43,635 nt of DNA, taken from positions 1 to 43,635 of the forward strand of contig JAUNNY010000010.1 of the NCBI GenBank assembly GCA_030531215.1, read 5' to 3'. Numbering within the stretch: position 1 is the first letter of the stretch; every line of letters begins with the position of its first letter. The translations under genes and the position numbers were made by a program. The stretch comes from Erysipelotrichaceae bacterium (GTDB taxonomy: Bacteria; Bacillota_I; Bacilli_A; Erysipelotrichales; Erysipelotrichaceae). Under the pieces are notes generated by a model, which was given only the letters and a program-made list of their open reading frames with translations, was not told where the DNA came from and did no database searches. Shown here piece after piece: positions 1-43,635 of the stretch.

Positions 1-89
1 ATGGAAGTCCAAACGTTTATCCCACGATAGTTCAACCTGTGACTACGTTTTTACCCCCACGGAAGTTCACATTACCATAATTAATAATT

Positions 90-1739
90 TTAGAAGGAAA
101 TTTCTTTATTTCCTGTAACTTTCATATAGACAATTAGTGAGATAATTGTAGCTACTGTTAAGATTGTCGCATAAGCTGCCGCAATACCATAGTTACCACG
201 AGAAACATAAGTATAAGTCGCAAGTGTCAACGTAATAGTATTTAAGTTATACAAGATAACAGCTGTAGATAACTCAGTGATGATTGTTACCCAAGACATA
301 ATAGCACCAGACAAGATACCATTAGCCATCATTGGCACCGTAATCCTAAAGAAAGCTTTAAGTTTAGAAGAACCAAGTGATATAGCAGCTTCTTCAATAG
401 ACATTGGAATCTGTTGCAAGGTTGCTGTTGAAGATCTAATAGTATAAGGAATACGTCTTATAACTAAGGCAATAATCATAATGATAGCTGTACCAGCTAA
501 TACTAATGGCTTCTTATTGAATGCCATAACTAAAGCTATACCTACAACCGAACCTGGAATGATGTATGGAATCATCGATAATGTATCAATGATTCTATTC
601 ATTGTATTATTTCTTCTAACTACTAGGTAAGAAATAAGAACAGCTAATACGATAACGATAATTAATGCTAAACCACCAATCAAGAATGTATTAGGAATGG
701 CTTTTGTTAGATGGGTAAATGCATATTTATAAGAATCTAATGAATAACCATCTAAGAAGATCTTTCCTGAAGTCTTCAAGAATGATGTGTAAATTACATA
801 TAGTTGTGGTAGGAATGCAAGCGCTACAACAAACCAACAATAGAAATTAATCAAAACAGCTTTAATTCCGTGAGGTTTCTTTCTTTCAATTGAATGCATA
901 GCATTCATTGTGAAAGTGAACTTACCATTGATGTATCTTTGCATCAAGAAAATAATAGCTGTAATTACAATTGCGATGATTGAAATAGCAGCACCAAAAT
1001 TATGATTACTACCAGTTTCCGCAAAGTATGAGTTATAAATAACAACTGGGAATGTTTGGTAACCTTCACCAATCAATAATGGTGTACCAAAATCAGCGAA
1101 CGCTCTCATAAATACCATCAATGTTGCCGCAATAATTGTAGGCATACATAGAGGAATAACAATCTTGAAGAAACGTTTAGCACCTGAACAACCCATATTT
1201 TCTGAAGCTTCAAGTAAAGAATTATCAATATTCTTTAAAGCACCAGAAACATATAAGAATACAAGTGGGAATAATTGTAAAGCTAATACTAGTAAGATAC
1301 CGTTAAAACCATAAATAGATGGAAGTCTAACTGGTAAAATACTTTCAATAAACTTAGTTACAATACCACTTCTTCCTAGTAACATAATCCATGAATATGC
1401 ACCAATAAATGGAGCAGACATAGAACATAAGATAATAATAACTTGTAATAAAGTTTTGCCTTTAACTTCGTACATTTGATAGAAATAAGCTAAAGGAATA
1501 CCAATTACTAATGTAAGTGCGGTTGCACATATAGATACTTTGATTGAATTGAAAATTGATTCAATATAATATTTTTGACTAAAGAATTTTTCGAAAGCAG
1601 CTAAAGTAAACTTGCCATCCGCAAAGAAGGCACTAATCAATAGTTTAACTAATGGATATAGTAAGAATAAACCATATGCTAGTAATACGGCTATAGAAAC
1701 TATTTTCCAAACATCTATATTTTTCTTGGTTTTGTCCAT
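90..1739 (-). CDS. ABC transporter permease, two fused permease domains (FbpB/AfuB type)
   Basis: Inner-membrane channel subunit of a binding-protein-dependent ABC importer. The 549 residues hold two BPD_transp_1 halves. Each has about six hydrophobic segments and an EAA-type loop that docks the ATPase: EASENMGCSGAKRFF near residue 180 and EAAISLGSSKLKAFF near 455. This fused two-domain form is typical of Fe3+, 2-aminoethylphosphonate and hexose-phosphate systems. It is the last gene of the binding protein, ATPase, permease operon and starts 3 bases after the ATPase stop. The substrate cannot be told from sequence. The cre box ahead of the operon makes a carbon source such as a phosphorylated sugar at least as likely as iron. 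Confidence 0.88.
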   Translation of the reverse strand: MDKTKKNIDVWKIVSIAVLLAYGLFLLYPLVKLLISAFFADGKFTLAAFEKFFSQKYYIESIFNSIKVSICATALTLVIGIPLAYFYQMYEVKGKTLLQVIIILCSMSAPFIGAYSWIMLLGRSGIVTKFIESILPVRLPSIYGFNGILLVLALQLFPLVFLYVSGALKNIDNSLLEASENMGCSGAKRFFKIVIPLCMPTIIAATLMVFMRAFADFGTPLLIGEGYQTFPVVIYNSYFAETGSNHNFGAAISIIAIVITAIIFLMQRYINGKFTFTMNAMHSIERKKPHGIKAVLINFYCWFVVALAFLPQLYVIYTSFLKTSGKIFLDGYSLDSYKYAFTHLTKAIPNTFLIGGLALIIVIVLAVLISYLVVRRNNTMNRIIDTLSMIPYIIPGSVVGIALVMAFNKKPLVLAGTAIIMIIALVIRRIPYTIRSSTATLQQIPMSIEEAAISLGSSKLKAFFRITVPMMANGILSGAIMSWVTIITELSTAVILYNLNTITLTLATYTYVSRGNYGIAAAYATILTVATIISLIVYMKVTGNKEISF

Positions 1740-1742
1740 CTT

Positions 1743-2873
1743 TTACTTAGCCTCTTTTTTATAGATATCTAAATCGTTAACTACACCTTCTACTAAATTG
1801 TAACTACCAGTTTCATCAAAAATATTAATCTTTTCTTTCTTAACACCTAAAGTGATTTCTGTTCCTTTTGGAATGATAGAATCAATTAAAGATTCTTGAA
1901 CGATTTCAGCTTTTTCGCCATTTTCAAAATGAACAAAGTAATGAGTATTTAAGCCTAGGAATACAGCATCATCAATAACAGCCTTGATGCCTTCTTCACC
2001 ATTAGTATTAACAACTAATTCTTCAGGTCTAATACTTGCGATTACTTTTCTATCTTTAATTTCTTCTTTTCTAATAGTATCTAACTTAGTTTCATATCCG
2101 CCAGGAAGTATAATATAAGCTTCACCATCCTTAGCAATTAGTTCTGCATTAATAACATTTGTATGTCCAATGAAAGTAGATACAAATAAGTTAGCAGGAC
2201 GTTGATATAAAATCTTAGGAGTACCAATTTGTTGAATATCGCCAGCGTTCATAACCGCAATACGATCAGAAACAGCCATAGCTTCTTCTTGGTCATGAGT
2301 AACATAAACAGTTGTAATGCCTACACTATTTTGAATTTCTTTAATTACTGTACGCATTTCAACACGAAGTTTTGCATCCAAGTTACTTAATGGTTCATCC
2401 ATTAAAAGTACATCTGGAGTAATCGCTAACGCACGTGCTAAAGCAACACGTTGTTGTTGACCACCTGATAATCTTTCAGGCATACGATCGCGATATTCAT
2501 CAATCTTCATTAATTTTAAGAATTTGTCTGTCTTAGATGCGATTTCTTCTTTAGGAAGTTTACGATTCTTTAAACCGAAGGCAACGTTATCCTCAACGGT
2601 CATATTTGGGAATATAGCATAGTTTTGGAAAACCATACCTATATTACGTTTAGCTGGGTCGGCATCGTTTATTCTGTTGTTTCCAAAATAAAAGTCTCCA
2701 CCTTCAATTGAATTAAAACCAGCAATCATACGTAATAATGTTGTCTTACCACATCCAGATGGACCAAGAAGGGTGAAAAACTCACCCTCCTTGATATCTA
2801 GTGATAAGTCAGAAATTATTGTTTTATCGCCATATTTTTTTACAGCGTCTACTATTTTAATATTTACACTCAT
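1743..2873 (-). CDS. ABC transporter ATP-binding protein (PotA/FbpC type)
   Basis: Cytoplasmic ATPase that energises the adjacent permease. Visible motifs are Walker A GPSGCGKTT (about residues 37-45), signature LSGGQQQR (near 136), Walker B LLMDEP and the H-loop VTHDQEEA. The last 130 residues form a TOBE-like domain, as in the Fe3+, spermidine and sugar importer ATPases. The length of 376 residues is normal. It lies between the lipoprotein binding protein and the fused permease, all on the minus strand with short gaps, so the three form one transporter. Confidence 0.92.
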   Translation of the reverse strand: MSVNIKIVDAVKKYGDKTIISDLSLDIKEGEFFTLLGPSGCGKTTLLRMIAGFNSIEGGDFYFGNNRINDADPAKRNIGMVFQNYAIFPNMTVEDNVAFGLKNRKLPKEEIASKTDKFLKLMKIDEYRDRMPERLSGGQQQRVALARALAITPDVLLMDEPLSNLDAKLRVEMRTVIKEIQNSVGITTVYVTHDQEEAMAVSDRIAVMNAGDIQQIGTPKILYQRPANLFVSTFIGHTNVINAELIAKDGEAYIILPGGYETKLDTIRKEEIKDRKVIASIRPEELVVNTNGEEGIKAVIDDAVFLGLNTHYFVHFENGEKAEIVQESLIDSIIPKGTEITLGVKKEKINIFDETGSYNLVEGVVNDLDIYKKEAK

Positions 2874-2914
2874 ATTTCTAACCCCACTTAATTTAAATTG
2901 TTTTGTTGCTACTA

Positions 2915-3985
2915 TTATTGAGCAGCTGTGAACATTTCAGTCCACTTCTCTTGCCATTCAGCTTTCTTTTCGCCACAAAGAGCCATGTCTTCGTAAGCTA
3001 CATTGATCTCTGAGAATGGTTTCATTTCTTTAGCTGTGTTTTGGATAGCTGGATTAACTGGACGAGCAGTAGTCTTAGCGATTTCAGCTTGACCTTCGTC
3101 AGAAATTAACCAGTTAATGAATAATTTAGCATTTTCCATATTTGGAGCGTTCTTGATAATACCAGCACCAGCAGGTAGCCATACAGCACCTTCAGATGGA
3201 TATACTAATACAACGTTATCAGCACCATCAACTAGTAAGCTTACGCATGGATCTTCATAAGAAACACCAACAACATATTCGCCTTCTACAACACCCTTGT
3301 AGATAGCAGAAGATGAAGATAATTGAACACCATCTAAGTTTTCAATGAATTTGCCAACCCATTCCCAAGCTGCATCATCATAAGGTTCATTGCCCATAAC
3401 TAATAGCATATTAGTTAATTCAGCCCAAGCACTTGAAGAGTTTGCAGGATCGCCCATTGCGATGTGACCCTTTAGTTCAGGTTGTAATAAATCTTCATAA
3501 GAATCGAAATCATTAATGTCTAGACCTAATTTTTCATATTCTTCAACATTAACTAATAAAGCTGCAGAACCATCTAAGCAGTAGTGAGTTGCAACACCAT
3601 TTGTGTTTTGATAAGCTTCAGGAAGCTTGTCATCACCTTCAGCAGTGAATTGTTCAAATAAATCAGCCTTATTTAAAGCGTTAGCATAGTTTAAACCACC
3701 ATATAGAACGTCGCCTTGAGGATTATCCTTTTCAGCATCAATTCTTTCTAAACACTCACCAGTACCAGCACTTACTACTTGTACATCAATGCCGTATTTT
3801 TCAGCGAATACATCAGTAGCAGCGATTAGCGCATCAGAGTTAGGTGAATAAATAACTAAACTTCCTCCACCTACAGTTTCTTCAGTAGTTTCTTCACCAG
3901 TTTCTTCAGTAGCATTACCGCCACCACAAGCAACTAAACAAAGAGCTAATAAAGCAACCATCATTAGTTTTAAAAACTTCTTCAT
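2915..3985 (-). CDS. Extracellular solute-binding lipoprotein, Fe3+/AfuA-like
   Basis: Membrane-anchored receptor of the ABC importer encoded downstream. It starts with a lipoprotein signal peptide ending LLALCLVAC, with Cys20 as the lipid-modified residue. An acidic Glu/Thr linker follows, then a type-2 periplasmic-binding fold with LVIYSPNSDALIAA and an INWLISDEGQAEIA motif near the C terminus, which is typical of the FbpA/AfuA/PhnS class. The start has a strong ribosome site (AGGAGG, 8 bases upstream). Transcription probably begins at the promoter overlapped by the cre box at 4033-4046. Binding residues could not be matched confidently to iron, phosphonate or sugar-phosphate receptors. Confidence 0.85.
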   Translation of the reverse strand: MKKFLKLMMVALLALCLVACGGGNATEETGEETTEETVGGGSLVIYSPNSDALIAATDVFAEKYGIDVQVVSAGTGECLERIDAEKDNPQGDVLYGGLNYANALNKADLFEQFTAEGDDKLPEAYQNTNGVATHYCLDGSAALLVNVEEYEKLGLDINDFDSYEDLLQPELKGHIAMGDPANSSSAWAELTNMLLVMGNEPYDDAAWEWVGKFIENLDGVQLSSSSAIYKGVVEGEYVVGVSYEDPCVSLLVDGADNVVLVYPSEGAVWLPAGAGIIKNAPNMENAKLFINWLISDEGQAEIAKTTARPVNPAIQNTAKEMKPFSEINVAYEDMALCGEKKAEWQEKWTEMFTAAQ

Positions 3986-4019
3986 TTTTACCTCCTAGGG
4001 AATAAAACCCTGTATATAA

Positions 4020-4047
4020 ATTATATCAAAACTGAAAACGTTTACAA
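4020..4047 (-). promoter_or_regulatory. SigA promoter overlapped by a perfect cre (CcpA) box
   Basis: On the minus strand the -10 TATAAT (4020-4025) lies 16 bases from a -35 like TTGTAA (4042-4047). The palindrome TGAAAACGTTTACA (plus-strand 4033-4046) matches the cre consensus TGWAANCGNTNNCA at every fixed position. It covers part of the -35 and the spacer, a repressing position. It controls the transporter operon 3985-90. Confidence 0.8.
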
Positions 4048-4067
4048 AATGGTAATAAAAAGATGAG

Positions 4068-5354
4068 CTAATAAAGCTCATCTTCTGCATCCATAAACTC
4101 AAAACTATAATCTTTAATAAATACTAGATCACCATTCTTACAACCCTTTTGTCTTAAGGCATCATCTAGTTTCATCTTTGATAGAGTTCTAGAGAATTTA
4201 TATACACTATCATCATCTTTGAAGTTAGTGTTGATAAATAATCTTTCAATACGTTCAGACTCAACACGCCATACACCATTTCCTTCGTTGTAGATAGTAA
4301 ATTCTTCAGGCTTTTCATATGTATAAACAACATTATCATTACTCTTATCTACATCATATAGAGGGAAATAAGGAAGAGTTGCTAACATATCTTTTGCTTT
4401 ATACAATACAGGTTTCAATCCTTCATTGATAATTGTGGTAGTTTCAAATACTTCTACATCAGGATATTTTTCCTTGAATCTATTGAGATTAACTTTTTCT
4501 TCATCCAAATCCATCTTATTAGCGATTACTATTTGTGGACGTAATTCTAAGTTACCAGGATATTTCTTAAGTTCATCATTGATGATTTCGTAATCTTTTA
4601 CAGGATCTTCTCTACCCATATCTAGGACATGAATAATTAATCTACATCTTTCAATGTGTTTTAAGAATTCGTGACCTAAACCTTTTCCTTCACTAGCTCC
4701 TTCAATAAGTCCTGGAAGATCAGCCATAACAAATGACGAATCACCAACCTTTACCATGCCAAGTTGAGGCTTTAGAGTTGTAAAAGGATAATCTGCAATC
4801 TCAGGTTTAGCGTTTGATACAACTGATAGTAAAGTTGATTTGCCTACTGATGGAAAACCTACTAAGCCAACATCTGCTAATAGTTTTAATTCAACTAATA
4901 CCTCTTTGTCTTCACCAGGTGTACCAAGAGTCGCATGTTCTGGAGCATTATTTCTTGAAGATTTAAAGTGGAAGTTACCTTTACCACCTTTGCCACCTTT
5001 ACATATTACTTCTTGTGCATCGATAGTATTTAAATCCGCAATGACTTCATCATTGCTCAAATCCTTTACGATAGTACCTAATGGAACTTTGACAATGACA
5101 TCTTCAGCATTAGCACCATACATATTGTTACCTTTGCCTTTTTCTCCGGATTCGGCTCTAATCATCTTAGAAAAACGCAAATCTAATAATGTTGATTTAT
5201 TAGTGTCTACTTTAAAGATGATAGAACCACCATCACCACCATCACCCCCACTAGGTCCACCTAGAGGATTATATTTTTCATGTTTAAAAGCGACGATACC
5301 ATCGCCTCCATTACCAGCTTTAAGTTTTATAGTAACCTTATCTATAAATTGCAT
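4068..5354 (-). CDS. obgE: GTPase ObgE/CgtA
   Basis: Essential GTPase that binds the large ribosomal subunit and links ribosome assembly to growth control. The N-terminal glycine-rich Obg fold (residues 1-158, with GGPSGGDGGDGG) is followed by a G domain with GFPSVGKST (P-loop, near 166), DLPG (G3) and NKMD (G4), and then a C-terminal OCT domain ending in an acidic tail. The length of 428 residues is normal for Gram-positive Obg. It follows rpmA in the ribosomal operon, with a hairpin terminator between them that should lower but not abolish its expression. Confidence 0.97.
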   Translation of the reverse strand: MQFIDKVTIKLKAGNGGDGIVAFKHEKYNPLGGPSGGDGGDGGSIIFKVDTNKSTLLDLRFSKMIRAESGEKGKGNNMYGANAEDVIVKVPLGTIVKDLSNDEVIADLNTIDAQEVICKGGKGGKGNFHFKSSRNNAPEHATLGTPGEDKEVLVELKLLADVGLVGFPSVGKSTLLSVVSNAKPEIADYPFTTLKPQLGMVKVGDSSFVMADLPGLIEGASEGKGLGHEFLKHIERCRLIIHVLDMGREDPVKDYEIINDELKKYPGNLELRPQIVIANKMDLDEEKVNLNRFKEKYPDVEVFETTTIINEGLKPVLYKAKDMLATLPYFPLYDVDKSNDNVVYTYEKPEEFTIYNEGNGVWRVESERIERLFINTNFKDDDSVYKFSRTLSKMKLDDALRQKGCKNGDLVFIKDYSFEFMDAEDELY

Positions 5355-5369
5355 AATAACCTCAAAATA

Positions 5370-5390
5370 AAAGCCCGTAGACCGGGCTTT
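5370..5390 (-). terminator. Hairpin terminator between rpmA and obgE
   Basis: Arms AAAGCCCG and CGGGCTTT with a 5-base loop are followed on the minus strand by TTTTATTTT. This is a Rho-independent terminator inside the operon, probably partial, reducing obgE relative to the ribosomal proteins. Confidence 0.8.
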
Positions 5391-5400
5391 AAATAATCAA

Positions 5401-5685
5401 TTAAGCTTGAGGATATACAGAAACTTGTTTCTTATCCTTGCCTAGATGTTCAAATCTTACAACACCATCACAAGTACAGAATAAAGTATCATCTCCACCC
5501 TTTTTAACATTTGTTCCAGGATGAATCTTTGTTCCTCTTTGACGATAAATGATTGAACCAGCTGTAGCGAATTGACCATCAGCTAATTTAGCACCTAAAC
5601 GTTTTGATTGAGAGTCACGTCCGTTCTTAGTAGAACCAACACCCTTTTTAGAAGCGAAATATTGAATATCTAATACATATTTCAT
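5401..5685 (-). CDS. rpmA: Ribosomal protein bL27 with Prp-cleaved N-terminal extension
   Basis: Large-subunit protein whose N terminus reaches the peptidyl transferase centre. The 94-residue sequence carries the Firmicutes-type extension [11 protein letters not shown] in front of [14 protein letters not shown]. The IQYFA/S junction matches the known Prp cleavage motif (LNLQFFA in Staphylococcus). The protease Prp is encoded immediately upstream, 5 bases away. Cleavage is inferred from this established pairing. Confidence 0.97.
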
Positions 5686-5690
5686 GTTTT

Positions 5691-5996
5691 TTACTTCCTT
5701 TCCACTTTTATGAAGTCTCTATACGATTCTTCAATAGTTTTTAATTGAACCATTACTAGTTCAAAGTAGTCTTGAACCATTTCACTACTTGAATGATTAC
5801 TGATTGTAATCTTATTTGTTAACTGTTTAATTTTTACATCTTCATCAAGCATATCTAATGCATTCATGAAGCCAAACATAATTGAACTTACCGAAGCACA
5901 TATTAGATCTTTACCATATTCATCACTGTTGGCATGACCCTTTACAGATAATGATATATATTGATCATTTTTTACTTCGTAAATTACTTTAATCAT
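5691..5996 (-). CDS. prp: Ribosomal-processing cysteine protease Prp
   Basis: Small cysteine protease (YsxB family) that removes the N-terminal extension of L27. The catalytic His lies in SVKGHAN (near residue 20) and the catalytic Cys in DLICASVSS (near 33). The length of 101 residues is standard. The gene sits between rplU and rpmA, the conserved Firmicutes order. The rplU stop and the prp start overlap at 5996, which suggests translational coupling. Confidence 0.95.
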
Positions 5997-6304
5997 TAAC
6001 CAATCTTTTCTACAGTTAACTTAGTGTATGGTTGACGATGACCTTGTTTACGTCTAGTAGAACCCTTCTTTTGTTTATACTTGAAGATAACAATTTTCTT
6101 TTCTTTGCCTTGTTTTTCAACTTTGCAAGTAACTTTAGCACCTTCAACGTATGGAGTTCCAAGAGTCAAACCATCATTTTCGATAGCAACAACTTTATCA
6201 AAAGTATATTCAGCACCAGCTTCTACATCTAATTTTTCAACGTAGATAACTTGACCTTCTTCAACTTTTAATTGTTTGCCACCAGTTTCAATAATTGCGT
6301 ACAT
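5996..6304 (-). CDS. rplU: Ribosomal protein bL21
   Basis: Large-subunit 23S rRNA-binding protein, 102 residues. It begins [18 protein letters not shown] and ends in the basic signature [20 protein letters not shown]. It is the first gene of rplU-prp-rpmA-obgE and is preceded by an AAGGAGG ribosome site and the structured L21 leader. Confidence 0.97.
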
Positions 6305-6408
6305 AATAAACCTCCTTAATTTAGATTCAGACTCGCCATGAAGGTGATCATAAGATACTTAAACCTCTTTTGAGCGGTTATAATCCCCTCTAAGGAGGGA
6401 CTACAACG
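6305..6408 (-). ncRNA. L21 leader (cis-regulatory 5' UTR of rplU)
   Basis: About 100 untranslated bases precede rplU. They begin AACGTTGTAGTCCCTCCTTA and include the paired CCCTCC...GGGGA and CGCTCAAAAGAGG stretches typical of the Firmicutes L21 leader family (RF00559 class). The known role of this class is autoregulation of the operon. It was recognised from the sequence pattern, not by a covariance search. Confidence 0.8.
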
Positions 6409-6413
6409 TTCAT

Positions 6414-6442
6414 ATCATACCAAATCTATAAACAGTTTTCAA
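6414..6442 (-). promoter_or_regulatory. SigA promoter of the rplU operon
   Basis: On the minus strand TTGAAA (6437-6442) and TATGAT (6414-6419) are separated by 17 bases. The predicted transcript start near 6407 coincides with the 5' end of the L21 leader. Confidence 0.8.
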
Positions 6443-6553
6443 TAAAATCAGGATAAATTAGAGATAAAAGTTCTAAATTGAACGCCTATATTCACTTAAA
6501 AATGAGAAACCATATAAGTTTTGTTTTTTATTCACATATACTTGATTAAAAAA

Positions 6554-6799
6554 TTAAAACACATCAACATCATTGTCTTTGACGGTTTCAATCATCTCTT
6601 TTACAGTCACATCGTCTCTTGAAACCAAAAGTAATTCACTAAAATTATCAACTTCTGTAGTTTCTTTGTAAAATTCACAAAAAGAAATGACATACTTATT
6701 ATCGATATATCCGTAGGTGATGGAATATCTTTTGTTCTTATAATTAAATTCCATTTCACGACCTGTTTCAACCAATTTTTTAAATTCTTCAATTTTCAT
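6554..6799 (-). CDS. Small hypothetical protein, possible immunity partner
   Basis: 81 residues, acidic, no signal peptide or membrane segment, family not recognised. Its ATG overlaps the TGA of the upstream toxin-like gene as ATGA, and its ribosome site (GGAG) lies inside the last codons of that gene. The two are therefore translationally coupled, the usual arrangement of toxin and immunity genes. The immunity role is inferred from position only. Confidence 0.6.
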   Translation of the reverse strand: MKIEEFKKLVETGREMEFNYKNKRYSITYGYIDNKYVISFCEFYKETTEVDNFSELLLVSRDDVTVKEMIETVKDNDVDVF

Positions 6800-7396
6800 T
6801 TGTTTATCTCCTTCTCAGCGCCTCTTATAGGCGTGTTATCTGTAAAATGAATATCGTGTTCATGTGGAACGTTAGGATGCATTTTAGGATTTCCATGATT
6901 GGTATAATCTATGTCTAAATATGCTTTACCTTTAGAATCATAATAACGTTCTTGTAGTATTTTACCACCATCACCCAATTTAGTTTTAACACTATTTGAT
7001 TTTGCTGTCATTGGGATCTTTTTATCTTTTGTTATTGTTTTGTATGTGACACTATTAATACTCTTTGAACCAGCGGAATTATAGTCAATTCCATTCTTTG
7101 GATCTTCTCCAAAAAATTGAATATTAAGCTTATACTTAGTATTGCCACTTGTTCCATTAAAGAATCCACTATTAGCTTTCATCCCCATATCAATTTTTTC
7201 CAAAATAATGTGAAGTATTAGAAGGGAAGAATACATATTTTTGATTATTATTGTTTAAAATACTAACAATTTCTTTTGATAAAGATCCATAAATAATAAT
7301 TAGAGATGGTTCTATTCTGGCAATCATCTCTTTTAGTCCGTTAGCAAATAAATATTTATCATATTCTTCTTTTGAACATCCAAGATTTCCTACCGC
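6796..7396 (-). pseudogene. Truncated, frameshifted DUF4417 / polymorphic-toxin-like gene
   Basis: Bases 7396-7190 encode an open stretch AVGNLGCSKEEYDKYLF...IIIYGS...HYFGKN that resembles the C-terminal third of DUF4417 proteins. It then stops. The next frame, ending at 6796, continues with MGMKANSGFFNGTSG, LNIQFFG and a C-terminal domain containing DYTNHGNPKMHPNVPHEHDIH, a histidine-rich end like polymorphic toxin tips. Removing one A from the A6 run near 7193-7198 joins the frames as HYFGKIDMGMKANSGFF. The 5' end is also missing: an in-frame TGA lies at 7397-7399 and no start precedes it. An ORF can be drawn from an ATG at 7236, but its first 15 or so residues are out-of-frame DUF4417 sequence, so it is not the natural start. 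Confidence 0.65.
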
Positions 7397-7490
7397 TCAA
7401 TTAAATAGTTAATTCCGTTTTTATTGATTCTGCGGAAATTACATAATAATATGCATAAATATATGAAAATATTAATATCTATAATTTGAG

Positions 7491-8981
7491 TTAATTATTA
7501 TCTCTATGACTGCAATGCGTCAAAGAAGCTATTTTTTTACTTAAGCTGCTATTTAGAGCGTTTTTCTTTAATCTAAACGTCCAACTTCCAATATTACCTG
7601 GCCTATTAATAGTATATTTATCATCGAGTCCTAAATAATCTTGAATCTGGCACATAAATAATTTCGCGACGGAATTCATACCTGTTCTAATAAAACAGTA
7701 ATTATATCCTTCTTCTTTATTTAAACCAAAATATTTCTTAGCATAATCTAAATCTTGCTTCTTAGTATTCTTAATCCAACCCATAATTGGTTCATTATCG
7801 TGAGTTGAAACATAACATACACAGTTTTCAATATGATTATGTGGTGAATGATAACTAGATCCATCATCAGCCATAGCGCATTGTAAAACTCGCATGCCTG
7901 GGAAACCTGAATATTCTAAAAGTTCTGTAACATCTTGATCGATAATTCCTAAATCTTCAGCTATAAAATCGATGTCTTTGCATTTTTCTTTTAATACTTT
8001 GATAAAATCTTTTGATGGCCCATTAACCCAATGACCATACTTGGCAGTTTTTTCGCCATATTTAACAGCCCAATAAGTTTCGAAACCTCTAAAGTGATCA
8101 ATCCTAACAACATCAAAACATTTAGAAACATTTTTAACTCTATTTATCCACCAAGCATAGCCGGTCTTTTTCATATATTTCCAGTTATACAAAGGATTAC
8201 CCCACAACTGACCTTCCGAAGAAAAATAATCTGGAGATATGCCAGCAACTTCTTTAGGAACTTTCGTTTTTTGGTCTAACACAAATTGTTTGCTATCCGC
8301 CCATACCTCGCATGAATCTAAAGCTACATAGATAGGTAAATCACCTATTATTTTTATACCTGAATCATTAGCGTATTTTTTAAGCTTATAAAATTGTTTA
8401 AAAAATAAGAACTGAATAAACTCATAATATTTAATATCATCAACTAATAATTCACTATATTTTTTCATCGCTTTGTCTTTACGTAAGATAATATCTTTAT
8501 CATCCCATTCCAACAAAGCTTTCATATTAAAGTGTTTCTTAATAGCCATGAACATTGCATAGTCAATCAACCAATCACTATTATCTTTTACAAATTTATT
8601 AAATTCTTTTAAATATTTCTTATAACCATTCTTATAAGCCTTATATAAGATTGGATATCTAGTCTTGTAGATATAACCATAATCAACATGTTCATCATCT
8701 TTGACCTTTAAAGATGAAACATCTTTTTTAGTTAATAATTTATCTTCAATAAGCAAATCTAAATCAATGAAATATGGATTACCCGCAACACTAGAAAAAC
8801 ACGAATATGGTGAATCACCATAACTAGTATGGCCAACTGGTAAAACTTGCCAATAAGTTTGTTTACTCGCAACCAAAAAATCAACAAACTTATATGCTTG
8901 TTTACCTAATGTTCCAATGCCATAGTTAGATGGCAAAGAAAATATAGGAAGTAATATACCAGCGCTTCTGTTAATACTCAT
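7491..8981 (-). CDS. malQ: 4-alpha-glucanotransferase (GH77, amylomaltase)
   Basis: Transfers maltooligosaccharide units between glucan chains, releasing glucose, in the cytoplasm. The 496 residues show the GH77 landmarks: N-terminal RSAGILLPIFSLPSNYGIGTLG, IGDLPIYVALDS, the nucleophile Asp in VVRIDHFRGFETYW, the acid/base Glu in FIAEDLGI and STHDNEPI. The ribosome site is GAGGA. It is divergent from the galactanase gene, with overlapping promoters in a 40-base gap. It should process the maltodextrins imported by the transporter at 12573-17784. Confidence 0.95.
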   Translation of the reverse strand: MSINRSAGILLPIFSLPSNYGIGTLGKQAYKFVDFLVASKQTYWQVLPVGHTSYGDSPYSCFSSVAGNPYFIDLDLLIEDKLLTKKDVSSLKVKDDEHVDYGYIYKTRYPILYKAYKNGYKKYLKEFNKFVKDNSDWLIDYAMFMAIKKHFNMKALLEWDDKDIILRKDKAMKKYSELLVDDIKYYEFIQFLFFKQFYKLKKYANDSGIKIIGDLPIYVALDSCEVWADSKQFVLDQKTKVPKEVAGISPDYFSSEGQLWGNPLYNWKYMKKTGYAWWINRVKNVSKCFDVVRIDHFRGFETYWAVKYGEKTAKYGHWVNGPSKDFIKVLKEKCKDIDFIAEDLGIIDQDVTELLEYSGFPGMRVLQCAMADDGSSYHSPHNHIENCVCYVSTHDNEPIMGWIKNTKKQDLDYAKKYFGLNKEEGYNYCFIRTGMNSVAKLFMCQIQDYLGLDDKYTINRPGNIGSWTFRLKKNALNSSLSKKIASLTHCSHRDNN

Positions 8982-8998
8982 ATATATTCCTCATACCT

Positions 8999-9028
8999 TA
9001 TAATAATATCAAAGGTACTATATGACAA
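8999..9028. promoter_or_regulatory. Overlapping divergent promoters of malQ and the galactanase
   Basis: Only 40 bases separate the two starts. Minus strand: -35 TTGTCA (9023-9028) and -10 TATTAT (9000-9005), spacer 17, driving malQ. Plus strand: -10 TATAAT (8999-9004) with no clear -35. The two -10 boxes overlap, so the genes probably compete for polymerase or share regulation. Confidence 0.5.
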
Positions 9029-10992
9029 AAATATCTAAATTATTATTCATAATACTATTATTAATAAATCTTGTCGCATGTAATAAAACAAAGATTGAGA
9101 CAGTAAAATCATCAGATGAAATCTATGTTCGAAAAATAGAAAAGCTAAGTGATGATTTTATTATGGCTGCCGATATTTCTAGTATCATCTCTTTAGAAAA
9201 TAGTGGCGTAAAATTCTACGACTACGATAATAATGAACAAGATATATTTAAAACTCTAGCCCAAAATGGAATCAACTATATTAGAGTAAGAGTATGGAAC
9301 GATCCTTACGACAGTAACGGCAATGGTTATGGCGGTGGAAATTGTGATATCAACAATGCTTTGGAAATCGGCAAACGTGCAAATCAATATGGCATGAAAC
9401 TTATCGTCGATTTCCATTATTCTGATTTCTGGGCTGATCCAAATAAACAAATGGTACCAAAAGCTTGGAAAGACTTAACAATTGAAGATAAAGCTCAAGC
9501 ATTATACAAATATACAAAAGAAAGTCTTCAATTATTAAAAGATAATAAAGTTGATGTCGGTATCGTAACTTTAGGAAACGAAAATAATACCGGCATGGCT
9601 GGAGAAACAATATGGATGAATATCATCTATCACCTAATGGCTTCTGGAGCAAAAGCAGTTAGAGAAATTTATCCTGATTCTTTAATCGCTGTGCACTTCA
9701 CTAATCCTGAAAGCAGTGATGCTATGTTAAATATTGCTAAAAAACTTGATTACTATGAATTAGATTATGATATATTTTCAACTTCATATTATCCATTCTG
9801 GCATGGAAGTTTAGATAATCTACATAATGTATTAGATACCATAGCTAATACATATAATAAAAAAGTTATGGTTATGGAAACATCTTATCCATACACGGAA
9901 GAAGACTATGATTATTTTGGCAATACTATTTCTAGTAAATCTTCTACACACCTATATCCTTTTTCAATACAAGGACAAGTTAATTCTTTATTAGATATCA
10001 TTGAAACGATAAACAATACTACAAATGGTATCGGTATTTGTTATTGGGAACCTGCTTGGATTCCTGTTGGTCTAAATTCTTATGAAGATAATCTTAAGAT
10101 ATGGGAAAACTACGGCTCTGGATGGGCAAGTAGTTATGCAAAAGAATATGATCCTGATGATGCCGGAAAATACTATGGTGGTTCAGCAGTAGATAATCAA
10201 GCACTTTTTGATAAGAATGGCTATCCTCTAGAATCATTAAAAGTATTTGCTCTAGCAAGATTAGGTAATGAAATAGAACTACAAATAGAATCAATAGACG
10301 AATTAAATCTTAAATTTAATTTAAATGATGAAATAATCTTGCCAGAAAAAATAGCAGCCAATATGAATGATGGTTCAAGTCGGCTTGTAGATGTAACTTG
10401 GGAAAACTATGATAAAAACATAAACACACAGGTTGGTATTTATGAGGTCAAAGGAAACGCAAATAGTCAACCAGTTATATGTAATATCGAAATAAATAGA
10501 CAAAATCTAATAGAAAACCCTTCTTTTGAAAACGATGACAATAAAACATATGTGCCAACATCTTGGAAGGTTATTGATTATGGTAATGAAGATGAATTAT
10601 ACGTTGAAGATAAAGTATCTGATTCTATAGATGGAAGTAAACATTACCACTTCTGGGCGAGCACTGATAAAACAATCAGTTTTAATCTTGAACAAGAATT
10701 AACAGACATCCATGAAGGAACATATGAATATAACATATCAACTATGGGTGGTGACTGTATCATTATAAGCACATACATTTACGTCAAGATAAACGATGAG
10801 ATTGCCTACCGAAAAGATGCACCATTGTTCACTACTTATAATGATTGGCATACTTCAACAATTTCCAACATCGAAATAAAAGATAACGATAAAATAGCAA
10901 TAGGAATTCATATTGAAACATTTGGTACAAATAAAGGAGCTTGGGGGAAGATAGATAATGCGATATTTAATGTTTGTGAACAAGAAAATTAG
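9022..10992 (+). CDS. Secreted lipoprotein arabinogalactan endo-beta-1,4-galactanase (GH53)
   Basis: Cuts beta-1,4-galactan of plant type I arabinogalactan outside the cell. The signal peptide ends in the lipobox LINLVAC (Cys20). The GH53 barrel covers about 50-390, with acid/base Glu in TLGNENNTG (near 186), nucleophile Glu in METSYPYT (near 286), and family signatures DFHYSDFWADP and CYWEPAWIP. A Big_4-like immunoglobulin domain follows (about 425-495). A C-terminal jelly-roll-like module (NLIENPSFEN...SWKV, about 497-656) resembles galactan-binding CBM61 found on other GH53 enzymes. The 656 residues are long for GH53 because of these add-ons. The stop lies inside the next gene, so the two are co-transcribed. 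Confidence 0.92.
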   Translation: MTKISKLLFIILLLINLVACNKTKIETVKSSDEIYVRKIEKLSDDFIMAADISSIISLENSGVKFYDYDNNEQDIFKTLAQNGINYIRVRVWNDPYDSNGNGYGGGNCDINNALEIGKRANQYGMKLIVDFHYSDFWADPNKQMVPKAWKDLTIEDKAQALYKYTKESLQLLKDNKVDVGIVTLGNENNTGMAGETIWMNIIYHLMASGAKAVREIYPDSLIAVHFTNPESSDAMLNIAKKLDYYELDYDIFSTSYYPFWHGSLDNLHNVLDTIANTYNKKVMVMETSYPYTEEDYDYFGNTISSKSSTHLYPFSIQGQVNSLLDIIETINNTTNGIGICYWEPAWIPVGLNSYEDNLKIWENYGSGWASSYAKEYDPDDAGKYYGGSAVDNQALFDKNGYPLESLKVFALARLGNEIELQIESIDELNLKFNLNDEIILPEKIAANMNDGSSRLVDVTWENYDKNINTQVGIYEVKGNANSQPVICNIEINRQNLIENPSFENDDNKTYVPTSWKVIDYGNEDELYVEDKVSDSIDGSKHYHFWASTDKTISFNLEQELTDIHEGTYEYNISTMGGDCIIISTYIYVKINDEIAYRKDAPLFTTYNDWHTSTISNIEIKDNDKIAIGIHIETFGTNKGAWGKIDNAIFNVCEQEN

Positions 10993-12535
10993 TAAGATAA
11001 TTATATTGGTATTAGTCATGTTGCTATCGAGTTCATGTACAAATAAACATATAGACACAATTGACGATAACTATCGCGTTTTTTATCAAATCTTTGTCGG
11101 TTCTTTTTCCGATTCAAACAATGATGGTATAGGTGATCTTAGAGGTATCATCAATCGTTTTGATTATCTAAATGATGGCAATAGCGAATCAAAAACATCA
11201 TTAGGAATTCAAGGTATTTGGTTATCTCCTATCTTTGAATCACCTTCTTATCATAAGTATGATGTTACAAACTATTATAAGATTGATGAAGACTTTGGCA
11301 CGATGGATGATCTTAAAGAATTGATAGAGTTGGCTCATTCAAGAAATGTCAAAGTAATTCTTGACCTAGCAATTAATCACACATCAACTGACAACGAATG
11401 GTTTAAACAGTTTAAAAACGCTCATATTAATGGCGAGACAAACAATCATTATTATGATTACTATGTCTACAAAAATGCTGACGAAGTTATTCCTGGTAAA
11501 ACTTGGAATTATTTGGGTAAAACAGAAAATTATGAATGTAACTTCTCTACCAGTATGCCAGAGTTAAATTTTGATAACCCAGTAGTTAGGCAAGAAGTAT
11601 ATGAGGTTGCGAAATATTATTTAGATTTAGGCGTTGACGGTTTTAGATTTGATGCGGCTAAATATATCTATTTAGGTGATGATAAACAATCAACCGATTT
11701 CTGGGCAGAATTCATCAATAAACTTCAAAAGATAAAAGAAGATGTTTATGTTGTTGGTGAAGTATGGTCTTCAGATAATGAAACCTACACTTATATCAGC
11801 GCTCTAAATTGTTTCAATTTCACTTTAGCTAATGCCGAAGGAAAGATTGCGGAAACTGCTAAAAATGGTGATGTGAATTTATATACAAAATATATCGTCA
11901 ATTATCAAAATAAAATAAAGTCTTTAAATGAAGATGCAATGTTGATGCCATTTATTTCTAATCACGATATGGATAGATCAGCAGGTTTTCTTATGATGGC
12001 AAATAAGTTCCCATATGTTGCGGCTAATTTGTTGCTGTTAGGTCCGGGTTCTCCATTCATCTATTATGGTGAAGAAATTGGTATGAAAGGTTCTAGAGGT
12101 GGTTCTAATACTGACGCTAATAGAAGACTTGCAATGCGTTGGGGCGATGATGATACTGTTAATAATCCTGAAGGTTCAACATTTGAGGAAAAGAAACAAA
12201 CAAATGGTACTGTAAAAGAACAATTAGAAAATGAAGATAGTCTATTAAACTACTATCGCAAACTAATTGATTTAAGAAATAAATATCCTGAAATAGCTAG
12301 AGGAGATTATGATTACTATAAAGACAGCACAAATGATATGGGAGGATTTATAGTAACATATAACGATGATGTTACAGGTATCTTCCATAACTGTTCATTA
12401 ACTAATGAACAATCAGTCAACTTAAGTAATTACGATTTTGAACAAATAGCTGATTATATAGGCTGCTCAGATATCGCAAAACTTGAAAACAATATCTTAA
12501 CCTTAGGACCTCAAACTTCTGCAATCTTAAAATAA
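10958..12535 (+). CDS. Secreted lipoprotein alpha-amylase family enzyme (GH13)
   Basis: Alpha-glucan-degrading enzyme anchored outside the membrane. The lipobox is VMLLSSSC. The GH13 regions are present: DLAINHTS (I), GFRFDAAKY with the nucleophile Asp (II, near 231), GEVWS with the acid/base Glu (III, near 266) and FISNHDMDR (IV, near 335). The 525 residues lack C-terminal binding modules. The start at 10958 overlaps the galactanase stop by 35 bases and has a GGGGGAAG ribosome site 7 bases upstream, inside the galactanase coding region. The products should feed the maltodextrin ABC system. Exact specificity (amylase versus neopullulanase) is not resolved. Confidence 0.92.
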   Translation: MRYLMFVNKKISKIIILVLVMLLSSSCTNKHIDTIDDNYRVFYQIFVGSFSDSNNDGIGDLRGIINRFDYLNDGNSESKTSLGIQGIWLSPIFESPSYHKYDVTNYYKIDEDFGTMDDLKELIELAHSRNVKVILDLAINHTSTDNEWFKQFKNAHINGETNNHYYDYYVYKNADEVIPGKTWNYLGKTENYECNFSTSMPELNFDNPVVRQEVYEVAKYYLDLGVDGFRFDAAKYIYLGDDKQSTDFWAEFINKLQKIKEDVYVVGEVWSSDNETYTYISALNCFNFTLANAEGKIAETAKNGDVNLYTKYIVNYQNKIKSLNEDAMLMPFISNHDMDRSAGFLMMANKFPYVAANLLLLGPGSPFIYYGEEIGMKGSRGGSNTDANRRLAMRWGDDDTVNNPEGSTFEEKKQTNGTVKEQLENEDSLLNYYRKLIDLRNKYPEIARGDYDYYKDSTNDMGGFIVTYNDDVTGIFHNCSLTNEQSVNLSNYDFEQIADYIGCSDIAKLENNILTLGPQTSAILK

Positions 12536-12542
12536 GCATACT

Positions 12543-12564
12543 AAAAGCTCCATATGGAGCTTTT
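12543..12564. terminator. Bidirectional terminator between amylase and msmX-like gene
   Basis: The perfect palindrome AAAAGCTCCATATGGAGCTTTT lies between two convergent genes, 8 bases after one stop and 9 bases from the other. Both strands end in a T run. Confidence 0.85.
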
Positions 12565-12572
12565 AATTGATA

Positions 12573-13712
12573 TTAAACTAATAAGTTCTTTTCACTTTCT
12601 ACATCGAACATGTGCATTACATGAGCTTTGAAAGTGATATAGATATCGTTACCAGCTAATAATTTAGTTCTTTCTTCATGACTTAATTCAGCTGTTGGAA
12701 CTCTAACAATAAGTGATGTTCCATCTTCTGTTTCAACATGTAAATGAACTTCAGAACCCATCATTTCATTTACTTTTATCTTACATTTAATAGCATTTTC
12801 ATCAGCTTCATTAGTTACACTGACATGTTCAGGTCTAACACCTAAGATAATATCTTGTGCTTCAACATTCTTTTCTTTTAAAGCATCACCTTTCAAGCCA
12901 TCTACAACAAGTTTTGTACCAAATGGTGTTACATAATATTTGTCATCTTCTTTAACTAAAGAAGTCTTGATAGTATTCATCTTTGGTGCGCCGATGAATT
13001 CGGCAACGAATAAATTATCAGGCATATCAAATACTTCATCAGGAGTACCTACTTGCATGATATAGCCATCTTTCATGATAACAATTCTATCACCAAGAGT
13101 CATAGCTTCTGTTTGATCGTGAGTAACATATACAAATGTTGAATCAATCTTTTGTCTAAGCATAATGATTTCGGCTCTCATTTGATTACGAAGCTTAGCA
13201 TCTAGATTTGATAGAGGTTCATCCATCAAGAAGACCTTAGAATCCCTAACCATTGCTCTACCGATAGCTACACGTTGTCTTTGACCACCAGATAATGCTC
13301 TAGGCTTTCTTGTAAGATATTCAGTGATGCCTAGGATTTCAGCAGCTTCAGTTACCTTCTTATATACTTCATCTTGAGGAGCATTCTTTAATCTTAGTGG
13401 GAAAGCCATGTTTTCAAATACTGATAGATGAGGGTACAATGCATAGTTTTGGAAAACCATTGCGATATCTCTATCTTTTGGTTGTAAATCATTTACTACA
13501 GTTCCATCAATTGAAATAGTGCCTTCTGAGATTTCTTCTAGACCAGCAATCATTCTTAGAGTGGTTGATTTACCACAACCAGATGGTCCTACGAAAACTA
13601 CAAATTCTTTATCTTTAATGTGTAAATTGAAATCATGAACGGCAATTACTTCATGTCCATGTTTTTCTGCATTATAAATTTTCTTTACATCTTTTAAAAT
13701 TACTTCTGCCAT
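12573..13712 (-). CDS. Sugar ABC transporter ATPase (MsmX/UgpC type)
   Basis: ATPase of the maltodextrin importer encoded upstream. Walker A GPSGCGKST (near 40), signature LSGGQRQR (near 135), Walker B VFLMDEPLSNLDAKLR, H-loop THDQTEA, and a C-terminal regulatory OB region. The 379 residues fit MalK/MsmX. It is the last gene of malE-malF-malG-ATPase. In related bacteria one MsmX-like ATPase often serves several sugar transporters, so it could do so here. Confidence 0.93.
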   Translation of the reverse strand: MAEVILKDVKKIYNAEKHGHEVIAVHDFNLHIKDKEFVVFVGPSGCGKSTTLRMIAGLEEISEGTISIDGTVVNDLQPKDRDIAMVFQNYALYPHLSVFENMAFPLRLKNAPQDEVYKKVTEAAEILGITEYLTRKPRALSGGQRQRVAIGRAMVRDSKVFLMDEPLSNLDAKLRNQMRAEIIMLRQKIDSTFVYVTHDQTEAMTLGDRIVIMKDGYIMQVGTPDEVFDMPDNLFVAEFIGAPKMNTIKTSLVKEDDKYYVTPFGTKLVVDGLKGDALKEKNVEAQDIILGVRPEHVSVTNEADENAIKCKIKVNEMMGSEVHLHVETEDGTSLIVRVPTAELSHEERTKLLAGNDIYITFKAHVMHMFDVESEKNLLV

Positions 13713-13721
13713 ATTTTTCTC

Positions 13722-14585
13722 CTATCCTTTTACTGCTCCACCAGTTACGCCTTCTACATAATATTTTTGTAGGCACATAAACAAGATGGTAATTGGGATG
13801 GCAACGATAACGCCACCAGCACAGAACATCGTATAATTTGCAGCCATTGATTCTGGCTTAGCAATTAAGTTTTGTAAACCAACCGCTACATTCATACCCA
13901 TACTCGTATTGTGAGCAAGATACTTAGCTGTCATGAAGTCTCCCCATGGAGCCATGAATGCAGTTAAGATTGTATAGATAACAATTGGTTTTGCTAGAGG
14001 CATTATTACCTTATAGAATACTTGGAATCTATTAGCACCATCAACTCTAGCGGCTTCATCTAATGATCTAGGAATTGTATCAAAATAACCTTTAGATACG
14101 TAATAACCCATAGCACTAGAAGCAGTATATACAAGGATTAATCCTGGTATTGAATTAGCGCCAGTCATACCCAACCAACTAAATACTTTGTAGATTAATA
14201 TCAATGATAAGAATCCAGGGAACATTCCTAATACCAACATCGCATTCATCAAGAATCTTCTTCCTCTAAATCTTAATCTAGATAAAACATAAGACATTGA
14301 TAGAACCATAATTGTTTGAATAGCAGCTGTAGCTAAACCAACAATGAAAGTATTTTTAAACCAAACTGGGAAATCGGTTTTGGTAAACAAATTGATGTAA
14401 TTATCTAAACCCCATTGTTTTGGAATTAGATAACCAACTTGATATGTACATTCACATCTTAGTGATTCCAAAACCAAACACACAAACGGAATTAACCAAA
14501 TACAAGAGATGACAATCAAGATAAAATATACTAAGCCATTAGATAATCTATTCTTGGCTTTTAAACCCATATGTTTCTTTTCCAT
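13722..14585 (-). CDS. malG: Maltodextrin ABC transporter permease (MalG type)
   Basis: Membrane subunit with six hydrophobic segments and the EAA loop SLDEAARVDGANRFQVFYKVIMPLAKP near residue 190. The 287 residues fit MalG/MdxG. Its ATG at 14585 overlaps the malF stop by one base, and the ATPase follows after 9 bases, so it belongs to the mal operon. Confidence 0.93.
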   Translation of the reverse strand: MEKKHMGLKAKNRLSNGLVYFILIVISCIWLIPFVCLVLESLRCECTYQVGYLIPKQWGLDNYINLFTKTDFPVWFKNTFIVGLATAAIQTIMVLSMSYVLSRLRFRGRRFLMNAMLVLGMFPGFLSLILIYKVFSWLGMTGANSIPGLILVYTASSAMGYYVSKGYFDTIPRSLDEAARVDGANRFQVFYKVIMPLAKPIVIYTILTAFMAPWGDFMTAKYLAHNTSMGMNVAVGLQNLIAKPESMAANYTMFCAGGVIVAIPITILFMCLQKYYVEGVTGGAVKG

Positions 14586-16153
14586 TATTGATAGTCCTCC
14601 TCATTTCTTGTCGAAGGTATAACGTTGTAGACAATTAATGATAATACTGCAACTACAACGAATATCATAATACCGATAACAGAAGCTAGATAATATTTGG
14701 ATTCAGCACCAGTTGTAATCTTGAATAGCCATGTGATCAATAAGTCGGTATCACCAGCTGCTCCACCACTAGTTAATAGTAGTGGATTATCTGGTCCGCC
14801 TGCTGTTAACAAGTAAATTACATTAAAGTTATTTATATTACCAATGAAGCTCGTCAACAAATATGGCCCTGTTACAAACAACATATAAGGTAGTGTAATC
14901 CTAGAGAATTGTTGCCATGCATTAGCACCATCAATATTTGCGGATTCATATAGATCAGCAGGGATATTCATCAAGATACCAGTTGTAATCAACATTAGAT
15001 ATGGGATACCAATCCAAATATTGATTATAATAACCATCACTCTAGCTAATGTACCATCTTCCCAGAATCTGATAAAATCACCCGTTGAAGTAAAGACACC
15101 ATTATTTAATAAGAAACCATTAATTAAACCAGAAGTAGAGAATATCTTTGATATATATAGTAGTGATATAAATTGCGGAACAGCACTAGTTAATACTAAG
15201 ATACCTCTCCATAATTTCTTAAACTTGATACCTTTCTTGTTGATTAACATTGCTACAAACATACCTAAGAAATAGTTTGTAAATGTCGCAAAAACAGCCC
15301 ACATTAATGTCCAAGATAATATTTCACCAAAAGCAACAGATAAATTATCATTGCCTAGATTTAAATTAAATAAAGAATTGAAATTAGTTAAGCCTACCCA
15401 ACTAAATAAATTAGAATATCCATCATGAGCACCATCGTAATTGGTAAAAGCAACCAAGATCATAAAGATAATTGGAAAAATAGTAAAAGCACTAATACCA
15501 ACTATAGGAAGCGCTAATAAAGTTTTATGGAACTCATCATCAAGTAATGATTTTAAATCATCTTTTCCTGATTTAATCTTCTTTCCAGATTTAATGATGT
15601 TCTCCATTGTCTTATTTTGTTTAATATTTAAACGATAAGTATAAATAAAAGCAATGATAAAGATAACAGTTAGAACACCATATAATAAACATTTGAATGA
15701 ATCATCATTTGCTTGCAAAACATAAGTATCTAGAACAGGGTCATAGACGCTTACTGTAGCAGTATCGCCTAATGTTATTAGTTTGCCCAGCCAATAACCA
15801 CCACAAATAAACATATAGCCGATGAAGACAACTTCAAACACTAAAAATAAAATGCCTTTTACTATTTGTCCTCTAGTTAAATGTCCAAATCCCATTACAA
15901 GAAATGATGTTTTTGTTTTATAATCTCCGTTTTTAAAGATATTAAAAATATCAACAATATCATTCTTAACTGCTATAAAGAAATTACGAATGATATTTCC
16001 AATTGCTTTTAATAAGTTTAAAAGCCAACCAGGAATAGCTTTAATGATATGGATGAGTTTATATAAGAAAGCTTGAAATTTATTTAGACGTAAAAAATCT
16101 AAATCACTTAAGTTATCAAACAAACTGATTTGTTTTTCTGCTTTTGTGCTCAT
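14585..16153 (-). CDS. malF: Maltodextrin ABC transporter permease (MalF type) with long N terminus
   Basis: Partner channel subunit of MalG. Residues 210-520 form the conserved permease with ESANIDGANAWQQFSRITLPYM as the EAA loop. The first 200 residues add an amphipathic, basic segment and two or three membrane helices (FLVMGFGHLTRGQIVKGILFLVF). This makes the protein 522 residues, close to the long MalF of Escherichia coli rather than the roughly 300-residue short form. It follows malE after a stem-loop. Confidence 0.92.
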   Translation of the reverse strand: MSTKAEKQISLFDNLSDLDFLRLNKFQAFLYKLIHIIKAIPGWLLNLLKAIGNIIRNFFIAVKNDIVDIFNIFKNGDYKTKTSFLVMGFGHLTRGQIVKGILFLVFEVVFIGYMFICGGYWLGKLITLGDTATVSVYDPVLDTYVLQANDDSFKCLLYGVLTVIFIIAFIYTYRLNIKQNKTMENIIKSGKKIKSGKDDLKSLLDDEFHKTLLALPIVGISAFTIFPIIFMILVAFTNYDGAHDGYSNLFSWVGLTNFNSLFNLNLGNDNLSVAFGEILSWTLMWAVFATFTNYFLGMFVAMLINKKGIKFKKLWRGILVLTSAVPQFISLLYISKIFSTSGLINGFLLNNGVFTSTGDFIRFWEDGTLARVMVIIINIWIGIPYLMLITTGILMNIPADLYESANIDGANAWQQFSRITLPYMLFVTGPYLLTSFIGNINNFNVIYLLTAGGPDNPLLLTSGGAAGDTDLLITWLFKITTGAESKYYLASVIGIMIFVVVAVLSLIVYNVIPSTRNEEDYQ

Positions 16154-16172
16154 CGTATCCTCCTTTCAAAAT

Positions 16173-16207
16173 AAAAAATGGGTAGATAGTCATGACTATC
16201 TACCCAT
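16173..16207 (-). terminator. Strong stem-loop between malE and malF
   Basis: A perfect 30-base palindrome (16178-16207), arms ATGGGTAGATAGTCA and TGACTATCTACCCAT, is followed on the minus strand by T6. It forms a terminator 11 bases after the malE stop. Partial read-through and 3'-end protection would give more binding protein than permease, the usual expression pattern for such operons. Confidence 0.85.
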
Positions 16208-16218
16208 AAATAATTTAA

Positions 16219-17784
16219 TTATTGAGCAATTTTAACTTCTTTGCTTGTTTCGTTGAATGAAACTGTGTAAGTACCAGGAGCAGCAAAGATGAAGTTGTTA
16301 TCAGTATTGCCAGCATCTTCACATGCAGCAGTATCTAATAATTCAGCACCTTCAACAACTTGAGCATAACCTAAGTCGTTACCCCATTCACCAGCAACAA
16401 CAATACGACCACCCATGTAATCAGATTGTTCAACATTGATTGTTACTGTCCAGTTTTCACCATCTTGGCTCATGTTAGAATCTGTATTATCCCAACCGTT
16501 CCAAGCACCAACGCAACCATATCCGCTTAATGCGAATAGAGCATCGATTGAAGCCTTATAAGAATCTAGACCAGCTTGTAAATCTTCATCAGAAGTAGCT
16601 TCTTCACAAACAGTACCTAAAACCTTAGCGATATCCCACCAAGAACCATGGATTTGGCCTTGAGGAATAGCATAAGCATTTTGAGAAGCAAGAGCAGCTA
16701 ATGTAGGATCAGCTGTAACTGCTGGATCTGCTTGAGCAACTTTATTAGATGGACCCCAACCAACTAGATTGAATCTAGCTAATTGACATTCTTCATTAGT
16801 TAAGTATAGAGCTAATTTTTGACAAACAGCAGCTTTCTTAGCATCAGCTTGAGGTTTAACGCCCATTAACTTATTGCCAGAGAAAGAACCTAAGTGGTAA
16901 GTTTGACCATCAACTGTGAATGAAGGAAGATCAGCAACGCCCATGTTGTCGCCTAAGATATCCTTAATAGTTGAAGAAGCCCAAGTACCTGTAATAACTA
17001 CAGCAGCACCTTTAGAGAAATCAGCACCATCACTTGAAGAGTTAGCACTTGGTGATTTAGCTAGGATTTCCATACCCTTCATAGCTACTAAACCTTCAGC
17101 AGAATCAAATGTATCGTTAACACTAGTGAACTTGCCATCAGAAGCAGTTGTCCAATCAGATACACAACCAGTAGCGAAGAAGAATGCAGCGTTGTACCAA
17201 GCAGAAGTCTTGTATTCCATTGAGAATAACTTATTGTTATCTTCACAAGCTTTAACTAAAGTAGCCAAATCATCAATTTGATCTTCTGAAATGACTGACT
17301 TGTCATAGTACATAAAGTAACCATTATCTGAAGTCATTGGGAAGCAATATACTTTACCATCAACTGTAGCGGCATTAACTGAACCAGCATCATTAGCTTC
17401 AGTAACTTCAGCAGTAGTTTGTTCACCTAGAGCATTTAAAGCACCAGCTTGAACTAATCTTGCTAATTGGTCTTGAGCAAAACAGAAAATATCAGCACCA
17501 GATTCAACGTCTGTAATCATAGTAGTTGCAGAATCAGCTTCTGAAATACCTTCGATTGTAGCGTTGATTACGATACCAGGATTTTCTTCCATAAATTTGT
17601 CGATTTGTTGTTTTGTTAAATCGGCAACACCTTCAGATTCAGATACCCATAAAGTTACATCATAAGTACCATCTAAAGTGTTTTCTGATTGTCCATCATT
17701 AGCAGTTTCATCAGCCTTGTTTCCACAAGCAACTAGAGAAATAGCCATAAGAACAACCAACATAATACTTAATAGTTTTTTCAT
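16219..17784 (-). CDS. malE: Maltodextrin-binding lipoprotein with extra C-terminal SusE/F-like domain
   Basis: Receptor of the maltodextrin importer. The lipobox is LMAISLVAC (Cys20), followed by an acidic linker and a type-1 sugar-binding fold (YDVTLWVSESEGVADLTKQQI, and KGAAVVITGTWASS typical of MalE) to about residue 410. A separate domain of about 100 residues follows: VGAWNGWD near 420, WTVTINV, IVVAGEWGNDLGY, APGTYTVSFNETSKEVKI at the end. This pattern looks like the starch-binding repeats of Bacteroidetes SusE/SusF. Usual MalE proteins are 400-430 residues, so the addition is real. It probably helps hold glucan at the surface. The domain identity is inferred by eye. Confidence 0.88.
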   Translation of the reverse strand: MKKLLSIMLVVLMAISLVACGNKADETANDGQSENTLDGTYDVTLWVSESEGVADLTKQQIDKFMEENPGIVINATIEGISEADSATTMITDVESGADIFCFAQDQLARLVQAGALNALGEQTTAEVTEANDAGSVNAATVDGKVYCFPMTSDNGYFMYYDKSVISEDQIDDLATLVKACEDNNKLFSMEYKTSAWYNAAFFFATGCVSDWTTASDGKFTSVNDTFDSAEGLVAMKGMEILAKSPSANSSSDGADFSKGAAVVITGTWASSTIKDILGDNMGVADLPSFTVDGQTYHLGSFSGNKLMGVKPQADAKKAAVCQKLALYLTNEECQLARFNLVGWGPSNKVAQADPAVTADPTLAALASQNAYAIPQGQIHGSWWDIAKVLGTVCEEATSDEDLQAGLDSYKASIDALFALSGYGCVGAWNGWDNTDSNMSQDGENWTVTINVEQSDYMGGRIVVAGEWGNDLGYAQVVEGAELLDTAACEDAGNTDNNFIFAAPGTYTVSFNETSKEVKIAQ

Positions 17785-17812
17785 TTTTTCCTCTTTCTAT
17801 GCAATATAAAAA

Positions 17813-17831
17813 TGTACACGCTTTCATTATA
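17813..17831 (-). promoter_or_regulatory. malE promoter -10 and overlapping cre-like operator
   Basis: Minus-strand -10 TATAAT (17826-17831). ATGAAAGCGTGTACA (17813-17827) fits the cre consensus except one position and lies over the predicted transcript start. It could be read by CcpA or by a LacI-family maltose repressor; no such regulator is in the window. The -35 is weak. Confidence 0.6.
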
Positions 17832-17894
17832 CACTTTTTGTCCTAACTTATGTATTCTATTGTCGATTTGTTGTTTATATTAGTGCAAATTACA

Positions 17895-18971
17895 CTATAA
17901 TTTCTTGATAGCATTTAATACTGGCAAAGTTTGACCATCATAATCAAAAATTGCTTGATTTGCCCATTCGTTTCCTAATGGTCCTTTTTCTTTGACGTAT
18001 TCTATTCCCTCATAAGTTGCCCAGCCTGAACCATCATAAGGTATAAGTTCGCTTCCCCAATAAATAAACCCTTCTAGGTCATCTATCCTTTTTATTAATT
18101 TACCTAACGAATCGAAATAATCGCATTGCCCTTGCCTACTTATGTCAAATTCTAGATTTGGTATAAGTTCTTTTTTTAATGCCATGCCTTTTCTTTGGTT
18201 ATCGGGAATATTTTCTTTATAATCATCGATTGTAAATGGATACGAAGTCTCTGCTATTATAACTTTCTTATGATATTTATCTATTGTCTTGATTATATTA
18301 TCTTCTAGAAAACGTAATCCTTTATTCCAAATTTGATAATAAGACATACCAATATAATCGAAATCCATTCCTCCATTATTAAAATACTTTTCAAACCAGG
18401 TATCATACAATTCTTCATTAGTTCCATTATCTAAATGAATCATCGTTTTTATATTGGAATCAAAATCATTAACTGCTTTGATCCCACTATTCACAAAACT
18501 AACAAGATTATCAAAATGTTCTGTGTCGCCAATTGGCCATAACATGCCGTTAGTTATTTCGTTGCCTATTTGTACCATTGTGGGTCTATATGACAAATTA
18601 TTTAATACAAAATAAGTAAAATCATATATTTCTTCTACTAATTCATCAACACTTTTTCCTATCCAAGCTTTAGGCATTGTTTGTTTACCAGGGTCAGCCC
18701 AAAAATCAGAGTAATGAAAATCTAGTAGATAAGGAATCTGATACTTCTCACAATAATCTACATTTCTCTTAAGATAACTGATATCACATATTCCTCCACC
18801 ATACTCTTTTTTATTTATAGAATAAGGGTCATTAAAAATTCTTAATCTTATTAGATTAGCGCCATTATTTTTTACTATTTCAATGGCGTTTTTCTCTTCG
18901 CCATTTTCATAATATTTGCCACCTAGCTCATATATTCTAGCTAAGGCAGACATATCAAAACCTTTAATCAT
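17895..18971 (-). CDS. Cytoplasmic endo-beta-1,4-galactanase (GH53)
   Basis: Second GH53 enzyme, 358 residues, catalytic barrel only, with no signal peptide. Acid/base Glu is in VQIGNEITNG and nucleophile Glu in IIAETSYPF. DFHYSDFWADPGKQTMPKAW and FIYWGSEL are family marks. It probably trims imported galacto-oligosaccharides. The ATG at 18971 (MIKGFDMSAL) is chosen; a TTG at 18983 in the same frame would add four residues and has a closer GGAAG site. It overlaps the zinc-ribbon gene end by 8 bases and is the last of a run of overlapping genes that begins at dnaE. Confidence 0.9.
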   Translation of the reverse strand: MIKGFDMSALARIYELGGKYYENGEEKNAIEIVKNNGANLIRLRIFNDPYSINKKEYGGGICDISYLKRNVDYCEKYQIPYLLDFHYSDFWADPGKQTMPKAWIGKSVDELVEEIYDFTYFVLNNLSYRPTMVQIGNEITNGMLWPIGDTEHFDNLVSFVNSGIKAVNDFDSNIKTMIHLDNGTNEELYDTWFEKYFNNGGMDFDYIGMSYYQIWNKGLRFLEDNIIKTIDKYHKKVIIAETSYPFTIDDYKENIPDNQRKGMALKKELIPNLEFDISRQGQCDYFDSLGKLIKRIDDLEGFIYWGSELIPYDGSGWATYEGIEYVKEKGPLGNEWANQAIFDYDGQTLPVLNAIKKL

Positions 18972-19194
18972 CAAATTTCTCAAAATCTTCCATCTTAAAA
19001 CGACGAGACATATCTAAATATTTAAGTCTAACTTCCTCGTTTTTCTCTAAAACTCTTTTTTCATCACCATGAAAAGAGCACCGTAAGCAATAGTATTCTT
19101 TCTTATCTGGATCATAAAACATGTCCATATCGATATCGCGCATAAAACATTGTGGACAACGATAGTTTAATTTAATTTTTCTAGCTTGAGCCAT
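18964..19194 (-). CDS. Small zinc-ribbon protein
   Basis: 76 residues with two CxxC knuckles, YRCPQCFMRD (near 12-15) and YCLRCSFHGDE (near 35-38), followed by a charged helical tail. The four cysteines should bind one zinc. Function unknown: such stand-alone ribbons bind nucleic acid or partner proteins. It overlaps the genes on both sides (28 bases upstream), so it is translated together with them. Confidence 0.75.
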   Translation of the reverse strand: MAQARKIKLNYRCPQCFMRDIDMDMFYDPDKKEYYCLRCSFHGDEKRVLEKNEEVRLKYLDMSRRFKMEDFEKFDD

Positions 19195-20993
19195 GTTTTA
19201 ACATCCTCCTTCATATTTACAGTTACATCGTATTCAAGAGTGAACATTGGCGAGAAAGCATACCCTTCTCTAACAATGCCTACACAATCATCATTTTCAC
19301 AAGTCATGACTACTTTAGTATCAATAGGTGTAACATCAGAACTTATTTGTTTTGAACCTTCCTTAATAATTTCGCGACATTTATATTCATAATTCATAGT
19401 TTGTTCATCATTATGAAGAACAATAGAACCCATATCTTCAGGATATTCAGTTGTTCCATATGTAGCTACCATATATTCCTTGATAGTTATTTGGGCATTC
19501 TCATCACTAGTTTCAACAATCTTTCTAGTTACTTCTATCTCACTGCTTCCTTGTTTAAAACTAATAATAGAAACTAACTTAATTGTTAAATCAGAAAATT
19601 CAATTTCAACAGGATCTAAAGTTAGTGTTCTATTACCATTATCATTATTAAAATGAGCGTGAGTTCTGCATAAACACAAATCAACTTCTTCACCATTGTG
19701 GCATATCTTGCCACTTCTAATAGTTCCTTCACCCGCATAGTGTGTAAAATAACCAGCACGATACTTTTCTTGGATTAGATATGGGTATGAAACATCTTGA
19801 ATATGTTTACTACCAACACCCATTTCATAGTCAAGTTTAGATACATAAGGTCTTAAATCGACCAAAGCACCACCTTGATCCATATTGATACAAGCACGCA
19901 TATAAGGATCAAGATACCAGAATAATTGTTTATTTGAACCATACAGGATATCACGCCATAAAGCACACTCAGGTTCTTCATAAGTTTTAATTGAACGATA
20001 ATGGTCCGCAAATTCAGCCATTGTCATATCTACTAACTGGCCTTGTTTCTTTAATTCGCCATAATAGTTACAACCATCTTTGTATGCTTTTTCTAATAAT
20101 TCATAAGGTTGTTCCCAACGTCCCATTTTGTTCATCCAGCCTGGACCAACAAATACCATGTTGTAACAATAACCATTATTAAATTTTTCTTGATAACGGT
20201 ATTGATCAACTAAGTTATAAAAATATGGAAATTCCCATGTTTTAGTATCGTAAATCATACCTCTTAATACATTTTGAGGATGAGTTCCAAAGTTTGAACC
20301 ATTGCCATCGTAACAAGCCAATAAATCTCTACTTAAATGTGGAATCGCAACAATACCACTGTCCTCTTGTTTATTTGCCGCTGGTGCATGTGTGTTTTGC
20401 TTACTTGGAATCCATGGAGCCCATGGTCCACCATCCATCAAAGTGTACCAAGAGTTATTACAAGTATGATATGCCTTTGGTCCTTCTTCAAAACAAGTAG
20501 CTACCGCACATTTAACACTAGGATATTTTTCTTTAATATAATTGATCAGTTCAGCATCCATATAATATGAACCAGTTGATTCAGGATAAAAGCCAAATTT
20601 CTCATAAAACTTTTCAAAAACATCATCTACTATATTATGTTTATCTTCTTTAGAAAACATCCAAATACAAAACTCTTTGGTCTTATATTTCTTTCTAAAT
20701 TCTTCACAAGGCAAACCTAGTAATGTCAAAGCTATTTCATCACCATATTTTTCATGATCGTGTTTTGCGATTTCTACGGCCTCATCATTGAACAAAGAAG
20801 AATAAGTCATTTGAATGGTTGTCTTTAAGCCACACTCATGCGCAATCCTTTGTTGCGTTATAAAAATATCTAAACTTTCATTTAGCAGTTTTTGATCACC
20901 CAAATCTTCTTGTTTTCCATGCCCTGTTACTTTTTGTGAGTACTCGGGAACCATTTCAGGACGATGAATAAGATTAAGAATTAATTTTGCCAT
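19167..20993 (-). CDS. Unrecognised 608-residue protein, possibly carbohydrate-active
   Basis: Cytoplasmic, with no signal or membrane segment. Residues 1-370 start AKLILNLIHRPEMVPEYSQ and include WMFSKEDKHN, FGFYPESTGSYYMDAE, MDGGPWAPWIPSK and VGPGWMNKMGRWEQP. The alternation and the FGFYPE...GSYYMD pattern recall the beta/alpha barrel of polysaccharide deacetylases and GH57-type enzymes; the C-terminal 230 residues look beta-rich. It may correspond to the DUF3863/DUF3864 pair, which cannot be confirmed here. The start is ATG 20993 with GGAG 9 bases upstream, not the upstream in-frame ATG at 21059 inside the phosphatase gene. Next to GH53 and a phosphatase, a role in oligosaccharide use is a guess. 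Confidence 0.7.
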   Translation of the reverse strand: MAKLILNLIHRPEMVPEYSQKVTGHGKQEDLGDQKLLNESLDIFITQQRIAHECGLKTTIQMTYSSLFNDEAVEIAKHDHEKYGDEIALTLLGLPCEEFRKKYKTKEFCIWMFSKEDKHNIVDDVFEKFYEKFGFYPESTGSYYMDAELINYIKEKYPSVKCAVATCFEEGPKAYHTCNNSWYTLMDGGPWAPWIPSKQNTHAPAANKQEDSGIVAIPHLSRDLLACYDGNGSNFGTHPQNVLRGMIYDTKTWEFPYFYNLVDQYRYQEKFNNGYCYNMVFVGPGWMNKMGRWEQPYELLEKAYKDGCNYYGELKKQGQLVDMTMAEFADHYRSIKTYEEPECALWRDILYGSNKQLFWYLDPYMRACINMDQGGALVDLRPYVSKLDYEMGVGSKHIQDVSYPYLIQEKYRAGYFTHYAGEGTIRSGKICHNGEEVDLCLCRTHAHFNNDNGNRTLTLDPVEIEFSDLTIKLVSIISFKQGSSEIEVTRKIVETSDENAQITIKEYMVATYGTTEYPEDMGSIVLHNDEQTMNYEYKCREIIKEGSKQISSDVTPIDTKVVMTCENDDCVGIVREGYAFSPMFTLEYDVTVNMKEDVKTWLKLEKLN

Positions 20994-20994
20994 A

Positions 20995-21738
20995 TCATTT
21001 CTCCAAGAATTTATCTTTAAACATTTGTTTTTCTTTTTTAGTAATTCCCATATGTTCAAGCATCTTATCTACGCTTTTATATTTCTTTTCAACTTCATCA
21101 TAGTATGCATTGATATATTCAACATATGTTCCATCATAATTAGGTATCATGTTTGCACATTCGTTAGTATATAAATAGTCTTCGATGATATCTTTTCTAT
21201 CGACATCTAAGCACTCAAGAACTAAAGCTGTTCCAATTCCACATCTATCTCTTCCTAATGAGCAATGCCAATAAGTTGCTTCTTCACTTTGTAAAACCTC
21301 TTTCAAAAAATAAGCGTATTTACCACATGTGTAATCACTAACTAGTGTTCGATAAAACTCACACATATGGGTAATCTTGAAATCGAGGTTTTTCATTTTT
21401 TTATCTAGCTCCGCAAAGAACTTCTTCATTTCTTCGACAGATTTTTCATCTTGAGTTACACCAATAGTTTGTGATTGTTGAACACCATTATAAATGTATC
21501 TAGTATCTAGGTAGATTTGATCAGGTTTTTCATACTGTTCAGTTTCAGTTCTAAAGTCAAATATTGTTCTTACATGATATTTTTCATACAAATCTTTAAT
21601 ATCGTTTTTACTAGCTTCATATAATCTTGAACCTCTGATTAAACAATTGGGTTTAATCGCAAAACCATCTTTGTTTCTTATTGCGCAAAGATCTCTTACG
21701 TTGTATAGTTTTTCAAATTCGAGTTTCTTAGAATGCAT
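20995..21738 (-). CDS. Tyrosine/serine protein phosphatase (Y_phosphatase3 type)
   Basis: Dual-specificity-like phosphatase of 247 residues. The active-site loop HCSLGRDRCGIG (near 157-168) matches HCxxGxDR(T/C)G, with Cys as nucleophile and Arg as phosphate binder. The N-terminal NVRDL and IRGSRLYEA motifs are typical of this bacterial family, whose members act on phosphotyrosine, phosphoserine or phosphoinositides. It follows the histidine kinase by one base and precedes the 608-residue gene by one base, so the expression is shared. Confidence 0.88.
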   Translation of the reverse strand: MHSKKLEFEKLYNVRDLCAIRNKDGFAIKPNCLIRGSRLYEASKNDIKDLYEKYHVRTIFDFRTETEQYEKPDQIYLDTRYIYNGVQQSQTIGVTQDEKSVEEMKKFFAELDKKMKNLDFKITHMCEFYRTLVSDYTCGKYAYFLKEVLQSEEATYWHCSLGRDRCGIGTALVLECLDVDRKDIIEDYLYTNECANMIPNYDGTYVEYINAYYDEVEKKYKSVDKMLEHMGITKKEKQMFKDKFLEK

Positions 21739-21739
21739 C

Positions 21740-23200
21740 TTATTTATCTTCTAATTGTTCGTCATAATCTTTGTCAAGTTCAAAAAAGAACATTGAACCT
21801 TCGCCATATTTAGATTCGACGCCATATCTAGCATTGTGAGCCTCCAAGATGGCTTTAGCGATAGCTAAACCCAAACCTGTAGAATTAACATTTCGATTGA
21901 AATTCTTATCAACTTTATAATATCTATCCCAGATATATGGCAAAGCATCTTCTTTGATTCCTTCACCATAATCTCTAACTTCAAGTCTGATTTTATTTTC
22001 ATCATCAAGCATTTTAATCTCAATCAAGCCGTTATCATCAGAATGCTTAATCGCATTAGAAATAAAATTATAAACAACTTGCGACATTTTAATCTCATCA
22101 GCATATATTACTACATCAACTAAATCGCTATTTAATGTGATGTTTTTTTCTTCAATTAATTTTGACAATAATTCAACTACATCTAATACACATTGCTTCA
22201 AGTCGAAGTTAGCTTTAGTCAAAACGATACTTCCTGATTGTAATTTTGATAATTCAGACATATCTGTAACTAGTTTATTTAAATAATCCGTTTCTTTAAT
22301 GATGACATCTAAATGTTCATTGCGTTTTACAGGATCATCACCAGAAATATCTTTTATCATTTCCGCATATGCTTTGATCATTGTTAGTGGTGTTTTAATA
22401 TCGTGAGATACATTAGCTAATAAATCTTTTCTCAAATCATTAATCTTAGAAAGCTTATCGGTTGCATCATCAAGTGTCGAAGCAAGTTCGTTTATTTCTG
22501 AATATGAATTAGTCTTAAATGAAGCATCATAATTACCTTGAGCAAGTTTATTAGCTTCTTGTTTCATATCAACAATAGGTTTAGAAATTCTTCTCGATAA
22601 GAAAAACGCAAGTACTAAAGCTATAATTACTGCAATAATTGCAACATACAAATATTGATTTAAAATAAAACTAACGTATGATTCAATAGGCTCTAATGGT
22701 GTGTTAATTAATAGATAATAATTAGCTAAATTAGCTTTAATTTGTCTACCATATAAAGCCATTTCTTTATCAATAATGGTAGAAGGAATTTCCATTGATA
22801 AAGGTGATCTATCCTTTAATATTTCAATCATCTTTTGCGGATCTTTTTCTATTACAAAATGCTCATTATCAATTTCGATATCTTTGTCAAACATACAAAG
22901 TTGACCTAAAGAGTCTGATGAGTATATCTCTTTACCGGCCTCGTTATAAGCGATTACGCAAACATTGTTTCCGATAACAAGTTTACCGCTATCATCAATA
23001 TCTTTTTGTGTAACTTTGTTCTTTAGAATTAAATCTTCAACTGTGTAAGAAATTGAATCGATGGTTTTTAATCTATCATCCTGATAATATGGCTTAATAA
23101 TAGCCACCAATAAAATTCCTAATAAACATAGGATAGATAATGAAAAACCCAAGAAGTACAGCCAGGTATGAAATCTTATACCCTTCAAATCAAACTTCAA
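21740..23200 (-). CDS. Membrane sensor histidine kinase
   Basis: Two-component sensor. Membrane helices at about 13-35 and 183-203 flank an extracellular region of about 145 residues (IDSISYTVEDLIL...NYYLLINTPLEP). HAMP covers about 204-256. The phospho-acceptor His is in NVSHDIKTPLTM (near 267). The ATP-binding domain has N box NFISNAIKHS, G1 DYGEGI and G2 GLGLAIAKA. Its ATG overlaps the response-regulator end by 11 bases. The signal is unknown; downstream genes make a carbohydrate or envelope cue plausible. Confidence 0.94.
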   Translation of the reverse strand: MKFDLKGIRFHTWLYFLGFSLSILCLLGILLVAIIKPYYQDDRLKTIDSISYTVEDLILKNKVTQKDIDDSGKLVIGNNVCVIAYNEAGKEIYSSDSLGQLCMFDKDIEIDNEHFVIEKDPQKMIEILKDRSPLSMEIPSTIIDKEMALYGRQIKANLANYYLLINTPLEPIESYVSFILNQYLYVAIIAVIIALVLAFFLSRRISKPIVDMKQEANKLAQGNYDASFKTNSYSEINELASTLDDATDKLSKINDLRKDLLANVSHDIKTPLTMIKAYAEMIKDISGDDPVKRNEHLDVIIKETDYLNKLVTDMSELSKLQSGSIVLTKANFDLKQCVLDVVELLSKLIEEKNITLNSDLVDVVIYADEIKMSQVVYNFISNAIKHSDDNGLIEIKMLDDENKIRLEVRDYGEGIKEDALPYIWDRYYKVDKNFNRNVNSTGLGLAIAKAILEAHNARYGVESKYGEGSMFFFELDKDYDEQLEDK

Positions 23201-23852
23201 ATTTGTAACCCATTCCTCTTACCGTAACAATGTTGTCACGATACTTGCCAAGATCATTTCTTAACATCTTAATATGTGTATCTACCGTACGATCATCGCC
23301 ATAGAAATCAGTATCCCAAACAACCGATAATATCTTTTCTCTAGCCAAAGCGATGTTTTTATTTTCAACTAAATAAATAAGTAAATCTAGTTCTTTAGGT
23401 GTAAGCATCACTTTTTCACCATCAATTGTTACGGTTCTACCATCACAATCAATAACCAATGTATCAATGACATATTTGTCATTACTATGGATATGGTGAC
23501 GATCACAAATTGCTTTAATTCTTGCCATTAATTCTTTTGGTGAAAAAGGCTTTGTGACATAATCGTCAACACCCAAATCAAAAGAGAACAATTTATCATC
23601 TTCTTCTTGTCTTGCGCTAAGCATGATAACAGGAACATCTTTAATTTCTTTAATTTTCTTACATGCTGAAAAACCATCTAGTTCAGGCATCATGATGTCC
23701 AAAATAACACAATCAAAATCATTGTTCTTAATTAATTCAATCGCATCTTTACCATTACTAGCCTCATAGCACTCATAGCCAGATACTTTCGAATATTCTT
23801 TTACAACCTCTCTAATCTTAATTTCATCATCGACAATCAAAATTTTTAACAT
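23190..23852 (-). CDS. OmpR/PhoB-family response regulator
   Basis: Cytoplasmic transcription factor of 220 residues. The receiver domain has DDE at 8-10, phospho-acceptor Asp in CVILDIMMPELDG (near 51), and the conserved Lys in DDYVTKPFSP. The winged-helix domain has MLTPKELDLLIYLVENK and DDRTVDTHIKMLRNDLG. A strong AGGAGG ribosome site precedes it, 10 bases after dnaE. It is paired with the overlapping kinase gene. Confidence 0.95.
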   Translation of the reverse strand: MLKILIVDDEIKIREVVKEYSKVSGYECYEASNGKDAIELIKNNDFDCVILDIMMPELDGFSACKKIKEIKDVPVIMLSARQEEDDKLFSFDLGVDDYVTKPFSPKELMARIKAICDRHHIHSNDKYVIDTLVIDCDGRTVTIDGEKVMLTPKELDLLIYLVENKNIALAREKILSVVWDTDFYGDDRTVDTHIKMLRNDLGKYRDNIVTVRGMGYKFEV

Positions 23853-23862
23853 AAACTGCCTC

Positions 23863-26800
23863 CTATAAAATCGTTATCTTTCTAACTAGACAAGAACCTT
23901 GTCTTTCGATTTTTCCTTCAAAAGTCACATATTTATCTTTTGCTAATTGGCCACCAATATTACGATATAAATCTGGCATAATCGCTAATGATAATTCACC
24001 TTTATCATCTATTAAATCAACAAAAGCCATATCGTCACCTTTTTTTGTTTTTAAAGATTTGACTCTTTTTATCTCGCCAAAACCATTTACATAACCACTT
24101 GTATTAGCTAAATTATAAAGGTTATCACAATTAATATTATATTTCTTCTTTAAAGAAGCAATCGGATTATAACTGAAATAGAAACCTAAAACCTTCTTTT
24201 CATTTTCCGCTAAAACCATGTAATCATCTTTTAATTCTTTAATTAGTGGAACATCATCATTATCCAATATTGATATTTCATTTTTATGAGCATTTGCGTA
24301 CATTAAGACATTTTCTAAATATTCAATCATTGTATGTCTACTTTGATTGAATTCATCAAATGCACCAGCATAAATCAAGTTGGTAATAACTCCTTTATCA
24401 ACTCCTACTCTAACAAGCCTGCAGACGCTATCGATGTAATCGAGATATGGGCCATGATTTCTTTCTTCAATTATCTTGTTTGCAGAAATTGAGCCAACGT
24501 CTTTACATACTGTAAACGGCAATATAATGGCATCATCTTTTATTGCATATGTTAATTCAGATTTATTCATTGAGATGCCTTTTACTTTTTGGCCGATATT
24601 CATACACTCGCACAAATAATCATATGTCTTACCCTCAGCGCCAATTGAGCCATTCAACAACGCTTTATAGAAGTATAAAGGATAATTAGCTTTTAAATAA
24701 GCCATCTGATAAGCAATCAATCCATAAGCAATAGAATGTGATTTATTGAAACCATAATTCGCAAACTTCATTATCAATTCATAAATCTTATTTCCAAGCT
24801 CTTCACTATAGCCATTGTTTTTACAACCAGCTATAAAATCAGGATAAAGTTTTTCTAGCTCCGAAGCTTTCTTTTTGGACATCGCTTTACGTAGGACGTC
24901 AGCTTTGCCATAACTAAATCCAGCAACACTTCTTGCGATATCCATAATTTGTTCCTGATAGACAATAACCCCATATGTTTCTTTCAAGATAGGCTCTAAT
25001 GATTTATCCAAATATGTAATCTTATCAGGACGAGCTCTATTTTCTAAAAAGACAGGGATATTCTCCATTGGGCCTGGTCTAAATAAAGCGATAGTCATGC
25101 CAATTTCTTCAAAATATTTAGGTTTCATCTTTCTAATCAGATTTTGCATACCACTAGACTCTAACTGGAAAACACCCAAAACATTTACATCATCTATCAA
25201 TTTGTATGTTTTTTGATCATCCAAAGGAATCTTTTTGATGTCAAAATTCTCTACAGTATTTATGTCGTCGACAATTTCCGCAATAATACTAAGATTTCTT
25301 AAACCTAAGAAGTCCATCTTGATTAAGCCCATCTCCTCAAGATGTTCCATCGTGTATTGGGTTGAATAAATATCATCTTCAATGCTCATCACAGGAACTA
25401 CTTCATTAAAAGGTTTATCTGACATAACAATACCTGCTGCATGAGTAGAATGTTGTCGAGGATTTCCTTCTAATTTCTTGGCAATCGCAAATAATTTGCG
25501 ATATTTACTATCAGCCTCAATTCTCTGTTTAAATAAAGAAACATTATTGTATGTGTAGTCTAAAGTAATATCTGATGCATTAGGAACAAGTTTACACAAA
25601 CTATCAATTTCGTTTGTAGAATAATTTAGAACTTTGCCAACATCTCTTAAAACTTGTTTAGCTTTCAAGGTTCCATAAGTTACAATATGGCCTACATGTT
25701 CAATCCCATATTTATCTCTAACATAACGGATAACTTCATCTCTTTTATCATCAGGAAAATCAGTATCAATATCTGGCATCGATATTCTTTCTGGATTTAA
25801 GAATCTTTCAAAGATTAGACCATACTTTAAAGGATCAATTTCAGTAATGCCTAGACAATATGCAACTAAAGAACCTCCAGCACTTCCTCTGGCAGGACCG
25901 ACTAAGATATTATTTTTCTTTGCATAAAGAATAAAATCATAAACAATCAAGAAATAGTCTTCAAAATGCATTTTCGTGATTATTGATAATTCATATTCTA
26001 AACGCTTGCTGTAAGCTTGGCTTATTTTACCTTGAAGTCTTTTACTTAAACCAACTTTACATAATGAAGTTAAAAATTCTTTACTTGAAACGCCATTCTT
26101 ACATTGATATTTAGGCAATGTAGTTTTATAGGCTAAGTCAACATTGCACATTTCTACAAGCTTATTGATATTTATGATATCGTCTTCATCGTATAGTGTT
26201 CTCATTTCATCAGACGATAATAAATATCTACCACTATCATCACTATTATCTGGTTCACTTATCATGCGTTTGTCTCTGATGCATTTTAAAATATCATATA
26301 CTTCTTTATCTTCTTTATTGATAAAAAAAGTACGATTTAAAGCAAAAGTAAAAATATTATTATCATTTAATATTCTTTTAATCTCAACATCTCTAGACTT
26401 ATTCATAGCAATATTGTGATCTACTAAGCCAACAATATATTCGCTAAATAAGTCATTCTGTTTTCTTAAGGCTTGTTGAATATCTAATTGCTTATCCAAA
26501 GCATAAGTTAATGGCATATCATCAGATAACAAACAAAGAATATTGTGATTACGATATTTGTTTAACTCTTCTATAGAAACTGGCCCATATTCATGAGTAC
26601 AAATATAGCTAGATAGACCCATTAAATTTTTAAAACCTTCATCATCTTTGGCATACATGACAACATCTTGCTTACGGCCGTCGTTTTCCACAAAAAACTC
26701 CAAGCCAAAGACTGCTTTAATATTATTTTTCTTGCACGCTTTATAGAAGTTCATCGAACCAGATAAGACATTTATATCGACTAAACCCAAAGCCTTATAG

Positions 26801-26892
26801 CCATATTTAAGACCACTATTAACAATATCTTCAATCTTGCACATGGAATTTAAACAACTATGGACACTTCTAATAAATAAAGGACTACTCAT
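23863..26892 (-). CDS. dnaE: DNA polymerase III alpha subunit DnaE
   Basis: Replicative or lagging-strand polymerase, 1009 residues, shorter than most DnaE proteins (about 1110-1160). The PHP domain at the start (FIRSVHSCLN, about 1-200) has lost most metal-binding histidines. The polymerase core has MPDIDTDFPDD (near 369-378) with the catalytic Asp pair, GPARGSAGGSLVAYCLG, and helix-hairpin-helix segments. An OB-fold region ends the protein. The ATG must be used because the PHP domain begins at residue 6. No ribosome site precedes it, and a TATAAT lies only 6 bases upstream, which suggests a leaderless mRNA. Confidence 0.95.
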   Translation of the reverse strand: MSSPLFIRSVHSCLNSMCKIEDIVNSGLKYGYKALGLVDINVLSGSMNFYKACKKNNIKAVFGLEFFVENDGRKQDVVMYAKDDEGFKNLMGLSSYICTHEYGPVSIEELNKYRNHNILCLLSDDMPLTYALDKQLDIQQALRKQNDLFSEYIVGLVDHNIAMNKSRDVEIKRILNDNNIFTFALNRTFFINKEDKEVYDILKCIRDKRMISEPDNSDDSGRYLLSSDEMRTLYDEDDIININKLVEMCNVDLAYKTTLPKYQCKNGVSSKEFLTSLCKVGLSKRLQGKISQAYSKRLEYELSIITKMHFEDYFLIVYDFILYAKKNNILVGPARGSAGGSLVAYCLGITEIDPLKYGLIFERFLNPERISMPDIDTDFPDDKRDEVIRYVRDKYGIEHVGHIVTYGTLKAKQVLRDVGKVLNYSTNEIDSLCKLVPNASDITLDYTYNNVSLFKQRIEADSKYRKLFAIAKKLEGNPRQHSTHAAGIVMSDKPFNEVVPVMSIEDDIYSTQYTMEHLEEMGLIKMDFLGLRNLSIIAEIVDDINTVENFDIKKIPLDDQKTYKLIDDVNVLGVFQLESSGMQNLIRKMKPKYFEEIGMTIALFRPGPMENIPVFLENRARPDKITYLDKSLEPILKETYGVIVYQEQIMDIARSVAGFSYGKADVLRKAMSKKKASELEKLYPDFIAGCKNNGYSEELGNKIYELIMKFANYGFNKSHSIAYGLIAYQMAYLKANYPLYFYKALLNGSIGAEGKTYDYLCECMNIGQKVKGISMNKSELTYAIKDDAIILPFTVCKDVGSISANKIIEERNHGPYLDYIDSVCRLVRVGVDKGVITNLIYAGAFDEFNQSRHTMIEYLENVLMYANAHKNEISILDNDDVPLIKELKDDYMVLAENEKKVLGFYFSYNPIASLKKKYNINCDNLYNLANTSGYVNGFGEIKRVKSLKTKKGDDMAFVDLIDDKGELSLAIMPDLYRNIGGQLAKDKYVTFEGKIERQGSCLVRKITIL

Positions 26893-26898
26893 AATTCA

Positions 26899-26904
26899 AT
26901 TATA
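26899..26904 (-). promoter_or_regulatory. dnaE -10 box giving a likely leaderless transcript
   Basis: Minus-strand TATAAT lies 6 bases before the dnaE ATG, so transcription should begin at or next to the start codon. No clear -35 and no Shine-Dalgarno sequence are visible. Confidence 0.45.
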
Positions 26905-26934
26905 CTTGATAAGACAATATGATAAGATAGTAAT

Positions 26935-26951
26935 ATACCCTAGGGGGGTAT
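26935..26951 (+). promoter_or_regulatory. CsoR-type operator of the copper operon
   Basis: The inverted repeat ATACCC-TAGGG-GGGTAT is the GC-rich T/A-ACCC...GGGTA type bound by CsoR repressors. It lies just before the copA ATG (26954) and downstream of a -35 TTGATA (26906-26911), overlapping the -10 and start region. Copper binding by CsoR should release it. The operon encodes its own csoR, so the circuit is self-contained. Confidence 0.8.
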
Positions 26952-26953
26952 TT

Positions 26954-29047
26954 ATGGAAAAGATATACGAAGTAAAAGGAATGACCTGTGTCATCTGCAA
27001 AGCCAATGTCGAAAAGACCTTAAGTAAACTTGAGGGTGTTAATAGTGCAATCGTTTCATTAATGGATAACGAGGTATTAATAGATTATCTTCCTGAAAAA
27101 ATAGATGAAAAAACGATGCAAAAAGAATTAGAAAAAGAAGGATATGAATTAGTCATCAACAAGGATAAGAAAATAGATAAAGAAATATATAAGATGTTTA
27201 TTTCGATAATCTTTACTATTCTTCTTATGGTTATTGCAATGAACAAAAAATACCCTTATATTCAATTGCTACTAGCTTCTATAATTATCATTTTAAACAT
27301 TCGTTATTATAAATCGGGTTTTAGTTCTTTAATTAATAGACATCCTAATATGGATGCGCTAGTATCAATATCAAGTTTTGTATCTTATCTTTATTCTTTA
27401 TTAACGCTACTTCTTAATAAAGATAATCATCTATATTTCGAAACAAGTGCTATGGTACTAGTCATAGTATCTATAGGAAAATACCTAGAAGAAAAAAACA
27501 AGAAGAAAACAACCAAATTCATTAGAGGCCTTTCAACATTAATACCTATGCAAGCAAACCTCTATGAAGATGGAAACGTAAGAATCATTCCTATTGAACA
27601 AGTTAAAAAAGGTGATCACCTATTAATCAAACCTGGTGAATCAATTCCACAAGATGGAAAAGTAATTGAAGGAAACAGTAACGTAGATGAATCTTTAATC
27701 ACTGGTGAATCAATTCCGAATAAAAAAGAAAAAGATTCTATGGTTATAGGAGGCACTATCAATATTGATGGTCAATTAATAATTGAAGTAAATAAAAACG
27801 CGAATCAAACCACCCTATCAAAAATAGTTTCATTAACTAAACAAGCAACCTTAAAGAAAATACCTATTGAAAGATTTGCGGATAAAATTGCGAATTATTT
27901 TGTTGTGGCAGTATTAATTATTTCTTTAGTGACATTTATCATTTGGATGGTTATTTCAAAAGATATAGAAAAAGCCTTGAATTTTTCATTGTCAGTACTA
28001 GTTATTTCTTGTCCATGCGCTTTAGGTTTAGCTACACCGAGCGCTATTGCAGTATCTTGCAACACAGCTACCAAAAATAACATTCTAATAAGAAATCCTG
28101 AAATACTTGAGCTAGCACACAATATTAAAACAGTAATCTTTGATAAAACTGGAACCTTAACTGAAAATAAACTTAAAGTCGTTGAAATAAAACAACTAGA
28201 TGATAATTTTAAAAAAGTTTTATTATCTCTTGAAAAAAACTCTGATCACCCTATGGCTAAGGCCATTCAAGAAGAATTTAAAGAAGAAACATTTGAATTA
28301 TCTAATATTAAACAATTACCTTCTTTAGGCATAATCGGCGAATACAATGATGATAGATATTATGCCGGAAATCTAAAACTGTTGAATCAGATGGGTATCA
28401 ATATAGATATCGAAGATAACAGCTACTCTTTTATCGGCGTTGGAAAAAATAATATACTACTTGGCTATGTTTTCTTAGCTGACCAAATTAAAGAAAGCAG
28501 TTATGAAGCTATTAAACAATTAAACAACAATAAAGTAAATACCATTATGGCTACAGGAGACAATGAAAAAGTCGCAAGAAAGATTGCCTCAACACTAAAT
28601 ATTAAAGAATATCACAGCGAAGTTAATCCACAAGATAAACAAGATTTAGTTATCGAAAACAAAAAATACGGAGTTACCGCAATGGTAGGCGATGGTATTA
28701 ATGATGCTGTTGCGTTATCTAGCGCAGATATTGCCATAGGATTAAACAGCGGAACTGATATTGCTACTGCAGCTGGTGATGTTACGTTATTAACTAATAA
28801 TCTAGATGATATTAACTTCTTGATGAAACTGTCTAAGAAGACAATGCGAATCATTAAACAAAATATGTTTTGGGCTTTGTTTTATAACGCCATATTTATT
28901 CCAGTTGCAGCAGGATGTTTATCAAACAATGGTATTGTGCTAAACCCTATGATTGGTTCAATAACTATGTCTATTAGTTCAATTATTGTTATAAGTAACG
29001 CTTTAAGAATAAAAAATATAAAGGAGAAGAAAGATGAAAACAATTAA
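26954..29047 (+). CDS. copA: Copper-exporting P1B-type ATPase
   Basis: Pumps Cu(I) out of the cell. An N-terminal HMA domain has the metal site MTCVIC (Cys12, Cys15). Eight membrane segments follow, with the transport motif SCPCALG (near 351), phosphorylation site DKTGTLT (near 395) and ATP-hinge GDGIND (near 579), ending in a MIGSITMSISSI helix. The 697 residues are usual for a one-HMA CopA. The start chosen is ATG 26954, because HMA domains begin KIYEVKGMTC and an upstream in-frame extension would cross the promoter and operator. A weak GGGGGG site precedes it. Confidence 0.95.
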   Translation: MEKIYEVKGMTCVICKANVEKTLSKLEGVNSAIVSLMDNEVLIDYLPEKIDEKTMQKELEKEGYELVINKDKKIDKEIYKMFISIIFTILLMVIAMNKKYPYIQLLLASIIIILNIRYYKSGFSSLINRHPNMDALVSISSFVSYLYSLLTLLLNKDNHLYFETSAMVLVIVSIGKYLEEKNKKKTTKFIRGLSTLIPMQANLYEDGNVRIIPIEQVKKGDHLLIKPGESIPQDGKVIEGNSNVDESLITGESIPNKKEKDSMVIGGTINIDGQLIIEVNKNANQTTLSKIVSLTKQATLKKIPIERFADKIANYFVVAVLIISLVTFIIWMVISKDIEKALNFSLSVLVISCPCALGLATPSAIAVSCNTATKNNILIRNPEILELAHNIKTVIFDKTGTLTENKLKVVEIKQLDDNFKKVLLSLEKNSDHPMAKAIQEEFKEETFELSNIKQLPSLGIIGEYNDDRYYAGNLKLLNQMGINIDIEDNSYSFIGVGKNNILLGYVFLADQIKESSYEAIKQLNNNKVNTIMATGDNEKVARKIASTLNIKEYHSEVNPQDKQDLVIENKKYGVTAMVGDGINDAVALSSADIAIGLNSGTDIATAAGDVTLLTNNLDDINFLMKLSKKTMRIIKQNMFWALFYNAIFIPVAAGCLSNNGIVLNPMIGSITMSISSIIVISNALRIKNIKEKKDENN

Positions 29048-29228
29048 AATTGATGGAATGATGTGTGAAAGATGCGTAGCGCATGTAAAGAAAGCTTTAG
29101 AAAGTATCGGTAATAATGTCGAAGTATCTTTAGAAGAAAACAAAGCTACATTAGAAACGGAAGCAGATGATAAATTTATCACACAAGTCATCGAAGATGC
29201 TGGGTATGAAGTAGAGGAAATAATCTAA
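29034..29228 (+). CDS. copZ: Copper chaperone
   Basis: Soluble HMA protein of 64 residues that hands Cu(I) to CopA. Metal site MMCERC at residues 9-14. It overlaps the copA end by 14 bases and has an AAGGAGAAG ribosome site. Confidence 0.93.
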   Translation: MKTIKIDGMMCERCVAHVKKALESIGNNVEVSLEENKATLETEADDKFITQVIEDAGYEVEEII

Positions 29229-29482
29229 TGCAAGATCACAAACAAGTTAAGAAATACTTGTCTATAGCTAGAGGCCAATTAGATGGCATTATCAAAATGA
29301 TAGATGAAGATCGTTATTGTATTGATATCTCTGACCAATTAATGGCAACAAGAGCCTTACTCAAGAAAACAAATAATCTTATCATAAAGAATCATATTGA
29401 TAATTGTGTAAAAGATGCAATAAAACAAGGTAATGATGATAAACTAGATGAGGTAATAAAAGTATTAGAAAAACAAATCTAA
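29228..29482 (+). CDS. csoR: Copper-sensing repressor CsoR
   Basis: All-helical DUF156 repressor of 84 residues. The Cu(I) ligands are present: Cys in DRYCIDI (near 36) and the His-x3-Cys pair in NHIDNCV (near 61-65), which separates CsoR from the formaldehyde sensor FrmR and from RcnR. The start overlaps the copZ stop by one base. It should repress the operon through the operator at 26935-26951. Confidence 0.9.
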   Translation: MQDHKQVKKYLSIARGQLDGIIKMIDEDRYCIDISDQLMATRALLKKTNNLIIKNHIDNCVKDAIKQGNDDKLDEVIKVLEKQI

Positions 29483-29494
29483 AAAGGTGAAAAT

Positions 29495-30532
29495 ATGAAG
29501 AAAAGAACAGAAACCAGGCCTATTAAAGTAGGAAACACACAAATAGGTGGCCAAAATAAAGTTGTCATCCAATCTATGACCAATACTAAAACAAAAAATG
29601 TTGAAGCAACCATTCAACAAATTTTGCGTTTAGAAGAAGTCGGCTGCGAAATTATCCGTGTGGCTGTTCTAGATTTAGAAGATGCTAAAGCAATTAAGGA
29701 AATCAAGAAACAAATACACATCCCACTAGTAAGTGATATTCATTTTAATCCCGACTTTGCGATTGAAGCAATTAAATCTGGAACAGATAAAATTAGATTA
29801 AATCCAGGTAATATTGAAAACGAAGAAAAAATAAAAGAAATCGTAAACTTATGTAAAGAAAGAAATGTTCCAATTAGAATAGGTATAAATGCTGGCTCAC
29901 TTAATAAAAAATATGAGCACTCTGAAGAATCGATGATAGCTTCAGCTAAAGATCATTTAAGAATTCTTGAAGCTCTAGATTTTCATGATATTGCCCTATC
30001 ATTTAAATCTTCTGATCCAATCGAATGTATCAAAGCATATCGTTTAGCAGCTGAGAGTTTCCCATATCCATTACATTTAGGCGTTACTGAAGCTGGGGGT
30101 CTATTAAATAGTTCAATCAAGTCATCAGTCGCTTTAGGAAATCTTTTATTAGATGGAATTGGTGATACTATACGTATCTCTATATCTGATGATCCTGTTG
30201 AAGAAGTAAAAGTTGCAAAAAAACTTCTTAGAGTCTGTGGTTTACGCAACGATGTCCCTAATTTAGTTTCGTGCCCAACATGTGGCCGTATCCAATATGA
30301 TATGCTTCCTATCGTCAAACAAATGGAAGAGTACTTAGAAAAAGTAAATAAAAACATTACGGTAGCCATAATGGGATGCCCTGTAAATGGTCCTCAAGAA
30401 GCTAAACGAGCCGATGTAGGAGTTGCAGGTGGAAAAGAAAGTGCCATCTTGTTCAAAAAAGGACAGATTGTTACAACCATTCCTCAAGACAAAATAATGG
30501 AAACATTGGTTAAGGAAATAGAAAAATTCTAA
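29495..30532 (+). CDS. ispG: (E)-4-hydroxy-3-methylbut-2-enyl-diphosphate synthase
   Basis: MEP-pathway iron-sulfur enzyme (GcpE) that converts MEcPP to HMBPP for isoprenoid synthesis. It has 345 residues, with the TIM barrel first (VVIQSMTNTKT, LVSDIHFNP, IRLNPGN, RIGINAGSLNKK). The [4Fe-4S] Cys are SCPTCGR (near 259) and MGCPVNGP (near 295). The usual NGPGEA reads NGPQEA here, keeping Glu. It begins 12 bases after csoR with ribosome site AAAGGTG, so it is likely copper-responsive as part of the operon. Confidence 0.94.
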   Translation: MKKRTETRPIKVGNTQIGGQNKVVIQSMTNTKTKNVEATIQQILRLEEVGCEIIRVAVLDLEDAKAIKEIKKQIHIPLVSDIHFNPDFAIEAIKSGTDKIRLNPGNIENEEKIKEIVNLCKERNVPIRIGINAGSLNKKYEHSEESMIASAKDHLRILEALDFHDIALSFKSSDPIECIKAYRLAAESFPYPLHLGVTEAGGLLNSSIKSSVALGNLLLDGIGDTIRISISDDPVEEVKVAKKLLRVCGLRNDVPNLVSCPTCGRIQYDMLPIVKQMEEYLEKVNKNITVAIMGCPVNGPQEAKRADVGVAGGKESAILFKKGQIVTTIPQDKIMETLVKEIEKF

Positions 30533-30535
30533 CAA

Positions 30536-30564
30536 AAAAGAGAATGAATTAATCATTCTCTTTT
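30536..30564. terminator. Bidirectional terminator after ispG
   Basis: Arms AAAAGAGAATGA and TCATTCTCTTTT with a 5-base loop lie 4 bases past the ispG stop. It also overlaps the last codons of the convergent gene ending at 30553. Confidence 0.85.
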
Positions 30565-31089
30565 AAGTTTGCCTGCATGGACAACATAACTCGTGTGACT
30601 TCCCACGACAAGCCTATTAACAATATTAATCAATGGAGAAAACAAATAAGGTAAGAAGATGAAGCCGATTATCAGCAACAAATTATCTTTGGTGAACATT
30701 GAATACATCTCACCGGGTAATAATCTAATTAAGAAAGTTGATAACAAGAAGAATACTAGAATAGAACCCGCGATGTAGCATAGAATTTCGTTCTTAAAAT
30801 TTATAAGGCGTTCATTAAGCAAAGCATTATCTAAACAAACAACGAATAAGAAATAGCTTAGTTTAGGAAAATAATAAGGAATACTAGATCTAAATAGGAA
30901 AAAGGAAACTAAACTATAAGACAACATGGTTGTCGCCAATAGGCGCCAATAGTTGATGTTTTTTCTATTCGCAAATAATATTGCAATGCCAATTACAACC
31001 ATACCAACACCAACAAAATCTAAACCATTTAACAATAAACACCATCCCATAATAACTAAATAGTAGTTAACCATCAATATCTTTTTCAT
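30553..31089 (-). CDS. Multi-spanning membrane protein, unknown function
   Basis: 178 residues with five or six hydrophobic stretches (LVIMGWCLLLNGLDFVG, MVVIGIAILFA, CYIAGSILVFFLLS, LLLIIGFIFLPYLFSPLI) and a short basic tail. No known family motif was seen. Ribosome site GAGGTGA. It is divergent from the WYL regulator, with the palindrome at 31137-31156 between them, so it is the likely target of that regulator. Confidence 0.7.
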   Translation of the reverse strand: MKKILMVNYYLVIMGWCLLLNGLDFVGVGMVVIGIAILFANRKNINYWRLLATTMLSYSLVSFFLFRSSIPYYFPKLSYFLFVVCLDNALLNERLINFKNEILCYIAGSILVFFLLSTFLIRLLPGEMYSMFTKDNLLLIIGFIFLPYLFSPLINIVNRLVVGSHTSYVVHAGKLKRE

Positions 31090-31136
31090 CTTCTATTCAC
31101 CTCACGAACATATCTTAGCAAATTCACATTCACATA

Positions 31137-31165
31137 TTGTCCAAATATTTGGACAATGTTAAAAT
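31137..31165 (+). promoter_or_regulatory. 20-bp perfect palindromic operator with promoter of the WYL regulator
   Basis: TTGTCCAAATATTTGGACAA (31137-31156) is a perfect inverted repeat. Its first six bases serve as -35 TTGTCC, and TAAAAT (31160-31165) is the -10 with a 17-base spacer. The predicted start falls on the ATG at 31172. It suggests repression of the regulator by its own product. Confidence 0.7.
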
Positions 31166-31171
31166 AAGATT

Positions 31172-32089
31172 ATGCACGAGAATAATCGATCAAGAATCTT
31201 ATCACTAATAAAAATATTAAGAGAAAACACCGATATCGACCATCAATTATCATTGAAGAATATTATTACGCTCTTACAAGAAAATGATATTGAAATAAAG
31301 AACCGTAAAACACTATATGAAGATTTCAAAGTTCTAAGCGATTATGGATACCAAATAGAATATGATGAAGGTTATTATCTATCTGAATCGCCTTTTACGA
31401 TTTCGGAAATTAAGGTTATTGTTGATTCTATTACTTCCCTAAAAAATATCGATGATAAAGTAATGCATAATTTATTAGCTAAGTTATATTCATTCTTGTC
31501 AAAATACGAAAAGAAATTATTGGTTAGTCTTGAATATCATAGCAAACACCATGATAAAAAATTTATTAATCGTCTTGAAGATGCTCTACAAGCTATAAAT
31601 AGTCATACTTATATATCAATAAAGCGTAATAATAATGAAGATGAAATAATTGCGCCATTGTTTTTATATCGTAGTAATGACTATTATTACATGTACTATC
31701 ACTACAAAGGAAATAGTAAAATTTATCACACAAGGTTTGATAATATTTCCTCAATAAAACTAACTGATACTATTGATGATATAAGCATCAGCAAACAACA
31801 AATAATTAAAAACATTAACGAGTCAACTAATTCATTTTATTCCAGTAAAGCAGAAGCGATAGATTTTACAATATGTGAAGATAGTGAATATCTACGTCAA
31901 AGATTAATAGATGATTTCCCTAATATCATTTTTACTAAAAAAGGATTTAATATTAATGCTAGCGTTAATGAAGCATTCTTTTCTAAATGTGTATCATATG
32001 GCACAAAAATAAAAATTAACGATACAAAGATCGCTAATTCTTATTTAGAATATTTAAATAAAATAATTAATAACCATACCAGCAAGTAA
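31172..32089 (+). CDS. WYL-domain transcriptional regulator
   Basis: 305 residues. N-terminal winged HTH (MHENNRSRILSLIKILRENTD...TLYEDFKVLSDYGYQIEYD, the HTH_11/DeoR-like pattern) is followed by a helical linker and a WYL-type ligand domain (YISIKRNNNEDEIIAPLFLYRSND, YYYMYYHYKGNSKIYHTRFDNI) in about 145-215, and a WCX-like C-terminal part. WYL proteins sense nucleic acid or other negatively charged ligands. No ribosome site is seen, and the promoter fits a leaderless mRNA. Its 3' end overlaps the convergent deacetylase-like gene by 23 bases. Confidence 0.85.
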   Translation: MHENNRSRILSLIKILRENTDIDHQLSLKNIITLLQENDIEIKNRKTLYEDFKVLSDYGYQIEYDEGYYLSESPFTISEIKVIVDSITSLKNIDDKVMHNLLAKLYSFLSKYEKKLLVSLEYHSKHHDKKFINRLEDALQAINSHTYISIKRNNNEDEIIAPLFLYRSNDYYYMYYHYKGNSKIYHTRFDNISSIKLTDTIDDISISKQQIIKNINESTNSFYSSKAEAIDFTICEDSEYLRQRLIDDFPNIIFTKKGFNINASVNEAFFSKCVSYGTKIKINDTKIANSYLEYLNKIINNHTSK

Positions 32090-33302
32090 CATCATAGCCA
32101 AGATTTTCAATCGTTAAAGCATCAGATACCGTTACTAGTTGGAAACCTTTTTCTAATAACTTAGGAACTATTTGTTCAACAGCAATGGCGGAATCACTAT
32201 ATATATCATGCATCGCCACAATAGCACCATTATAAGCGTTATCTAAAACTGTTTGGACAATACTATCAACATCTATATCAAGCCAGTCACCCGAATCAAC
32301 ACTCCAGCATATTGCCGGAATACCCGCAATCTTATTTATCGTATCGTTTGTTAACCCGCCTGGCGGCCTGAATAGTTTCATTTCATAATTGATATGATTT
32401 TTGAAAAAATAAATCGGACCATATATTTCATTTTTAATTTGTGATTCCGAAGATAAGTTAACTAAGTACTCTTGATTAGAAGTATTTGAACCATACTCAT
32501 TTCCTTTAGAAATAGAATCTTGCAAGAATGCATAGAGAGCCTCACTATTTTCTAAATAATCTCCTGGTACAAAGAAAGTTGCTGTTGCATCATATTTAGC
32601 CAAAGTATCGACAATCTTGCTTGATGTAGCTTCTCCAACATATATTGGGCCATCTTCAAAAGTTAAACATATATATGGCTTAGATGAATCTAAATATTTA
32701 GGTTTAACATATTCTTCGTCAGGATAGCCAAAATTCATATTCATAAATTTTTGTACATACTTTAAAGGAATATTTACATCTAAATCATATTCATTAAAGT
32801 GGGCAATTAAATCGGTATCGCCAATAAGATATGTTATTTCATCAACATTGATATTATCGGACGTTGTTTCTTCCATAAAGCTAGTTTTATAGTACATATC
32901 TGGATTAGTTTGTTTTATCGTGTATCGCAAATAGTCAGATAATAAAGTTCTGCTTTCTTCGTTTAAGGAATCAAACTTTAGTTCATTATATGAAGAATCA
33001 ACAAAATAATTATTGCCATCACCATATTTGATTAAAAAGTAATCACCATAAGGAACTAAACTATAATCATAGACATTACCACTATCATCGTTATCACATA
33101 TACTCTTCGCAATCTTTTTACCATATGCACTATTAGGATAGTAAATCTTACAAGACAATGTTTGATAAGTTTTCGCATCATTATGAACTGATTTATGGCC
33201 AATAAATTTAATACTCGGAATTATACAAAAAACAATTATTAAAATAGCTATAATCAAGCTAAGTAATATCAAAGGTTTCTTTATCTTCAAGCCTTTAGTC
33301 AT
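32067..33302 (-). CDS. Polysaccharide-deacetylase-like membrane protein with lost metal ligands
   Basis: Membrane-anchored (helix at about 9-30), extracellular NodB-fold protein, 411 residues. NodB motif 1 reads LTFEDGP instead of TFDDGP (near 212), so the catalytic-base Asp is Glu. Motif 2 reads GNEYGSNTSNQEYL (near 264-277), so both metal-binding His of H(S/T)xxH are Asn and Gln. Motif 3 RPPGG, motif 4 WSVDSGDW and motif 5 AMHD are kept. This predicts a weak or inactive deacetylase, perhaps a glycan binder. An N-terminal domain of about 200 residues is unrecognised. No ribosome site; TATAAT lies 7 bases before the ATG. It is also 18 bases after the ABC permease. Confidence 0.82.
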   Translation of the reverse strand: MTKGLKIKKPLILLSLIIAILIIVFCIIPSIKFIGHKSVHNDAKTYQTLSCKIYYPNSAYGKKIAKSICDNDDSGNVYDYSLVPYGDYFLIKYGDGNNYFVDSSYNELKFDSLNEESRTLLSDYLRYTIKQTNPDMYYKTSFMEETTSDNINVDEITYLIGDTDLIAHFNEYDLDVNIPLKYVQKFMNMNFGYPDEEYVKPKYLDSSKPYICLTFEDGPIYVGEATSSKIVDTLAKYDATATFFVPGDYLENSEALYAFLQDSISKGNEYGSNTSNQEYLVNLSSESQIKNEIYGPIYFFKNHINYEMKLFRPPGGLTNDTINKIAGIPAICWSVDSGDWLDIDVDSIVQTVLDNAYNGAIVAMHDIYSDSAIAVEQIVPKLLEKGFQLVTVSDALTIENLGYDVTCWYGY

Positions 33303-33309
33303 ATTTAGA

Positions 33310-33315
33310 ATTATA
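33310..33315 (-). promoter_or_regulatory. -10 box close to the deacetylase-like gene start
   Basis: Minus-strand TATAAT ends 7 bases before the ATG at 33302. With no Shine-Dalgarno site, it fits a leaderless transcript, in addition to possible read-through from the permease gene. The -35 is poor. Confidence 0.35.
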
Positions 33316-33320
33316 CAACA

Positions 33321-34079
33321 TTAACTAGTTATTTTGTCTTTTATATAAGTAGATATAAAATCGATAATTAACATTAATACTATTGCGATCAAAGAATACG
33401 CAAAAACAGGAACTAAGTTAGTCGGGTCACTTCTTTGACTAGAGGCTATCGCTGAACCTAAGCCCAATTTACCTGAACCCGTAATTATTTCAGCCATAAT
33501 TTCAATTTTGAAACCTAAACCAAAACAAGAAGATATTCCTAAAATTATCGAAGGAACAGCTAGAGGTATTTTTATATTTTTATTACAACTAAATACATTG
33601 TCACCATCTACTTTGGATGCTTCGATAATCACTTCATCAATATTCTCTATTCCAGATACTATGGCTTCATAAATAATAGGAAAACAAACCAAGAAAACAA
33701 TGATAATTGGTGAATTTTCAATTCCTACTAAAAGCATAAATAAATAAATAACACTAGCAGTAGGAATTGACTTCATAGTTGAAATAAAAGGAGATAGTAT
33801 TTCCTTAAATTGATTACTATTACCTGCAATAACACCAAATACAAAAGCAACAATAAAAGCAAATAAAAAGCCAAACAACAAGTTTTTTGCACTAACTAAA
33901 ATACAATCATATAAATATGAACTTCCTAATATCTTGCCAGTATATGATAATGTTTCAAATGGACTAGGCAAGATAAAAGAACCTTGTTTTATTAACATAC
34001 TGGCGATTTGCCAAATAGTAAATAACAATACAAGGCCGATAAGACGATAAAACAATTTATTGGAAGTAAATTTCTTCAC
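33321..34079 (-). CDS. ABC transporter permease (SsuC/TauC/ThiX type)
   Basis: Membrane permease of 252 residues with six hydrophobic segments, SFILPSPFETLSY near the start and the docking loop IIEASKVDGDNVFSCNKNIKIPLAVPSIILG near 180, typical of the nitrate, sulfonate and thiamine-precursor class. The start chosen is GTG 34079, since GGGAG lies 7 bases upstream. An in-frame TTG at 34118 has no ribosome site and would overlap the binding-protein gene further. No ATPase gene is nearby, so a shared ATPase from elsewhere must drive it. Confidence 0.85.
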   Translation of the reverse strand: MKKFTSNKLFYRLIGLVLLFTIWQIASMLIKQGSFILPSPFETLSYTGKILGSSYLYDCILVSAKNLLFGFLFAFIVAFVFGVIAGNSNQFKEILSPFISTMKSIPTASVIYLFMLLVGIENSPIIIVFLVCFPIIYEAIVSGIENIDEVIIEASKVDGDNVFSCNKNIKIPLAVPSIILGISSCFGLGFKIEIMAEIITGSGKLGLGSAIASSQRSDPTNLVPVFAYSLIAIVLMLIIDFISTYIKDKITS

Positions 34080-34986
34080 TAGTTTCTCCCATGCCAAACA
34101 AAGAGATAAATTTATCAATAGCTGATTTATCTTCTACAGCATTATTATAGCCTATGCCAACTGTATTATTGTTTGACAAAGCGGCGATATCAGCATCAAT
34201 ATTACCAAACATTGCTTGAGCTAATTCATCAGACAAGCCCGCTTCTTCAATTTTAGTTTTCATAATGTCAGGATTTTCTAATAAAGCGTCAATGTCGCCC
34301 TTCAAGCTTTCCACAAATTCAACAACATCATCATGTTCAACACTATTTTTAACTAGTAATGATGCTTGGAATATTTTTGTTAGAGAAAGATCTTTGTACG
34401 CTTGTTGAAGATTCTCATATACATAAGCATCCTTATTCTTAGAGAAAGCAATAGTTAAAGAAGGTTCAGCCAACAAGACATATTCTGCTTCAGAAGTTTC
34501 TGAAACAAGCTCTCTTAATGCATCTGATGCGTCATTGACATAAGTAATGCCTTCATTGAACCCATCACCATAAACATAGTGGAATAATAAATCAGGAAGT
34601 GAGCCTTCAGAAAACAAAACAATCTTATCGCCGGCATCCATATTTGCATCATCATCTTTGCCAGTAGCACATACAAAGAAATTTCCATATGTAATAAACA
34701 TAACTAATTTGTAGTCGATGCCCTTTTCTAACAAAGTAATCGCCACATTAGTTGGAAGAGCACAGAAATCAGGACCATCCTCACTTAAAACTTGTGTTTT
34801 AATAGCGCCCGCATCCGCAACATCAAATCCATCTAACTTATTATAAAAAACCATGGCTGGTGCTCCTGATGGACATAGAATGGAATAATGTTTTTCTTCT
34901 TCTACTATATTTTCTTGATTTGTTTTATCACTAGAACATCCTACAAGGACTAATAATGCGACTAATAAATAAACTAATTTTTTCAT
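34057..34986 (-). CDS. ABC substrate-binding lipoprotein (NMT1/SsuA-like)
   Basis: Surface receptor of 309 residues with lipobox LLVLVGC. The type-2 binding fold shows YSILCPSGAPAMVFY, FCALPTNVAITLLEKGIDYKLV and YVLLAEPSLTIA, matching the NMT1/SsuA group that binds sulfonates, nitrate or thiamine precursors. The ligand cannot be decided. Start ATG 34986 has GAGGTG 7 bases upstream; two in-frame starts a few codons earlier are less well placed. The 3' end overlaps the permease gene. Its promoter lies 3' of the Crp-type operator. Confidence 0.82.
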   Translation of the reverse strand: MKKLVYLLVALLVLVGCSSDKTNQENIVEEEKHYSILCPSGAPAMVFYNKLDGFDVADAGAIKTQVLSEDGPDFCALPTNVAITLLEKGIDYKLVMFITYGNFFVCATGKDDDANMDAGDKIVLFSEGSLPDLLFHYVYGDGFNEGITYVNDASDALRELVSETSEAEYVLLAEPSLTIAFSKNKDAYVYENLQQAYKDLSLTKIFQASLLVKNSVEHDDVVEFVESLKGDIDALLENPDIMKTKIEEAGLSDELAQAMFGNIDADIAALSNNNTVGIGYNNAVEDKSAIDKFISLFGMGETSEEIYFQ

Positions 34987-35004
34987 ATTCATCACCTCAA
35001 AATA

Positions 35005-35047
35005 ATTATATTAAGATATAATATACGTGTATGTGATTTGAATCACA
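35005..35047. promoter_or_regulatory. Crp/Fnr-type operator between divergent promoters
   Basis: TGTGATTTGAATCACA (35032-35047) is a perfect palindrome of the TGTGA-N6-TCACA type. The minus-strand -10 TATAAT (35005-35010) puts its centre near -41.5 for the ABC operon, the class II activation position. The plus-strand -10 TATAAT (35017-35022) puts the same palindrome just downstream of the regulator's own start, a repressing position. Confidence 0.7.
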
Positions 35048-35052
35048 CTCAT

Positions 35053-35643
35053 ATGAAAAATATCTTAGAAACTTTAACGAAGCAACAAACAAACAATTTG
35101 TTATATAAGACATATAAAAAAGATGCCATTATTTTTCATGAGAATGATACTTGTAAAAACATCGGTATCGTAATTAAAGGAAAAGTATGTATTAGTACTT
35201 ACCTAGAAAATGGTGATGAAGTTATCTTCAATCTATTAGATGAAGATGATATCTTCGGCAACAATCTGGTCTTTTCTTCTAAGCCATACTATAAAGGCGA
35301 TATTGTTGCAAAACAAGAAACGACGATATGTTTTATTGATAAACGCACTTTAATTAAACTATTGAGAACAAACGAAGCTTTTTTAATTAAATATCTTGAG
35401 ATTCAATCAAATTTTGGTAAGGAACTAAACAATAGGATCAAACTTTTATCAATGAACGAAGCTAAAGAAAGACTATTATTTTATCTTCATATAAACAATA
35501 ACACTATAAACTATACATCCATATCTGCTTTAGCTAATATTCTATTTTTGAAAAGAGAAACACTTTCTAGATTAATAAATAAACTAGAAAGGTCTAAAAT
35601 AATAATTAGGAAAGATAAAACAATTATACGATTGGAGAAATAA
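35053..35643 (+). CDS. Crp/Fnr-family transcriptional regulator
   Basis: 196 residues. Cyclic-nucleotide-binding-like beta barrel (KKDAIIFHENDTCKNIGIVIKGKVCISTY, DEDDIFGN) in about 20-105, dimer helix, and C-terminal HTH ISALANILFLKRETLSRLINKLERS (about 150-178). Fnr cysteines and the cAMP-binding Arg motif are not evident, so the effector is unknown. ATG 35053 is chosen; a TTG at 35038 inside the palindrome has no better ribosome site. It likely binds the palindrome just upstream. Two bases separate it from the next gene. Confidence 0.88.
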   Translation: MKNILETLTKQQTNNLLYKTYKKDAIIFHENDTCKNIGIVIKGKVCISTYLENGDEVIFNLLDEDDIFGNNLVFSSKPYYKGDIVAKQETTICFIDKRTLIKLLRTNEAFLIKYLEIQSNFGKELNNRIKLLSMNEAKERLLFYLHINNNTINYTSISALANILFLKRETLSRLINKLERSKIIIRKDKTIIRLEK

Positions 35644-35644
35644 G

Positions 35645-36664
35645 ATGTATTCATTTGAGAACGATTATTCAGAAGGCGCTTGCCCACAAGTATTAAAAGC
35701 TCTAGCAAATACTAATTATGAACAAGTACCAGGATATGGCACAGATAAGTTCTGTGCTAAAGCAAGCGAATTAATTAAGAAAGAACTAAAAAATGATAAT
35801 GTTGATATACATTTCATCCCTGGAGGCACTCCATGTAACACTTTAGCTGTTTCTCTATTAAAACCTTACGAAGCCGTGATAGCTTGCGAAACTGGCCACA
35901 TCAACGTTCATGAAACAGGTTCTGTAGAATCTACAGGTCATAAAATCCTAACCGTATCAACAAAATACGGAAAGATTAAACCTGATCAAATTGAACAAGT
36001 TGTTTTAGATCATCCTGATGAACACATGGTAAAACCAAAGATGGTTTTTATTTCTAACCCTACCGAACTAGGAACTATCTACAATAAACAAGAATTGATA
36101 GAAATATCTGAGATGTGTAAAAAGCACAATCTATATCTATATTTAGATGGCGCAAGACTTGGTTCAGCTCTCGTAGCGGAAACAAATGATTTAACTATGT
36201 CCGATATTTGTGAATATACCGATATGTTTTATATTGGTGGAACAAAAAATGGTGCTTTGTATGGCGAAGCTTTCGTTATTAAAAACGATGAATTAAAACC
36301 AAATTTCAGATATCTAATGAAACAGAAATTATCTATGATGGCTAAATCTCGCGTTATGGGTGTTGAATTTATAACATTATTTACTGATGATCTATATTAT
36401 AAACTAGCCAAACAAGCAAATTTCTGTGCTCAAGCACTTAAACTTGTTTTAAAACACTACGGCATAGAAATGTATATTGAAACATACACCAACCAAATAT
36501 TTGCAATTGTAGAAGACAAATTATTGCGTAAAATAAAACAAGAATATATCGTTTCTGATTGGGCTAAATATGATGAAACACATACCGTCGTCAGATTTGT
36601 ATGTTCTTGGAATTGTAAGAAAAATAATATTAAAGATTTCTATAACTTCTTAAAGAAAATTTAA
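35645..36664 (+). CDS. PLP-dependent beta-eliminating lyase, low-specificity threonine aldolase type
   Basis: Splits threonine to glycine and acetaldehyde, or a related beta-hydroxy amino acid. 339 residues, fold type I. N-terminal MYSFENDYSEGACPQVLKAL, PGGTPCNTLAVSLL, GHINVHETGSVE, YLDGARLGSALV (Asp binds the PLP pyridine N), and the Schiff-base Lys in YIGGTKNGALYGE (near 201). Ribosome site GGAG 7 bases upstream. It is co-transcribed with the Crp-type regulator, so the regulator probably senses a condition tied to glycine or threonine metabolism. Confidence 0.9.
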   Translation: MYSFENDYSEGACPQVLKALANTNYEQVPGYGTDKFCAKASELIKKELKNDNVDIHFIPGGTPCNTLAVSLLKPYEAVIACETGHINVHETGSVESTGHKILTVSTKYGKIKPDQIEQVVLDHPDEHMVKPKMVFISNPTELGTIYNKQELIEISEMCKKHNLYLYLDGARLGSALVAETNDLTMSDICEYTDMFYIGGTKNGALYGEAFVIKNDELKPNFRYLMKQKLSMMAKSRVMGVEFITLFTDDLYYKLAKQANFCAQALKLVLKHYGIEMYIETYTNQIFAIVEDKLLRKIKQEYIVSDWAKYDETHTVVRFVCSWNCKKNNIKDFYNFLKKI

Positions 36665-36916
36665 TTATTTGCGATAGTAACGATAATAAGCTTCATCTTT
36701 TTCTTCATCAATATAGACACTATCTTCATATAAGAAGAAATTAGATGATTTATACAGATCTAGAAAATCATTTATATCTACTGCAAAATAACTGCCGTTA
36801 TCATAACGGCAGATTTTTTTATCGCGTAATATGAATTGATCTTTGCCATTACTGGTGATTATATCGCCTTGTTTTAAATAAGCTAAAGCTTCTGCTACGC
36901 CACTTAATTTTTCCAT
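36665..36916 (-). CDS. Small hypothetical protein
   Basis: 83 residues, acidic with Tyr-rich C terminus (EEKDEAYYRYYRK), no membrane segment, no known family. It directly follows mntP with a one-base overlap, so it is co-expressed. A plus-strand terminator for the convergent aldolase gene is embedded in its coding region at 36792-36820. Confidence 0.65.
   Translation of the reverse strand: MEKLSGVAEALAYLKQGDIITSNGKDQFILRDKKICRYDNGSYFAVDINDFLDLYKSSNFFLYEDSVYIDEEKDEAYYRYYRK
36792..36820 (+). terminator. Terminator for the aldolase operon embedded in an opposite-strand gene
   Basis: Plus-strand arms CTGCCGTTAT and ATAACGGCAG with one-base loop, then ATTTTTTT. It lies 128 bases past the aldolase stop, inside the minus-strand gene 36665-36916, where the same bases encode RYDNGSYFA. 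Confidence 0.75.
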
Positions 36917-37476
36917 TATAATATTCCAAGCCCTTCTAATAAGGTTTTAAGTCCAATCAAAAACAAAACAGATCCACCAAAGATAATAGCCTTATTTTTA
37001 AGCAACAAGGCAATCTTTTTCCCTAGGCTGTGGCCAATTAGGCATATCAAAAATGTACATCCCGCAATAATTAAACAAGATAAATATGAATTAACAGCTA
37101 AAGAAGGAAGTGTCACACCTACTGATAAAGCATCTATTGAAGTTGCGACTGATTCAGTAAAAAGAATCTTATAAGAGAATGATTCACTAGTTGCTTCTTG
37201 TTCGTCATTGTTCCTTATCCCTTCTATAATCATACTGATACCTAGATATCCTAAAATCATAAAGACTATCCAATGATCTATTTCATCAACATACTTAATA
37301 AAAGGCAAGAAAATCAAATAACCAAGTAGCGGCATAGTCCCTTGAAACAAACCAAAAGAAGCTGATGAGACTAGCATCATTTTCTTACTATAATTCTTGT
37401 ACTTGATTCCATTAACGATAGACATCGATAATGAATCCATCGCTAAGGAAATACCTAATAAGATAACTTCAAACAT
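36916..37476 (-). CDS. mntP: Manganese exporter MntP
   Basis: Mn(II) efflux membrane protein, 186 residues with six hydrophobic helices. Family marks: ISLAMDSLSMSIVNG (Asp in TM1) and TSIDALSVGVTLP (Asp in TM4). Ribosome site is weak because the start is 2 bases after the GNAT gene. No yybP-ykoY manganese riboswitch was seen upstream. Confidence 0.88.
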   Translation of the reverse strand: MFEVILLGISLAMDSLSMSIVNGIKYKNYSKKMMLVSSASFGLFQGTMPLLGYLIFLPFIKYVDEIDHWIVFMILGYLGISMIIEGIRNNDEQEATSESFSYKILFTESVATSIDALSVGVTLPSLAVNSYLSCLIIAGCTFLICLIGHSLGKKIALLLKNKAIIFGGSVLFLIGLKTLLEGLGIL

Positions 37477-37478
37477 AA

Positions 37479-37946
37479 TTAATCCAAATTTATTTTGTAT
37501 TTAAATATATATTTAGTCTTTTCACCCAAGATATACAACATATGATTAGTGGGAACCTTGACCAAGTCAATTAGTTCACCATTTAACTTCTTTAGGGTCT
37601 TATAAGAAGCAATATTTTCAGGAGAACACGTTATGAGTAACTCAGACATCGCGAATTCTTCTCTGGCTATCTTAAACAATATCTTACAAGCTTCATATGC
37701 GTAGTGATGTCCGCGATAATCTCGATTAATATTATAACCGACATGGCCATAATATATGTTGTCCCCTTCAATTGATAAACGAAGTTCAATTTTACCTACT
37801 TTGTCATTAGAATCGTGAAGATATATTTTGTAGTAAATCGTTGGAACACCATCGTATGAGTTTCTTTCATCAACGCGATAATCTTCAACAAGATCTACAA
37901 CATCACCAGTATATCTTTTCTTAAATAACTTAGCAAAAAAGTTCAT
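37479..37946 (-). CDS. GNAT-family N-acetyltransferase
   Basis: Acetyl-CoA-dependent transferase, 155 residues. Core motif HVGYNINRDYRGHHYAYEACKILFKIA corresponds to GNAT motif A with the (R/Q)GxGxA-like loop as RGHHYA; CSPENIASYKTLKKLNGELI is motif B. The substrate is unknown (RimJ-like proteins use protein N termini). No Shine-Dalgarno site; its ATG overlaps a TGA of an upstream open frame as ATGA. Confidence 0.85.
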   Translation of the reverse strand: MNFFAKLFKKRYTGDVVDLVEDYRVDERNSYDGVPTIYYKIYLHDSNDKVGKIELRLSIEGDNIYYGHVGYNINRDYRGHHYAYEACKILFKIAREEFAMSELLITCSPENIASYKTLKKLNGELIDLVKVPTNHMLYILGEKTKYIFKYKINLD

Positions 37947-38155
37947 AACGATAATCTATGGATATCTCCGTCTATCTTTAATGATGCTTTATAGAAACAT
38001 CTAACATCTTTATTCATTTCTTCAACATTTTTGCTTTTACACATCTCAAACGATGAATGAAGTGCCCATTGAAATAAACAAATATCAGCAGAAATTAAAG
38101 AAATACAAGAATTTAGAAGTTTTCTAAAGCACTTTCTTCTCTTATGATATAAAAA
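37943..38155 (-). other. Start-less open frame upstream of the GNAT gene
   Basis: About 70 codons are open on the minus strand with protein-like content (SCISLISADICLFQWALHSS, DVRCFYKASLKIDGDIHR). The stop overlaps the GNAT start as ATGA, which suggests coupling. No ATG, GTG or TTG start is in a suitable place. The frame is also continuous with the upstream membrane-protein gene after its TAA. It could be a gene remnant. Confidence is low. Confidence 0.25.
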
Positions 38156-38183
38156 ACTAGCGGATAAGTGAATATCCGCTAGT
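38150..38183 (-). terminator. Terminator of the DUF1836/PspC membrane operon
   Basis: Arms ACTAGCGGATA and TATCCGCTAGT with a 6-base loop, then T6 on the minus strand, 2 bases after the gene ending at 38186. Confidence 0.85.
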
Positions 38184-38185
38184 AA

Positions 38186-39721
38186 TTATTTGATTTCAAC
38201 AATTGTATCATCTTTAACTAGACATTTTATTTTATCGCCAACTTTAATAAATGGTAATTTGTTACTTACATCTATCGAACAATGATAATATTCACTCTTG
38301 TCAGTTTGGATAAAATAGATGCTGTTTCCTTCAACTACTGCTTGGGCTATGTCTTCTACAACAAAGCTGATTTCTTTAGAATCATTCACATCAATCGCAT
38401 TCTTGCCAGTATAGTTTTTATAAGCTTCGTCAACACTGTCACCTACACCTACTTTTTGATAATTCTTATAAGAAACAAAGGCATAAGCTTTTATTAAACC
38501 CGCGTTATCTTTAAGGCCCATGAAATATACTGGTTCATTATCGATATTGACCATCGTTGGGAAGACTGCTGAATATCTTTTTTCTTGAACAGCACCTTCG
38601 GCAGAAGCTCTTGCTGAATATTCTTCAGCACCTGCAGAAACAATATAAATTACATCTTTATCTTGCATATCAACATAGATGAAACCAACATTAGATTCAT
38701 CACTTCCTAAAGAAGTAATACCTGTATACATCCACAAGTGACCGTCTTTTTGTAAATATGCATAATCATCAGTGGTAGAAGTTTCACCTTTTTGAGAGAA
38801 ATTGAAGATACCATTGATGTAACGTCCATAAGAATTGTATTGTTCACAAATTAATGATGCATCATAAACGTTATCAACCCAAGATGGAATATCTTTTACA
38901 TCATAGTATTTGCATTCACCATTTATTGGATTAGTAATAACCACACCTTTTACATCAGGAGCTTTGTCAATAAAATGATATGACATAACTTCACTAACCC
39001 AATATGGATTCCAATCATCATCAACTTCAAATTTTGTTTCACCAAAGATATATGTTGGATAATTGATTCTTAAATGGAAACGTAAATTATCAAGTAAGCA
39101 AGCATTTGGCATATATCTTAAACCAGCTTCAACTTCATGAAATTTAGTTTCTCCATCAGTTACATCAACACTTATATAACCAGGTGTACCATTAGAATTT
39201 GTCATGATCCATTTGATCGTGCTCGAGAATTCAACTGGCGTTAAACGATACATTCTCTTATTGACAACAGCAGATGAATAGCTATCTGAAATATCATATT
39301 GTGAAACGATATCAGCACCCATCTCACCAAAGACACGGTCTGCTAAAGAAGTTGCGACAGCTTTATCAATGATTTGTACTTGTGTTTTATCAAATTGTTC
39401 AATATCACTTATATCACTGCTTTGAGGTATACTGATACGATTGCGATATGCGTTTAAACCACCCAGTAATGGTGTACCTATCGAACCCGCAAGCATAATA
39501 ACTACCGCAACCACAATGCCTATAACAATATAAGTTTTATTCTTAAGACTATTAGGTCCACTTTTGTAATCAAAGTTTATTAACACAAATGGTACAAAAC
39601 AGAATAACAAATAAATCCAAAATCCTAATGAATGTAGATTAAGTGCAGGCAAGAACATCAAATATAATGCAATTGCCCAAACTATAACAGCTACATATAA
39701 TATTTTTTTAATTTTGTTCAT
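38186..39721 (-). CDS. Large membrane-anchored protein of unknown function
   Basis: 511 residues. Three hydrophobic segments near the N terminus (VAVIVWAIALYLMFLPAL, LGFWIYLLFCFVPFVLI, VVAVVIMLAGSI) are followed by a soluble region of about 400 residues with repeated beta-type stretches (GYISVDVTDGETKFHEVEAG, VKGVVITNPINGECKYYDV, VGFIYVDMQDKDVIYIVS) and a small C-terminal OB-like part. The soluble part is probably outside. Family not recognised. It overlaps the PspC gene by 14 bases, so an envelope role is plausible. Confidence 0.75.
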   Translation of the reverse strand: MNKIKKILYVAVIVWAIALYLMFLPALNLHSLGFWIYLLFCFVPFVLINFDYKSGPNSLKNKTYIVIGIVVAVVIMLAGSIGTPLLGGLNAYRNRISIPQSSDISDIEQFDKTQVQIIDKAVATSLADRVFGEMGADIVSQYDISDSYSSAVVNKRMYRLTPVEFSSTIKWIMTNSNGTPGYISVDVTDGETKFHEVEAGLRYMPNACLLDNLRFHLRINYPTYIFGETKFEVDDDWNPYWVSEVMSYHFIDKAPDVKGVVITNPINGECKYYDVKDIPSWVDNVYDASLICEQYNSYGRYINGIFNFSQKGETSTTDDYAYLQKDGHLWMYTGITSLGSDESNVGFIYVDMQDKDVIYIVSAGAEEYSARASAEGAVQEKRYSAVFPTMVNIDNEPVYFMGLKDNAGLIKAYAFVSYKNYQKVGVGDSVDEAYKNYTGKNAIDVNDSKEISFVVEDIAQAVVEGNSIYFIQTDKSEYYHCSIDVSNKLPFIKVGDKIKCLVKDDTIVEIK

Positions 39722-39977
39722 TACCGTTTTCTTTCTTTACTTCTTCATTAACTTTAAATTCGGCATCTACGACATCTTTATTTCTTAAATTAGCTTCAGG
39801 CATCACTAGTGCAGCAACTATATACAACAATAAACCACTGCCGCAACATAATACTAGGATTGCCATAATTAATCTAACCCAAGTAGAATCAACATCGAAG
39901 TATTCTGCGATACCACCACAAACACCAAAGATTTTCTTATCAACTGCACTCTTATATAATTTTTTCTTCATTTCCAT
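39708..39977 (-). CDS. PspC-domain membrane protein
   Basis: 89 residues. The PspC signature DKKIFGVCGGIAEYFDVDSTWVRL (about 14-37) is followed by one hydrophobic helix (LIMAILVLCCGSGLLLYIVAALVMPE). This domain is found in envelope-stress proteins. AGGAGG ribosome site. It is coupled to the 511-residue membrane protein. Confidence 0.92.
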   Translation of the reverse strand: MEMKKKLYKSAVDKKIFGVCGGIAEYFDVDSTWVRLIMAILVLCCGSGLLLYIVAALVMPEANLRNKDVVDAEFKVNEEVKKENGNEQN

Positions 39978-39988
39978 TTCCTCCTCAA

Positions 39989-40177
39989 TTATAGATGCAT
40001 TCTAGGTCCACCAAAGTGGCGCATGCCACATCGTGGTCCACCAAACCCTCTTCTAGGACCCATAGGTCTATAGCCTCTAAAAGGCGTACCGAACATCATA
40101 GGTCTATAATAGCCTCTTCTAAATGGGCTAAATAACAACCTGCCTAATAATATAATTACTATAATGAATAATATCAA
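39989..40177 (-). CDS. Single-helix small protein with Arg/Gly/Pro/Met-rich tail
   Basis: 62 residues: a hydrophobic start MILFIIVIILLGRLLF, then a tail rich in Arg, Gly, Pro, Phe and Met (RGYYRPMMFG, GPRRGFGGPRCGMRHFGG). The positively charged tail could bind nucleic acid or anionic lipid on the inner side. No family recognised. It lies one base after the DUF1836 gene and 11 bases before PspC. Confidence 0.65.
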   Translation of the reverse strand: MILFIIVIILLGRLLFSPFRRGYYRPMMFGTPFRGYRPMGPRRGFGGPRCGMRHFGGPRMHL

Positions 40178-40178
40178 T

Positions 40179-40721
40179 TTATTTCCTCCTCAAAATATTT
40201 AAATTTTCATCAATCTTTTTAAAACATTCACCAGTGATATATGCATAAACCATAATTTTCAATGCATACATCAATTCTTTTTTATGAGATTCGTTTTCTA
40301 ACAAACGATTGATTACTATTTCAATATCTTCATCATTTAATGTCAGTGAATCAATATTCTTAATTGCTAGAGCGAAATACTCATAAAGCTTTGTATCCGA
40401 GACAATATCATCACTCTCATCTTCGGTATCGCCATTGATTAGGTTCATTATTTCGCCTATTTGGTCAATGTTGATACAATCTCTTAATGCAGAAATTAGT
40501 AGTATTCTTGAAAGATGTCTCTCAGAATATTTTTTACGAACAGGTCTTTGTACATATCCTCTTTTTACCCAATTCTGAATGGTTGAGGATTGTAAACCTG
40601 TTATGGAACATATCTGCCCAAGTGATAATCCACCAGTAATTTCTATAAGTGGTCTAAATACCGCAAATACATCATCACTAGTAGAATATTCGATATTTGT
40701 ACCCGGGATCATTTTGCCCAT
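40179..40721 (-). CDS. DUF1836 regulator with MerR-like HTH
   Basis: 180 residues. N-terminal MerR-like HTH (SLGQICSITGLQSSTIQNWVKRGYVQRPVRKKYSERHLSRILLISALRDC, about 33-83) is the DUF1836 pattern, followed by an acidic helical region. It is a cytoplasmic regulator and the first gene of the operon DUF1836, small protein, PspC and 511-residue membrane protein. Ribosome site AGGAGGTG. Confidence 0.85.
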   Translation of the reverse strand: MGKMIPGTNIEYSTSDDVFAVFRPLIEITGGLSLGQICSITGLQSSTIQNWVKRGYVQRPVRKKYSERHLSRILLISALRDCINIDQIGEIMNLINGDTEDESDDIVSDTKLYEYFALAIKNIDSLTLNDEDIEIVINRLLENESHKKELMYALKIMVYAYITGECFKKIDENLNILRRK

Positions 40722-40754
40722 ACATCCTCACCTCCTAACTTATATGGTAATTTG

Positions 40755-40783
40755 ATTATATCAGAGGTTCATATGATTGTCAA
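40755..40783 (-). promoter_or_regulatory. Consensus SigA promoter of the DUF1836 operon
   Basis: Perfect -35 TTGACA (40778-40783) and -10 TATAAT (40755-40760) with a 17-base spacer on the minus strand. No overlapping cre or terminator is seen. A MerR-like regulator may act on the spacer. Confidence 0.9.
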
Positions 40784-40831
40784 TAAATATTTAAAAATTT
40801 ATTTGTTTAGATAATTATCTATTCCTGTTTT

Positions 40832-40906
40832 CCAACAACTTAACTTGAAACAGAAAATGTTATTTTTGGTGATCTTTATATAAAACCAACAACTTAACTT
40901 GAAACA
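40832..40906. repeat. Two 21-bp direct repeats, 54-bp period
   Basis: The sequence beginning CCAACAACTTAACTTGAAAC occurs at 40832-40852 and 40886-40906, identical over 21 bases. They lie upstream of the DUF1836 promoter and downstream of the double-glycine peptide gene. They could be a pair of regulator sites. They are not CRISPR: two copies only, short repeat. Confidence 0.8.
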
Positions 40907-40925
40907 AGAAGTTTAATATTTATAT

Positions 40926-41037
40926 ATCTTGGGTCGGATTCCGACCCAAAACATATATTATATGTCTTTTTAATTACGGAAAACCGTATAATTTTGGGAA
41001 ATGTATTTCCTGTTTTGGGATCAAAAAAGGGACTATT
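40926..41037. repeat. Palindrome-rich 112-bp repeat, copy 1
   Basis: Nearly identical to 42370-42482 (two substitutions and one A insertion). It contains, in order, palindromes with arms TTGGGTCGGA/TCCGACCCAA, ACATAT/ATATGT, ACGG/CCGT and GGAAAT/ATTTCC, and the first part of a terminator GGGACT-ATT-AGTCCC. It follows the gene ending at 41095. The remaining part of the 40722-41094 gap holds the direct repeats and the DUF1836 promoter; no gene is seen. Confidence 0.9.
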
Positions 41038-41043
41038 AGTCCC
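41023..41043 (-). terminator. Terminator of the first double-glycine peptide gene
   Basis: Minus-strand arms GGGACT and AGTCCC with a 3-base loop, then T6. It lies 52 bases after the gene ending at 41095 and overlaps the end of repeat copy 1. Confidence 0.8.
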
Positions 41044-41094
41044 AATTTAGTTTATTAGTTAATGTTTCGGCATTATTATTTTTGAAATAAAAGA

Positions 41095-41328
41095 TTAATC
41101 TTCTTTTTTCTCTGCTGTGTCTTCTGTATATGGAGATGGTATAAGTTCTGTGCCTATGGGAAATAAAGTTTTCTTTTTTTCCTTTAATTCAAAATCAATT
41201 CTACCTACAACTATTCCATCTCCGCCAATTACTTCTTTTAATTCATCTTCAGTTAGTTCATTTAACTTATTAGTTAATGTTGTAAATTCTTGTTTTAATT
41301 CATTTAATTCTTTTTCAGTCTTTTTCAT
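41095..41328 (-). CDS. Double-glycine leader peptide A
   Basis: 77 residues. An amphipathic leader ends in NELTEDELKEVIGG (residues 23-36), the ELxxVxGG pattern recognised by peptidase-containing ABC exporters. The remaining 41 residues (DGIVVGRIDFELKEKKKTLF...) are charged and lack Cys/Ser/Thr clusters or GxxxG motifs, so it is not a typical bacteriocin. GGAGGG ribosome site 8 bases before ATG. Promoter with -35 TTGTGT and -10 TATGAT at 41361-41390. Confidence 0.75.
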   Translation of the reverse strand: MKKTEKELNELKQEFTTLTNKLNELTEDELKEVIGGDGIVVGRIDFELKEKKKTLFPIGTELIPSPYTEDTAEKKED

Positions 41329-41360
41329 ATTTAAAACCCTCCGCAGTTATATACGTATTT

Positions 41361-41390
41361 ATCATAAAAAGGCTATAAAAAGTGACACAA
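41361..41390 (-). promoter_or_regulatory. Promoter of double-glycine gene A
   Basis: Minus-strand -10 TATGAT (41361-41366) and -35 TTGTGT (41385-41390), spacer 18. An AT-rich inverted repeat GACACAAAATTTTTGTC covers the -35 and may be an operator. The conserved upstream element lies 40 bases further upstream. Confidence 0.5.
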
Positions 41391-41429
41391 AATTTTTGTC
41401 TAATTTAAGCTATTTTAAGCAAAACCATC

Positions 41430-41470
41430 AAAGAGGCCAAAATTCTGATTTGTGGGCTTCTCTAATATAA
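41430..41470 (-). promoter_or_regulatory. Conserved upstream element, copy 1
   Basis: The plus-strand motif AATTCTGATTTGTGGGC followed by TTCTCTAATATAAAA aligns with the copy at 42319-42370 with about 6 mismatches in 32 bases. AAAGAGGC precedes it in both copies and can pair with GGGCTTCT. Each copy lies about 75-140 bases upstream of a double-glycine gene start and right behind the previous unit's terminator or repeat. It is probably a regulator-binding site or RNA element. Confidence 0.6.
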
Positions 41471-41512
41471 AAATAAAGAGAACGATTATTCGTCATATAT
41501 TCCGTTCTCTTT
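41470..41512 (-). terminator. Terminator of double-glycine gene B
   Basis: Arms AAAGAGAACG and CGTTCTCTTT flank an 18-base loop; the minus strand continues ATTTTTATATT. It ends the C-B transcript before element copy 1. Confidence 0.75.
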
Positions 41513-41561
41513 ACAATCTTCTTTAATAAATTTTCTAATATATGCGGATTTATTATATAGA

Positions 41562-41868
41562 TTATAAATCCATAATAACTAAGCAATTTTCAGGATTGGT
41601 ATATGTATCTTCAAATTTATGCCAAGTTAATGAACTATCTCCTAAGCTCACCCATGTATCTCCTTGCAAAGTATAACTACTAAAGTAAACAATATCGTAT
41701 TCACCAGCAATTGTTTGCCCATCTTTTATAATAGCCTTTAATTTTCTAGAAGAATCATAAAAAAACATCGCCAGGAAGTAAAACAACAACTTTTTGATTT
41801 ACAAAGATAATCATACCGCCATCAACTTGTTCTAATTCTTGTTCTTTTAATTCTTTAGTTTCTGACAT
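41562..41868 (-). pseudogene. Double-glycine leader peptide B, frameshifted at T7
   Basis: ATG 41868 has AGGAGA 8 bases upstream and encodes MSETKELKEQELEQVDGG, nearly the same leader as gene C. The frame stops at 41755 after 37 residues. Deleting one T from the T7 run (41760-41767 area) restores a 101-residue protein: PGDVFYDSSRKLK, GQTIAGEYDIVYFSS, GDTWVSLGDSSLTWHKFED, ending NPENCLVIMDL at 41562. The cargo looks beta-rich, not like a bacteriocin. It may be a real pseudogene, a slippage product or an assembly error. Confidence 0.7.
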
Positions 41869-41915
41869 AAATTGTATCTCCTTTGTTCATGTTGTTTTAG
41901 TAATCTATCAATAAT

Positions 41916-41934
41916 ATACGGATTTATTCCGTAT
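41916..41934 (-). other. Stem-loop between genes C and B
   Basis: Arms ATACGGA and TCCGTAT with a 5-base loop in the 98-base gap. On the minus strand it lacks a T run, so it is more likely an RNA stabiliser or processing site than a terminator. Confidence 0.4.
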
Positions 41935-41966
41935 TATTTTTATTGTGTTATTGCTATGATGCTTTG

Positions 41967-42245
41967 TTAGCTAATTGATACTTGCTCATCGATTTGTTTT
42001 TCTGATAATACTGTATATTTATTTTCGCCTGCACCACCATATGATGCAATCATATATCTTACATTATAGTAATCCATATTATCTCTTGTTTCTAAGAAAG
42101 ATAATACTTCAACAAAACAACCAGCAAATCCACCTGCTATATTTACTGCGTAAGAATAACCTGGACTATATTTGTGTCCAGCATCTCCAGTTCCACCGCT
42201 AACTTGTTTCAATTCTTCATTTTTTAATTCTTTAGTTTCTAACAT
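41967..42245 (-). CDS. Double-glycine leader peptide C
   Basis: 92 residues starting MLETKELKNEELKQVSGG (leader 18 residues, classic ELxQVSGG), then a 74-residue cargo with YSPGYSYAVNIAGGFAGCF, DYYNVRYMIASYGG and ENKYTVLSEKQID. The cargo has alternating hydrophobics like a small SH3/KOW-type beta domain. Start ATG 42245 has AAGGA 8 bases upstream; an upstream in-frame ATG at 42320 has no ribosome site. The likely function is a secreted peptide or small protein. The exporter is not in the window. Confidence 0.8.
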   Translation of the reverse strand: MLETKELKNEELKQVSGGTGDAGHKYSPGYSYAVNIAGGFAGCFVEVLSFLETRDNMDYYNVRYMIASYGGAGENKYTVLSEKQIDEQVSIS

Positions 42246-42318
42246 AGATTTATCCTTCTTTCTTTTAATAATTTTAACATCTTCATAATTGTATACGCAG
42301 ATATTGGAAAAGGTATAC

Positions 42319-42370
42319 AAAGAGGCTGAAAGAGCTGAAATTATGATTTGTGGGCCTCCTTAACATAAAA
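42319..42370 (-). promoter_or_regulatory. Conserved upstream element, copy 2
   Basis: AATTATGATTTGTGGGC followed by CTCCTTAACATAAAA matches copy 1 at 41430-41470. It lies about 75-125 bases upstream of gene C and directly next to repeat copy 2. A weak promoter (GTATAC boxes at 42291-42296 and 42313-42318) lies between it and the gene. The gap 42246-42594 otherwise holds only the repeat and the insertion-sequence end. Confidence 0.6.
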
Positions 42371-42482
42371 TCTTGGGTCGGAATCCGACCCAAAACATAT
42401 ATTATATGTCTTTTTAATTACGGAAAACCGTATAATTTTGGGAAATGTATTTCCTGTTTTGGAATCAAAAAAAGGGACTATT
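42370..42482. repeat. Palindrome-rich repeat, copy 2, cut by the insertion sequence
   Basis: 113 bases matching copy 1. The centre base of the first palindrome is A instead of T and the A run has one extra A. Similarity ends after GGGACTATT, where copy 1 continues AGTCCC; here the sequence changes to the insertion-sequence end, so the terminator stem is cut. Confidence 0.9.
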
Positions 42483-42496
42483 TATAGTGCTACAGT

Positions 42497-42536
42497 AAAA
42501 GTGGACAATGGTAAAAAGATACCAGTCCACTTTTTT
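42497..42536 (+). terminator. Read-in terminator at the insertion-sequence end
   Basis: Arms AAAAGTGGAC and GTCCACTTTT, with nested GGTA/TACC, then T6. It should block transcription entering the element from the left. Confidence 0.7.
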
Positions 42537-42564
42537 AATACAATTTAGTTAGAAAGGAGATTGA

Positions 42565-42876
42565 ATGAAAGTATTAACAAGAAAAAAATAAGTAATGAGA
42601 ACACCTGAAGAAAAGGAAAAGATAGTTCTTGAATATTTAAATGGTAGAGTTGGATATGCAACTGTAGCAAGATCACATGGAATAGCTAAAGGTAGATTTT
42701 ATGTATGGATCGAGAAGTATCGAAAGTCAGGCATTGATGGTTTAAGATCTCAAACAGGAAGACACAAAGGTCCAAATAAAGGAAGATCTAAAAAAGGAGA
42801 TGAAATTGAAGAGCTTAAAAGACAATTAGCTAAGAAAGATATCGAAATAGAACGATTAAAAAAGGTTATGTCGTGA
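42565..42876 (+). CDS. Transposase orfA (HTH), with an early in-frame stop
   Basis: DNA-binding subunit of the IS3-family transposase. From ATG 42595 it has 93 residues: helix-turn-helix (EEKEKIVLEYLNGRVGYATVARSHGIAKGRFYVWIEKYRKSGIDGL), a basic linker and a leucine-zipper-like tail (EEIEELKRQLAKKDIEIERLKK). The only good ribosome site (AAAGGAG) serves an in-frame ATG at 42565, which reads MKVLTRKK then TAA (42589-42591). One base change would rejoin them. The tail holds a slippery A AAA AAG at 42858-42864. Confidence 0.85.
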
Positions 42877-42895
42877 AAGGAGTTGGTGCAAAAAA

Positions 42896-43635
42896 GGAAT
42901 ACGTTACTACATTCGACAAGAATACGAAATAATATATAAATTAAAAGATAAATATTCTATTAATTATTTATGTAAGTTAATGGATGTATCTAAATCTGGC
43001 TATTATAAATGGCTATATAGAAAGAATAATCCATCAGAAAAACAATTAAAAATAGAAGAAGATACTAAGTTCATAATAAGTGTATTTAATAAGCATAAGT
43101 CTCATGGATATAGATGGTTAACTCATTATATAAGTAATAGATATGGCATTAAATATAATGAAAACTACGTATTTAAGATATTACAGTATAACTATTTAAG
43201 ATCTACTTCTAAACACTACCAATGGCAAAAACCACTAGAAGAACACGAAACATATAAGAATCTTATTTGGAATCATTGGGATAAAGTAGATAAGCCATAT
43301 GAGGTAGTAGTATCTGATATGACACAATTCTACGTTAAAGGAAAAGTATATGAACTTACCTTATATATTGATGCCTTCAATAATGAAATACTTACATATG
43401 GTTTAGCATCTCGTAAAGGTGATGCCAGAAGTTATTATGATGGTTTAGGATTATTAATAAACAAATTAAAAAAGGAACAAACAAGTCTTAACATCCTTCA
43501 CACAGATCAAGGCTCAGTTTATTCCTCTAAGAGCTACAACGAGCTTCTTAATAACAATAGTATACAACACTCTATGTCTCGAGCAGGAACTCCTACTGAT
43601 AATCCAGTTAATGAATCTATTAATGGCTGGATTAA
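42896..43635 (+). CDS. Transposase orfB (DDE integrase), cut by window end
   Basis: Catalytic subunit. The frame reads GIRYYIRQEYEIIYKLK, YLCKLMDVSKSGYYKW (HTH_21-like), then the rve domain with the catalytic triad: Asp in VVVSDMTQFYV, Asp in LHTDQGSVYSS and Glu in DNPVNESINGWI at the window end. No start codon lies at its 5' end, so it is made as a fusion with orfA by frameshifting. It needs a net +1 change from orfA, reachable by two -1 slips at 42858-42864 and 42890-42896. Confidence 0.85.

Follow-up and report, generated by a model that had tools for sequence, protein, structure and literature searches.

Glycan-binding modules usually sit on enzymes, on scaffolds or on separate surface lipoproteins. 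SusE and SusF of Bacteroides thetaiotaomicron (4fem, 4fch, 4fe9; PF16411) are separate outer-membrane lipoproteins that carry two or three modules and accompany a SusCD importer. Modules of the X25 type are found on the scaffold proteins Sca5/Sas20 of Ruminococcus bromii (7rpy) and on an enzyme, the pullulanase of Bacillus acidopullulyticus (2wan). In Sca5 the X25 modules work in tandem, as a pair, and share with SusF a starch site built on two Trp residues, in which an Asn is among the hydrogen-bonding groups; isolated single modules do not bind maltoheptaose, and single SusF modules are cited in the same work with a Kd of about 300 uM (PMC9112005). Among the ABC receptors, the maltotriose receptor EUR_01830 of Eubacterium rectale (4ua8) and MalE1 of L. 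casei (5mk9) are without a C-terminal module, and none is known for the galacto-oligosaccharide receptor GanS (NF053763).

We analysed a stretch of 43,635 nucleotides from an Erysipelotrichaceae bacterium (contig JAUNNY010000010.1; hereafter, the window) in which a predicted module of this kind is part of an ABC receptor. The receptor gene and its neighbours are arranged as follows.

7491..8981, minus strand: GH77 4-alpha-glucanotransferase (MalQ), a cytoplasmic maltodextrin enzyme (family match)
9022..10992, plus strand: extracellular GH53 lipoprotein, an endo-beta-1,4-galactanase of Bacillus type that resembles 9fli in its C-terminal region
10958..12535, plus strand: extracellular GH13 lipoprotein, an alpha-glucan hydrolase (PF00128, 1.4e-81)
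12573..13712, minus strand: MsmK/UgpC-type ATPase, 9-bp gap after the MalG gene (family match)
13722..14585, minus strand: MalG-like permease, 1-base overlap with malF (family match)
14585..16153, minus strand: MalF-like permease, 65-bp gap after the receptor gene (PF00528; NCBIfam MalF 1.5e-53, under its cut-off)
16178..16207, minus strand: terminator-like hairpin in the receptor-permease gap, a possible attenuator (consensus scan only)
16219..17784, minus strand: solute-binding lipoprotein of a CUT1-type ABC importer, 521 aa (open reading frame and Pfam)
17895..18983, minus strand: GH53 lacking a signal peptide, immediate upstream neighbour of the receptor gene across a 110-bp gap (family match)

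It is likely that 16219..17784 encodes a malto-oligosaccharide ABC receptor carrying an X25-type, alpha-glucan-holding module straight after its last receptor helix. This fusion is a new combination of known parts. A literature search found no description of a receptor-X25 fusion, which is weak evidence because it covered only part of the literature, with few subscription papers. Like SusE and SusF, the module would have its role beside a glucan importer. Unlike SusE/SusF proper, which are free-standing Bacteroidota proteins whose modules come in tandem and whose genes lie in a SusCD operon, it is a single module fused to an SBP_bac_8 receptor of a Gram-positive ABC system, beside MalF, MalG and MsmK. 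The window protein also differs in its one module from the tandem scaffold modules of Sca5, with which, as with the pullulanase, it shares an origin in Bacillota.

Several features of the locus stand apart from this reading. The hairpin at 16178-16207 (minus strand) has 13 pairs and a T-rich tail and, judged from its sequence, could hold expression of the permeases below that of the receptor. The two GH53 proteins are unlike each other: the secreted, Bacillus-type one (9022-10992, plus strand) carries GNENNTGMAGE, and the signal-less one (17895-18983, minus strand) carries GNEITNGMLWP. A protein encoded at 19167-21059 (minus strand) belongs to a type of about 608-630 aa that is strongly conserved (761-1103 bits) in several importer loci from different families. 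Searches of Pfam, NCBIfam and PDB sequences gave no significant relative for this protein, which is a candidate glycan-active enzyme of a new type.

The 521-residue receptor begins with a signal sequence and lipobox (LVAC), followed by a receptor lobe at residues ~40-416 and a C-terminal X25/SusE-F-like domain. SBP_bac_8/SBP_bac_1 models match residues 57-364 (PF13416, 1.3e-28), and automatic annotation of the protein recognises the receptor part only. In the predicted model the last receptor helix spans residues 399-416 and the first strand of the C-terminal domain starts at 422, leaving almost no linker. Such a junction, as modelled, would allow the receptor lobe and the module to share a surface. 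The C-terminal part is defined as follows.

16222..16539, minus strand: C-terminal domain as modelled, residues 416-521 (AlphaFold2 pLDDT 95.7)

The compact sandwich itself corresponds to about residues 420-521 (DNA ~16527-16222, minus strand) and is followed by the stop codon at 16221-16219. The initial annotation had given the interval as 16219-16545, which does cover the domain, although its first few codons still belong to the tail of that last receptor helix. Its description of a domain of about 100 residues with WNGWD, GEWGNDLGY and GTYTVSFNETSKEVKI was accurate, every motif being present as quoted. The source genome, which is incomplete (69%) and, by its nearest relatives, of Erysipelotrichaceae type, contains one detectable copy of the domain.

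When predicted alone with AlphaFold2 from an alignment of the window domain and 40 relatives taken from their loci (A1), the domain forms a small, compact beta-sandwich with a mean pLDDT of 95.7 and a pTM of 0.87. Foldseek against the PDB returned the second X25 module of Sca5 (X25-2), two SusE entries and an X25-bearing pullulanase at ranks 1-4, with weak E-values (0.09-0.4). In VIA-align, SusE scored Z 8.9 (89 residues, 2.5 A) and SusF Z 8.7 (94 residues, 2.8 A), above all other proteins; a second SusE entry gave Z 8.4, and the X25 modules of the Bacillus pullulanase and of R. bromii Sca5 gave 7.9 and 7.8. Below these came amylase domains (5.7 and 5.0) and unrelated Hsp70 domains (<4). Because middling Z values are common in VIA-align, the step from 7.8 to 5.7 and the uniformly starch-binding top rows outweigh the absolute scores. 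A viral structure library held no match for the domain model.

By this fold the domain belongs to the X25/SusE-SusF-like superfamily. The SusE/F-like fold proposed from the sequence was therefore upheld by structure prediction and comparison, with SusE and SusF as the top two matches, a clear drop after the X25 modules, and agreement from sequence profiles. The likeness to starch-binding repeats of Bacteroidetes surface proteins holds as well, but the module is not confined to that group: the X25 fold is also that of modules in the Bacillus pullulanase, in scaffoldins of R. bromii and in lipoproteins of other Bacillota.

Sequence homology to this superfamily is detectable at the level of the domain family. 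Searched by itself against Pfam, NCBIfam and PDB sequences, the window domain gave nothing significant, the only match being a partial one to choice_anch_M (7.9e-6, under its cut-off). A choice-of-anchor reading was dropped, as this match, at 26 of 55 bits, falls well short of the cut-off and the structure match is specific. When 41 family members were scanned individually (E up to 5), 29 matched PF16411 (SusF_SusE), 13 matched CBM53 and six matched the X25_BaPul model. The best PF16411 member, L061 (1.6e-6), is the sole one above the cut-off, with 29.0 bits against 27.5. There was no PF16411 match for the window domain, which is thus a divergent relative and not a formal PF16411 member.

A mixed profile (A4), built from the window subtype together with a diverged subtype found in related receptors and with X25 repeats of other Bacillota, was also searched against the PDB. 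Its top match was SusF (1.7e-7), followed by the dextran-binding SGBP BT3088 of Bacteroides (SGBPdex; 3.3e-5) and SusE (1.5e-3), all ahead of any unrelated chain. The narrow profiles A1 and A3 did not reach SusF or SusE in the PDB, and their best matches were chance ones. The finding that only A4 reaches SusF indicates a sequence link that is real but distant. In a profile-profile comparison, the window subtype (A) and the diverged subtype (B) aligned over no more than the last 27 columns (probability 91%), so the kinship of the two rests mainly on the mixed alignment and on their same position in the receptor.

Alignment with SusF identified a candidate glucan site in the module, consisting of an aromatic pair, a basic residue and an Asn.

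16492..16494, minus strand: W431 (domain W16), proposed glucan-stacking Trp 1, invariant; about SusF 287 by the VIA-align range
16405..16407, minus strand: R460 (domain R45), aligned in A4 to the Lys of SusF 'QVKF', invariant
16384..16386, minus strand: W467 (domain W52) of WGNDLG, aligned in A4 to SusF WGNDFG, proposed stacking Trp 2, invariant
16294..16296, minus strand: N497 (domain N82) of DNN, aligned in A4 to SusF 'GGN', invariant

In the VIA-align range, model residue 5 corresponds to SusF 276, which places W431 at about SusF 287. The A4 search of the PDB aligned the conserved 'K..g.sWdtD.G' with SusF 'QVKFAPQANWGNDFGF' and the conserved N with SusF 'GGN'; with the entry numbering taken to be offset by 15 from the sequence positions, as deduced from the two outputs, the aligned SusF positions are 323, 330 and 356. 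We take the ligand residues of the aligned SusF module to be W287, K323, W330 and N356, reportedly those given by Cameron and colleagues in 2012. The window module thus resembles SusF in its WGND.G motif and in its aligned W/K-or-R/W/N constellation, and its candidate Trp pair also resembles the glucan site of Sca5.

All four residues are invariant in the 41 sequences of the domain alignment (41/41) and in the 43 of the full-length alignment, and they lie among only 17 invariant columns in the domain. The C-terminal domain is not a chance feature: its fold is predicted with confidence, it is kept in 80 of the 80 nearest relatives, and it has these 17 invariant columns. An invariant W, R, W, N set is hard to square with the proposal that the module no longer binds sugar and is a mere structural spacer or a domain for docking to peptidoglycan, to the permease or to partner enzymes. 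This proposal, which we consider quite improbable, is favoured by the position of the module straight after the last receptor helix with hardly any linker, and by the observation that a single X25 module can be incompetent for binding on its own (PMC9112005). Likewise, Foley et al. (2018) report that SusE aids starch uptake independently of starch binding. The presence of two modules in six relatives fits binding by avidity and argues against a spacer.

The function we prefer for the module, and the one suggested by the initial annotation, is that of a second glucan site that couples capture to import; we infer binding of glucan by the module, alpha-glucan as the ligand, and a benefit of this binding for import. 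The extracellular GH13 lipoprotein would cut alpha-glucan outside the cell, and the C-terminal module would keep a weak hold on the polymer or on longer oligosaccharides. Sugar rings would stack against W431 and W467, and R460 and N497 would supply hydrogen bonds. Holding by the module may raise the local concentration of product at the receptor mouth. The two-lobed receptor would then close on a short malto-oligosaccharide, dock with MalF/MalG and hand it over to MalF/MalG/MsmK, and MalQ (GH77) would process the imported sugar in the cytoplasm. By analogy with the isolated Sca5 modules, which do not bind, a lone module may be too weak by itself, and a full site in the window protein may take contributions from the receptor lobe or from neighbouring receptors.

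The receptor lobe favours alpha-glucan. Its closest solved relatives by sequence are EUR_01830 (4ua8) and then MalE1 of L. casei, and the first eight PDB chains matched by its predicted fold are maltodextrin- or cyclodextrin-binding proteins. The operon likewise resembles those of EUR_01830 and MalE1 in its MalF, MalG, GH13 and GH77 genes. With its SBP_bac_1/8 lobe, these nearest relatives and the adjoining MalF/MalG-type permeases, the protein is probably a CUT1 maltodextrin ABC receptor, and the name 'maltodextrin-binding protein' proposed for it agrees with both sequence and predicted fold.

The frequency of GH53 genes in related loci, together with the two in the window, leads to a different proposal, in which the system serves beta-1,4-galactan. 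The importer would take up beta-1,4-galacto-oligosaccharides released by GH53 from pectic galactan, as Bacillus GanSPQ does, and the module would be an X25 fold re-tuned to galactan. We consider this unlikely. Its evidence includes the extracellular GH53, which is a full Bacillus-type galactanase (PDB matches 1r8l, 5e-147, and 9fli, full-length, 5e-176), and the second, signal-less GH53 that adjoins the receptor gene. The receptor shares its superfamily and its GH53 neighbours with GanS. Among 53 well-flanked relatives (domain-bearing, with at least 4 kb upstream and at least 4.5 kb downstream), 39 have GH53, in many cases immediately upstream of the receptor; in 40 loci GH53 lies directly upstream, within 600 bp and in the same direction.

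GH13, however, is as conserved as GH53 (43 of the 53, with both in 36), and some domain-bearing loci (L057, L059, L069, L076 and L151) have no GH53 in the flanks covered. Receptors from five Lachnospiraceae loci with GH53-free flanks, over the stretch covered, differ consistently from the others at only 8 positions, mostly conservatively, and this speaks for a single kind of ligand in all of them. The closeness of the receptor lobe to maltodextrin binders and the match of the module's conserved site to alpha-glucan-binding SusF also speak against galactan. The window protein stays under the GanS cut-off, with 91.9 bits for NF053763 against 700. The GanS model was dropped as a guide to ligand: it is also the best match of 4ua8, a maltotriose binder, and the genomic 'GanS' match L098 adjoins a GH13 gene.

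Sister receptors without the domain give a similar picture. In six of seven such loci the order is receptor, MalF, MalG, GH13, and upstream of it several have GH77 or a regulator of LacI type. The remaining one reads GH77, receptor, MalF, MalG and then ends with its contig. None of the seven has GH53 in the 6-13 kb covered. The receptor with 96% identity to EUR_01830 likewise lies in a GH77/GH13 operon. Receptor kinship, sister operons, flank counts and the few receptor differences linked to GH53 place alpha-glucan clearly ahead of galactan; with galactanases as neighbours, starch is the likelier but not a certain target. An unlikely further reading is that the fusion would be a Gram-positive counterpart of the Bacteroides system with capture and import in one polypeptide, the module keeping hold of the polymer and the receptor lobe withdrawing oligosaccharides from it, perhaps in clades whose receptor has been re-tuned to pectic galactan. 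If such re-tuning were true, X25 would be a galactan-binding fold as well.

Each of the 80 nearest relatives from species-representative genomes has such a domain, in one copy or two, although 80/80 is not a frequency in nature because the set was picked by whole-protein similarity. One domain of the window subtype is present in 62, one of the diverged subtype in 12, and two in tandem in six, so that 18 carry the diverged subtype in one or two copies. Their hosts are rumen and gut Erysipelotrichaceae, Lachnospiraceae, Oscillospiraceae, other Clostridia and one member of the Acholeplasmatales, indicating that this architecture occurs widely among Bacillota of rumen and gut. The receptor-module fusion is common to a large clade. 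Conservation in many uncultured rumen and gut Bacillota suggests a Gram-positive way to retain hydrolysis products without an outer membrane. In 40 genomes sampled around an Agathobacter MAG, the domain-less sister receptors are 44-49% identical to the Agathobacter fusion protein and end before the domain. The genome with the receptor 96% identical to EUR_01830 yielded only domain-less receptors as matches, and the characterised E. rectale receptors are therefore probably without the fusion.

Related domains were also observed in other arrangements. A genus relative (G031, contig C211) has a 2997-aa frame (L107:3512-12502, minus strand) in which nine Ig-like Big_2 repeats precede four solute-binding proteins in a chain: an SBP with an X25-like domain, a Bmp/PnrA-type protein, another SBP_bac_8 and a second Bmp. 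Segments related to this unusual bead-string receptor occur in long frames (1840 and 1616 aa) of other genus members. An 817-aa receptor with an X25-like domain (L097:2992-5442, minus strand; G009, contig C144) has three CWB2 cell-wall-binding repeats in front, which suggest that it is probably attached to the wall instead of anchored in the membrane. Finally, free-standing lipoproteins of 509 and 528 aa with two or three X25-like repeats are encoded in other Bacillota (L104:1495-3021, minus strand, with L109; and L106:646-2229, minus strand). The first of these (L104/L109) has neighbours of the GH13, LacI and MalF types, an arrangement like that of SusE/F but outside Bacteroidota.
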